In this document: positions 1 to 64,000 of the stretch, one piece after another
Layout: each line of letters opens with the position of its first letter
Position numbering within the stretch: position 1 is the first letter of the stretch
Assembly (NCBI GenBank): GCA_964030475.1
Contig: CAXIPT010000001.1
Span: 4,852,995-4,916,994, forward strand
Origin: Tethya wilhelma
Lineage: Eukaryota > Porifera > Demospongiae > Tethyida > Tethyidae
Direction: 5' to 3'
DNA: 64,000 nt
Notes under the pieces: generated by a model
The model's input: only the letters and a program-made list of their open reading frames with translations
Database searches by the model: none
What the model was told of the DNA's origin: nothing
Made by a program: the position numbers and the translations under genes

Positions 1-866
1 CTCACTGCATTTGTTCCAGAAGCACCAGTAGCTACCATGCCGCAAACAGAAGCATCAGCTCCAGGGTCTGATGTTCAACCAACCACAAAACATAAAACAA
101 CTCAACAATTATTGTGAGGAAACATAATATTATAGCCAAACATACACACAAAATTAGATCTACCAATTGGAAACCACAGCCCAGTGTCTCTTAGATAGAT
201 ATTGAGAGCTGTTCGAGTAATGCCTGGTTGTACAGTTGCATAAAAGTCCTCACTCTCTACTTCCAGCACCTGGTCCATCTTGGAGAGATCAACACAAACT
301 CCTCCCTATAGAATACAAGTCAACAGTACAGCATTATGAACAGCGCATTCTTCAATACCATGTATACCTTAACAGCACCCACTCCCCCCTCCAGTCCAGT
401 TCCAGTTCCAAATGGAATCACAGGAATACGTTCCATGTTGCAGAACCTATAAACATCATTGATAGAAAACACCTTGTGCATGTACACAATACTGAGGTGG
501 TGATAGTATGTTTATGGTTACCTAGCAACTTCACTGACTTGATCCACCTGGGTAGGAAACACAACAGCGTCAGGAGGTAGACACTTGTGATAGGATTCAT
601 CTTTTCCGTGGTGCTCTCTAACAGAAAGAGAAGTGGAAATGTTACTTTCACCCACAATCTGCTCCAGACTCCTTCTTGTTTGGTCAGTGAAACTGCCATA
701 GGTGGATGCACTCTACAAATTGCAGACAATGTCAAGTATTTATATGAATGGAGAGTCTGATTTGCATCCTTCTAGCATATGCTTTGCTTGTAAAACTTAC
801 CAGAGATCTGCAAAGCCAGATTCGGAGTGGCTTAATCCCTCTAGGTAGACAACAGCTAGAAAACAT
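1..866 (-). CDS. LDHD: D-lactate dehydrogenase, mitochondrial (5' part, runs off the window)
   Basis: FAD-dependent mitochondrial enzyme that oxidises D-lactate and related D-2-hydroxyacids to 2-oxoacids. Five exons join in phase: 866-801, 712-522, 446-368, 305-164 and 67-1 (continuing left). The first exon encodes an Arg/Leu/Ser-rich, acid-free N-terminus starting [10 protein letters not shown], as expected for a mitochondrial presequence. Then come [56 protein letters not shown] and [11 protein letters not shown], the order of the FAD-binding domain in animal LDHD. The FAD-linked oxidase C-terminal domain lies outside the window. The start is the first ATG of the presequence exon. It sits head-to-head with the phosphatase gene across 292 bp. 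Family assignment is firm; orthology to human LDHD rather than another family member is inferred. Confidence 0.93.
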
Positions 867-1158
867 CCTGAAGATGGAAGTTAGTTGAAGGTGCACTTGT
901 CTTGTGCCCAGACCCTTCCCTCGCGAGCTCGCAGGTCTCGGATCGCGGAGAGGGGAGGGGTCTGGGTACTCTGGATTCTGATTTTGCATGGTAAAATCGT
1001 CTAATTAGAGAAAATTTAATTATATACGGTACTCCTGGAGGAAACAGCGCAATGATCCTGCATCTGATCCGCGACTCGAGTAGTGTATGTAGGAGAAGGT
1101 TTGTTCTCGTCTTGTTCAAGCTTCGAGAGTTTATCCTGGGTTAGTAAACCCTCAATAC
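867..1158. promoter_or_regulatory. Putative bidirectional promoter, LDHD / PTPN1-2-like
   Basis: These 292 bp separate the divergent start codons of the two genes. A short CpG-rich patch near 920-960 contains a TCGCGAG core and nearby TCGCGG in otherwise AT-rich DNA. Such TCGCGA elements are typical of TATA-less housekeeping promoters. No convincing TATA box was seen. Function is inferred from position. Confidence 0.45.
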
Positions 1159-2668
1159 ATGATGGATAGGGAGTTCATTCAGTTGGAAAGGTCGCAGGGG
1201 AGCTGGCATTATCTCTTCCAGGTGAGTTTAGAACGATGAAACTCAACTCAACATCTTGATCAGTTGTGTCCGTGTTTATCTCATAAATATTGTTAGCATA
1301 GACTTATATTCATCATGATTTGTTTGGTGCTTGGGTTCACCACTGGTACTATATCTACATACAAAGACTGCTCAGTAGACCAACAGCAGCTGTTATGTAT
1401 AAAAATTTCGACTAGAGTTTGTATAGTCATCCTTATTTTGGTTTCAAATTTCTCACTGTTTGTCTTTCAGAAACTACACCAAATAGCTCGAGCAAATGCC
1501 GGCAGCCAACTTTTGGCCAAGAAACCCATGAATGTCATTAGAAACAGATACAGAGATGTATTACCAAGTAAGTAACTTGTAAACGTGCTCATAAAGATTA
1601 ACACAAAGATACTCGTTTGATTTGAATGAATAACTGAGGGCTGAAAATATCGGGCATGTAGTGGTTAGAAAAGTGTAGGTGTATGCATGTGTACATGTTT
1701 AATTGATTGTGACCATGTGCTATGTACATGACCTCCTTTATCTGGTAGTAATAGTTTTGATAGGACCACTCTCTGTTTGTAGTGGTTGGGGTTACCATTC
1801 TATTTTACTCCGGTTAACGACTGGGGGAGGTGTATATATGACACTCAGGTATTTTACTCGTGCTCAAATCGCACAATAGTGCTCCCAGAGTATTGTACTG
1901 TTACAGCAAGCACCCTATAGAGTGGATTCACACCACTTTGAATGGCCGAAGCGTGGGTCAAAGACTTGCTATATTGTTGTCTAGACTCTACGATGCTATT
2001 GGCTATAGTCGCCTAGCCCTTTGAATGCCATAACATGGTGCGTTGCTTATAGGCTGGGTGGTACTGGCGAATACCACCTAAAGCAGACTGTAAAGTAAGT
2101 ATGGTGAACACTGTCTCACTAGCCACTTAGTAAATGACACTACATAGAGAATATGTGTGTGCTGTCTGAGTGTGTGTCGCTCTCTGCTTCATGGAATTCT
2201 GTGATAGCAGTAGTTGTGTGTTGAAAGAAAAACAAAAGCTTCACCTATCTATAGTAGGCGTATTGTAGATCTAGAGCTTTGTGTTGTTGACTTAGCATAT
2301 TCAAGTTCTTTAGTGTTGTTTGAGTGTAGCGTTTCAGTGTGAAAGGAGGTGAAAAGAAGCTGTTTGATTGCTACACCAGACTGTACTGTGTACATCCACT
2401 GCCATTTCCCTTCATCTTCCCTTTATGTCAGTCCCAACCTTCTGTTCTCTTTTGACTTGATCTCAATGTTGCTGCAATGATTTCACCACTCCTGCAGCTA
2501 TGATCTACCAGTGGTAACATTGAGCTACGTGAACAGTACAGCTTTACATGTATTGTGTGTGTGTGTGTGTATATTCTTTTCTATTTGATATGTGGTATTG
2601 TCCACTTTGATAAAATCTTATCACGAATAAATTTTACTGACTCTAAACGACTCACACACATGCACACA

Positions 2669-2725
<57 letters not shown>

Positions 2726-3354
2726 TGTGTTGCACCAGTGTGCATCTAGTTCTGAATGACGCAAATGGCTACTGTAAACACACTCAGCCCATTGTCAAGT
2801 TTAGTAGCATCAGGGATCCTGTGGTATATGTACCGGAATGTTTTGCTAAATGTCAGTATTTTCACTCCAAGGTGCAAACACGGTGTATTCATCTAGCTTT
2901 TCCATTCACTCTCATAGTTGCTAGGCACTCTGTAATGTGTGTAGAATGTACTGTGTTTGTTCGTGAATTTGGTATCATTTGTCACCTGAAATGTTTTTTC
3001 TTTCAAAATGTCCCAGTGGGAAAAATCCCAGTAGTAGTCCTTCTTTGTGTTTGTTGGGGCCAAGTTTCAATCAGGCAATGAAGCTAGGTTTAAGTTCACT
3101 GCATGGGCTCTGTTGTTCCTCCATCCTGACGCCAGCAGGGCTTCCTGTGAATCCATATTGGGGTGGTTTTGTGGGTGATCCAGGAACCCTTAACCAAGTC
3201 GTGAGCAAAAAAGATTGTAAACTGTTGGTGCTTTGTGTGTAGGTGTTTAGGGTACTACACTGAACTAATATGGTGTGAAGTGTGGAATATCATTAGTGGC
3301 CGTATATAGTCTTGTGTGGGTTAGCTTTGACTTGTGTGCATATTCATTTAGGGT

Positions 3355-3389
<35 letters not shown>

Positions 3390-4425
3390 ATGAATTGTAA
3401 AATTGTAGAGATGACTGTTACATAGTCGTATCCTTTGGTCTTATTCTTGTGTTTCTCTTGCAGTTGATGATACCCGAGTGAAGTTGAACGATCCTGACAA
3501 CGATTATATCAATGCTAACCATGTGACGGTACGCTGAGAAACCACATTGTACACACCTAATACACATGTGCACACACCCTCTCAATGACGGGTATTGTAA
3601 GAACTCTCTGCAATAACAAAGCCATTAAATCTACACTGTGTACATTGAGAGTTCTGTTGCTTTCTCAAGCTTCTAAGCTTTTAAAAGTTGAAATGCTCAC
3701 CCCAATGGAATTACAGTTCACTATGTATATTCCTGGAATTGATCATAATACAAGTTTACTACATTGTGTGTAAATCCATGGGATTTCCTAGAAATGAGCT
3801 GGTGGATGATTTAATACATCTCTTTTGTTTTCTTTTAACTTGTATTACCAGGTGGATGAAGTCAATAGAAAGTATATTCTTAGCCAGGTAAGACTGTGAT
3901 GTTTTGTGTATTTAAGTCATGATAGTAGTTTCTGTTTGGTGGTTTCAAATGTTCAAAGGTTTGTGATTACACCACCCTCCCCTCCTCCTGGTTACTGGTT
4001 GGACTCTCATTGTGGTGGTACATGTAATGACAGGGTTGTACTCTTATTAAGGGGCACCTTATATTGTTTTGTCGTGCATGCTTACGTATTTACAAACAGC
4101 ATTCCTGTATAAAAGAATTCCATATTCTGTTCTTTGTTGTTCTGACAATTTGTTCTCTATTCCTTTTTCAAAACGTTTCCTAAAGCCACCACCAAGTGTC
4201 TTGAGTTCAAATGTACGTTAAGGGATAGATTGTTTTTTTATTGGAATGCATTTTTGTTTCCCTTGTTGATCTCAGTAAACACAAACAACATCAGCCGTAG
4301 ACTAAAGGAAACTGTTATGCATTGTATATTATTATTATGAGATTGTATGTTAGTTTGCTAGTACTTTATTGAGCAGTGTACATAGAGGGTCTTTTTTACT
4401 TTCACAGGTACTAGTTTCAAGAATA

Positions 4426-4467
<42 letters not shown>

Positions 4468-5251
4468 NCATTGAGAGTTCTGTTGCTTTCTCAAGCTTCT
4501 AAGCTTTTAAAAGTTGAAATGCTCACCCCAATGGAATTACAGTTCACTATGTATATTCCTGGAATTGATCATAATACAAGTTTACTACATTGTGTGTAAA
4601 TCCATGGGATTTCCTAGAAATGAGCTGGTGGATGATTTAATACATCTCTTTTGTTTTCTTTTAACTTGTATTACCAGGTGGATGAAGTCAATAGAAAGTA
4701 TATTCTTAGCCAGGTAAGACTGTGATGTTTTGTGTATTTAAGTCATGATAGTAGTTTCTGTTTGGTGGTTTCAAATGTTCAAAGGTTTGTGATTACACCA
4801 CCCTCCCCTCCTCCTGGTTACTGGTTGGACTCTCATTGTGGTGGTACATGTAATGACAGGGTTGTACTCTTATTAAGGGGCACCTTATATTGTTTTGTCG
4901 TGCATGCTTACGTATTTACAAACAGCATTCCTGTATAAAAGAATTCCATATTCTGTTCTTTGTTGTTCTGACAATTTGTTCTCTATTCCTTTTTCAAAAC
5001 GTTTCCTAAAGCCACCACCAAGTGTCTTGAGTTCAAATGTACGTTAAGGGATAGATTGTTTTTTTATTGGAATGCATTTTTGTTTCCCTTGTTGATCTCA
5101 GTAAACACAAACAACATCAGCCGTAGACTAAAGGAAACTGTTATGCATTGTATATTATTATTATGAGATTGTATGTTAGTTTGCTAGTACTTTATTGAGC
5201 AGTGTACATAGAGGGTCTTTTTTACTTTCACAGGTACTAGTTTCAAGAATA

Positions 5252-5296
<45 letters not shown>

Positions 5297-6382
5297 GGAT
5301 GAATCACGGGTCGTACTACATTATCACTACACCCAATGGCCTGACTTTGGTGTTCCTCAAAATCCTGACGTCTTTCTCGAGTTTCTCTATGCTGTACGAA
5401 ACAGTGGATCTCTCAGTGCTAACGTTGGACCGGCCGTTGTACACTGCAGTGCCGGAATTGGACGATCAGGGACCTTCTGTCTGGTGGATGTGATCCTGGC
5501 TAAGGTAGAGTGTGATAGTCATTCATAGTAGATAGTATTACAAAACTTGCTGGTGTAGTTCTAACTATATCGCATTACATGCACTAGAAATATGTTGTAT
5601 TGTGGTATGATCTCTTTGACTATTATGTTTCTAGTTGGAGCAGACTAAGGATCTTTCTTCGGTGAATTTACAAGGCATTCTCTTGGACATGCGTCGACAG
5701 AGACTGGGATTGATTCAGACCCCTGACCAGCTTCGGTTCTCCTACATCGCCATACTGCAAGGAGCAATACAAGACCTCGAGATAGAGCCCAGCAATTACG
5801 ATGACCTCATTGAGCCAGAGAGTGAGGAGGAGGAGGAGGAGGAGGAAGAATCAGACAGTGAGTTTGATAGCAATCATCATCCTCTCTCATGAAACTTGCA
5901 TGTGTTAATATTCCCACATTTTTGCAGTTTAGTAAAAAGAAACTGGTTGGTAATATTATTCTGTTTACTTTCGTGTTTTCATTTTTCATGGTTACCTCGA
6001 ACTAAATAATATAGAAATTTTCCAGATTTATGGTATTTATCATTGATCAGTACCTGTACTTTGTACATTGTCTCATTTCTTATCTGTAATCAATTCCAAT
6101 GTGCTCCAGGTGATGAAGTAGCTGAAGAGGAGAACGAGGCCCATAGATATCCCAACCTCAGTCGACAGTACGGCACCTCACCCTCCATTGATCCCGGCCA
6201 GTCCGATGTACCTCCGCCCCTTCCACCACGACCTATTGACACACTACAACGCTCCTTTGAAAACTCCGAGGATGAAGACAGCGAAGAGGAATACGAGGTT
6301 CCGAGAAAAGGAGGTGCTCCTCCCCCACCACCCCCGTCCAGCCTACCTCCAGGTATAGAGGCAGTGTCATTGTCCTATAGCC

Positions 6383-6424
<42 letters not shown>

Positions 6425-7509
6425 AACACTCCAATTTTTATTTGGTTGTGGTTACATAAGAAATGGTAGATGTTTAGTTTTTCAAAGAAAACACAACCTG
6501 TTTTGGTCTGTGTGCTCTTTCACAGTTTGTCATCAAGCAGTCATTGATATTCTCTTTATTGGCTCTTCTCTGTGTGTAGGGCCTCCTGTGGTGTATTCAC
6601 CGGAGCACGAAGAGGACCACGAACAACTGGCAAAAAAGATGAAAATGGACAGCAATGAACCGACTGATGATCTCTTCTCAGACTTACAGAATGGCGATGA
6701 GTATGGTTTCAAGATTACAGTGAACGATGCCCACAGAAATAGTGTAGAAAACAATGACGAAGAAGTTGAAGAATTGGAGGAGTCTTGCAGTGAGGACGAG
6801 CAGCTACCTCCTCCCATACCACCTCGGAGTCACAGTCTGAGTCCCAGCCCTAACCAAACTCCCTATCATGATTTCTTGGTTGGCGGTCACATGGACATTT
6901 ACGGTGAGAATTCTTCACAACTCGAATCAAAAATCAACGGGGGTTCTTTTTTAGTGGAAGGAAGAGGAGGAGACAAAGTGTCCCCTCCTCTTCCACAAGC
7001 CGTGATGAATCATGTAGGAAACACAAGCGTAGAAAACGGAGACGAAAGCAGCACACCTCCTCCTCCACTTCCTACAAAGCAGCGAAGAAAACAGCCTCCT
7101 TCAAAGTCTCTCCATGACATTGAAGAAGAAGAGAAAGCATTGATATCTGAGTTGAATGAGCTGGAGAAGCTGGTGACAAGATCGAATGCTGTACCAGTAG
7201 AGAGCAAGGATGTCCCTGTTGTTGATAAGACTGTCGATGAGAGCAGAACATCATCATCAGAGTTGATTGCAAATAGCACTGGAGCAGTTCTCGATGAGAC
7301 AGAATCACAAAATAAGCTGTAAGTTTTGTATTTTTAATTTTGTACCCTTCAACTATTTTTCCTACCTTTCATTCTCTAGTTCTGCTGTAGAGTTGAGAAG
7401 GCGTGAGCGAGATGAAAGAAGAGCCAGAATACACAGCAAAGTTCAAAATATAAAGGAGCAATTGAAACAAAGTGAAGGGGACAATGAATCTGAATGGTCA
7501 ATCCCGTAG
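1159..7509 (+). CDS. Non-receptor protein tyrosine phosphatase, PTPN1/PTPN2-like
   Basis: Cytosolic tyrosine phosphatase of the PTP1B/TC-PTP class. Exons in phase: 1159-1221, 1471-1567, 3464-3528, 3852-3887, 5295-5504, 5635-5857, 6110-6352, 6580-7318 and 7380-7509. Visible motifs are NRYRDV, DNDYINA, RKYILSQ, the WPD loop (QWPDFGVP), the P-loop with catalytic Cys and Arg ([11 protein letters not shown]) and the Q-loop region ([13 protein letters not shown]). The C-terminal tail is long, acidic and proline-rich ([24 protein letters not shown]), likely SH3/WW ligands, and ends in a charged helix rather than the hydrophobic ER anchor of PTP1B. About 80 catalytic-domain residues expected between YILSQ and the WPD exon are absent; they fall at the assembly join at 4468/5293. 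The 3852-3887 exon recurs at 4678-4713 in the duplicated segment. A probable poly(A) signal AATAAA is at 7743. Confidence 0.9.
2655..2722. repeat. (CA)n microsatellite
   Basis: Long CA-dinucleotide run with a few interruptions inside the second phosphatase intron (1568-3463). I see no gene in the rest of that 1.9-kb intron, only short GT/CA runs and AT-rich sequence. Confidence 0.95.
3643..5293. repeat. Exact 825-bp duplication around a one-N gap (probable assembly artefact)
   Basis: Bases 3643-4467 and 4469-5293 repeat at an offset of 826 with N at 4468 between them. Both copies carry the same exon ([12 protein letters not shown]) and both end in a CA microsatellite. Intron and exon sequence look identical wherever I compared them. 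Phosphatase exons that should follow are missing exactly here. This fits two overlapping contigs wrongly joined through a CA repeat better than a recent biological duplication. Confidence 0.85.
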
Positions 7510-7840
7510 TTGCTTGTTGGTTTCATTGTAATGCTTGGTTACTGTGCCTACTACATAATACACTGAATGGAAATGAGATTTACTACTGGATATATAGTAC
7601 TACACACTATACTTAAAAATATATATTTACTGTTATTTAATCTTTTTGTGAAATATCTCATAATTTCATTCCCTTGCTTGCTTTACTCACCAACTGTATT
7701 ATTGTTATACAATGCATAACACTGTAATGCACTATTTTGCATAATAAAGAGTTCAGAATAATTTTTGTCCTGTTCATTATGGCGAATACGGGCATACCTA
7801 TTGGTCGTCATTTTCATAAATTTGAGCTTGGCAAGCTTGA

Positions 7841-8320
<480 letters not shown>

Positions 8321-8356
8321 ACACTTCGGCTCCAACTAAAACACTCTTAATCAACC

Positions 8357-8372
8357 GGCTCTTTTAAGAGCC
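8357..8372 (+). terminator. Histone mRNA 3' stem-loop
   Basis: GGCTCTTTTAAGAGCC forms the canonical 6-bp stem and 4-nt loop, 37 bases after the H4 stop, in an ACC-rich context. An A/G-rich stretch (ACAAAAGA) follows as a possible U7 site. This marks a replication-dependent, non-polyadenylated histone mRNA. Confidence 0.96.
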
Positions 8373-8452
8373 ACCACAATCACAAAAGATTTCATTGTTT
8401 TAAAACATTATTATTTTTTTACACAGAATTTTCAGTGCATTTTCTCTATCTA

Positions 8453-10404
<1,952 letters not shown>

Positions 10405-12590
10405 ATGGTAAGTCTATGGCTGCTTTTCTTACTTGTTGAATTGACATACCTCTAACACGAATACCTGCAGCATGGTCGTGTTAAGGTACGTTCAACTGCT
10501 GAACAGGAAGAAGCCAAGAAGAAGGAGCGGGAAGAGAAAGTGAGGGTGTACAGGGAGATCACAAGCAAGATTTATAAGAAGGTGAAGCTCTACTGTTCTT
10601 GCCTTTAGCCCTTTTGAAGAGTGTATATGTGAGCCACATGAATCAATACTTCAACAGCGCTTGGTGGGCGATCTTGATGATGAAGCATTGAAGTTGACGA
10701 AGGAGGTACTCTCCCAGAACCCAGAGATTGTCACATTTTGGAACTACAGGAGAGAAGTGTTGGAAGAAAGAAGAAGCACGTTGTAAGTTTGCCATACTCA
10801 AGGCTTATGAATATACCATTAAGATATTTTTTGTATGTTACACAACAGGGAACCTGAAGAGTTTGGTGAACTGTGCAAGAAAGAGCTCTCCTTGCTTGAG
10901 TTTTGTCTCAGAGTAAACCCCAAGTCGTATGGAATATGGCTGCACAGACAGTGGATCATGACACACTCTCCTTCACCTGACTGGACCAATGAAAGAAGGC
11001 TCTGTGATCTTTTTCTGAAATACGACGAAAGGAACTGTGAGTGATTGGTTTGAGTATCGATCGGTACATGTCTGTGGATATTATGGTAGTCACTGTGTGA
11101 TCTTCAAACTCACCCACAGTTCATTGTTGGGATTATCGACGGTTTGTCATCTCCAAGTCGGACGGTGTGACTACCAAGGATGAATTTGATTTCACTTATG
11201 AAAAGATAGCGGCTAATTTCTCCAACTATTCTGCTTGGCACTACCGGAGCAAACTGCTTCCAGTGCTCCATCCATCCTCTGATCACGAAGGAGGGGTGTC
11301 TGATGATGCTCTGAAAAAAGGTTGGCAATAGTGGAGTTATCATTACCAGTGTGTGTCACTGTATTCGTTCTTTTCCCTCAGAGTATGAGTTGGTACAGAA
11401 TGCCTTCTTTACTGACCCAAGTGATCAGAGCTCATGGTTTTACCACAGGTGGCTGCTGGGAAAAGGTACTTTTTCAAATAATAAGGCCACACAAACTAAA
11501 TTCATTGTTTAGCGTCACAACTATTCCAAATTTCCATGAGGGAGGGAGGTCATTATTCATTATTCATTATTTATTTCTCAGAAAAAACCAACACAAAACA
11601 AGCAGCTATACATTGTAAAAAGCATGAATTTACTCATTGTTTCTTGCTTTTCCTTTTCTGAATCCTTAATTGTGAGTGATTCACAATCTTTGCAAAAAGC
11701 AAAACTTTTTGGAGGAATGCTGTCAATAAGGTTCTCAGTACTGCCACAGTGAAATTATGCATAAGACATCCTCTGTATATGCCGAGTACACTGGATTAGT
11801 ATATTAAACTTCTCAGATATATTATCAGCTATCTGCCAGTTTTCCTCACACGAAACTTCACAAAACGTCCAAATAGTTGACAAACGTCCAAAACATTCAT
11901 TTGCTGGTCAACAATCGACAAAGAGGACTTGTTCTCGCCAACAGAAACAGTGTCAATGGCACACTCTGACAAACCACTGGGATAAACACCAGCTTTCAAA
12001 GACTGGAAAACATCAACAAACTTGTGGCTAGGATCGTGAGTTGTCACAACAGACCAAGGTATAAGAGTGAGGTTTTGGTCAGGGCAAACCACAGTGACCG
12101 ATAAAAGCCCAAGCTGAGATAAAAGCTCAGCCATCTTAGATCTGATCGGAGCCACGTGGATGATCACATGATCAAATAATGAATAATGAAAAATCGCTAT
12201 CTTGCTGTGTTGCGCATGCGGGCGGTGACGTTAAACAATGAATTTAGTTTGTGTGGCCTAAAAGTGGTTCCATTGAGTATCATTGTCTCGTTGATGACTT
12301 CAGGTGACAAGCCACTTTGCTTGGTGTGTGTGATTGTGCAGAGATCTCCCAAGCCCGTAGTTTGTGTTTCATTCAATCAACCTGTTCAGGTTTGTATAAC
12401 TAGAATTGTTCGAGGAATGCAATTACTAACCAACCTCATCGGTTACCATTCTAGGTTACTGACTTGGCACCAATACAAATCTTAGTGGGGGATACTCCTG
12501 TCGCTAGTTCCATGCAATCTGATTGGCCAGAGTCCTTTCACTCATTACCCCTTCCTAACGACTCATTATCTCTGGATGAAGTCAGAGTAC
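10405..12590 (+). CDS. RABGGTA: Rab geranylgeranyltransferase alpha subunit (3' part lost in gap)
   Basis: Alpha subunit of Rab GGTase II, which with the beta subunit and REP attaches geranylgeranyl groups to Rab C-termini. Exons in phase: 10405-10407, 10471-10581, 10658-10782, 10849-11036, 11120-11320, 11382-11465, 12304-12389 and 12455-12590, ending at the N at 12591. Exon 1 contributes only the ATG, and exon 2 starts [20 protein letters not shown]. Prenyltransferase-alpha repeats are clear: [39 protein letters not shown] and [15 protein letters not shown]. The exon with [10 protein letters not shown] begins the inserted Ig-like domain of the animal enzyme. The rest of that domain and the LRR region are not in the window. 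The 837-bp intron 11466-12303 holds a nested ORF on the other strand. Confidence 0.92.
11556..12190. repeat. 17-bp perfect inverted repeats flanking the nested ORF
   Basis: Bases 11556-11572 and 12174-12190 are exact reverse complements (motif TTCATTATTCATTATTT). They bracket the 11829-12132 ORF inside a RABGGTA intron. The sequence is low in complexity, so chance is possible, but the placement suggests insertion of a unit. Confidence 0.5.
11829..12132 (-). CDS. Unrecognised 101-residue ORF nested in a RABGGTA intron
   Basis: Intronless ORF on the strand opposite its host. It starts [16 protein letters not shown] and ends [15 protein letters not shown] do not recognise the family; no signal peptide, membrane helix or obvious domain motif is visible. 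A CACGTG box (12153-12158) and a CpG-containing stretch (GCATGCGGGCGGTGACG, about 12212-12228) lie just upstream, as at other promoters here, which favours a real gene over a chance ORF. The frame continues open upstream to 12167 without a better ATG. Flanking inverted repeats are listed separately. It could also be a decayed transposon fragment. Confidence 0.4.
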
Positions 12591-12591
12591 N
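12591..12591. other. Assembly gap joining two incomplete genes
   Basis: A single N. RABGGTA (+) runs into it from the left and TP53INP-like (-) from the right, so the 3' ends of both genes are missing. Apparent readthrough of either frame across the N should be ignored. Confidence 0.9.
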
Positions 12592-13186
12592 GGAGGTACC
12601 TCCATTTCAACAGCCAGCCGGTGACGCTGCCTGTTTCGAACAAGTGCCAGTTCATGATTGTCTCTGTTTGTGTTATTTTGACGTGGCTCCTGAAGGTTTA
12701 TGTTGGTCTCCTCCTCATGTATTTCATCACTGATGTTATCCGGTGTGTTGTTATTGTGACGGCAATAGACTGACATGGTTGGGTGTTCAATCAGAAGGTC
12801 TTCCAGGGGGTGGAATGTGTCCTGGACTTCGCCGGTTGAGTGACGAAATGTTGGGCCTCGTGTGATTACCCAAGATCCATCAGAGAGGACTGAATCAGCT
12901 TCATCATTGGGGCAGTTGTCAGAGGATGAATCTAATTGAGACAATTATAGCTAATGACGGTATACACAAGAATGTAATTAACTTTTAATAATGTAATTAA
13001 GAGCATACGGTACTCACCTGTTGTGTGCTGCTGGATGGTGTCAATCAGTAGCCAGCCTTCGCTCTCTTCCTGTACAGAGTGCTCAACTACAGCCTGTTTC
13101 CCATCGGCCTCGAGAACTTCTTCACTCTGTTGAGATCGCTCATCCGAAGCTCCCCAGAACAAGTTTGTCACGAACGTGGGCAACAT
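12592..13186 (-). CDS. Tumour protein p53-inducible nuclear protein family (TP53INP1/2-like), C-terminus lost in gap
   Basis: TP53INP proteins shuttle between nucleus and autophagosomes, bind Atg8/LC3 and act as transcriptional co-regulators. Two exons join in phase: 13186-13018 and 12931-12592. The first carries an LC3-interacting motif, EGWLLIDTI, in the position of DEWxLVDFI in vertebrate proteins. The second carries SWVITRGPTF and the family signature PLEDLLIEHPTMSVY. The C-terminal basic region is only partly present before the N at 12591. The start MLPTFVTNLFWG resembles the hydrophobic start of the family. It is divergent from cyclin E. Orthology to TP53INP1 or TP53INP2 cannot be separated; the gene may predate that duplication. 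Confidence 0.85.
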
Positions 13187-13808
13187 AATTTCTCTGTAGT
13201 TGATACAGTCTCGTACAGTGTCTCTGGGTAAACTGGGTCACTCGTTCTGCTCGAAATATGATCTCTTCACTCTGGATGCTGCATTTATGAATACTCCACT
13301 GACTCAAGACTGATAGAACTGCTGCGCGCTGCCTCGCCTGCCTTCCGAAATTTGTTTACATTCCATCGACGCTGGTGGTAGATGACGTAATGCCATCAGC
13401 TGAATATAAGTAGTACAGTAGACGTGACCAATCAGATCATCGAGCGCTAATTTTTCACCTACTGCGCATGCGTATAAGTTTTCCCGGCAAATGTTCAACT
13501 GTAGCCAATCACAGCTGAAACAGCTGATTTCCCTCCTAAAACTCATGGGCGGCAACCACAAGCTCTAAGTGGAGTCAATCAGACCCTGTGAAACGTTACT
13601 TTTCTCACTGAAATTATATCTGATTAGCTTCATCTTTGCTTTGGTAGCCATTTACTGGAGAAATATCCCAGTAGAAGTTAAAAAAAGTGAATAGACGTCT
13701 AGTTGGAGTTTGCAGCCTAGTTGTCAAGTTCATTCACCCTCCTCAACTTGAGAAGCCAAAAGGCACCTAGCAACTAGTAATCACATAGAAAAGTGCTGTA
13801 GACAAAGG
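13187..13808. promoter_or_regulatory. Intergenic region between TP53INP-like and cyclin E
   Basis: 622 bp between divergent starts; no further gene is seen. It contains CpG/GCGC patches (for example CTGCGCATGCG near 13461) and is the likely shared promoter region. No histone-type E2F palindrome was found. Confidence 0.4.
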
Positions 13809-15510
13809 ATGGAAACAGTATCTGCTGCTGTTAAGAAAGTACAGGTAGCTACAAGACGCAGAACTAGATCTACGAGCGGAAAGGTGACTTCCCAGGTAAA
13901 TTTGTACTTGTGGCCTGTTATAAGTGCTTGCTAATTTTCTTGTTTTTCACTGTTTGGTATATTTTAGCTGTGAAAATTGGTCTTAGCGCAAAAAGTTGTA
14001 ACTGATTATAGCTGTTTGTAGATCTAATTTTCTGTTTGGGTGGTAAAACATGAATATGTGCACTGTTGTGTAGGATACACAGAAAAGGAGGACAGTGAAG
14101 AGGACAAGAGCTATGCAAAGGCAACAAGTGACAGAGATAGTTACAGTAAGTTGCGTTAGGCGAAGTGTGTGTATGTGTGAATGCCTCTTCTCTAGTTGGC
14201 CATTGGATGTGACCTGTTTGGCCATCACGAGGCGCCTTTTCCTAGTCAAAGCCCGCCATTGGTTTCCCGCCTTGTGGTACCCCCTGCGCTGCAATGTTAA
14301 TTTACATACGTAACGTTGGGTGTGCTGAATATTTTATAGTCGTAGGCTTGTTTTTCAGCGGGCAAACTTGTGAATCGCCGTTCTTATTTTCTGATTATTT
14401 CATTCAAACCGCTCACACTTTGCAGATGAAAGAAAACACTGTCAAGATGCAAGAGTCAAGCACCACCAGTGGATTTCAACAACTGGTGCCTAAATTACAG
14501 CCAATCCATCTGGCCTGCAAGGAGAACTTGGTGGTACGCAGCTCTACAGTGAGGGAGAGAAAGCAACAGCCACTAACCCATGGGATATCAGCAGAGCTTG
14601 AAGTGAACAAAGATTGTATTCACTCATATGTTCCTTCTCCGGTGAATGAATTGTTTTCTGCATCTGCTCCGGACACCGGTGCCGTCTATGGCACATCATT
14701 TACTAGCAACACAAGTACCGGTCACAGCGCAGCAGTGTTTACTCTACCTCATCAGTCATCAAGCCTACACGTTCATAGGCAAGCTGCACTGGAGGGACAG
14801 TTGTTGCATGATCTAGCCGTACACTCAGGAAGTATGGGGACGTACTCTTCTCTTCCAAACCTTCAGTGGGTCGATTCTGGAGAGCTGTGGAGACAGATGA
14901 GATCGAAGGATGTCACAAAGACAGCACCTGAAACTGAACTGAGAAGTAGACATCCAGGGATTGCACCGAGTATGAGAGTCATACTGCTGGACTGGATGAT
15001 GGAAGTATGTACACGTGTGTGCTTTGTTCCTGCATGTTTAGTTCTTTTATGTGTTTATGTGTGCTTATGGGTTTGTATAACTAAACGTGTGTGTATATGG
15101 TGTGTGTGTGTGTGTGTGTAATATAGGGATCAAGAGTCCCTATATATCACTGTGTGATTTGCTTTGTTAGTAATATTATATTGTGCAAGTCTTTGTGAAT
15201 CTGTTGCGTTGTTACACATACCCTAAACCAACCTGCCTCAGTTTATCCATAACAATGTCATAGAATCAATTTTCAGTTATGAGGTTACTACTGTAATCAA
15301 CCTGCTAGTTTGTTTTCTAGTGCTCCCCTTTCACTGTCCTCATGGCTGCTCTGATGATCGATATGATCGCTGTGACCTTGTGTGTGTGTGGCATGTCAAA
15401 CATCCTGCTTGCATTTACTTAGCAGTATCAACTCTCCAACCACAGCTAAGAAGGGGTACTATGACTTGCTATCTAAAATAGTACCCTGAGCTTTATTACT
15501 GACTCTGTTG

Positions 15511-15558
<48 letters not shown>

Positions 15559-15773
15559 GATAAAAGTGTGGTTGTCACTCTTCATTGTTCACCCTCCCCA
15601 GCCTCCTACTTTGCTGAACAGTGAATAATGCAGTTATAGGCACTAGAGAGAACCACCCCAAACCTCAAGTAGCTATGGATGAATAAGATTTACTGAAACA
15701 AACAACCACTAATGTCTCTTAGCTAGAGTGTTTGTGAATGGCCCAGACCAGTAAACAATTGCTAATCAACGTG

Positions 15774-15813
<40 letters not shown>

Positions 15814-18306
15814 GTTTGTGAAGAGTACAAACTCCACAGAGAGACCTACTATCTTGCTATGGACATGTATGACAGGTTCATGGACTCGAGGAATGGTATC
15901 CTAAAGGAGCAGCTGCAACTAGTAGGCGTCACTTGCCTCTTCATTGCTTCCAAGATAGAGGTCAGTTGCTAGGTTTGCTTGTAGAGCCCAACTCTACAGT
16001 TTATCATGGTTAGGGTGGTGTTGAGTGGTTTCTTCCAGTCCACACATTGAAACTATGTGAACTAACAGTTGAACAACTTTATGTGGAAAAAAGGAATGGC
16101 TTAATTGCAATGAGATGAGATGTGACACGATTACCGACTAAATGTGTTTATCGTTTTGCTGTGTGGAGAGTGCCCCAATGGGGTTTTATATGTTACCTGA
16201 AAACCCTTTTGAAAGCACTACATGATGGTTGTGTACAGAGATATGCCTGCTGGTCTGTGTGGTCAACAGGGCTTCACACTTGTCTAAACTGCTGCCTTTG
16301 TGTGAACACTAAAAGTGCACACACACTCTAATTCCCCAGTCTCTGTTTTGGCATGACCTCATCTACGGTTCCCATGGTCATTGGTGTTCATCATGATACA
16401 TCCATTGTTTTTTGGTTTTTTAAAATTTTCTTTCCCCCCTCTCTCTCTCTCATTTTGTTGTTCCCTTCAGGAGATCTATCCGCCTAAAGTCACAGAATTT
16501 GCATATGTTACCGATGGTGCGTGCACTGTGGCCAACATCCTCGACACAGAGTTGATCATCTGCAAGGTGAGTGCATGCACGTATCAGTATCGCCACTGGA
16601 ATGTGGGGATAATTTCTAGAGAGTGTTTGGCTGTTCTGGACACAGACCAAGAGTGTTCTTGGTTTTGTAGCAGAGTAAGGATGTTGCACTCACTCACATT
16701 ACTTAGCATGCCTCAGTGATACTCCCACTGGCTACGTCAATCCCAATGTGTCTACAAGATTTCCAATTTGTACATTCTTTGTAGTTTGCACGACCACAGA
16801 TTATATGTAGTGTAAAATTATGAAGGAAATGGACTAATAAAACTATCTAATAATATCTAGATTAGGCGGGATAGGCACTTTTGGGTCTCTCGTTTGAAGC
16901 ATGTAGTATGTTGAATGAACTTGATGGGTTTCTGGACAAAGCTCTGCCCACAATTGTTGACACTGTTCTTCCTCTCTATTATATAGACGTTGAATTGGAA
17001 GCTGAACCACCGTACTGTATCGGTGAACACATGGGTGAACATCTACATCCAACTGGCCAGTCACCACCTCAGACCTTCAGCGACCAAGACAAAAGAGTTC
17101 GAGTATCCTGCTTACTCGGGAGTGGAGTTTATACGGATCATGCAACTTCTCGACCTCTGCCTGTTGGATATTGCCAGTCGGCAGTTTAGTAGCAGTATCT
17201 TGGCTGGTGCAGCACTCTGCCTGGCGTCGGAGAGGAGTCGACCCTACTTCACCATCATTACAGGTGTGTGTGTGTGTGTGTGTGTGTGCATGCCTAGCTG
17301 TATGTGGTTTATGTGGTCTGATGTTGGTGAATGCTGAACAGTGTTTTTCCATAGTCAATTCAAAAGTATGCAATCTAATTAACCACATGTAGGTTTGGAG
17401 TTGAGTGACATTCAGATGTGCCTCAATTGGATGCACCCATGTGCGACAGTATTTAATCAGAAAGCTCAACCACGACCACTGAAAAGTTTCTCAAGAGTAA
17501 GTCTTGTTGTTGTTGTGTAGTTTGTGCATGCTTGTCTTCTGACTTGTTGCATGAAAAAATCTTGAGATCTAGCTGAGATTCATGCATGACTTGTGTTTCT
17601 TATCTGCTTGCTCTGCCTTGAGGTTGGGGCCTGGGTGGGTGTGTGTGTGCATTGTGTACCACCATGACCAGCTAGACTCCTATGGGATGGGACCAGCCCT
17701 TGCATGGAGAGGGCCTGGCACTTTCCCTTTGTCTTGATATTGTTATCACCGTTATGAATATCTTATCTAGTTAGTGCATGAAGTCGTGAATGCTTGCTTC
17801 ACTAATTAATAATCATTGTTATTTTGTTGACCTGTTTTGTTTTAGGTAGCACCTCAAGACTCGCACAACATCCAGACACACGAGGTGTCCATCTCGATGC
17901 TGGTGAGTTAATGTGACCGTGTCTGTTTGTTTTGGAGTGTGTGACGTGGGTGGAAGAAAAGGACATGAATGCTCTATTAATGGCAACCACATACATGTGT
18001 GCAACACATGATGTATGCAATGTAACACAGACAGTTTGATCTACAGTGTGTCATTGTGGCTGCAACCGGTACAAGTTTACATTCAGAATCTATGTAATAC
18101 TTTAAAGATAACTTGTTAACTTGGTGATTCCCAAGACCCATTCACACCACCATACACACACACTAACACAGGATGATGCAATGGAGCTCAGGAAGAGCCA
18201 AGAGAGTATGCCTTCCCAGCTTGCATTCCTTCAAGACTGCTCTGTGCTCATGACCCCTCCTAGATCAGAGAGAAGACACCTAGCACCCATCAACACGGCA
18301 TGCTAG
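13809..18306 (+). CDS. CCNE: Cyclin E
   Basis: G1/S cyclin that activates CDK2. Nine exons in phase: 13809-13895, 14074-14145, 14426-15004, 15814-15960, 16471-16566, 16987-17263, 17393-17496, 17846-17902 and 18172-18306, giving 517 residues with an N-terminus longer than in vertebrates. The N-terminus is basic (RRRTRS, KRRTVKRTRAMQRQQ), likely nuclear-targeting. The cyclin box shows MRVILLDWMMEV, YKLHRETYYLA, FIASKIEEIYPPK and FAYVTDGAC. NTWVNIYIQLA matches the cyclin E centrosomal-localisation segment, and DSHNIQTH is a cyclin E-specific tail motif. The C-terminus contains LMTPPRS, equivalent to the Fbw7/CDC4 phosphodegron (TPxxS) of human cyclin E1. A (CT)n tract forms the pyrimidine tract before 15814, and the donor at 17264 is the first unit of a (GT)n run. 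Confidence 0.97.
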
Positions 18307-19458
18307 CCACACCCAGGATACAATGGGAGACCTGGGGGCTAGCAAGCTACACTGTGTGCACAGATCTGTCTGTGAAAAATGCTATACCACCTTTAGGGAA
18401 AGTTTCAACCTAGGATGTACGTGGCAAAATGTTTTTGTCAATAACTGTTTGTTGTTTTTTTTTTCTCTGTAAATTTTTCATACACTTTTAGGTTATATGT
18501 TTTCCTTTCTGTTTTATTATTGTTGGTTTGTATAACTATAGTGCTAGCATTTTTGTGTGTTTTTATCACTTTCTTACATGTGCACATATCACCTGTTTGC
18601 TCACACATAATATTATTATCAGAACAATTACTATAAGAGTATTAATATTGTTTATGCATTAATTATTGTCTTGAGGCAAAGTCATGCCATTTCACTCGTG
18701 TTTATTATATTGTTTTGCTCTTTTAACACATCGATATTGTTTGATATTAAAATATTATTATTTAAACTACTGATCATGATCTTTTTGTGAAGATAAGTAA
18801 TTAAAGTCTTTGTTTGCAAGATATAATTATATATACAACATAATTATATCCATGCATAATAAAATTGTGTGCTTCATTTATAGAATTCATAAGTACACCT
18901 GTAATTAATAACACAATGGGGGAGGGGAAGGGGGGGGGGGGGNNNNNNNNNNNNNNNNNNNNNNNNNNGGGGGGGGGGGGGGGGGGGGGGGACAAGGTTC
19001 TATAGGTAGCCAGAGGAAAATTATTGTAGTGAACAGATCAAGATAAATTTTATAATGTCATGCAGCCAGTTTGGTATAATCATACGTATACAGTAGCACT
19101 CACAAATAAATCCCCACACAAATAATATGAAACAAGAAAGAACAACTGATGCAAACTTTGTAGAATCTGGAGCAGTATTAAATTATTGACCATAATGATG
19201 ACATAATTAATTATTAATGGTATTGTACAACAACATAATACATACAACAAAGACAATTATTATAAACTCTGACAAAGACACACTATTATTATTGATCACA
19301 CTCTTTTTTTTTTATTTCAACAAACTGAAGGGGTTATTGGCAAGAGAAGTACACAGCACTGATAAAGCAACATGGATGGACAGAAACTTTTGGTCAAAAA
19401 GCAGGGAAAAATAAACTTAACAATAATCATTACAAAATATATACATGCATTCAATTCA
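18307..19458. other. Convergent intergenic region with sequencing gap
   Basis: This is the 3' flank of cyclin E and of the VWA gene. It is AT-rich, with no coding signal. 18943-18968 is N, flanked by G homopolymers (18931-18942 and 18969-18991). Confidence 0.8.
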
Positions 19459-21888
19459 CTATGATTGTTGTAAGTGCACGTGCAAGTTTAATGAGTCACA
19501 GCATACATTGGCCTCCATGGCTGGATTGTTGCAGTAGGAGAGCTCAATGAGGTAGTCTCCGTGTGAATCATACATCCTCGAGGAGTGAATGGACGAGAGG
19601 TCCTCTGTTGTCCCAGTCTCACTGGCACCATCACCCCAATTAATGGTATAACTGAAAAGAAATTTCATATATAAAAAGCCAATAATAATGCATGGGTACG
19701 TAAACTAGACTAATGATTTGTCCATACAGAGAGCAATACCGTATAGCAGGAAATTTTCGTGGGGGAAAATTTTTTTGCGAATTTTGTGGTTTGGTAGCTT
19801 TCCGCGAAAATTTTCCCCCACGAAATTTGTAAGGTATGTGGTCGTCACGTATAGTTGAGACGCAATTCACGAAAATTTCCCCGCGAATTTCTATTCAAGA
19901 CGAAAACGCAAAAATTTTCCCCTATCCTATACGGTAGCTACGTAGTCTCATCCCCAGGCTGGCTCCCCTCCCCCCACCAGAAGAGAGAAAGAGAAGAGAG
20001 AGGGAGAGCCTTGGAATGAGGCTCAGCAATAGCAGTATTCATTGTTGTGTTGGTATCAATGTTTGTTCTGTGACCCACCTACCTGAAACCTTCTGATTCG
20101 GAACAATTTCCAGCAGTTACACTGAGGTCAAGGTTCACCTGTGAAGTGAGGAGGACTTGAGTTGCTGATGAATTTCTGCCAATCCTGGGACAACACTTTC
20201 TGTGAGCTATGTAGGATTACGTAAGAATAATGAATGACATGTGCAGATGAACAAAAAAAGGACACACACACTCACCTGTTCCTATTGTGAATGGCACAAT
20301 CTTCATCAGTGTCTTGCCATATCCGTCGTCAACATTCAGAATGAAGAGGTGTGGCCCCGGTTCAAGACTACCAACGTCTACTTCATACACACCATTGGGA
20401 GTGTTACCTAATGGTGGACACAGGGAGAGGAAGGGGGAGGGGAAGGGGAGGGGTCACATTCACAAACACAACATATATAGGACAGTGTTTCTGCTACTAT
20501 ATGGTAAACAGGGAGGACCACCCTGTTTACGTTAGAACTAATTGAATTAAAATTAAAGGAATGGGAGTGGTTTGAGGCTTAACTAAATTAAATAGCATGA
20601 AACAAATATTATTATTGAGCACCCTGTATAACTTTTGTTGTAGAGGAATCACTGCTAATAGGATGTTCACAATCAACACCCTAGAACTATAGTGTGGTGT
20701 GATAGAGGAGGTACAGCATACATAGCCCCATTTACACCAGCCACCAATGAGGTCATAACCCCCAGTTGCAATCCAGGTATGGTTTACATTGCAGTTTGAT
20801 GAACTGGATTACAGTAACACAATGTCATGGAAACACTCTCAAGTGGCTTGTAATCTGTACCCTGGATCAACTAATCCAGGTTGGTCTGAATAGAGCACAT
20901 GTTTTGAGTGCACCTTTGCTCAAAGTAGAAAATCCATTAACTAGTCATGTGACCACAAAACACTGCAATGGGATTTGATCACATGCAGGCACTTGCTGAC
21001 TCAGCAAAGGCATACTCATGTTGTAACTGTGACTTGTGTATTGAGTGACTCACTGCATGCAACAGGGACAAGCGATTGAACACACATTCATTACAAGTGG
21101 GCCCTCCAATCATTGCATGTGCCTCTTGTCACAGTGCAAAGAGAGACGAGGATCTACCTTACTCACTAGACCACTCAATGATGTATAACACTCACATGGC
21201 TGTAGCGGGAGACCCGACACCTGACATCTTGCAATGACTCTCCTGTCACAAGTGAAGACTGCCACTAAGATGGAGAGGTCAGTTGGTCCCATCACTCTTA
21301 GATCACACGACAATGGCCCAGTAGCTGGATAAGTAAGAAAAGGAAGAAGAGTTTAGATGCCACTCCTTGGCTCATATAGTTTAGTAGTACGCCATACAGC
21401 TGGAAATATTGACGGGGGCTTTAATTTGACAGTTTGACAGTCAAAGTCCGGCCAAATCGTCAAATTGTTAAAATTATCATTTTACATTCGTATTTTTTAA
21501 CCATCAATATTTCTAGCTATACGGTAATCAAAATAAAGTGAAAAACATAGCTTGAGATCAACTCCATCACTAAATTCTCTGGTATCTTAAACACTTACGT
21601 GGATGAGGGGGCAGCTGCAGGGGAACCTTGATGTTCTTTGTGTCCACGAATCCATCGTAGTCCATACAAGAGATGGTGATGTCGTGTGTGCCCACTCCCA
21701 GCTCACGTGGGTCGGCTTGAAACTCATTTGAACAAAACGAGTTTGTTGTGTTTGTCCGACAGATGCAGTGGACCTCGGAGCATGATGTGTTGAAACGGAT
21801 CATTATCCTACCAAACAAGTCAGGAGGCTCTGCACTGATGTTCATGATCATGAGAGGACCTTGGGTGGGGGTGGGGGAAGGAGAGAGA

Positions 21889-21944
<56 letters not shown>

Positions 21945-24900
21945 NTGTGTGTGTGTGTGTGTTTGTATAAAAGCATAATAACTATACAAACAAACTAACA
22001 CATACAAGGAATGAAATCAGCTCCTCCAATAGAACACAAAAAAGAACGGTCACTTCTTGCAAAGCCTTCAGTCATTATGACAATGGCTAAGCTGTTGTTA
22101 GCATCGGGCAGGGCCCTCAGTGAGACGTGGGGAGCTAACTCGTCCTCTCCTGGTGGTACGTAGAACCTGAACACTCGGCTTCCTGTGTAAGCCTTTCGCT
22201 TGCCAAACAAGAGTAGTTGATATGGCCCACTGGTGAGGTTCTTTGCATAGTAAGGACTCTCACCTGTTCATACATTGAAAAGCAAAGAAACATACAGTAA
22301 GAATTGAAACCATAGTGTTGGTTTTCTATAGTGCCCAATAAATAGTGGGGGGAAATTTTTGCTCTTGAAAACTGAGAAAGTAATAGGATGTATACATACT
22401 CCACCTCTTGACTTAATTAATGCATGGCACATGCAGACTCTAAACTATGTGGACTGGATACTGATCAGTACAATCAATAGCTATGTATGTGATGATAGTC
22501 CTATGTCCCTCACTCACATGCTGAGAGAGTAGGTGTGTCAGAATCACTTGACACTAGGAAGCAGTAGTACTGGGCATTGGTGCGCCCACTGGAAAATTCA
22601 AGCTCCACATCACCTCCTGGGAACTGAGACAATGTCCCATTCAATATCAGTGGCACTGTATGATCAGAGACAGAACAGACATAAAGATTTAACGGCCATA
22701 TGACAATCTCCTCACAAGGTAAAAATGAGAGTGCTATGATAAACCAATGTTGGCACTTCAGACTGATGTATTGATCTCAGGATTGTCTCGCTACAACAAC
22801 AATAACCAGGAATTAATCGTACACACTTGTACTTGTGAAATTGAAAAGGTGCCTATGTTACAACACGAGCATATATCACCATGTTACCAACAACACAATA
22901 AGCATGCAGTGAGCCACTCAGTAAGTATGCTGGTTAGCTGGCTAACTACATACATAGGTGCAAACACCCAAGCTAACTGAGAACACAATCCACTTCTCTT
23001 ACATGGTGTCTCTGTTGGAACAGTGGGGGCGAGTATAGATGTGACTGTTGGGACAACAGGAGTTGGTTGTATGAGATCCACACACTGGTACACAAAAGGA
23101 AGAACATTAAAGTACATATATATATATATATATAGTTAGTTCACAGAGAAAAATGAATTAATGGCTTATGCATGTATAGAGGAATGTAATAAGGGTCCTA
23201 ACCTCTGGTGGTGAGTCATTTATTGAACATCGGCACCTCAGTTGGTCAGTTGGCACTTCACATCTGCACTCTTCAGTCGTGCTCTCATCTTCATTCTCTT
23301 CCGATGAACACACACACTCCTCACACACTTGAGTGGGGAATAGTGGTACTATGTCGTGAACAGCAACAAATGCCTGTGCTACTGAATCCAAGATGCTGTG
23401 GTCTTCCAGAGCAAACAGCTGTATTGACCACGATGAACCTCCACTGTCCAGTGCAAGAGTGACATAATCTTGTATTGTCTGTCCTTCATTACTGGTATAA
23501 AGCACTTCTCCATTAGCTAATTCAAAGTCTTCGCCAGGTCTGACTATTGTAGCTCTACTGTAGCCATTCAGGCCTATTGCAGTGACAGAATTGGTTTCGT
23601 TTGGACGAAGACTGAAGTCTGCATCGACGATGGTATCGAGTGTGATGTTGCTCTCTTTCAGTTGGTCTAGCATGGACTCTCGAGTGAGAGCAGCTGCAGT
23701 TGATAGCGTACTCCTTCCTCTGTTGGTTACAATAATCACATGTTTGGCAATTTCTGGATCATCACGAAAAGGTGCCTGAGTTGCTGTGAAATTGAGAGCT
23801 TCATATCCATCAGCAATGTCACCGTTTCTCTTCAGCTGTCTCCTAGCCGTCACGAATTCAGACTCTGGGAAGAAAATATTTCCATTAACTAATAGGAACC
23901 GAGCAGTTAAAAATCTCCCACGAGATCCAAACTGCACCAGACAGTATCTGTTATTAGTCATGTTCCCCACACCATTGTTCTTGAGATGCCCTTCAAGTAG
24001 AGGAACAAAGTTCTGTGTCCACCGCTGAAAACCACTCATGGTGGTAGTAGCAGCAACTACAAAACAAACATCGACGGCTTTATATCCTTTAGTACGTGTG
24101 CCCAGTCTGTAGAGATGTTCGTCCACCTCAGGAAGAGTATCCTCTGTGGAGGAAAACAAGAGATTCAAATTCCATGCCCACTATTCATATTCACAATCAA
24201 TGCATATATAGTGCATGGATGAGCAATAATTTTGGTCATTAATTTTATAGCTGCAGTAAAGTAAAGTTAGAGGACTAGCCCCGATGGTAATGAACTGTAG
24301 CTGAAAATCTAATACAGACTATGCCTAAATATGACACTAAGAGGCAATAAATTATGATAATACATATTTCATGCAGCCTTTTCATAGGTAAATTTAATAT
24401 ATAAATCTCTAGAAAGACGAGTGAACAGACATCATAGCGTGAAACAATGATTGCTACATCGGTCTCATGACATTGCATGCATTCTCCCATTCATGTCAAT
24501 TTGGACTGTGTTGTACACATTGTGAGAGCAATAGGACAGCTCCATTCAACTGGTACACTTTCTCAAAAATGAATCTTTTTGATTTGAATCTATAATATTA
24601 CAGTCCTGATGCCATTAATGAAGCCCACCACCTTGTTTGTTTAACTTGTCACCTATTCAAGAGATGTTTAATTGTAGATCCTATTAAATGGATTGTATGC
24701 AGTTCTACATTATCAAAATTAATGCAGAGTCTACAGTTTGCGTGAAGAATCGAAGATAAGATGAAGCCATTTACCTAAAATTTCCGCCATAAATCTCTCA
24801 TCAATAATGATTCATTCCTAAGTCCTTGGAGTTGTGGCACTTCATTTTAGGTAGCTATATACTACTGTGACTATCATTGCAAATGTCAGACAGATGTTAC

Positions 24901-26273
24901 ACATTTGAAACTAACATCACTAAAGCATAAACTTGCTGATTCGTGAAGGCCAGTAATACTGTATGCATGCTGAAATTATCCCATAAAACTACTGCCGTTA
25001 CATATATACATGCACTTGCTACTGCCTTTTATTTGAACATACCATGGCAACAACAAACATGAGACAGAAGCCAATGGTATTGTGTTCAGTAATACATCTT
25101 TGAACACAAAAACGTGTGCAGAAAAATTGATCTTACAGTAACACTACACACAGCATGTAGAGAATCCATGGAGAATTGATGAATGAACAAAAGCTAAATA
25201 TCCCTAGAGCTGTACGACTGCCAGTGAGTCAGAGACAAAGAGCCAACATTTCAAAGCAGAATGCAATTCAGAACAGCGGAGGTGCATAAAGCCCTCAAAG
25301 TCTTTCGATTTATCATTCACATGATTTTTGAGCATGTAACTTGATCTAGGTTAAACTTGAGAGTTATGTTTGAGAGCCAATGACACTGTATGTATGGTTT
25401 GTCACTGATTTCAATAGACCAATGCCAATAGACAGTACATTAAGTATATGCATACAATATGGACATTCAACAAGGATAAAACACTCTTTTGAAGACATAT
25501 TGACACCACATAGTGCATGCTTATTGACAGACAACGGGCCACTGAGTCACATGTGCATACACTATCTATGGATATATTAATTTTTGATATTCAACCTGGG
25601 AATGGTTAATGATTAATCCATACATACAATATTACCATAGCGTACCTTGGGCTTGATGGCAATTCTCTGCAAAAAGACATGATAAAAAATAACATAATGT
25701 TACGTCTCTTGTATGATAGCACATACATGGAGCTCTATAGCATGGAGCCATGCACTTGGCTATTACAAGCATGCAGATTGAGTATAAAATTCATAGTAAT
25801 CAGTTTCGTAGACAATTGTAGGAGTATCTCCATTGACAGATACAGTATGGAATGACTGATATAGGCTTGGTGGACGCACAATCCATGAAGAGAGTCACAC
25901 TCTTATCAACTACTAGAATCTGCACCTCAACTTTACCATGGCACTAGCTAGTCAGTAGATTTATTGTACATAGCATTACGTATACATGCCCTGCTCTATT
26001 ACTTGTGAGTTCTTGTTGTACAGTAGTACTAAGAACATTTGACTAGAATTCGAAAGACCTGGGTTCAAATCCCAGCTAGATCTCAAGATTTTTTCCTTTG
26101 ATATTCCATGCATGCATGCAGCCACATTCAATATAATTATTATTATAATTATACTAACCTCCATTTTTGCAAAACTCTGTGCAGTGACTGACAAAAGGAC
26201 TGGCCAATAAAAAGAATGATATCCAACATGAAAGCAATCTTGCACAACAGTATCTCCTTGCAGTAGGCTCCAT
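19459..26273 (-). CDS. Secreted multidomain protein: Cys-rich start, VWA-like domain, PKD/Ig-like modules
   Basis: Eleven exons in phase, 797 residues: 26273-26159, 25666-25646 (a 21-nt microexon), 24143-23203, 23084-23003, 22655-22518, 22263-22006, 21859-21599, 21324-21196, 20407-20276, 20206-20083 and 19651-19459. Exon 1 encodes a signal peptide (hydrophobic WISFFLLASPFVS) then CTEFCKNG, continued by ENCHQAQ. The 941-nt exon is VWA-like: VDVCFVVAATTTMSG stands where DxSxS of the metal site is expected, so the MIDAS is degenerate, and HVIIVTNRG follows as a central strand. A Cys/acidic stretch (CEECVCSSEENEDES) and a Thr/Pro linker follow, then several roughly 100-residue beta modules, the last with the PKD signature INWGDG. 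There is no transmembrane helix at the C-terminus, so it is probably an extracellular matrix or body-fluid protein. No family name assigned. Confidence 0.8.
19737..19936. mobile_element. MITE-like element with TACCGTATAG terminal inverted repeats
   Basis: Starts TACCGTATAGC and ends with its complement CTATACGGTA. The interior is rich in inverted GAAAATTTTCC / GGAAAATTTTC blocks and has no ORF. It lies in the last intron of the VWA gene. Related termini occur at 21388-21526 and 37528-37708. Confidence 0.65.
21388..21526. mobile_element. MITE-like element, same terminal family
   Basis: The left end TACGCCATACAGCTGGAAAT and the right end (reverse complement TACCGTATAGCTAGAAAT) form imperfect terminal repeats of about 26 bp. 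The interior has CAAATT/AATTTG blocks. It is intronic to the VWA gene. Confidence 0.65.
21878..21961. repeat. (GA)n / N / (GT)n at an assembly gap
   Basis: GA run interrupted by N at 21945 and followed by a GT run, in the intron upstream of the 21859-21599 exon. Exon phases on both sides agree, so no coding exon need be missing here. Confidence 0.85.
24168..25645. other. Intron of the VWA gene, nothing recognised
   Basis: About 1.5 kb of AT-rich intron between the 21-nt microexon and the VWA exon. I saw no coding exon, RNA gene or structured repeat. Confidence 0.6.
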
Positions 26274-29200
26274 GACTAGCTATACTCAACAGACTCTATA
26301 TACAACACAGAGTCACAAGGTATTATATACTCAGATATAATGTTCGAAATAAGGAACTGCATAAAATTTTAATCAGCATGCAATCACAATTACAAAACTG
26401 TTGCTATAGAGGTTTCACACCGACTGTACACATTGCACTAGAACTGTTGCAAACATAGCTCCTATAGAGTGACAACAACGTATGCATGCTGCAGTCTATT
26501 ATAAATACAAGCATGCTGGCATGATGTAATTGTGTAACTTGATATTCTATCAGCATTATTGTACGGATCTGACTGAATGCCAAGACAAGAGAATGCACAT
26601 ACAGAACTCTTCCTGGGTTGGTATAACCTCGTTATAGTTAAAAACTAGTTAGTTAACAGAAATTCAATAATTAGAAATTAAAACCTAATAGGAACAAATT
26701 AGGCAATGCTTGCGGTACTGGATAAGAGTGTAATAATATTAAGTTCTTTCACGTATGACCCCATCCTTGGCACAACCTTGGGTTGGATACTTACCTCGAT
26801 GAACAAGGAATGCATAGCGTTCAACTTAAGGAGACGAATGTCTGTTATTAAATATCAAGCAACGAGCCTACTTTTATCGACTGCAGATTTAAACCGAAGG
26901 TAATCAACTACAGCTAAGGCATGCCAGTTCGACTGGGAACTCATTAACATAAATCGTAAACAGAAATCAAAACAAGCATGATATCGTGGTGAAGAAGTAT
27001 CACATACACATCATAAAATCATGCATGTATTTTTAGCTCATTAGAGTATGTACATGCATTACATGATTTTCGCATAACCAAATCTTATACTTTAAGGACA
27101 CTATTATTTGCGGACACTAAGTGAACTTGGCACATATTAATTTTTGCGATTAAATTTTTTTCTTTCTATTTATATGTATTGTTTTCTATAGCAGGTATAG
27201 CGAAAAAACCTTTTTTCAGTAAAATTAGTACACACAAAATTAATAATAGTGTCCTTAAGGTAATACATATTCACAATAACCAATTGTATCCACACAAACA
27301 ACAATCTATAACACAGATAGAAATTGAGAATGCAATAACTACAATACGATATCTTTCGAACAGCCATTGTTATGCATCATGCACGGCCTTAGTTGATTTG
27401 ATAAGTGACAATCAAGTTAGTGCATTCTAATGTACCCATCCCATGCGATGGATAAACAAACAACACACAGCCGCCGGTCTGGGTGGATCGTGTCGAATGA
27501 ACATTTTAATTACACTATAATGATGTTTTTAGTCATTAATAATTATTGTGTTCTGATTAACATATACTCAGTTTGTATTTCGCAATGCAATACCATGGAA
27601 ACAGTATCAGCCCTTCCCCAAACTGTAACTCTTATTATGGTGATTCCCAGACACTATTTATTTCTTAGTTACGATCATGGGGTGATAGACAAGTGCATAA
27701 CTTGGAATGAAACCATAACTACTCCACTACTAGAGCAGTGACTAGTTTTGACTCACTACATTCAGCTTCTGCATGTGAGTGCAACTCAAGTATATAATTA
27801 TAACAAAGCTTGGTATAATTAAATTTGGATGAAAACCAGATTACTTCATTTATTTTTTTAAAAATTTTTTTCCAAAAGATTATCAGAAATCTTATACTGG
27901 GTTTACTTTATCAAGGTATAACTGAATGCTCCATACAAGGGTGTGTTCTGTTGAATCGTTGTCGACTTCAAATGATCAATTAAGTGAAAATGCCAACAAA
28001 CCAGGCCAAGCAACATTCTCCCCCTAATGTGCACATTTCTACACCCCGAAACCCTTCATTTGAGTGGGCTAGCACTCGACCACACATCGTTTAAAAAGTA
28101 ATACGATAAAAATATAAACAAGAATCAAATTGTTTACTGCAAACATTGGCAGAGTTTCCAAATAAAACACTCCAGTTCTCATAGACCACCACCAACACTT
28201 TCTACAGAGAGTATATAACCATAGATATTTACCTATGACATAATAGCAGCTTCCTGAAAGTTCACTATACAAACAAGAGCATCAAGGTGTGGATGCCGAT
28301 ATTTTCATATCTAAGGGCTAGCTGTCTCCTACTAATGTGATATTTGGGGTATGTTGTAACCAGTTTACCGACACGAGCATGTGCTAGCTGCTAACACCAT
28401 TAGTTTAGCCATATTAGAGATCACCTCCACTCAAAGAGAATATTTCCAATGACAGCAGAAGCCCTGAGGTCAGTACATGATGTACGTATTATACACAGTA
28501 CAATACGTTGTTGATACAATTGTGCAGTGATTGGTACCCAGTGATCAAACTACATGATGACAATGCTTATAATAACAGGAGTCAGTACATTAACATTGGC
28601 CATTCTGTAGCACTAGCAATTCATGACAGATAAAACCTTCAAAAAAATAATTATTTTAGAATGTCACACAATACCGTATTATATCCAATGGAATCCAACA
28701 AAACATATGACTAAGGAAGGGGGTGGGGGTGGGAGGCTAAATACAGACAGGACATATAATCATTATAATGACCAAAGGATGAGATGACACCTTATTATGA
28801 CAACATACAACTCCACACACATGCGAACCAGGAAGGGCTTGGTCGATAGAGGTATGATGACTTCAAATGTGCTAACGTTTAATCCTAACTGCTGAAAGGA
28901 AAGCCACAAACGCTTCCTATAAACCACCAATCAATTTCAAGGTTGCTTGACAAATGAGAGGAGAGTGGTAGGTATAATAGTAGGAATGGCCTAGTCGAGA
29001 AATAGGGCTTGGTTGCTGAAAGCATGCAAAAAAACAAAAACCAAAAAAACAACAACAATTACTCTTCATAAAACATAAATGACTCAGTGTCCATATAAGA
29101 TGCAGCTGTCAATAGACCAGCAGCATAATGATAATTTTGCATCCATTCAAAGCTGTCTGACGCCAAAGCTAATGTAAAGAAACCACAATTGAGTTGCTTT

Positions 29201-29322
29201 AAAGAATTTGGGCTGCCCATCTTTCACTTGAGGACAATGTGACTACCAATTGGTAGACAGTGCATTACAAAGAGCTTCTTTCATAGCTCTTAAAACAACA
29301 AAAGCTATGTGTACAATTAAGT

Positions 29323-29358
<36 letters not shown>

Positions 29359-31322
29359 GTACACTCAGAGGAAGATGAGTGAAGAGACAATTGGGAATAG
29401 ACAGACAAATTCACCACATAATAAAAATATCTCTAATCCAAACACATCATGTATAGACAGTCAGTCACACAGATACTAGCATACAATACACACAATAATA
29501 AGAAAAGAATCCATACAGTGGCGGTCATGCAACAGAGAGCTCAATACAGCTGCCAATGATGAGCACAATTCAAGAGAAAGGGTTTGAATGCTTGATAATG
29601 ACAGCTAGTCAGATGAGCATGTAGCAAGAGAATGGAGACTTAAATGAGGCTCTATAGAGCCTACTTGAAACGTCAGAAGTCTATACACCAAGTTGCGTAT
29701 TTACAAGTTGTGGCAATCAAAATTGTTGAGAATATGCAAAAGATGAGACAACTAGGTCTCAGAGAGAAATTATGTTAATTGAATTGACCTAATGGCAGGA
29801 GCAACCATCCATTGAACAGTGAGAGTGAAACTGTCTATTTTATGCATATTCACACATGATAATTGAGACAGCTCCTAGAAAACCAACTGATGTGTGAGAG
29901 AACAATTTTTGAACAATGAAATCAAACAATAATATTATGAGTTTTGTCATTGTACAACATACATCACGTCGAACTTGTGCAGTATTCCATAATAATAGAG
30001 TTGAAGACCTACAGCCTAAAAAATACTATTATGCTCATGTACTCTTGATGTTGACTGTTGCTAAAGGTACGTGTGTCGACAGATTGGAGTCATAATGATT
30101 AGCCAATTCAAATGATGATTGTTGTAGCAATTTGTACATTAACAAAATATCATTTTGACATGTTTAACAGAGGCCAAATCTTTGAAAAAGAGCTCAATTC
30201 AATTTAATAGCCTTGTAATCCATTGTACACAACATCAAAACAACTCGCAAGGAAAACTGCACGGTCTGCGGTAACAACGTTAAAATGGTTGCCATGGAAA
30301 GCCTGAAAAATCTCAAATGCAGACACCATGCAACGTTGAGGCTATGCTACATATTGGGTATGCATCTAAAAACATGCAGCTTAAAAAAAGTTGGAAAACA
30401 ATTTTAAAAATTTGGCCAGGTAGAGCTTGTTGAGTCTCTCTGGAACACCTCTTTATTAATTGGCCAGCTGCATGTTAATTGACACCATGGCCATTTTAGT
30501 CACACTGGAATTATCCTCAGTACAGTGGTAGGCTGTAGGGGTTGATTAGGGTGAGGTTCCAGGAGGACTGACTCAACGTACACAATTGTAATTCCATTAT
30601 ATGTATTTTTCACGGCTCCAAATGATTATTAAGATAATTTTCAGTGTGAACGTACGCAGCTAGTACACAGAGTGAGCCAGATGGTACTCTAGATTGGGTG
30701 ACGTTTGTACCAACCAAACAAATATTACGTACACAACCAGAGTGGTGAGATTGCAATCTAGATACCCCACCAAAGATTCACAACAAGATAGGAATTTCTC
30801 AACGTCTAGAAGCTATCACCTGTGAAAAGCGAAAGCATACTCACTCTAAAGAAGAGTCACATCAAAACACTTCAACAGATCGAGGAATGGGATGCACTGT
30901 CTACAGACACATCGATGAGACAAAAAAATCACAGTCTGAAATGGATAATTACAGCTTCCTTATATACCTATCGAAACATGTTCACTTCATTATGTCCACA
31001 ATAGGTGTACAAGAATAGCTATCCCTACGCCATAGCAACGACCCTCCCCAGACAATGACATGCATGCCAGAATATGCCTTGCCAGGGTGTCACTTGTTCA
31101 CTCATCAAACAATGGAGCTGAGTTCGACATGTGTACGTGACTTGCGGTCAAAACTGAAAATTCATTGAAAAATTTGCTCAATGGATACTCCCAAGAAAAT
31201 CAAAGGAAAACAAACAGTCTTTGACCAAACAAAATAACACAGGCCAATGGAATCATTTACAGCTGTACATACACAATATGACACTATATGTTAACGAGTG
31301 AATTCAGAGTGAGTTGTGAGTG
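26274..31322. other. 5-kb stretch without a recognised gene
   Basis: Upstream of the VWA gene and downstream of MRPL3. ORFs are all under about 105 codons, lack splice-consistent neighbours and resemble nothing I know. The region is AT-rich, with a CA run at about 29322-29355 and frequent GCATGC palindromes. It could hold promoter elements, UTRs or a non-coding RNA, but I see no positive evidence for any of these. Confidence 0.6.
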
Positions 31323-32704
31323 CTAGCGTTTTTTCTTCTCGTTCATTTTATTTGGGAAGTCCAGCGTAGGCCCGTGAGGTAAATGGATATCATCGGAGTA
31401 GATCTCTTCTGGGAGGTCACGAGAAGGGTCAGAAATGTACGTGGGGAATGGAGGCGGAGTCTTGTGTGGTTTGCGTTTGGCATCTGTTATCCTCACATAC
31501 GTTTTCTCTTTCCCAGGAACAGGACCGTGAACATAAATGACATTATACTTATGGTTGATACGATACACCTATAACAAAATTTTCGTATAACAGTAAATAA
31601 CTATTTTATAACAAATGTCTGTGGTGTACGAAAAAAAACTATAGACCGCACCACTACTAGCAGAACTATCAAGTACACATCAAACTCCAACTCCCAAGAA
31701 CTCACAGAGCCTACCTTGAGATTCTGTGTTGTGACTCTCTTCCCTCCCATTCGACCAGCCATTTTCTTCCCTGGCCATATCCTCCCGGGATCTTGCCCAC
31801 CACCAGTTGCACCCATCTTACGGTGGGTCTTGGTCGCACCATGAGAAGCCGGCTGACCCTTCATGCCATGTCTTTTCATCACTCCCTGGAAACCTTTACC
31901 AACACTGAGGAAGATGAGAACACGAATTGACAAAGGTGTCTCTTAAGAAGACTCAAGAATTCAGGTAGTTCTGTATATATACCTTTTTGAGCATACATCC
32001 ACATATTGTCCAGGTACAAAGTGTGCAGCATTTAGAGTAGTACCAACTGGTATCAATGCATCACCAGTAACCCGAAACTCAGTCAGCCTTCTCTTCGGAG
32101 GTACACCAGCCTTCTTATACTGCCCCAAGATGGGTTTGATAACCTAAGGAGATAGTACTGGCATATCAATGCATGCAATATGTGTGTGATGAACAGCCTG
32201 TCAGGGACATACCCGCTTTAGTTTGGGATGATTTACTGCTCCTATTTGTAATGCAAAGTATCCTTCCTTTTTCCTAGTCCTCACCAAAACAACCTGGTTG
32301 TCCACAATCTACAATTTAGTAAAATGGTTAGAAGCTAGTATACTGAGTGCCAATGATGGACACGCATGCATGTACAATACCTGTAACACGGTAACTGCAA
32401 TAGGTGAGCCCTCCTTATTCCATAATTGAGTCATGCCCAGTTTGATGCCAACTAGTCCAGTTCTCCGCGACCACTTGTGCCATTTCTTTTCAGTGAGGAC
32501 TTGAGGGATGTCAGATTGAACCACACTTTCAGTGACCGACTTCACATCACCAGTCCCTTCTGTGCCTCGTTCCCCAGCTGTTGCTGTATTAGCACTTGCC
32601 GTTTGATTTCTGACGATAGCAGTGAGTCCTTTTACGCTATTTATACATCTTCTTAAGCCAAGATAAGGGCTAAAATCTGCAATAACTTTCAGTACAGATG
32701 TCAT
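31323..32704 (-). CDS. MRPL3: Mitochondrial ribosomal protein uL3m
   Basis: Large-subunit mitoribosomal protein near the peptidyl-transferase centre. Five exons in phase: 32704-32381, 32308-32213, 32143-31983, 31904-31715 and 31568-31323, giving 338 residues, close to the vertebrate length. Hallmarks are [31 protein letters not shown] and the uL3 loop [20 protein letters not shown], then [26 protein letters not shown] and LPEEIYSDD near the C-terminus match MRPL3 rather than cytosolic RPL3. The N-terminal 35 residues are Arg/Ser/Val-rich, consistent with mitochondrial import. The ATG at 32704 was chosen because the upstream in-frame extension has no ATG. Confidence 0.95.
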
Positions 32705-32774
32705 TTTGGGCCACGTGGGTCTCGTGAGCTGGTTATTCTTATTAGAGCGCACCAACTACACATGGCCTTTGCTC
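32705..32774. promoter_or_regulatory. 70-bp bidirectional promoter, MRPL3 / URI1
   Basis: Only 70 bp separate the two start codons, with an E-box CACGTG at 32712-32717. Both transcription starts must lie in this interval or inside the 5' ends of the genes. Confidence 0.55.
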
Positions 32775-35700
32775 ATGGAGAAGCAACCCACAGATCCTAG
32801 GCATTTTGCACGTTTGCAGGAAGAACTGATTAAAGTAAGTGGTTATGCTGGTGTATGTGAATATAGGGATGCGCTGTGATATACTAGGTAGCACTGTCTG
32901 TCTGTATAGGCAACTCAAGCCAGTAAAGAGAAGATCCAGCAATGGTACCATACACATTGATATATACTCCTGTTGCTAAGGAGGTCAGTGAGCTATGTTT
33001 TAATTTGCATTGACAAAGGGAGCAATTCAAGACGGATTATGAAGCATTGCAATCACGGTTATACAGTCTTCCAGATAAACTGACACACGATGTAATGGTA
33101 TGTAATCTGCACCACACCACCCTGTCTAATGCTACAAGGGGTGGCAACTGCCAGTCACTTAGTACTTGCACCCGCGACTGCGGTCAAGATCTTGACCGTC
33201 TAAAATTTCCATTTTGACCATTGACCGTAGCTAAAATTTGATTTTGACCGCTGACCGTGCGGTGGGATTTTGCGCTTGACTTATCCATGACGACCTTTAC
33301 TGACTTTGACCGTTCTAAAATTTCATTTTGACCGTTGACTTGCACTAAAATCTCATTTTGACCGTTGACCGTCATCTTGACTGCGGTTGCGGGTGCAAAT
33401 ACCAAGTGACTGGCAGTTGCCACCCCTTGCGCTAGTCTTGCACCCACCTAGCCTCTTGGGTAAAAGAGTCCATTGCCTACTAGTCCATTGCCATTATATT
33501 TCATGTACTTAAAATCCACATAATGTAGCTGACTAGGCTCCACTGTTTAGGTTCCATTTGGCAAGTTTGCCTTTATGCCTGGGCAGCTGTATCACACCAA
33601 TGAGATTCTAGTGCTGCTTGGAGACAACTGGTTCACCAAGAGATCTGTAAAACAAGCACTGGAGATTGCAGAGAGGAGGAAACAGAGTAAGTGTCTCCTC
33701 CTCTTAATATGTTTCAGTGGTATAATATTAGCATTGCCTGATATTCACCGTGTGCAGATGGGTTTATACAAAATAATACTATTACCTATATAATTATATA
33801 TAGGTGGGATTTAGTGTGGAGGTATGCTATTTCCCTCCTATATATATGGGAAGGATTTAACATAGTACATTCGACATTCGACATTCGACATTTGACATTT
33901 GACAATTGACATTTGACATTTGACATTTGACATTATGCATTGAAACAATGAACATTTAAAGAATAATTGATTAAAGATTGAAAATCGAAGATTGATCATT
34001 CGACATTCAACACTTGACATTAGACATTGAAACATTGAATGTTTGGAGATTAATAATTAAAGATTAAAGATTGAAAATTGAACACTGAACATTCGACACT
34101 CGACATTAGACACTGAAACATTGAATGTTTAAATCAGTGTTGTTGATCATTTCCCTAAAATTTGATTATGGTGCATGGGTTTGGAATTAATAACTATATA
34201 CTAAATTCCCCTCCCATGGCATAAGCTAGTACCCACTTACATGAACACTAAATCCTGGTACTTTTTATTACTATAAGACTGCATGGGGCTTAGCGTACCC
34301 CTGCACTAAATCCTTCCCATATATATTGGAGGAAAATAGCGTACACCCCAATACTAAATCCCTCCTATATAATTATATGGGTGGGATTTTTAACGTTGGG
34401 TACACTGAGATTTTGGCCAGCCCGCCTGCCCATATATATAGGAGGGAAATAGTGTACCCCCCACACTAAATCCCGCCTATATATATATATATATATATAT
34501 ATGGGTGGGAAAGGTAATGGTGTAATTCTATCCTAACCCTCTGCAGATGTAATTAAAATGCTGGAAGAAGAGCAAAAACAGTTCTCAGATTATGAGGCCA
34601 GACGCTCATTTGCTGCTGACTTCCAAACTACAGTAGAGGTTTGTCGCAGTCAGTCTTCATGCTATGCTCTGGTACCAGTGCAGTGTCATTTCTCTGTACA
34701 GGGTCATGAGGATACAGTGGAAATCAAAGAAGACTACCATCCTGGGGATAAAGAGAGGTGGAAAAGTACAGCCCTGGCTTTAAACATGACTCTCTGAGTG
34801 TTAGTAACAGTCGCTCCTTTTGTTTATTTCAGAGAGGAAGGCCAGAACATCCAAGGAAGGAAGGGTGCCTCCTCCAAGACAGGTCTTCCCGAGGCAAACT
34901 GATAATGCATCATTGAGAAGTCCTGTTGAAGAGAACAGGACTAGTAATGTGTCTGGTGGTCCACAGGGAGCCAAGAGTGATGAGGAGATATGGAGACGAT
35001 TGGATGAACTGGAGAAGGAGGAGGAAGAGGCCGTGATGGCTGCAGAGAATGGTAGCTGTGAAGACTCGATGATAGTACAGAATCAACCAAAGAAAGTGTC
35101 AGTGCAGAAGTCAAAGAAAGAAGAACATTTGGGAGAGAGAGAAGAACATAAAGGAACTCTTAGAATTGCTGTAAAGCATACAAAACTTGCTAAGCAACTG
35201 GAGGAAACACCTACTGCTTCTGAGGTGTGTGTGTGTATGTGGATGCACACTTTGTAATCACTTTTAGTTTTTGTAATCTGTTACTGCAGGATACAGTGGA
35301 AGAGGAAGGCAAGGATAAACCAAAATTCAGAAGTCCAGCTGATATTTTCCATCAACCAATTGCTAGTGAGAAAACTGTACATGATTCCAGAGTGGCAGAA
35401 GAGAAGCCCCACTCCAAACCAACAGAAGCTAAAGGAGTGAAATGGGATCCTAATCTGATTAGCTTCTCTGACCAAAAAGACACCAAGGAGGCAAAGGAAG
35501 AAGTTGCAGCTGACGTGAAGCCCAAGAGACCACCTCTCATGCAACCCAGACCGCCAATGGTTAGATTTAGTCCTGACTTGTGTGAGATTGGTCATATAAA
35601 GTTGAGTTTTATGTGCATGATTTTAATTTGTGTAGCCATTTTCCGGGCAAGTTGTCGAGCGTTCTACTTCATCATTTCCATCTCAATCACAACCAACAGT

Positions 35701-35820
35701 AAGCACTAGTGAAACTATGTAGCACAATAATATAATGTATTGTCATCATGTGGTATTTTTATATTCAATCAGACACCATCTAAAGTTTCCAAGTTCAAAG
35801 CATCCAGACAGAAGAAGTGA
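32775..35820 (+). CDS. URI1: Unconventional prefoldin RPB5 interactor
   Basis: URI is an alpha-type prefoldin subunit that binds RPB5 and takes part in R2TP/prefoldin-like assembly of RNA polymerases and in TOR-linked signalling. Ten exons in phase, 412 residues: 32775-32834, 32910-32944, 33019-33097, 33551-33686, 34547-34638, 34702-34765, 34833-35224, 35290-35559, 35636-35698 and 35773-35820. Prefoldin core: LYSLPDKLTHDVMVPFGKFA, FMPGQLYHTNEILVLLGDNW and KQALEIAERRK. Next comes the RPB5-binding-type helix EEIWRRLDELEKEEEEA, then FRSPADIFHQPIA and PFSGQVVERS. The terminal SKVSKFKASRQKK matches the conserved URI C-terminus. The stop is 86 bp from that of the convergent UBE4-UBC gene. Two introns are packed with repeats (listed separately). 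Confidence 0.94.
33135..33429. mobile_element. 295-bp MITE with long terminal inverted repeats and internal TTGACCG repeats
   Basis: About 56-bp terminal inverted repeats (arm starts CAAGGGGTGGCAACTGCCAG) with a few mismatches between arms. The interior is tandem blocks of TTGACCGT followed by TAAAATTTNATTTTGACC. The ORF across it (33184-33447, minus) is a repeat by-product. It is located in the third URI1 intron. Confidence 0.8.
33790..34510. repeat. Tandem GACATTYGACATT array and TATATAGGYGGGATTTAGTG modules
   Basis: 33868-34125 repeats GACATT units (7-14-bp periodicity, variants with GAACATT and GAAACATTGAA). On both sides, modules containing TATATA, GGTGGGAT/ATCCCACC and CACACTAAATCCC occur in both orientations (33800, 34200, 34370, 34440, 34505), so they can fold back. 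This fills most of the fourth URI1 intron. Confidence 0.75.
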
Positions 35821-35906
35821 ACTGATCACTAAAATTTTTTTTTGATAAAAAAATAATTCAAAGTAACAACACAATCACAAAATCATTTTTTAAATTAAAT
35901 TGGATT

Positions 35907-38900
35907 CTACATTTTGTCCATCTGTTCTCTGAGTTCATTGACGGCCCTGCGCAGTCGTCTCTCGTGCTCTGGAGATACAGTCTCCTTGAGCCACTTGGAG
36001 CACTGCTGCAGGATGGCATCTCTCTGAATCGTGAAATGAACAGGGATCAAGTCTTCAAAACCTGCATGTGTGTGTGTGTGTGTGTGCATGTAAGTGATAA
36101 GCAGAAGTCTTGGAGGCTTTACAAATTATGTTGATGTCCATTACCAGTTGGTGGATTCCTCAGCTGTTCGAGCATTGCATATCTCACTGTATACACCTGG
36201 ATATCAGCATTGTACTGTCTGCTACGAACCTACACATGTTTGAGCATAGACCACAGTCACATCATTCAAATGTAGCCAGCTGTCACATATGGAGAGCTTA
36301 TTTCTACCTTTCCTTCTTCTGTTCCTTGTATTCTCTCGTAGCCTGGTTCATTGAACATGGGGTCAGGGATGAAGATCATACCTTGAATAGAGAGGAGAAC
36401 CTAAGGTGGGAAGAGAGAGAGGGGGGGAAAGGAAGGGAAGGGAGGTACATAACATTATAGGAGACAATGTTTTGATGAAGTAATACCGACTTACCTGTAA
36501 CAGATTGGAACGGAGTGGATCCCATTTCTCAGTTGCATCTCCGCCATGCCAAGTCCCTAGCAAGCTCAGACACACTTTACCATCAGCGTACAAGTTGGGA
36601 TTGAATCTAATTGGCAGAAATTGATATCAATAATTAAAATGAATAAGTAATTCGATTTTCACTCAAAAATTTATGTCAAAAGATAAAAGATAAACTAATT
36701 ATAAAGAGCACGAGGTGAAATAATAATTCTTATAAATATTATAGTAAGGTGAACCTAAATTTTCACCTACTGTTGTGCATGCTCACATACAGTTTACCTC
36801 ACAGTACCACCTCCAGTGGTTGTCATGACTACCAACGGTGGATTGGTTGGGTAGGATGTGGGGTAATAGATATCAAACACAAAACAGCCCCTACTGTAGG
36901 GAGTATCTGTAGGACCAGTGATCAGCACACGCACCAAATCCATATGATCTTCATCCTATTATGTGCATGTATGTATGTATGTATGTATGTATGTATGTAT
37001 GGTATACCCTACAAGTTCACTCACTTGTCTTATGAATATTGCTGAGTCGGGATGAATGGCAGCCGACTCCTCCAGTTGCTTCATGTCCCTGAGGATGGCC
37101 TTTACCTTTGGTGATCGGGCATCGAGCGTGGCCTGGGCCTTGTCGGCCAGGGTGTGCACCTCCTCCAACTCAGCACTCTCGTACTTGGCCACCTCAAGGG
37201 CAGAGACGTACACATCCCTTAGGGCATCTTCATCGATTGTTTCAGAGTCGACAGCTTCCTGCCACTCCTCGTACCCAGAGGGCTGTTTGCCACCACCGCC
37301 ACCACGGGGGGAGGAAGAGGAGCCAGCAGCAGCTGGTGAGAGAGGGGTGGAGGGAGAGGAGACTGAGCTGGCAGTCTGAGATTGGATGAGCTCCACCTGT
37401 AGGATTAAGGAGAGGAGAGACCGAGATGAATCCATAATCACCACCATCTTATGACCATCATGTACACATAAGCTACTCAAGTCATAGAATCTAATGTCTT
37501 TCTACATCTATCACTCGTACACCTACAATAGTGTAATAGCGGGTAAATTTGGCAAGAAATAAACTTGGTGAATTGGCAAATTATTCTTCAAATCGCCAAA
37601 CAGTTTTATACGCACATGCACACATGCATGTAGAATTAAATTGTCAAATTTAAAATTGCCAAATCATGCTAAAATGGGAATTTGCCAAATTTTAAGCAGT
37701 ACACTGTATATCTTGTACCTGTTGCATCAAGCTTGTGTAGTCAGTGAAGACATCAGCTCCACCGAGCACCTGCTTCTGAAGCACAGAGCCACACTTTCTC
37801 ATCGTTTGAGTATCAAAGTCAGGATGAGTGGCCAAAGACATGAGAAATGTCTCTACTGATCCAGAGGAGCTTGCCTTGTCTTGCCTCCAGACACTCACCA
37901 TAATGGAAGCAATTTGCACAAGTAGTCTCTTTGGGTCGAAAGCATACTTGTCCATGTCTTTCACCTTCAGTTCTGAGGCCTTTGGACCACAGAGGGTGTC
38001 CAGGAAGCCAAGCATCTGATCACAATTGAGCAATATATGTGTGTGTGGGAGGGGGGAATAGAAATTATGGAGTAAAAATGTTGCAGAATTATAACCGAAT
38101 GGAACCTACAGCAGCAGCTGTTCTCTTTGCAAGAGGTGGCACACACAGACACTTGGCCACTTGCTCCGATTCAGACATTGTTGCCAGTAGTTCCATTTGC
38201 ATGTTAGCTTGAGTCATGAAACCTCTAGAAGCTTGTTGCTCTGAGGCAAGAAACGCCTCTTTCTCTCTTGCTTCTTTGTCACTGAGACCATTCCACTGAC
38301 CACCTGGAAAACAGTTTTGATAGCATGTGGTGACCCTTACCATTAAACTTAACCATACGTACTATCTTTGGCCGTTTCATACTTCCTGACATTCATGAGT
38401 CTTGATAGAGCATCATTCAACTGGTACAACAGGGTATCAAATATGGCTCCTAAATATGCCTACATAGCATGTGTCAATATAACCATACAGGGATGAGTTG
38501 AGGATATTGACATGGTTTATATTTCATTTTGCTCACCTGAAATTTTTTGCCTCCACATTCTTTAAGAATGGAATCTCTACAGTCAGGTCTGCTCCACAGT
38601 CGGTTCAGCAACTGGGCTATCTCAAATCTAGTACAAGCATAGACATACAGGAAGGATTTTCACAATCTCTTGACTTGTAACTTTCTTTCTCTTCCCTCCC
38701 ATTTTTTTCCTTCCAGCTCACCTTGTTGCATACTTATCAAAGTTCTCCTTGTCCACATCAAGACCTTCTACTACACTCACAGCTGCATAGGTATGCAACA
38801 GAGCTGGTCCCAGTTTATCTTGCACTGTGGGACTGGCTTGCACCATCACTGATAGCTCACCAAGGATACCACTGCAAGTGGATTGACATTACAATAATGT

Positions 38901-38978
38901 GTGCCATCATTATAGTGCTATTTGTGAAGCAAACCTTGCTTGATTTACTTACCCCCAGCCTTCAGATCTGAGCAACCT

Positions 38979-39011
<33 letters not shown>

Positions 39012-39012
39012 N

Positions 39013-39073
<61 letters not shown>

Positions 39074-42000
39074 CAGAAGCATGATATGGTGAGAACAGTG
39101 AGAGATTTAGGTCAGATTTAGGTCACATTGTAACCACTGTTCACTACACAGCACAGCATCTTGTGGCTGTGATACAGTTGTGGTTTTTATGGCCAATGTA
39201 CTGGTCAGACATGTGTCTACATGTGGCTGCATGTGTGTACACACAAACACACATGCACTGACCCTGCCTGTGGTCCTCTCTTGTCGCTATTGACAAAGGC
39301 CAGCAGTACAGAAACAATCCTACTCTGTGCAAGAGGACTGGGTAGAAGGTCAGGACGCTCCAAGAGGTTCACACAACAGTCAACAAACGGAATCAACTGC
39401 ATTGAAACACACCATGGAACCAGATGAACACTGCACACATGATTTATGTAGTTGCATACAATCCTTTATAGCAGATGAGGTACCCCATATGGGGTGCCTC
39501 ATCTGCTGAATCAGTGATAGGTACACACCACCAAATCCCATAGCAATATATGCAGTCAACATGACAAAAACCTTGCCAGCTAAGCAATGGTGGACTCATT
39601 TACAAGTGTGTATATAAAATGTATGTAAATATGTATGTATGTATGCATGATGTGTATTTATGTGTGTGCATGTGTGTTGTACCTCCTCTAGCCTACTACA
39701 AACCAACACACCTGCAATCCTTGCAAGAGTACTGGTTTACTCATCACCACAAATCTAAACCAAATGCACATATCCTTGACACAGTACTCAGGCACACTGG
39801 CCAACAGTCTTCTCTGCCTAGCACAGACCTCCTCCTCTGGCACACCATCCTAGTGTAGGACCACAAAGTAAACAAACACAATAACTAGATCTGATGCAAG
39901 TGATGATAATGCTGTGGAAATAACCCTGACATGCTCCCCATGTTGATTTCATCCTAAAAGTAAATTGTTATACTTCCCAGAGGAAATACTGTGGTGCAGC
40001 AAAGGGGGAGCCAGAGACACAGATATTATTACTGAATTGCCTATTTCATGATTAGAAGTCTTTGGACTGTGTGTGGCTTTGTAACTTGATTACTCTTCTA
40101 TTGATGCAACCAGAGGGGTCCACATTAATTTGCTTAAACATATGCCACTGGGCAAACCATGACCATGGAAACCACTGCACATACTTCTCTGCAGTCCTCC
40201 ATCTGCTTGGTGAGCCACACAGCTTGAGTGATGTAGAATTCACAGCAGTACTGCACAAACTGAGGGTCCATGAGGCAACAGGTAGAACACAACATGTACA
40301 ACTGGACAAGTAAATAAAAAAAACCAAAACATATGTACAAACCATTAACTTTTGATTTGCAAAACTTAATTTGGGTACTCACAGTGCTCAATTCCTTCAG
40401 CAGCTTTTCATTTCCACCTGATATCTTTGCCATGACTTGCTTGTTGAGGTCTGACATAGTCTGAGAGAAAACATTCACGGCTGTGATAAGACCCACGTGC
40501 AGGGCACGCTGTGTGATAAAAAAGCACTCTGTTACGAATTTGAACGGTGCAGTACCACCCGAGGCAGGAGACATCGATGGTGGTGATGGTGGTGGTTGGG
40601 GAAGAAATCTGCTGTGAGCTTGAGAGAGCCGAGACTCATTTCCTGTAATGAAGACATAAGGTGTGTGTTTGGTAACCTTGTAATTCTCACACACAATTAC
40701 ATGTTTACAAAATTAATTACAAATTACAACAGCTGGCACACAATCATCCGACCAACCAGGAGCTCATGGGCAACCTTGGGTTTAGGTACTCCAAGATGGT
40801 TTCCACAAGTACTCACCACAACCCCACAACAAGTACCCAACCAACCCTACCACACATGTCTCCCCATTCACCTCTTTCCCTCTCCATGCACCATAATCTC
40901 TTTGTCAGACTTGTAGGTATATAGGTTTCAAGAAAATTACCCCAAATGGTGAAGCAGGGAGAAGGGTTGGTAGGGGATCACACCTACCAATGATTCCGTG
41001 GGCCAGACACATTTCATTGTGAAGGTCCAGTCTGCACAGAGGTGAGTTTGGATATTTACTGCTGATGAGAGAGAGTTTTGGACCAGAGGGATGGTTGCTA
41101 AAGAAAGGCTTGCACAGTTCCAGTAGCACTGCACAGAAGTTCAGCATGAAGCCTGTATGAATGTTCACACAAAATTGGTAAAGAGAGAAATTGAATGTTG
41201 CTGTAGATTTGTGGCTAACCATCAGAACACACTCCCTCCATCTTCTCTCTCTTCTTAAACCTTGGGCCAGCTCTGAGCTCATTGAGAGACACCACTGCTG
41301 ACATCCACGCCAATACACTGCCCATGTGCCAGTGAATAGTACATGAGTGCACATGCATGACATTGTGTAAGCATGCACAACCCTTTAGGCAACAAATGTG
41401 CTTTACTTTGTTCTGTTGGGTGATTTTAGCATCTTGAGAAGTCCTGTGTGAACTGTCTTTTGACATCTGTGCAGTCCATCTTGGATATGTGTCTAAATAA
41501 CAAGGAAAATGAAAATCTGCTATCGTGGCTAAACAGCAAGCAACTAAGCAAAAACTAACCTCTGAAATTGAGTAAAATGGTAAAATTTTACACAAATACC
41601 TTTACCATAATTTGATCAACTAATATTCACACATTGGGGAAATATTTGTATGTGGTACTACATACGAAAATTAAACACTTGAAATTTTAATGAACCATTA
41701 CCAATGTATTGTATTAAATTAAAACGCAGTGAAAGTTAACATATAAAATATTTTTAATGCAAAAATATTTCAAACTAAGTAACAAAATATCAGTAGTACA
41801 GGGGACCTTACATGGCAGTTTATAGCATCCACCCAAGAGAAATTGGGGAAGTTCCTGAGTCCACAGAAGCAGCTGTACTTCTCGGCTCTCAACATGAGTG
41901 GGTGGAGCTTGCTGACTGGCACCATGGTGGTCACCGAAAAGAGACCAGCAAGAGCTGAGCTCTTCTCAAAGTACTCCCCCTATAATGTGAGCATGCAAAA

Positions 42001-42124
42001 AACACATCTGGTCATAATTTCACGGAGGAAATACAATGACTTTGGTTTTTTCACTACCAGTTTTTCGACTCCTTTCTTTACTTCATCCAACAAAGACTCG
42101 GATACAATTTCTGCAACTACAGGC

Positions 42125-42160
<36 letters not shown>

Positions 42161-43634
42161 TGTGTGCATGCGTGTGCGTGTGTGTTTGCCATAATTTGCC
42201 TACCCAAAGATTTTATTATAGTATTACACACTACGTCTTACATCAGAGAATAGAACATCAAGACCATCAAAAAGTTTTCCACACTTGACCAACACTTCGT
42301 CTGGTCTGCATAATTAATGGAAATAAAGATGCATAAATGCACAAGGTGTGCAGTAAACAACACACTACATCCCATTATTCCTCCCATTGCAATGAGCTTG
42401 CTCAGCACTCTACTCATAGCCTAGGCCTAGAGAGAGACAAGCTCAAACAAGCCAACAAACAGGTTTATGCTTGCCCAGGCTAGTGTGTTTAATGTGGTCT
42501 AATTAAGCAGCTCAATATTACTAATAGCCTGACCCTAGTATAAACAGTTCAAATGCCTGTGTGAGTGTATGTACATGGGGCATGTGTGTGTCTGAACTCA
42601 CTTCTCAACTCTCCTCACAAAGGAGCCAGCTGCCTTCACCTGTGGTGAGAGAAGTGGTTAGTGGAAGCCATCACAAGATCAACACAACACAAATCATGGG
42701 TTGGAGGCATGAGGCTTTGTATTCCAGCTGTAATTAGGTTTACCAATTCAACCAAATACTGGCTACTTTCAATTGCATAAGTAGCTATTATTGGTATAGT
42801 TTGATCACTCATTGTAGTGGTTCAAGGTAAAAATCCATTTTGCTATTCAAAGCTTCTGCACACAGCAACATGATTCATAAGCATACACAGTCTGGGTGTA
42901 TCTAAGGGAGTAAGACATTGCATTATTCAAACTGTCCAGCTGCAGCTGTTTTGGGAAGAAATCAATTTTTATGCCAATTAATCAATGTTCTCTAGCTCTT
43001 ATTGCAAGCCTTCCATTCCTAGCAGAATTTTTTTAGCTATCAGAGATCGATATAATAGTCTTTGTATCCATTTTGTTGGTAGGAATAATGGACAGCTGTT
43101 TATGTAAAGAGAAAGGATATGGCCCCAACCTTTCACTCATAAGCTGTAAGGTGGGACTAGGAGAACAAGTCAAAAGAGCTGCTGATGACCACACTGCTGC
43201 TTACTCAGCTAAGTGAAGACTAAATTATCTTCAAACATCTAATTGCACAAGCCACAATGTATTTTACGCAGCACACTTGGCTTTGCAAGTGCTGACTCTT
43301 GCAGCCTACTCCAGCCCACTAATAAAGTACTGAGGTCACAGTGGCCACTGGCTACAGCCACAGCAGACACACAAAGCAGATGGTAAAGCCACTTTGAAAA
43401 GGTGAAACCTGAACAGGGAGCCTAGTGACAGAGCTCAAGTAATGCTTCCTTGTTGATCTAATGTTTCAGCTCAATGATACCAATACTTCTGCTGTGGTCA
43501 GAGAGATTAAACCTGGCAAGTTCACTCTGGTCAGATAGACTGTTTGACTCACTGGATAGGAAGCATTTAATCATACTTAAACAGCCACCAACTGGTTGGG
43601 AAATCCTATCCCTTAATAGACAAATGCCTCCTTC

Positions 43635-43675
<41 letters not shown>

Positions 43676-45157
43676 CACAGCTGTGTATGTATTTATTCCT
43701 ATGTCAAGAAAATTATGCTTGATGTCACCGTCCTATGGTCTCATAGACACTTGCCATCTTTTGAAGAGGAAATGTGCTTTCGNTAACGAGTTGCACAATT
43801 GCTCTTTTCCCAACTGATGTTTTCTTGGCCATGACAGTCATTTTCTGGAGCATGGCAAGTGGCACCTGTATTCCATCCACTGACCATCCAGAGAGATGCT
43901 CGAGAAAAGATACCGCTATAGTCTTTAAAAAAAAAAAAAGAAAATGAAAACAGCTATATATAGTTCCTGTTGGTTTCTCTTTCAGTTTTAAAGAGGGAGC
44001 CTGGGAACATTGAGGCTAGAATATTTGTATAGTAGCGTTATCTAGAGTAGATAAAATAAATATTCTTGTGAGTGTGGTTGCTTACAGAGCTGTAATGGCC
44101 GCCAGCACCATACAGAGAAGACCACAAGTCATCTTCACCCTGTCTGGTGGCACCTGTGGTAACACAACAAAGAGACCTCAGTGAATGCAATTATATTGGT
44201 AGAGGAGGTGCAAAGCTCAGTTAGCTAGTGCAGCGTTCTTTGATTTGGCCATTGCCTGTTGGTTCTCCATTGAAGGAGTTAATAAACCACTATAAACCAC
44301 TCAATATTACATTCACTTTCAATGATAAATATTAACATTTCTAAAAGTAAACTTGACTATTAATTTTGTGAATCTATTTCACTTTCAACTCCTGTCAGTA
44401 CATCACACATATTTCAGAGTACCAAAATCGTTGCAAAAAAATAGCGACTTAGAACCCATCCTAGAGAGGCTAGCTGTATTTTGTTGAAATACCCTCCAAA
44501 AATTATCACTCCTTGACGGGAATATTCAGGATTCTACGTGGCTATTTTATCAACAAGCGGGTGTGTCTCATACGTATTGCTGATTGTTAAGTGGATAAGC
44601 ATTCTCACCAAAATTATGTATAGATATATAGGGACATCTTGATAATTAACAATAAGAAGTGGGTATGTTTGAGGGAAGCAAATTTTTGGTTATGTTGACA
44701 ATACTTTTTTCTTTACAGATTGAATTTTTCAAGGATTTGTTTTGCTCGCCATTGCCATAGTACTAAACAGTGAAATTTGCAGTTTTTATTTCCAAGGATT
44801 ACCTCCAAATCTGCAAAATCCACACAATTTGCTTCCTACAAAAAAAGTTTATGGTACATACTATCAATGAGTTGTTGAAGAGCAGTACTGGTTGCCACTT
44901 CTTGAGCGTACTGTGACAGGGGGGTCCACACTTGGAGACTCCAGGTGGAAGGGGGCAGCTGAGTGGCTCTATTGAAACAGCCAACACAGTACATGAGTGC
45001 ATCCTGTAGAGTAGACATTAAGAAAGCTAGAAGCAGTAGCTGTACATTGCATGGTCCACATAACTTGTTTGTGACCACTGACTACTATTTTGAAACCACA
45101 TTCAATGATATCATAGCTGGTCATATACTTATAGACATAGAAACACACACAAAGCAT

Positions 45158-45204
<47 letters not shown>

Positions 45205-45631
45205 AGCTCTCTTGATGAGCACCTCACAAAAAGTGACTGAAACTTCTTCACATCTCTCTCACTAACAGGAAGTTCTCCATCAACCACTCCCAACACTTTG
45301 TCCCCTCCAGCTCCACTAAAGACAGGAGGAGACACATTAGATGTGGCAACATCTTGAACAACCTTAAGAGGTAAAAAGAAGAGCAAGACGTGGGACTCAT
45401 TTCACCAAGAATATTGTTAGGGAGTAATTTTGACAAAACAGGTAGTGCTACAGTACATGCATTTTCACAGACTGAAAATGTATTGGCTACAAACAATTAA
45501 CTTACAACTTGTGTATCTAAAAGAAACTTCACAGCCTCAAGAGATGTTTCCTTCAAACCTAATGGCTTCTCTAAAAGTATAAGTGCACATACAAACGGAA
45601 TAGTATAAGTGGCAATGAATTATTAAAATTT

Positions 45632-45678
<47 letters not shown>

Positions 45679-45842
45679 CACAGCTGTGTATGTATTTATT
45701 CCTATGTCAAGAAAATTATGCTTGATGTCACCGTCCTATGGTCTCATAGACACTTGCCATCTTTTGAAGAGGAAATGTGCTTTCGTTTGGCCTGACTGGT
45801 TCCTTCTTCATCTCTACTGTGAACCTTTCCTTTGCTTGCCAT
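35907..45842 (-). CDS. UFD2/UBE4-type ubiquitin-chain factor with C-terminal BIRC6-like E2 (UBC) domain in place of the U-box
   Basis: Twenty-eight exons; phase agrees at every junction except across the gap at 43783. 5' to 3': 45842-45758, 45570-45506, 45362-45204, 45003-44862, 44153-44086, 43922-43784, [gap], 42639-42602, 42305-42242, 41979-41812, 41492-41407, 41317-41220, 41152-40988, 40642-40383, 40301-40185, 39849-39712, 39396-39263, 38979-38953, 38871-38722, 38627-38537, 38459-38363, 38303-38110, 38015-37719, 37396-37025, 36955-36798, 36606-36495, 36400-36308, 36229-36145, 36061-35907. About 1250 residues are visible. UFD2-core signatures: [52 protein letters not shown] and [20 protein letters not shown]. 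After a Ser/Pro/Gly linker comes an E2 fold: [48 protein letters not shown] (Cys codon 36572-36570), [12 protein letters not shown] and [11 protein letters not shown], closest to BIRC6. No U-box is seen. Intron 1 uses a GC donor. The alternative is two adjacent genes (UBE4 ending just after 37719; a UBC gene starting near 37450). Confidence 0.8.
37528..37708. mobile_element. MITE-like element in the linker intron of the UBE4-UBC gene
   Basis: The ends ATAGTGTAATAGC...AAATTTGGCA and (reverse complement) ACAGTGTACTGC...AAATTTGGCA are imperfect inverted repeats, related to the TACCGTATAGC family. It fills the intron between the last UFD2-core exon and the linker exon. Confidence 0.55.
38980..39072. 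repeat. (GT)n / N / (GA)n at an assembly gap
   Basis: A GT run, N at 39012, then a long GA run, all within a UBE4-UBC intron. The flanking exons (39396-39263 and 38979-38953) agree in phase. Confidence 0.85.
42640..43783. other. Gap-adjacent stretch of the UBE4-UBC gene with duplicated tail
   Basis: No exon was recognised from 42640 to the GT run at about 43637. From 43674 to 43782 the sequence is an exact copy of 45677-45785, including part of the gene's first exon, then N at 43783. One or more UFD2-core exons are therefore probably missing here. Confidence 0.75.
45677..45785. repeat. 109-bp segment duplicated at 43674-43782
   Basis: Identical downstream of two different (GT)n runs, with unlike sequence upstream of the runs. 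This is typical of an assembler jumping between microsatellites. The 45677-45785 copy is contiguous with the gene start and is taken as the true one. Confidence 0.8.
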
Positions 45843-45935
45843 TCCTGTGACTAGTGCTGATTCAGCATTTATACGGGGATCCCCCTTCGAACTTCTTGGT
45901 GGATGTGCTACTGTTGATCTGATGAGGCAGTCACG
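45843..45935. promoter_or_regulatory. 93-bp bidirectional promoter, UBE4-UBC / LYRM4
   Basis: Divergent starts are separated by 93 bp. No TATA box or E-box was seen. Confidence 0.45.
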
Positions 45936-46362
45936 ATGTCAGCGCCAATCTTAGGACGTACACAGATCTTAGGGCTGTATAGACGTCTCTTACGCCAAGG
46001 GGGGCAATTTAACTCCTTTAACTACAGGTAAGATGTAAATTGTGTGCAAAATTCCTAGAGTTGTTTTATGGTGAGCACTATTTAGAAAGTGGCCTAAAAA
46101 TTATAATTATGCAGAAAGTATGCTGAGAGAAGAGTTCGGAGCTATTTTAAAGACAAAAGAAATCTACAAGAGCCAAATCAGATTTCACAAGAATATCAGT
46201 ATGGACTTGCATCACTTGAGATGCTCAAAAGACAGGTATAGAGGAAATTAATGGATACCAAATTACTTGATCATAGTTATGATCAATCTGGTTCACTCTT
46301 TTCTGCAGACTGCCCTAAACCAGATTTATTCGGCTCCCAAACTAGTGGTAGAAACAATCTGA
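45936..46362 (+). CDS. LYRM4: LYR motif protein 4 (ISD11)
   Basis: Small mitochondrial partner of the cysteine desulfurase NFS1 that stabilises it for Fe-S cluster assembly, with acyl-ACP. Three exons in phase: 45936-46027, 46115-46235 and 46309-46362, giving 88 residues (human 91). The LYR motif sits in QILGLYRRLLRQ, followed by FNSFNYRKYAERRVRSYF and the C-terminal YSAPKLVVETI, in the place of YSTDKLIIE in the human protein. AATAAA at 46472 is a likely poly(A) signal. Confidence 0.93.
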
Positions 46363-46626
46363 TGCTGATTATAGATATTATCAATGGATGTCCTTCTTAT
46401 GTATTTCAATATTTCATTGACAAAATCATATAATTAAGTTCGATTTGTCAATTTACGGTCAAAAGTGTTCCAATAAAATTAGCGCTCCTTAGCGCAGCCA
46501 TGTGCTAGTGCTAAACAACAACATTGCGAAAAAGTACTGACAGAAGGTGAAGTTAGTCTAAAGGACTTTGCACAAGTTGAAACTTTGTCGATCACCAGTG
46601 CTGAACAATCGTTGCATCAATTTAAA

Positions 46627-49600
46627 ATGAGAGTGCACGGATGTGTGCTGCCGCTGGTTCTTGCTGTGACAATGCTACTTGCAGTCACTTCAGTTGTGCA
46701 GAGTTCCAATCGTAAGACTTAGTGCAAATTTTTATGACATTGTTGTATTTGTTGCTTTGTATACATGTATGAGGATTTATACGCGTATGATGTTGTCGGG
46801 TTGTGTTTTCGGCTCTCCTATTTTATGACAATTTGTATGATCATGAGTTATTATTGTGTTCAGTAAAGCCAAAAAATCATCTATATAATTATATAAGATT
46901 TATGACAATTGTATGATCATGGGTTATTGTGTTCAGTAAAGAAAAAAAATCATCTATAATAATTATATGCACTTCTTTCTGTCTTGAGATATTAGTTAGC
47001 ACTTTCCTGTTCTGGGCAATTGACACTTATCACCATTGCATACTTATTGTAGTACATGTAGACCATGTGTGTAATATTTGTGAACTAGCACCTTTTAGCA
47101 CCTTTGGTGCTTAGTAACCACATGCCAGAATAATTTTTAAAATATTGGGATTTTTTCCCCCCTGATCCTGGTAATTTTATGTATAAGCCTCAAATCCATC
47201 CGAAAGACACTATAGGTGCAACTAGTCTGGTGTACGTATCAAGATCTTTCCTCTGTGTGTGTGTGTGTGTGTGTGTATAAAGATCGACGCCATGTAAGCT
47301 TAAGGGTCGGGATATGCCAAACTAGGTGCAAAACAGGCCTTCGTATAAACCCACTGGTGTGAAAGCTTAGACAGTATTGGTTCGTAGTAACTGTTTTTTC
47401 TATCCCTAGCCAATGCAGTATTGACCAATCTGTGTAGAAAGAAGATTGTAGTTTTTTTTGGTCATCTTACCTATTTGAAAAGTCGCTCTAAGTTGTTCTA
47501 GCTTCAAGTTCAGATGGAATAACTTCATGTGCTCACTTACCTCAAAGGTAGGACTGTCTACATTCTCTGTATGAATCAAAACTGCTTCTAGCTGGTTTTC
47601 TGGAAGCCAGCACGAATCACCTGATTTTAGTTTTCGAAATTGACAAAAAAAAAAAAAAAAGACTCAAGACTAAATTCTAACTTCTCTTTACTTCAATTTT
47701 GCTATAAATAACTGGTAGTATAGACTTGCTATGGATGTAAACCTCTTCAAGTTTGCTTTATAAGTCAGATTTCTGCTTCTAGCTGGCTTTCTGGATGCAG
47801 GCCCAAAACGAGCCGATTTACGTTTTCGAAATTGACGACCCCTGACTTCTAAATACTTGGAACAAAAGAAAAAGGCGTGCATGCTGAGCAAGGATTTGCA
47901 CCATGTGTACCCTAGTTTAACGTTCTACTTATCTATCGGTTTTTTGTTCTTTTCAATAGTTGTGGCATATCGTGATGAGGATGTTCCAAGAGGGCTCCAA
48001 GATATTATTCCTGGAGATAGGTGCATCCTCTACTGCCGTGTTAAAACTAGCAATGGCAGACGGCTGTCCAATCCACCTCTAGTGAATTGGTTTCGTAAAA
48101 ACGATGAAGCAGAAAAAGCGGATGAAGCAATCTACGAACCTCTTAATGACTACATCTTGTCAACTCATTGGACTGGTGCTCACTCTCCCTCACCAAGAGA
48201 GTGCACAGAAAAAACAAACAGCCCAGGAAAATATATCTGTGATCTTGACCTGAAACCTTGCGACCTAAATCGCTTTAATGGCCTCTACAAATGTACGGTG
48301 ACATCACTGTTAAGCGGCTCAGAACTCTCCCAGGATTACCAGATAGATTATCCCCTTCGAGATCCCATCCCACCTCCCTGTTATATGCCTAGAGCTGAGA
48401 ATTTAACTGTTACTGAAACTGAATTCTCTGGCAGCAATTTTAGCGTTAGCTTCACTTGGGATGTTACAAAGAAGGGGACCAACGAGACCTACTGTGTAGG
48501 GAGCCGACGATGGGAAGTCAAGCATTCCAGTTCTCCAGATCCTGATTCTTTCAGTGACCGAGAGCCATCTCCTTCTTCTGGTGGTTTTATAGACCCTTCT
48601 GATCGGACCGACACAAGCTATGTCTTTCACAACTTGAGCCGCAGTCTCTACTACTTATTTGAAGTCAGAAATAGGAAGCTAAAGCATCAAAGAACAGCAG
48701 ACAGTGATGAGTACTTCACCTATGCTTCCAATGTCTACTATTTTGGTGAACAAAGTAAGACTAGGCTGGCTACCTTGAGTCTTACATACATCTACATTTT
48801 TTGTGTTTATTTTCTCCACAGTTCAACCATATATCGATATACCTCGCAATGATCGGACTGTACAGCGGGTTGCCGAAGGGGGTATACTCTCACTGTCCTG
48901 TTTAGCTGTAGGAAAACCCCTCATCCCCACAGTAACGTTCCGTGCACCGAGGGAAGATGGCCTTGCATCCCGCACACTCTCGTCACCACCTAGTCAAAAT
49001 GGTTTGGCTCATCTATTGTTAGTGGATGTGAAGCCAAGTGATGCGGGAGAGTATGTCTGCAGACTAGAATCAACAGTGTTGCACCCGAAACGGTCTTTCG
49101 TTCGGAAGAAGAGATACATAGTGATCGTTGAATCTCGTAAGTGAAATTGGTGAACCCCCAAAATCAATACAGAAAAATTGCAAGATTTATCTTATTTCTA
49201 AGTAAAATAGAATGTTTATGATCTGATTTTTTAATTTTTTTTTTCCTTTCTTCCCTCCAGGTGGAAACCAAAGTGCAGTACCTACAACTGGACAGTAAGT
49301 GGCTTGCTACTAGAGCTCCTGCAAGTGGCTTATCATTTAGAATCTCTGTGGCTGCTAGGAAGCCAACCATCTGTATATTGTGTTACCCACAAGACCATCT
49401 GCTAGAAACCACTAAGTCCCTTCAGCACTTCCTGTTTGCATGGTTACTGTGTTGTCACTCTCTATAATAATGCATGCACCAACTTGCAGGAGGTGTGGCT
49501 CATTGACCCAATCGACTTGTGGCTCTTACATCTTGGACTCAATAGATGTCTTCTTTAACACAAGTGAAGATCACAGCAACAATGACTTGAAGGGTCAAGC

Positions 49601-50718
49601 CGAGGCATTGCAGAGCACCATCCGAACATTGCGCCACAACGACACCAACAGCAAGTGTATCTCCTTCTTGGAAGCTGTGATGTGCCACACACTCTTCCCC
49701 TACTGTGATCGTACCACGGGTACACTGACTCCAAGACCCATCTGCAAGTCCACCTGCGATGCCTTCTACCCGGGGGGTCCTTGTGGTCACCTCTTCAGAG
49801 ACAATCCTAACCTCTTTCATGCTCTTTCGGCTAACTGTGACACGAGAGTGAATCCAGCTGGCTCAACACCTGAGTGTATCCATATCTCTGTGGACTTTCC
49901 CATCAATGGTAGGTATGGTACAAGAACATGGCATTGTGTGATCTCTTCAAAAGAATGTTTGACCATTACTAAGGGAATAAAACTTTTATAATTGGCTACA
50001 TCTGTTTGACCTAACATTATAGCTACTCCTGGGTGCTTTATTTATGCACACACTCCACTGCACACAATCACAGTTATGGAGAGAGTTGAACAGAAATGGT
50101 GCAGTAAAGGCGATGGAAGAGGCTACCACGGTGCGATATCACACACTCGCAATGGTCATCAGTGCCAGTCATGGTCGTACATGGACCCTCACTCCCACCC
50201 TCTCAGTAGTAACGAGTTCCCCTGGGAGCTGCCCACTGCTGGTCACTATTGTCGGAACCCCGGTGGTCTCGGAGAACAGCCGTGGTGCTACACCACCAAC
50301 ACTTCAGTCAGATGGGACTACTGTGATGTGCCTCAGTGTGGTAAGTCCCGGCCCTTCAGTGTGTGGCTTGAGACAGTGAGGGTACTCTAAGCTAGATCAA
50401 TGTGAGAAATTTTGCTGTCATTGTCAGGGCCAGTGTATTGTTTCAGTGGTTACTTTTTTGGGCTTTGCATGTTGTTTTCTGTGTAGATGTGTGTGAAGTT
50501 TATTCTGGTGAATTTTGTCGTGAGCTTCCATCGTACAACACTACTACTGCTGGTGTTCTTTATGAACGGGAGAACCAACAAGATTTCTATGTTGATGTCG
50601 TCGAGTTACAAATGAAGGAGATGTTTGAAGAATTTGGTGGGCCTGATCTAGCAAGAGGTTGTCAGCTGGCGCTGAAACAGCTGCTGTGCCACAATTCTGT
50701 TCCCATTTGCAAGATGCA

Positions 50719-50759
<41 letters not shown>

Positions 50760-53267
50760 CCTAAAACTGCAATCATCCCCCCCCCCCCCCNAGGTGAGAG
50801 AGAGAGAGAGAGAGAGAGAGAACCTAAAACTGCAATCATTCCCCCCCTCTGTAACATATAGTTGACCCTGCCCCAAAAAATGTCTGTTCTGAACATTGTC
50901 GTCTTGTGGAAGTGCTTAATCACTGCCTTGAAGCTGATGTTATTGAGGACCTGAAGAATAGCAAGCTCACTCTTCCAAGCTGTCCTGGAGAACCAGAAGC
51001 TGACAGAGATCTAGATTGTCTACCTTCACCAATAAGGATTCCACCTCCACGAGGCAGTAAGTTCAAGGATTGAGTGATTGTGTGTGTGGTTTCCTGTTGC
51101 CCAATGATTTCACAGAGCTCTGTAACCTTGTATTCAAATCTTTAACCACCAACGGCCCTTGTCTCATTTGGCATTTTCATTGTTCACTGTGAATTTAACC
51201 TCCAGCCTTCTTTCCCTATGCCTACCACTGGGATGGCTATTACTACATGTGGCTAGCTTTACTATGCATGGTGGCTGACATGGGTTATGGTGGGTTGCCT
51301 ACACGTTGTGGTTTTACATGGCCACTCAGCTTATCTCTGAGCTTGTGTAGTGTTCCCAGAATGTCAGATTACGGAGACCCAAGATGCATGCTATTCTACC
51401 TGAGTGACTGTCTTCCCCCAAAGTTTGACATTGTGCTCATCTCACATCCTCACAGATTCAACAGGAGACTGCTATTTTGCTTCTGACTATGGACACAGTT
51501 ATGCAGGCAATGTTTCGACCACTGCATCTGGCCTCACTTGCCTCAACTGGGACTTCAATGGCACTCGTACACCTTTTTTCAACTTGACGGAGTACCCAGA
51601 GCTGATAGAGAACTATTGTCGTAATCCGGGCCAGGTGTTGAATAGGCCATGGTGCTATACTGGCAACAGTCCAGTGACCTGGGATTTCTGTGACTTGCTC
51701 TCCTGCAATGAATCTAGTAAGTTTGAGTGCTAGTGTTGTCTGTCATTATCCATTGAGAATTTCTGCAGTGACCGTTTGTATTGTGAGAATTTTTTGTAGT
51801 ATTGGTGTATGTAGTCACTTTTGATCGCTCACACACACACACACACACACACACTCACGCACAGAATCTGATTCTGAACTACAGTCCACAATGACTACAA
51901 CTACTATGGTGCCTCATCATGGCATCAACAATGTCGTAATACCCATTGTCGTGACCCTAGTCGTAGGTCTTGCAATTCTAATCATCGTAGTATTAATTAG
52001 TAACTTTGTATGCCTAATGTTTCGAAAAAAAGCCAACAAGTTGAAGTCTTTGAACAATCCTGAGTCACCAACTCTCCAACAGTATCGCATTGATAGTGGG
52101 CAGTCGGAGATCAAGTTCACTTTCAACGAGCAGTACGTGCTCACACAAGCAGCTGTATCAAAAGTCACTGAAGCCATCAAGAGTTTCCAACAATACGATA
52201 GGAAGGACATTAAGTATGTGAAGCAAATCGGCCAGGGGAACTTCGGTATTGTATACCTCGGCAAAATGACTCTGGCCCTCGAAGAAGGTGAAGAAAAGGA
52301 GGAGACTCAAGTGGCAGTGAAGACGCTCAAAGAGGAAGCAGCACATGAATGTCTTGAGGAGTTTGTTCGTGAAGCAAAGATCATGATGAGTTTCGATCAT
52401 CCGAACATCATCAAGTTGTACGGCGTCATGATGCAGGAGCTGCCGTATTGCCTCATCTTCGAATACATGAATCGTGGTGATCTGGCCAATTTCCTTCGGG
52501 AAAACGCCAGCAGTGCCCTACGTCGTTTCATGAGCTGTGACAGACCTCGCTCGCGGACCGAATCAACCCTTTCCGACAATCCCCCGTCACTCAACAGCGA
52601 TCAACTGACCGACATTTGCAAGCAGGTTGCTGCTGGTATGGAGTACCTGTCGATGCTCAATCACGTTCATCGTGACTTGGCCTGTCGGAATTGCCTGGTG
52701 AAGGTGGAGGAGACGATGGACAACGAGGGCGAGGTCACCTCCCTCGGGAACGTCACCATCAAGATCGGTGACTTCGGGATGAGCCACAACCTGTACACGC
52801 AAAATTACTATCGTGTCCGTGGCCAGGCCATTTTGCCCGTCCGATGGATGGCACCCGAGTCCATCATCTACGGCAAGTTTACCACTGCTGCTGATGTGTG
52901 GTCATTTGGAGTGGTGATGTGGGAGGTGTTCTCCTTCGGGCTCCAGCCCTACTACGGAATGTCAAACGACGAGGTGACAGATAAAGTGAGACGAGGAAAG
53001 AATCTGTCACAGCCCGCCGACTGTCCGAGGAAGATCTTCCAGATCATGAAGGATTGCTGGAAGATGGATCAGAATCTCAGACCCACTTTTACCGAGCTGC
53101 ACAACATTCTAAATGAAGCTCGTTCAAGCATCAGTTCATATTCTGATGATGCAAGTTCTTGCCGTTCTTCGCCTGCACCTTCTGAGCAAGCCTCTGAGTT
53201 CAGCGATGATGCCTTTCTGGAGGAGAACTCCATTCTTAATTTCAAAGTGGAGGATTCAACTGTTTGA
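46627..53267 (+). CDS. ROR/MuSK-like receptor tyrosine kinase with doubled Fz-kringle cassette
   Basis: Single-pass receptor kinase, 1335 residues, ten exons in phase: 46627-46711, 47960-48754, 48822-49136, 49261-49294, 49490-49908, 50074-50340, 50487-50720, 50862-51056, 51456-51716 and 51865-53267. Domains in order: signal peptide; Cys-containing Ig-like region and a FnIII-like region (exon 2); Ig domain with LSCLAVG...DAGEYVC (exon 3); Fz-type Cys-rich domain (exon 5); kringle ending GEQPWCYTTNTSVRWDYCDV (exon 6); second Fz-type domain (exons 7-8); second kringle ending RPWCYTGNSPVTWDFCDLL (exon 9); transmembrane helix VIPIVVTLVVGLAILIIVVL; kinase. The kinase has GQGNFG, VAVKTLK, VHRDLACRNCLVK, DFG, ILPVRWMAPESI and SFGLQPYYGMS, so it should be active; the last motifs are ROR/MuSK-like. 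The kinase exon is large and the tail is Ser-rich. An intronic gap (N at 50791) does not disturb phase. Confidence 0.92.
50721..50861. repeat. (GT)n, C-run, N, (GA)n at an assembly gap
   Basis: A roughly 24-bp sequence (GAACCTAAAACTGCAATCAT) occurs on both sides of N at 50791, showing overlapping contig ends. The GT run starts at the splice donor itself. Confidence 0.85.
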
Positions 53268-53926
53268 GTTAAGCTGTAGCCAATTAACTTGAAACATCAT
53301 CATAATATTTGCTGTACAATAATTTTTTTTTGCTTTTTTTTTCCATCTTATTTGCTCAAACAATTTAGTTGTTCAAGGTTACTGCACATAATGGTTGTTA
53401 CTATAATATAATATTATGTTGTTTCTGATCTTTTTGTTTGTTTTTCACCCAGTTTTGTTTTCTCTTATTAAATCTTATGATCATTGTTATCGAACAGATA
53501 TTTACGAAGAACTGATACTTCTAATCAATCATTGTATGGACCATTTTTCATTGTTTAGGTGTATAAATACATAATTGTTGTCATTTTTATTTAGGATTGT
53601 CAATTATTCTCTAAATAACTTATTTATCGCAATCAGTGTATGATACAATGTTTTGCTTTAAAAAAAATTTCAACCAATCAACTTCAAACATGTTTCGTGC
53701 GCTATACTATAGCGGATAAATTATGCATGTGAATGTGCTTAGAAAAAATAAATTGTAGTCACTCTGTTATGAGGAATTGTTTGCTGGTTTGGAATATACT
53801 TGAAACGGCCGCTTCAAATGACCTGTGCATGAAGAAAAAGAGCACAGTTCACTTGTGTATATTAGAGTGTATTGTAACATTACAGGTCATTGAGTAGCTA
53901 AGCAAATGCATATGGCCATTGGTCAC
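53268..53926. other. 3' flanks of the receptor kinase and TRAPPC2L (convergent)
   Basis: AT-rich and without a gene. AATAAA at 53747-53752 is a plausible poly(A) signal for the receptor kinase. Confidence 0.6.
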
Positions 53927-54764
53927 TTACTTTGACTTGATTTTGGTACCAGGTACATAAAATGGGTTACAGAACATGTCAGTGTAAGCAACATGTAAGT
54001 TCTTGAAGAGCTGATGAGAAAATATGTGCATACATTGTGAATGACAATGGGAATAGTGAAAGAACTGCTTACCATTTTCAAGTCTGCATCTTTCGACTGA
54101 CTCGAGGTGTTTTCTGTAACAATGATGAATTTTACTCTTGTGTTAGTGGCATATCCATATCTGAGTTTGAGTTAGAGAATCAAGATGCAGTGATTTCAGC
54201 AGAGTAACACTGACAAGTTTGTGCAAAAAGAAATAAGGCAACGACATGACAATAATTATAAAGGATACACTTTATACTGCTCTGAAGGATAAAGCAGTCC
54301 TAGGTAGTGTTCACGCGGATCATTGCCTCCCTTTGGAGTGTTCAGCGTGGAAACTGAAAGTGAAGACAAAGAACAAACCTAGCTGTGAAGTTACGCGGGC
54401 ATGACATGGTATAGGTTTGTGCACCATCATGCATATAATTATCTTACTCTTTTCTTCAATGACATCAATGGAAGCATGAACCAAATACTGAAACTGCAGG
54501 TCTGTCTCATTTTGAGGGCTACCTGTCCTCAGGTACAGGGGGAAATTCTGGAGAAGTAGAAAGTGTGTGATGTATTAGTAGTGTCAAACTGTGTCATGGA
54601 CCAGATGGACTTTTAAACTTCCAAGTATAATTTAAAAATATAATATGGCAAACAGAATAGAGTTGATAGCACTGCAGAATTATTACACCACAGCCACAAG
54701 GTAACACACACTACGTGATGCAACAGACCTGTTTAGAAATTACAGCCACACACACAACAGCCAT
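53927..54764 (-). CDS. TRAPPC2L: Trafficking protein particle complex subunit 2-like
   Basis: Longin-fold TRAPP subunit (yeast Tca17 counterpart) acting in ER-Golgi and Golgi tethering. Five exons in phase: 54764-54729, 54547-54448, 54353-54269, 54160-54073 and 54010-53927, giving 130 residues (human about 140). It reads MAVVCVAVISKQNFPLYLR, HASIDVIEEK, REHYLGLLYPSEQYKVYGYA, TNTRVKFIIV and YTDMFCNPFYVPGTKI, collinear with human TRAPPC2L and distinct from TRAPPC2 (sedlin). It ends about 17 residues after the conserved CNPFY motif. Confidence 0.94.
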
Positions 54765-57085
<2,321 letters not shown>

Positions 57086-57380
57086 CCACACAATGATACT
57101 TTGCTTTATGACTCCATTCTTTTTTCAATACACAACACTGCACATGATTATTACCCTTGATAAATGTCAGAACAAAAATTAATAATAAATAATTTACAAG
57201 GTACTTTGCATGCCACTGCAACAGCATCAATACACACACATACCCAAATAATAATTAACAATAAAACATGCAACAACAACAATGAATGCATCATAACAAT
57301 AAAATTAATGTCTAATACGATGATCTGACACGAGTGTGGGCAAGTTGGGGTGGGGCAGAAGGTTAGATTAATGCCACATG

Positions 57381-58828
57381 TTATTGTTGAGTGCACCCCA
57401 CCCTGTGACCCCCTCCTGCATCATCGTCGTCATCACTGTCATAGGCGTCACCATGACTGTTTTGCTCAAATCCTTTCGTGGTTTCTGGTTCGTGCAACTG
57501 AACCTCTTCTGCCTCTTCTTCGTTGATTACAGGCTCATCAGGTTTAGCGGGAAGAAGGGCTTCGAGTTTCTGTACGTGCAAATACAACAGGGATGGGTGA
57601 TCAGGTANATAATAATTCGTACCCTAATGTATGATTACGACATTACTTGAAATATTTTGCTGGTTTTAGGTCACTTATTCATGAAATGAGGTCATTCATT
57701 GGCACCATATTCGAAAGGGATACATTTGTTGATGCAGAATACGTACGTAAGTCAGTTGAAAGGGGAAAAAATCAAACTCTTGATTCTCATGGTTGCTTCT
57801 TTCAGCTGCACATGGCTGGGATGGTAACGGATCTACCAGTGCACATGAGCAGTGAGGATGAGATTGAGAGTCTGGTGGTCACTGCATTTGAGCTACTCAA
57901 GAGAGTGGAACTGGGTAGTCAGAAGAGACCTGCTCTGACAACTATAGCCAGGTCAGTATTAAATTAATGCCTGACTGTGCATTGATAATGTCAGTCTCAT
58001 GCCGTCAAGCTGGGGTGGAGTGAATATTAGAATATTAGAGAGGGGCTGGCTATGTGAGACTATGGTAATGTACCCTGGTAATGTATGTCCTGGTAGCTCA
58101 TAAAAATTATGGCTGTAGGTCAACTGAGGATAAGTATACTCCACCCAGTCAAGTTGAATTCATTCAAGATCTTGTTACCATGGCAATGAAACGGCAGTAC
58201 AACCACAGTCGGTCAATGGTAGAAATGAAGCATCACTATTTAGCCAGAGGCTATTCAAACTGGGGGTACGAGTCTCCAGCTGACATTTGTGACTGTACTT
58301 ATCTCTGACCACACAATGATACTTTGCTTTATGACTCCATTCTTTTTTCAATACACAACACTGCACATGATTATTACCCTTGATAAATGTCAGAACAAAA
58401 ATTAATAATAAATAATTTACAAGGTACTTTGCATGCCACTGCAACAGCATCAATACACACACATACCCAAATAATAATTAACAATAAAACATGCAACAAC
58501 AACAATGAATGCATCATAACAATAAAATTAATGTCTAATACGATGATCTGACACGAGTGTGGGCAAGTTGGGGTGGGGCAGAAGGTTAGATTAATGCCAC
58601 ATGTTATTGTTGAGTGCACCCCACCCTGTGACCCCCTCCTGCATCATCGTCGTCATCACTGTCATAGGCGTCACCATGACTGTTTTGCTCAAATCCTTTC
58701 GTGGTTTCTGGTTCGTGCAACTGAACCTCTTCTGCCTCTTCTTCGTTGATTACAGGCTCATCAGGTTTAGCGGGAAGAAGGGCTTCGAGTTTCTGTACGT
58801 GCAAATACAACAGGGATGGGTGATCAGG

Positions 58829-58862
<34 letters not shown>

Positions 58863-59994
58863 ATACCATTTTTTGGTTTGCTTACCCATTACAAGTTTTA
58901 CAACGAGTTTTTCTCTTGAATTCAACTGATTTTGTCGCTCCCTCATAGAGTTCCTCCAGGGTTACCCTGAAATTTTGAACCAACCATACCATACACACTT
59001 AGTACTGAGCTAACTTCAAAAGAGACATGAAAGCTTACTCCAAAGGTATGCCAATGGTCTCTCCCTTTTGCCTCCTTCTTCTTCCACCACCAACTGTAAA
59101 ATACCACCACCATACACACATCTATGAGTCTCAACTGAACACAAGCTGGCTCTATTTTCTATTATTACATTATGAATTAGAGCTTGAAAATAATAAAACT
59201 GTTTGGACAAAGATTTTGTAATTTCATACTGTGTTACTTCAATTCACTTACAGAAAGGATCTCCCCCACCGAAGAAATGTGAAAATAAACCATCTTGAAA
59301 TGGAAAGCCTGTCAAGAGAGAGACAGGAGGGCAAATGAATAAACAAGAGGAGAGAGAGAGAGAGAGAGAGAGCTCATATATACACCTGACATTCCTGGCC
59401 CTCCACTTCCATCTTCTTTCACAGCAGACATTCCAAACCGATCGTACATTTCTCTTTTCTCAGAGTCTGAGAGAACCTCATACGCAAACTGAATTGACTT
59501 GAACTGCAGATTTCCAATGTGTATCATAATATCAAAATAATTATCACCAATAATGTCAAAAACAAACCCAAAGATGAACAAAGCATGGATGTCTATACTA
59601 AACAAATCAGAAAAGGGAACTACCCCCCCCCCAGTCCACACATTGTTAGGGAGGAGGAGGGAGAGTGGAGCTTTCATTAATACCTTCGTGGCATGGCTCA
59701 CCTTTTCATCATCAGAAGATCCAGTCCTGTCAGGATGATGCTGCTTAGCTAGTCTGTGGTATGCCTGAAGAGGACAAGGGGATTACACCAATATACTAGC
59801 CAGCTATGTAAAAACCAGTCCGGCATAGCCAGCCCTTTACATGTATGTGGGACTGGCTACGCCAGACTACCTAACAACCAGTAGGCCTATGGGAAGACAT
59901 TCACAAATCAGAGAATCATGTGTACTTTTCTTATTTCTGTTTCAGTGGCATGTCGAGAGACTCCTAGAGTCTCGTAGAGCTCTGTGTCAGCCAT
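57381..59994 (-). CDS. DNAJA-type (type I) Hsp40 co-chaperone, middle missing at an assembly join
   Basis: J-protein that stimulates Hsp70 ATPase and delivers clients. Visible exons: 59994-59926, 59764-59702, 59503-59386, 59308-59252, 59093-59039 and 58966-58886, all in phase, then a C-terminal exon ending at 58604 (duplicate copy ending at 57381). It starts MADTELYETLGVSRHATETE. The HPD motif lies in KQHHPDRTGSS, followed by FKSIQFAYEVLSDSEKREMY, a Gly/Phe linker (GFPFQDGLFSHFFGGGDPF), VTLEELYEGATKSVEFKR and the first zinc-knuckle CKTCNG. Most of the CxxCxGxG zinc domain and both substrate-binding domains (about 200 residues) are absent between 58886 and the GT run at 58832-58861. The tail is acidic and ends CTQQ, a prenylation-type CaaX box as in DNAJA1/2. 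A leader exon probably ends at 60173. Confidence 0.85.
59817..59868. repeat. Fold-back element, second copy of the AGTCTGGC family
   Basis: Arms AGTCCGGCATAGCCAGCCC and (reverse complement) AGTCTGGCGTAGCCAGTCCC with a short loop, in a DNAJA intron. Shorter and more diverged than the 9147-9217 copy. Confidence 0.75.
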
Positions 59995-60173
59995 AATGAA
60001 GTTCTTGTCAATTCTGAAAAACAAAGAAACGATATTAAAGGCACAACATAGAAACGTAGTGATGATAGAAACACTGAGCACGTGCACGCCCACAGGCAGT
60101 TCTCGAGTCTGGCAACTCCACATAAGCTCACTAAGATTTGCCACAAAGAAGCGGCTTATTTCACATACCTGAC

Positions 60174-60333
60174 GTCCAATTAATCTTCTCAATGCCCACT
60201 GGTCTGTTCCCGACTCGATAGGCTCTTTCCACTCACCGAAAAGACACTGTAGAGCGACGTTCAGCACTTCTTCACCACCATGTGACACGGAGCTGTAGAA
60301 TATTCTATGCAATGACATCACTACTTGTGGCAA
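60174..60333 (-). other. Probable DNAJA leader exon with an upstream ORF
   Basis: An open frame starting MSLHRIFYSSVSHGGEEV is followed by good donors (gtgagt near 60240 and gtatgt at about 60172). Splicing to the acceptor just before the DNAJA ATG gives a stop or frameshift in each case, so this is more likely 5' UTR with an upstream ORF than part of DNAJA. An independent small gene cannot be excluded. Confidence 0.35.
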
Positions 60334-60464
60334 CGGGTTTGGTGAACTCCCTCAACGATTATGTAATGTAGTGGGTAAAGGTCATCGGAAGTAAAAACAA
60401 GATATTGAATACCACAATGCAATAAGCTTTGACTTTGCACTTTGAAGTACAAGTATATCAGATT

Positions 60465-63400
60465 CTATGCTATTTGTCCAAGTTTTCTCCTCTTAGCTTC
60501 CGCCAATTCTCTCTCCTAAAAACAATAACAAGATATGCAGTGAACAGATACTCCCATTGATAAACAATCACGAAGGAGTTGCTTACAGTTCCAAAGTCAT
60601 AAAAATGAGGTGCTAGCTCATATAACCAATCTGGCTCAATCTGTATGAGTAGAAAAATAAACCACTGGTAACATGTAAAGCATGCAATGTGGACTAGATG
60701 CACACAATCCTACCACTGTGATGTCTCGCATAAACTGCTTAGAAGTTTGTATTAACTCATTGAACACAACCCTGCAGTGAGAGTACGGAATAGTCCATTA
60801 TTTGTGCATGTATACATTCCAACTCACCATTGTGGTGAAACTTGCTCGAATAAAACTGATGAAGGATGAATGTGAAGTGAATGGTCTCCTCTTATTGTTC
60901 TATGGGCAGTAGGACAATAAATACAATGAGGGACAACAATACATATTACAACCATAGAGATTCAAACCTGTAGCAACCGGTGTAATGTAAACGAGCAGCA
61001 TTTGAGAAAAATCCAGCAACGATGCATCTCTGTACAGGTACAGGATCATCTGAACAAGAGATAGAACACATCACATCACATCACATTACACTACAAAAAA
61101 AAAAAAAAAAAAAAAACATATACCTCCACATGATACCATTTTAACTTTGAATCGTTGCACAATCCTCTTCAACTGTTCTCTTATACTCACTGCATGACTC
61201 AGACCTGTACATTTAGGTGGGTGTCCATAAAACATGCTCTAACCAAGATAACTATGTGAACAGCAATACCTTTATAGTTGAGGAAATTCTCTTGACACCA
61301 TTTAGAACTTTTGTTGTACTGTAAACATAAATTGAACAATTGATCAATGGTAGGGGAATTTACGGGGTAAAACTAACCCGAATAAATGCTTTGTAAACAT
61401 TCAACAATGTTAGGTGGTCACCTTCATGCACACAAAACATTCTTCTTGCTGCTTCCTGTAAAAAGAAAAAAAAAAAAGGGGGGTGGGGGAGAAGGTCAAG
61501 CAGAAAATGAAAAAAAATCCTCCCATGCGGGGAATCGAACCCCGGCCACGGCGGTGAGAGCGCCGGATCCTAACCACTAGACCACATGGGACAGCTGATA
61601 ACAACAGCAACATTTTGACAGTGTGTATCTATTGCTAGACAATGCAACTTACAGCAACACTTTTAGCTCTGCTAGGCAATGTGAAGACATGCTGAACTTG
61701 AAGCATAGCAGCTACAGTAAGAGCCTCCTCTGAACATCCAAATGATTCTGACAGAGATTGAGACAGATGGGCACACAATTTCTTGGAAGAAATCATTTAT
61801 AGGCATATTCATACCTGAGACAAGAAGCATTCTAGCAAACATTGGATTCAGTGGAAACTCAGCCATTTGATATCCCAAGGGATCTGTGAGCTCACAACTG
61901 TCATCAATAGCTACAAAGTGACAAATTCAAACAGTGAAACAAAAGAAATTTAGTCAATTAAAATCACCTCTCAAGGCATAAAGCAACTCCACTCCATGAA
62001 GCAGACTGTCAGCTGGAGGTGGCTAAGACAAAAGTTATAAATTTACAAGTGCACTCATTATATAATAGACAATAAACTTACTGAAATGAAGTAAAAGCGA
62101 AGAACATTATCAATTCCCAGAGCTTTCAGTTGGAGCACAACTGGTGCAAGGTTGCTCCTCTGCATTTCAGGCACAGCTGAAGACTGTAGTTTGTGAAAAC
62201 CCTCCTCAGTGTACAAACGGTAGGCTTTTCCTGAACGAATTCTACCAGCTCTGCCAGTTCTCTGCTGGGCTGATGACTGAGACACTGGAACCACTACCAG
62301 AGACTCTGGGGGAAATGGAAAAAAAAACAAATCTCAGCTAACAGAAACGTTTGAAATTAGTTATTGACTAGTGAAATTACACCAACAATAATCGGAATCT
62401 CAGCAATGAAAATGAAAATAGAATTCACAAGTTAGATCACATAATGACACCAATACCTAGTGCTGTCTTTGGAGAGAATGCTTTCAGCTTGACGAATCCA
62501 CTGTCTATCACTAACAACAGAAATGAGGGGGAAAATGCACATGTTTTCCAAACAGACCCTAGACAACTCATACCATATACAATCCCACTAATTGTGACAG
62601 AGGTCTCTGCAATGTTGGTAGCCACAATCACCTATTAGTATCAACAGAGCTGTGTTGACATCATCATGTTACAGACATGTATTAAATCTACAAGTGAACC
62701 TTTCTGGTATTCGGTGGTGTCCTGTGAAATACACGTAGCTATAAGAGACAAACAGGAAACCATACTTGAGGTCAAAACTAGACACATTGAGTGGGTGCAT
62801 GTCCTAACCTGCTCGGCATACGGAAGCCCGCCATACAATGGCAGCACAAGCAGCTGCATTCCTTTCTTTGATCGACTTGCATGTTCTCTGAAGAATTACA
62901 AATAAATTGGTCCAACAAATTGATATTTAACCACTGGCTACCTGCTCTAGAACTTTCATTTCCCTTCTTTTTTTCCTTCCTAACCTGAGTTCAGACACGG
63001 TCTTCTCTACTTCCTCTTGTCCGGTGAGAAATGCCAGCACATCTCCCTGGCCCTCATCTCTGTGGATGGCTAGGACAGTCTCCACAGTTGAAGTGAGGTA
63101 GTTGGCTACTGGCCGTTTAGCATAGTACACATCCACAGGATAAGTTCTTCCCTCAATAGACAAAATAGTGGCCGTGTCTTTACTGGGATCTCTGGAGCTG
63201 TTGGTCTCAAAGAACTTCTTAAACAGCTACACGATGGTATTGCACAAGGACAGTACATTAATGAGCTCTGGTGCACAATACAACATACCTCTGCATCAAG
63301 TGTTGCAGACGATATTATGAGGTGCAGATCATCTCGTTTCTTCATAATCTGCATATTAAAAAATAGTGCATTGATCGTAACTATTATATACAGTGTACAC

Positions 63401-63919
63401 ATACTCGTTCTAATGAGGCAATAAATTTACTTTTTTCAAGAGTCCAACAATGATGTCAGTATAGAGTGTTCTTTCGTGAGCTTCATCAAGAATGAGAACA
63501 CTAAATGAAAGAAGAGTAGGATACCACACACAAATGATTCCCACCACCAAAGACCATTACTGGGTATTGTTTGTACATACATACCTGTATTTCTGTAGCA
63601 GTGGGTCTCTCATCATTTCTCTCACTAGCATGCCGTCAGTGAGAAACTGACAGGATGAGAGTTATCAACCGCAAAATGAGTTGAGTGCCAACCAATTATC
63701 CAAGAACTGGTATAATTAACAACTGGAGAATTGATAGCTTACTTTGATCCTGGTTGCTTTAGCATCACTGCAGTCATCAAACCTGATACAGTATCCTACC
63801 TGGAACACGTCACGTTCATTAGCAATGAAACAGAGCCAACATTCCTGATGTCACTGTATTCATGCACATACCTCGTGACCAAGCATGGCTCCTCTTTCAT
63901 CAGCTACTCTTGAAGCTAC
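60465..63919 (-). CDS. DHX35: DEAH-box RNA helicase DHX35 (C-terminal part; N-terminus off the window)
   Basis: Spliceosome-associated DEAH helicase. Twenty-one visible exons, all in phase, about 574 residues: 63919-63872, 63799-63743, 63646-63585, 63500-63431, 63348-63289, 63226-62985, 62887-62809, 62631-62574, 62510-62457, 62305-62082, 62022-61968, 61910-61815, 61747-61653, 61455-61378, 61318-61270, 61204-61124, 61049-60968, 60899-60828, 60771-60714, 60640-60587 and 60515-60465. Motifs: [35 protein letters not shown] in [52 protein letters not shown] and [20 protein letters not shown], then winged-helix/ratchet and OB-fold regions to [14 protein letters not shown]. Motif I (GKT) is outside. 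DHX35 is preferred over other DEAH proteins because of [10 protein letters not shown] and the C-terminal sequence. Confidence 0.95.
61510..61517 (-). terminator. Pol III terminator of tRNA-Glu
   Basis: Run of eight T on the minus strand, three bases after the tRNA 3' end, within the host intron. Confidence 0.8.
61520..61591 (-). tRNA. trnE(CTC): tRNA-Glu (CTC)
   Basis: A complete 72-nt tRNA. Acceptor arms TCCCATG/CATGGGA pair perfectly. The D-arm box A reads TGGTCTAGTGGTTAGGAT, the anticodon stem CGGCG/CGCCG carries loop CTCTCAC with anticodon CTC, and the T-arm contains GGTTCGATTCC (box B). There is no intron; the CCA is not encoded. It lies inside a DHX35 intron (61456-61652), on the same strand as the host gene. 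Confidence 0.96.
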
Positions 63920-64000
63920 CTGCACCAATCATACCAGGAAATGACAACCAATATTGAGTGCACCCACCCTTGTTCTAGAGTTAGCGGTATCATGCAAATA

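Follow-up and report, generated by a model that had tools for sequence, protein, structure and literature searches.

Does a locus of the demosponge Tethya wilhelma encode a UFD2-type scaffold that carries its own E2, and what would such a protein do? UFD2 defined the concept of the E4, a scaffold that extends ubiquitin chains on clients with an E2 borrowed through its U-box. A sequence-only reading of the stretch of DNA analysed here (64 kb, referred to as the window) had proposed a UFD2/UBE4 core and a BIRC6-like UBC domain in a single reading frame, without a U-box. This proposal was borne out by Pfam and PDB matches and by the spliced coding sequence.

Gene structure and domains

A base-by-base check of the minus-strand gene at 45842-35907 gave 29 exons and a coding sequence of 3819 nt that encodes 1272 amino acids from start to stop codon, contains no N, and has its sole stop codon at the end. 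Twenty-seven of the 28 introns are GT-AG; intron 1, with its donor after 45758, is GC-AG. The features are as follows.

35907..45842, minus strand: whole gene (spliced coding sequence; blastp to the relative P0001 end to end)
43788..45842, minus strand: exons 1-6 (45842-45758, 45570-45506, 45362-45204, 45003-44862, 44153-44086, 43922-43788), the N-terminal part, residues 1-218, without a Pfam family (Pfam scan, blastp)
37719..42639, minus strand: UFD2 core (Ufd2P_core profile, yeast Ufd2 match), exons 7-15 (42639-42602, 42305-42242, 42123-42058, 41979-41812, 41492-41407, 41317-41220, 41152-40988, 40642-40383, 40301-40185) and exons 16-23 (39849-39712, 39396-39263, 38979-38953, 38871-38722, 38627-38537, 38459-38363, 38303-38110, 38015-37719)
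37397..37718, minus strand: core/linker junction intron, 322 bp, phase 0, GT-AG
37025..37396, minus strand: exon 24, with the core end (VELIQ...), a Ser/Pro/Gly linker, a pre-UBC segment ([23 protein letters not shown]) conserved in aligned relatives, and the UBC start (junction alignment)
36798..36955, minus strand: exon 25, UBC
36495..36606, minus strand: exon 26, UBC with FNPN and the GKVCLS active-site segment
36570..36572, minus strand: catalytic Cys codon TGT, residue 1137, conserved in fusion relatives
36308..36400, minus strand: exon 27, UBC
36145..36229, minus strand: exon 28, C-terminal part of the BIRC6-type UBC
35907..36061, minus strand: exon 29, C-terminal helices and stop codon, without a U-box
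43637..43783, no strand: a single N and an exact copy (146 identical bases) of 45785-45640, inside intron 6 (43787-42640)

Intron 6 contains the N at 43783, close to its edge and next to the 146-bp copy, and the coding sequence is untouched. Both are probably an assembly artefact.

The core meets the linker exon at 37719 / 37396 in phase 0, between residues 948 and 949. Here the junction agreed with the earlier description of a 0/0 phase with good donor and acceptor, no N between the exons, and no minus-strand AATAAA in the intron; ATTAAA is also absent, and one TATAAA lies at 37610. The catalytic Cys codon was confirmed at the position proposed for it. The same reading had named as its weak point an in-frame ATG upstream of the linker exon ([13 protein letters not shown], 37435) and a stop 11 codons past the 37719 donor. 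Both the ATG and the stop are present, but the stop is the ninth codon past the donor. Aligned relatives run straight through the junction and show neither the ATG nor the read-through stop.

A Pfam scan placed Ufd2P_core at residues 328-950 (E 1.1e-89, profile positions 35-628 of 628), and yeast Ufd2 matched the core with E 3.4e-18. The UBC spans about residues 1040-1272 and matched UQ_con with E 1.3e-20; its best-matching PDB structure was the UBC of BIRC6 (E 8.7e-72), and UBE2O gave about 1e-40. No U-box (PF04564) was found in the window protein. Besides Ufd2P_core and UQ_con, the scan of both protein parts gave nothing but a weak UEV match (PF05743, E 7.5e-5, below the gathering score, with PF00179 the better match), and thus no BIR domain. 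The earlier reading had also raised a U-box exon skipped by the gene model; none was found within the 64-kb window, where the best tblastn match had E 0.53.

Relatives and phylogenetic placement

A protein database search with the linker and UBC gave 945 matches, and both domains were present in 84 of the best 120. All 84 kept the catalytic Cys, and PF04564 was absent from the precomputed domains of every one (0/84). The N, P, N, C, W and H of the active-site region were invariant or nearly so. The hosts are sponges, cnidarians, molluscs, lancelets, a brachiopod, an annelid, green algae, a chytrid fungus and a haptophyte; among the best 120 of 945, none of the named rows that carry both domains came from a vertebrate, insect, yeast or land plant. 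Two-domain proteins without a U-box were thus found in sponges and other early metazoans, where the sequence-only reading had suggested a search, but that scope proved too narrow. Because relatives occur in many animals, green algae, a chytrid and a haptophyte, the fusion seems to be an ancient branch of the protein-disposal machinery that has been overlooked.

The sponge-like relatives P0001-P0003 each have one ORF, of 1268-1282 amino acids, on cDNA-sized contigs of 3924-4803 nt. The 1268-residue ORF of P0001, on a 3924-nt contig, matched the window protein end to end by blastp, with 45% identity in the N-terminal part and 65% in the rest. A core search with P0003 listed 27 proteins and did not reach the canonical UBE4s. 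One alignment, A1, included the core-only P0121 and P0122; when viral contigs were scanned with it, 75 stretches matched the pattern and tblastn confirmed none as a relative. Viral origin or spread was rejected on this result.

These data bear on two explanations that would remove the hybrid at the level of the gene. If the locus held two adjacent genes, a truncated UFD2 gene that stops after 37719 and a small BIRC6-like E2 gene whose start codon is the ATG near 37435, that ATG before exon 24 and the stop past the donor would both be accounted for. Against this, core homology crosses the junction (LMQQ/VELIQ vs LAEK/VEEI of UBE4B, the UBE4B sequence being entered by hand), the junction intron lacks both AATAAA and ATTAAA, and P0001-P0003 are single ORFs. 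Since 84 relatives carry both domains, the two-gene reading is contradicted, and we consider it highly improbable. A skipped U-box exon, or a U-box lost by local misassembly, could be suspected from the single Ns and the 146-bp duplicate in intron 6, but with no U-box in the window or in the 84 relatives it is scarcely credible. The two-gene model, the skipped exon and an assembly chimera were all rejected on the relatives, the base-level check and the U-box-free window.

A quick UBC tree of 97 rows and the window (98 in total; left out were 20 fusion rows that were partial or near-duplicates, and the three non-fusion rows without the active-site pattern) gave one fusion group with support 58. 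A careful tree of 60 chosen rows and the window (61 in total, without the deep rows P0065, P0077 and P0119) placed the fusion UBCs on one side of a branch supported at 96/87. When the tree was rebuilt from 70 rows and the window, with those three deep rows, P0112 and six more non-fusion rows added, support for the fusion branch fell to 96/79 (not starred). A single fusion origin is not firmly supported by the UBC tree. The core tree of 52 rows separated 46 fusion-lineage rows from six canonical U-box UBE4A, UBE4B and PUB1 rows by a branch of support 99; this canonical sample is small, with UBE4B and PUB1 sequences entered by hand, the tree carried a long-branch warning, and the models of the fusion-lineage rows P0121 and P0124 are probably incomplete and contain no UBC. 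Both the UBC and the core trees are unrooted, and a placement of U-box UBE4s or of free E2s within the fusion group stays compatible with them. The canonical UBE4 search listed 120 of 341 matches, in which the named ones are vertebrate UBE4A and none is from a sponge or alga. UBE4A and UBE4B have both been reported in sponges (Marin 2010, PMC3087547).

The window gene has the domain order and Cys of the UFD2core-UBC lineage and no U-box, its UBC and core both fall with the fusion group, and its core does not group with UBE4A, UBE4B or PUB1 in the unrooted core tree. The label "UFD2 family" therefore held for a UFD2/UBE4-type core, but not in the sense of a UBE4 that recently lost its U-box. 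Because the core lies outside the canonical U-box rows (99), its sequence is better called that of a sister lineage of UBE4.

Predicted structure and N-terminal forms

AlphaFold2 models of two distant fusion members had high confidence (pTM 0.90 and 0.92), with the UBC at the place of the Ufd2 U-box. The predicted fold of P0005 superposes on Ufd2 263-880, and the core is only ~20% identical to Ufd2. Because pTM is a global score and inter-domain error was not given, we infer, rather than read from the models, that the UBC would be rigidly docked at the scaffold end.

Among 22 long animal-type rows, 20 had hydrophobic segments at the start and eight had a strict EF-hand pattern, while three had no hydrophobic segment beyond residue 40; P0006 and P0018 have EF-hand Pfam matches that fall short of the gathering score. 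By sequence, many animal forms are probably anchored in membranes of the secretory pathway by the N-terminal hydrophobic segment, with a lumenal EF-hand, and such forms point to ER quality control. This signal-peptide/EF-hand/TM part was not found in the window demosponge form: with the N-terminal 330 residues from each of five relatives as queries, tblastn found no match below E 0.4 in the 64-kb window, and no 19-residue stretch above Kyte-Doolittle 1.22 starts in the first 282 residues of the protein. In-frame stops lie upstream of the ATG, and an N-terminal exon without detectable similarity may lie upstream of the gene.

Proposed function and comparison with known systems

We read the gene as encoding a single-chain, chain-extending E4 that carries its own E2, with a probability of about 0.7. 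E1 would load ubiquitin onto Cys1137 in the BIRC6-type UBC at the C-terminus, the elongated helical UFD2 core would hold a client already bearing ubiquitin, as Ufd2 does, and the UBC at the scaffold end, needing neither RING nor U-box, would hand ubiquitin directly to the client or to the chain on it. The fusion would be older than the split of green algae and animals and inherited with later losses. UFD2/UBE4 proteins bind Cdc48 and Rad23/Dsk2, and any such partners of the fusion protein would be putative.

The chain-binding loops of yeast Ufd2 were mapped at residues 51-55 and 105-110 (PMC5303827). These lie outside the part aligned here, so the fusion core may at most be presumed to bind chains. 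The position of the loops would also suit an E2/E3 hybrid like BIRC6 or UBE2O, in which the core is a client platform, the UBC adds the first ubiquitin, and chain extension is not its job; the closest known E2s are indeed the UBCs of BIRC6 and UBE2O, whose PDB names are dual E2/E3 or E3-independent E2. We consider this reading unlikely, as the scaffold is that of an E4 and extends in full through the last helix. A UIM-like pattern occurs in 12 of 84 fusion rows, including an N-terminal position in several green-algal members, and one of the latter, P0050, matches Pfam UIM with E 7e-4, just under the gathering score. UIM motifs bind ubiquitin, so those of the algae would fit clients already bearing it, which also speaks against the E2/E3 hybrid. 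A catalytically silent, UEV-like scaffold, whose UBC binds ubiquitin or E1 without conjugation, draws on the weak PF05743 match, but is improbable given the better PF00179 match, the active-site Cys in 84/84 and the nearly invariant residues around it.

On the reading as a self-sufficient E4, a wider history is possible, which we put forward tentatively. The fusion may be a second UFD2 lineage, from in or near the last common eukaryote ancestor, with its E2 in cis. In most animals having it, it would be a type I membrane protein. Through an EF-hand in the lumen, it could link lumenal calcium (or the state of the ER) to the extension of ubiquitin chains in the cytosol, on clients that leave the ER. 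The lineage would have been lost from vertebrates, insects, yeasts and land plants, and through this loss from the usual laboratory organisms overlooked.

The earlier statement that no UFD2-UBC protein had been described still stands: a literature search found none, including in the accessible parts of PMC3087547, PMC4327156, PMC6548493, PMC11354881 and PMC5303827, with preprints and most subscription papers outside its scope. If true, an E4 scaffold with its own BIRC6-type E2 would be a self-contained chain extender, and its reaction should run on E1, ubiquitin and ATP. Long-standing questions about the placement of E2, chain and client by Ufd2 would become directly testable. If the lineage dates from early eukaryotes, the standard account of UFD2 proteins as U-box ligases is incomplete.

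Nematostella P0018 and Liolophura P0006 share the order of core and UBC over a 1054-residue C-terminal part, at 38 and 42% identity, but differ in a longer N-terminus with hydrophobic segments and an EF-hand-like motif not found in the window gene. UFD2/UBE4 proteins (yeast Ufd2, human UBE4A/UBE4B, Arabidopsis PUB1) share Ufd2P_core to the end of the profile and the predicted fold of P0005. Unlike them, the fusion has a UBC where they have a C-terminal U-box, and its core lies across the 99-supported branch, with a GLDVD motif absent from the 120 canonical rows (of 341). BIRC6 (BRUCE/Apollon) shares the BIRC6-type UBC and catalytic Cys, whereas the fusion is far shorter, lacks a BIR and is joined to a UFD2 core, and the fusion UBCs form their own group. 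The UBC of UBE2O is more distant than that of BIRC6 and sits on a different body. The predicted anatomy would fit an E2/E3 hybrid such as these two, with a putatively active UBC and a presumed client-binding body in one chain and neither RING nor U-box.

Gene structure and domains

Rebuilt from the sequence, the window gene (45842-35907, minus strand) comprises 29 exons totalling 3819 nt and encodes 1272 aa, with a single terminal stop and no N in its CDS. Of its 28 introns, 27 are GT-AG and intron 1 is GC-AG. The sequence-only reading had proposed an E4-E2 hybrid, a UFD2/UBE4 core joined to a BIRC6-like UBC without a U-box, and the gene structure and domain observation behind it were confirmed. 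The exon junction 37719/37396 is in phase 0, as claimed, and separates residue 948 from residue 949. The catalytic Cys (residue 1137) is encoded by TGT at 36572-36570, and the 322-bp junction intron lacks not only minus-strand AATAAA, as stated, but also ATTAAA. The read-through stop past the 37719 donor is present, at the 9th codon rather than 11 codons along. Intron 6 contains, within 43637-43783, a single N at 43783 beside an exact 146-bp copy of 45785-45640, the end of exon 1 and start of the next intron, which is probably an assembly artefact (misjoin or gap filling).

Pfam placed Ufd2P_core (PF10408) at residues 328-950 (110-732 of the C part, the 1054-aa portion used as query; profile 35-628 of 628; E 1.1e-89) and UQ_con (PF00179) at residues 1055-1176 (C part 837-958; E 1.3e-20). 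The Pfam scan otherwise gave a weak UEV match and no further family, and the N part (residues 1-218), scanned with one residue extra, matched no Pfam family. The closest PDB match of the core was yeast Ufd2 (3.4e-18), and that of the UBC was BIRC6 (8.7e-72), followed by UBE2O (~1e-40) and UBE2Z (~1e-30). No U-box was found under E 0.5 across the 64-kb window with the U-boxes of UBE4A, UBE4B and PUB1 and of the database protein P0203 as queries. Other features of the window were as follows.

49416-53267, perhaps from 47836, plus strand: Fz domain (E 4.6e-8) then tyrosine kinase (E 6.3e-94), from domain matches
14246-15121, plus strand: cyclin gene, open frame with Cyclin_N (E 5.5e-7)
23158-24180, minus strand: 340-aa open frame, von Willebrand A-like by eye

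The Fz and kinase stretch looks like a candidate sponge receptor tyrosine kinase gene of what we take to be the ROR/MuSK type. The 340-aa frame had no Pfam match at E 0.01.

Relatives with both domains

Relatives were sought with the linker and UBC as query, admitting proteins of 0.55-1.75 times the length of the 1054-aa query; 7991 were scored and 945 fell under E 0.001. The sequence-only reading had called for proteins with both domains and no U-box, and 84 such fusion proteins were present among the best 120 of the 945 matches: precomputed domains placed PF10408 and PF00179 together in 84, and PF04564 (U-box) in none. The three closest among the matches listed (1268, 1282 and 1269 aa) were 70-73% identical to the searched region and lie on contigs of 3924, 4803 and 4320 nt, respectively. 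Since one ORF fills these contigs although such genes have introns, we infer that they are spliced RNA. A blastp alignment crossed the junction (C part 1-1052 to residues 225-1266 of the relative P0001), and in alignments the last core helix runs on past it in relatives and canonical UBE4s. An in-frame ATG and the read-through stop had been put forward as permitting two genes. That model and a skipped U-box exon were both rejected because of the fusion relatives, the cDNA-sized single-ORF contigs and the homology across the junction.

The window protein carries EGLDVDK at residue 708 (exon 38871-38722). A GLDVD-like motif was found in 75 of 84 fusion proteins, 0 of 120 canonical proteins and 0 of 36 non-fusion proteins, with both Asp invariant in two alignments of relatives (A1 and A3). 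It is thus a mark of the fusion cores.

Fusion proteins among the matches listed came from the demosponge Dysidea avara; the cnidarians Porites, Actinia, Nematostella and Oculina; the molluscs Liolophura, Batillaria, Nucella, Babylonia, Patella, Littorina, Haliotis and Gigantopelta; lancelets, with three Branchiostoma proteins; the brachiopod Lingula and annelid Owenia; the green algae Myrmecia, Trebouxia, Bryopsis, Scenedesmus, Elliptochloris, Nannochloris, Sanguina and, by label, Ulva; the chytrid Gaertneriomyces; and the haptophyte Calcidiscus. The lineages of four of these organisms were checked. No named vertebrate, insect or land-plant protein carried both domains among the best 120 of 945, which suggests that the fusion is absent from groups outside those listed; a vertebrate orthologue, if one exists, would be expected to rank close to the lancelet proteins. 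A nematode (P0070) and a land-plant (P0033) protein had the UBC without the core. The viral contigs scanned yielded no relative. In P0124, presumably from the calcareous sponge Sycon by its id prefix, an EF-hand pair (residues 69-128, above gathering score) precedes the UFD2 core, and the model ends before any UBC.

Origin of the fusion and its N-termini

In all three UBC trees, fusion and non-fusion proteins lay on opposite sides of a single branch: 65 vs 33 in the quick tree (support 58), 36 vs 25 in the careful tree without the deep proteins P0065, P0077 and P0119 (96/87), and 40 vs 31 with them (96/79; 96% of 200 bootstrap trees). A single origin of the fusion is favoured, and graded no higher because 96/79 falls under the program's own star. 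In the core tree, a branch with support 99 parted 46 fusion-lineage proteins, including P0121 and P0124, whose models carry no UBC, from 6 canonical ones (human UBE4A, P0125, two more UBE4As, human UBE4B and Arabidopsis PUB1); plant PUB1 therefore groups with animal UBE4s, not with the green-algal fusions.

Both tree kinds recovered a group that includes the named green algae (UBC, 14 proteins, 100/97; core, 17, 98) and an animal group (UBC, 12, 99/93; core, 18, 100). Outside proteins, which differ between the trees, joined beside the same protist group (P0042/P0044/P0055/P0057), as expected under one ancestral fusion. The simplest reading is one fusion before the green algae/animal split and vertical descent afterwards, with losses. 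Against it stand the long branches of several proteins and the small canonical sample (6); canonical UBE4s or free E2s may instead have arisen inside the fusion lineage, the trees having no inferred root.

N-termini were surveyed in 22 proteins of at least 1400 aa among P0006-P0031, from named animals or unnamed but ranked among them. A hydrophobic 19-residue segment started in the first 200 residues in 20 of 22 and beyond residue 40 in 19; a strict EF-hand pattern occurred in 8, and EF-hand Pfam matches in P0006 and P0018 were below gathering score. We read these N-termini as a putative signal peptide and one TM, with the EF-hand on the lumenal side. The hydrophobic segment is absent from the window protein, while P0001-P0003, its sponge-like relatives, lack both that segment and a UIM-like match. 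Chytrid P0048 has a hydrophobic segment at its start. A UIM-like pattern occurred in 12 of 84 fusion proteins, none a named animal; UIM Pfam matches in P0043 and P0050 were at or just below gathering score. In the protist-like P0043 the UIM (residues 632-648) lies ahead of the matched part of the core, perhaps as an insert in it.

Proposed activity and known systems

In the literature searched, no description of a UFD2-UBC protein was found. Ufd2 relatives are described as carrying their U-box at the C-terminus in Marin's survey of U-box ligases in animals, whose text gave no match to the word 'UBC' (PMC3087547). Word searches likewise did not find 'Ufd2' in a survey of eukaryotic ubiquitin systems (PMC4327156), and found neither 'Ufd2' nor 'UBE4' in a 2024 review (PMC11354881). 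A Biomphalaria survey reports one ufd-2 sequence with Ufd2P_core alone, assumed to be linked to a U-box (PMC6548493). In the databases, relatives are labelled 'E4 A-like', 'E4 B-like' or 'uncharacterized'; such labels show deposition, not description.

The E4-E2 hybrid interpretation was supported and extended to an old, widespread lineage, and a one-chain E4-E2 is the best reading of the window protein. BIRC6-type E2 kin act without a separate RING, in line with the names of the PDB records that the window UBC matched. E1 would load Cys1137, the core would hold a client already bearing ubiquitin, and the docked UBC would pass ubiquitin over. This scheme is weakest on the client side, because the yeast chain-binding residues fall outside the aligned part (PMC5303827); its chief competitor is an E2/E3 hybrid starting chains instead of extending them.

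According to the same paper, the U-box at the head of Ufd2 recruits a charged E2 while loops near the opposite end bind K29-linked chains, and the addition of K48-linked ubiquitins gives branched chains required for ERAD (PMC5303827). Whereas the head of Ufd2 is an E2-recruiting U-box, that of the window protein is a BIRC6-type E2 itself. Because UBE4 has a U-box and BIRC6 a BIR, and the window protein has neither, it is kept out of both; it joins two known kinds and is assigned to neither.
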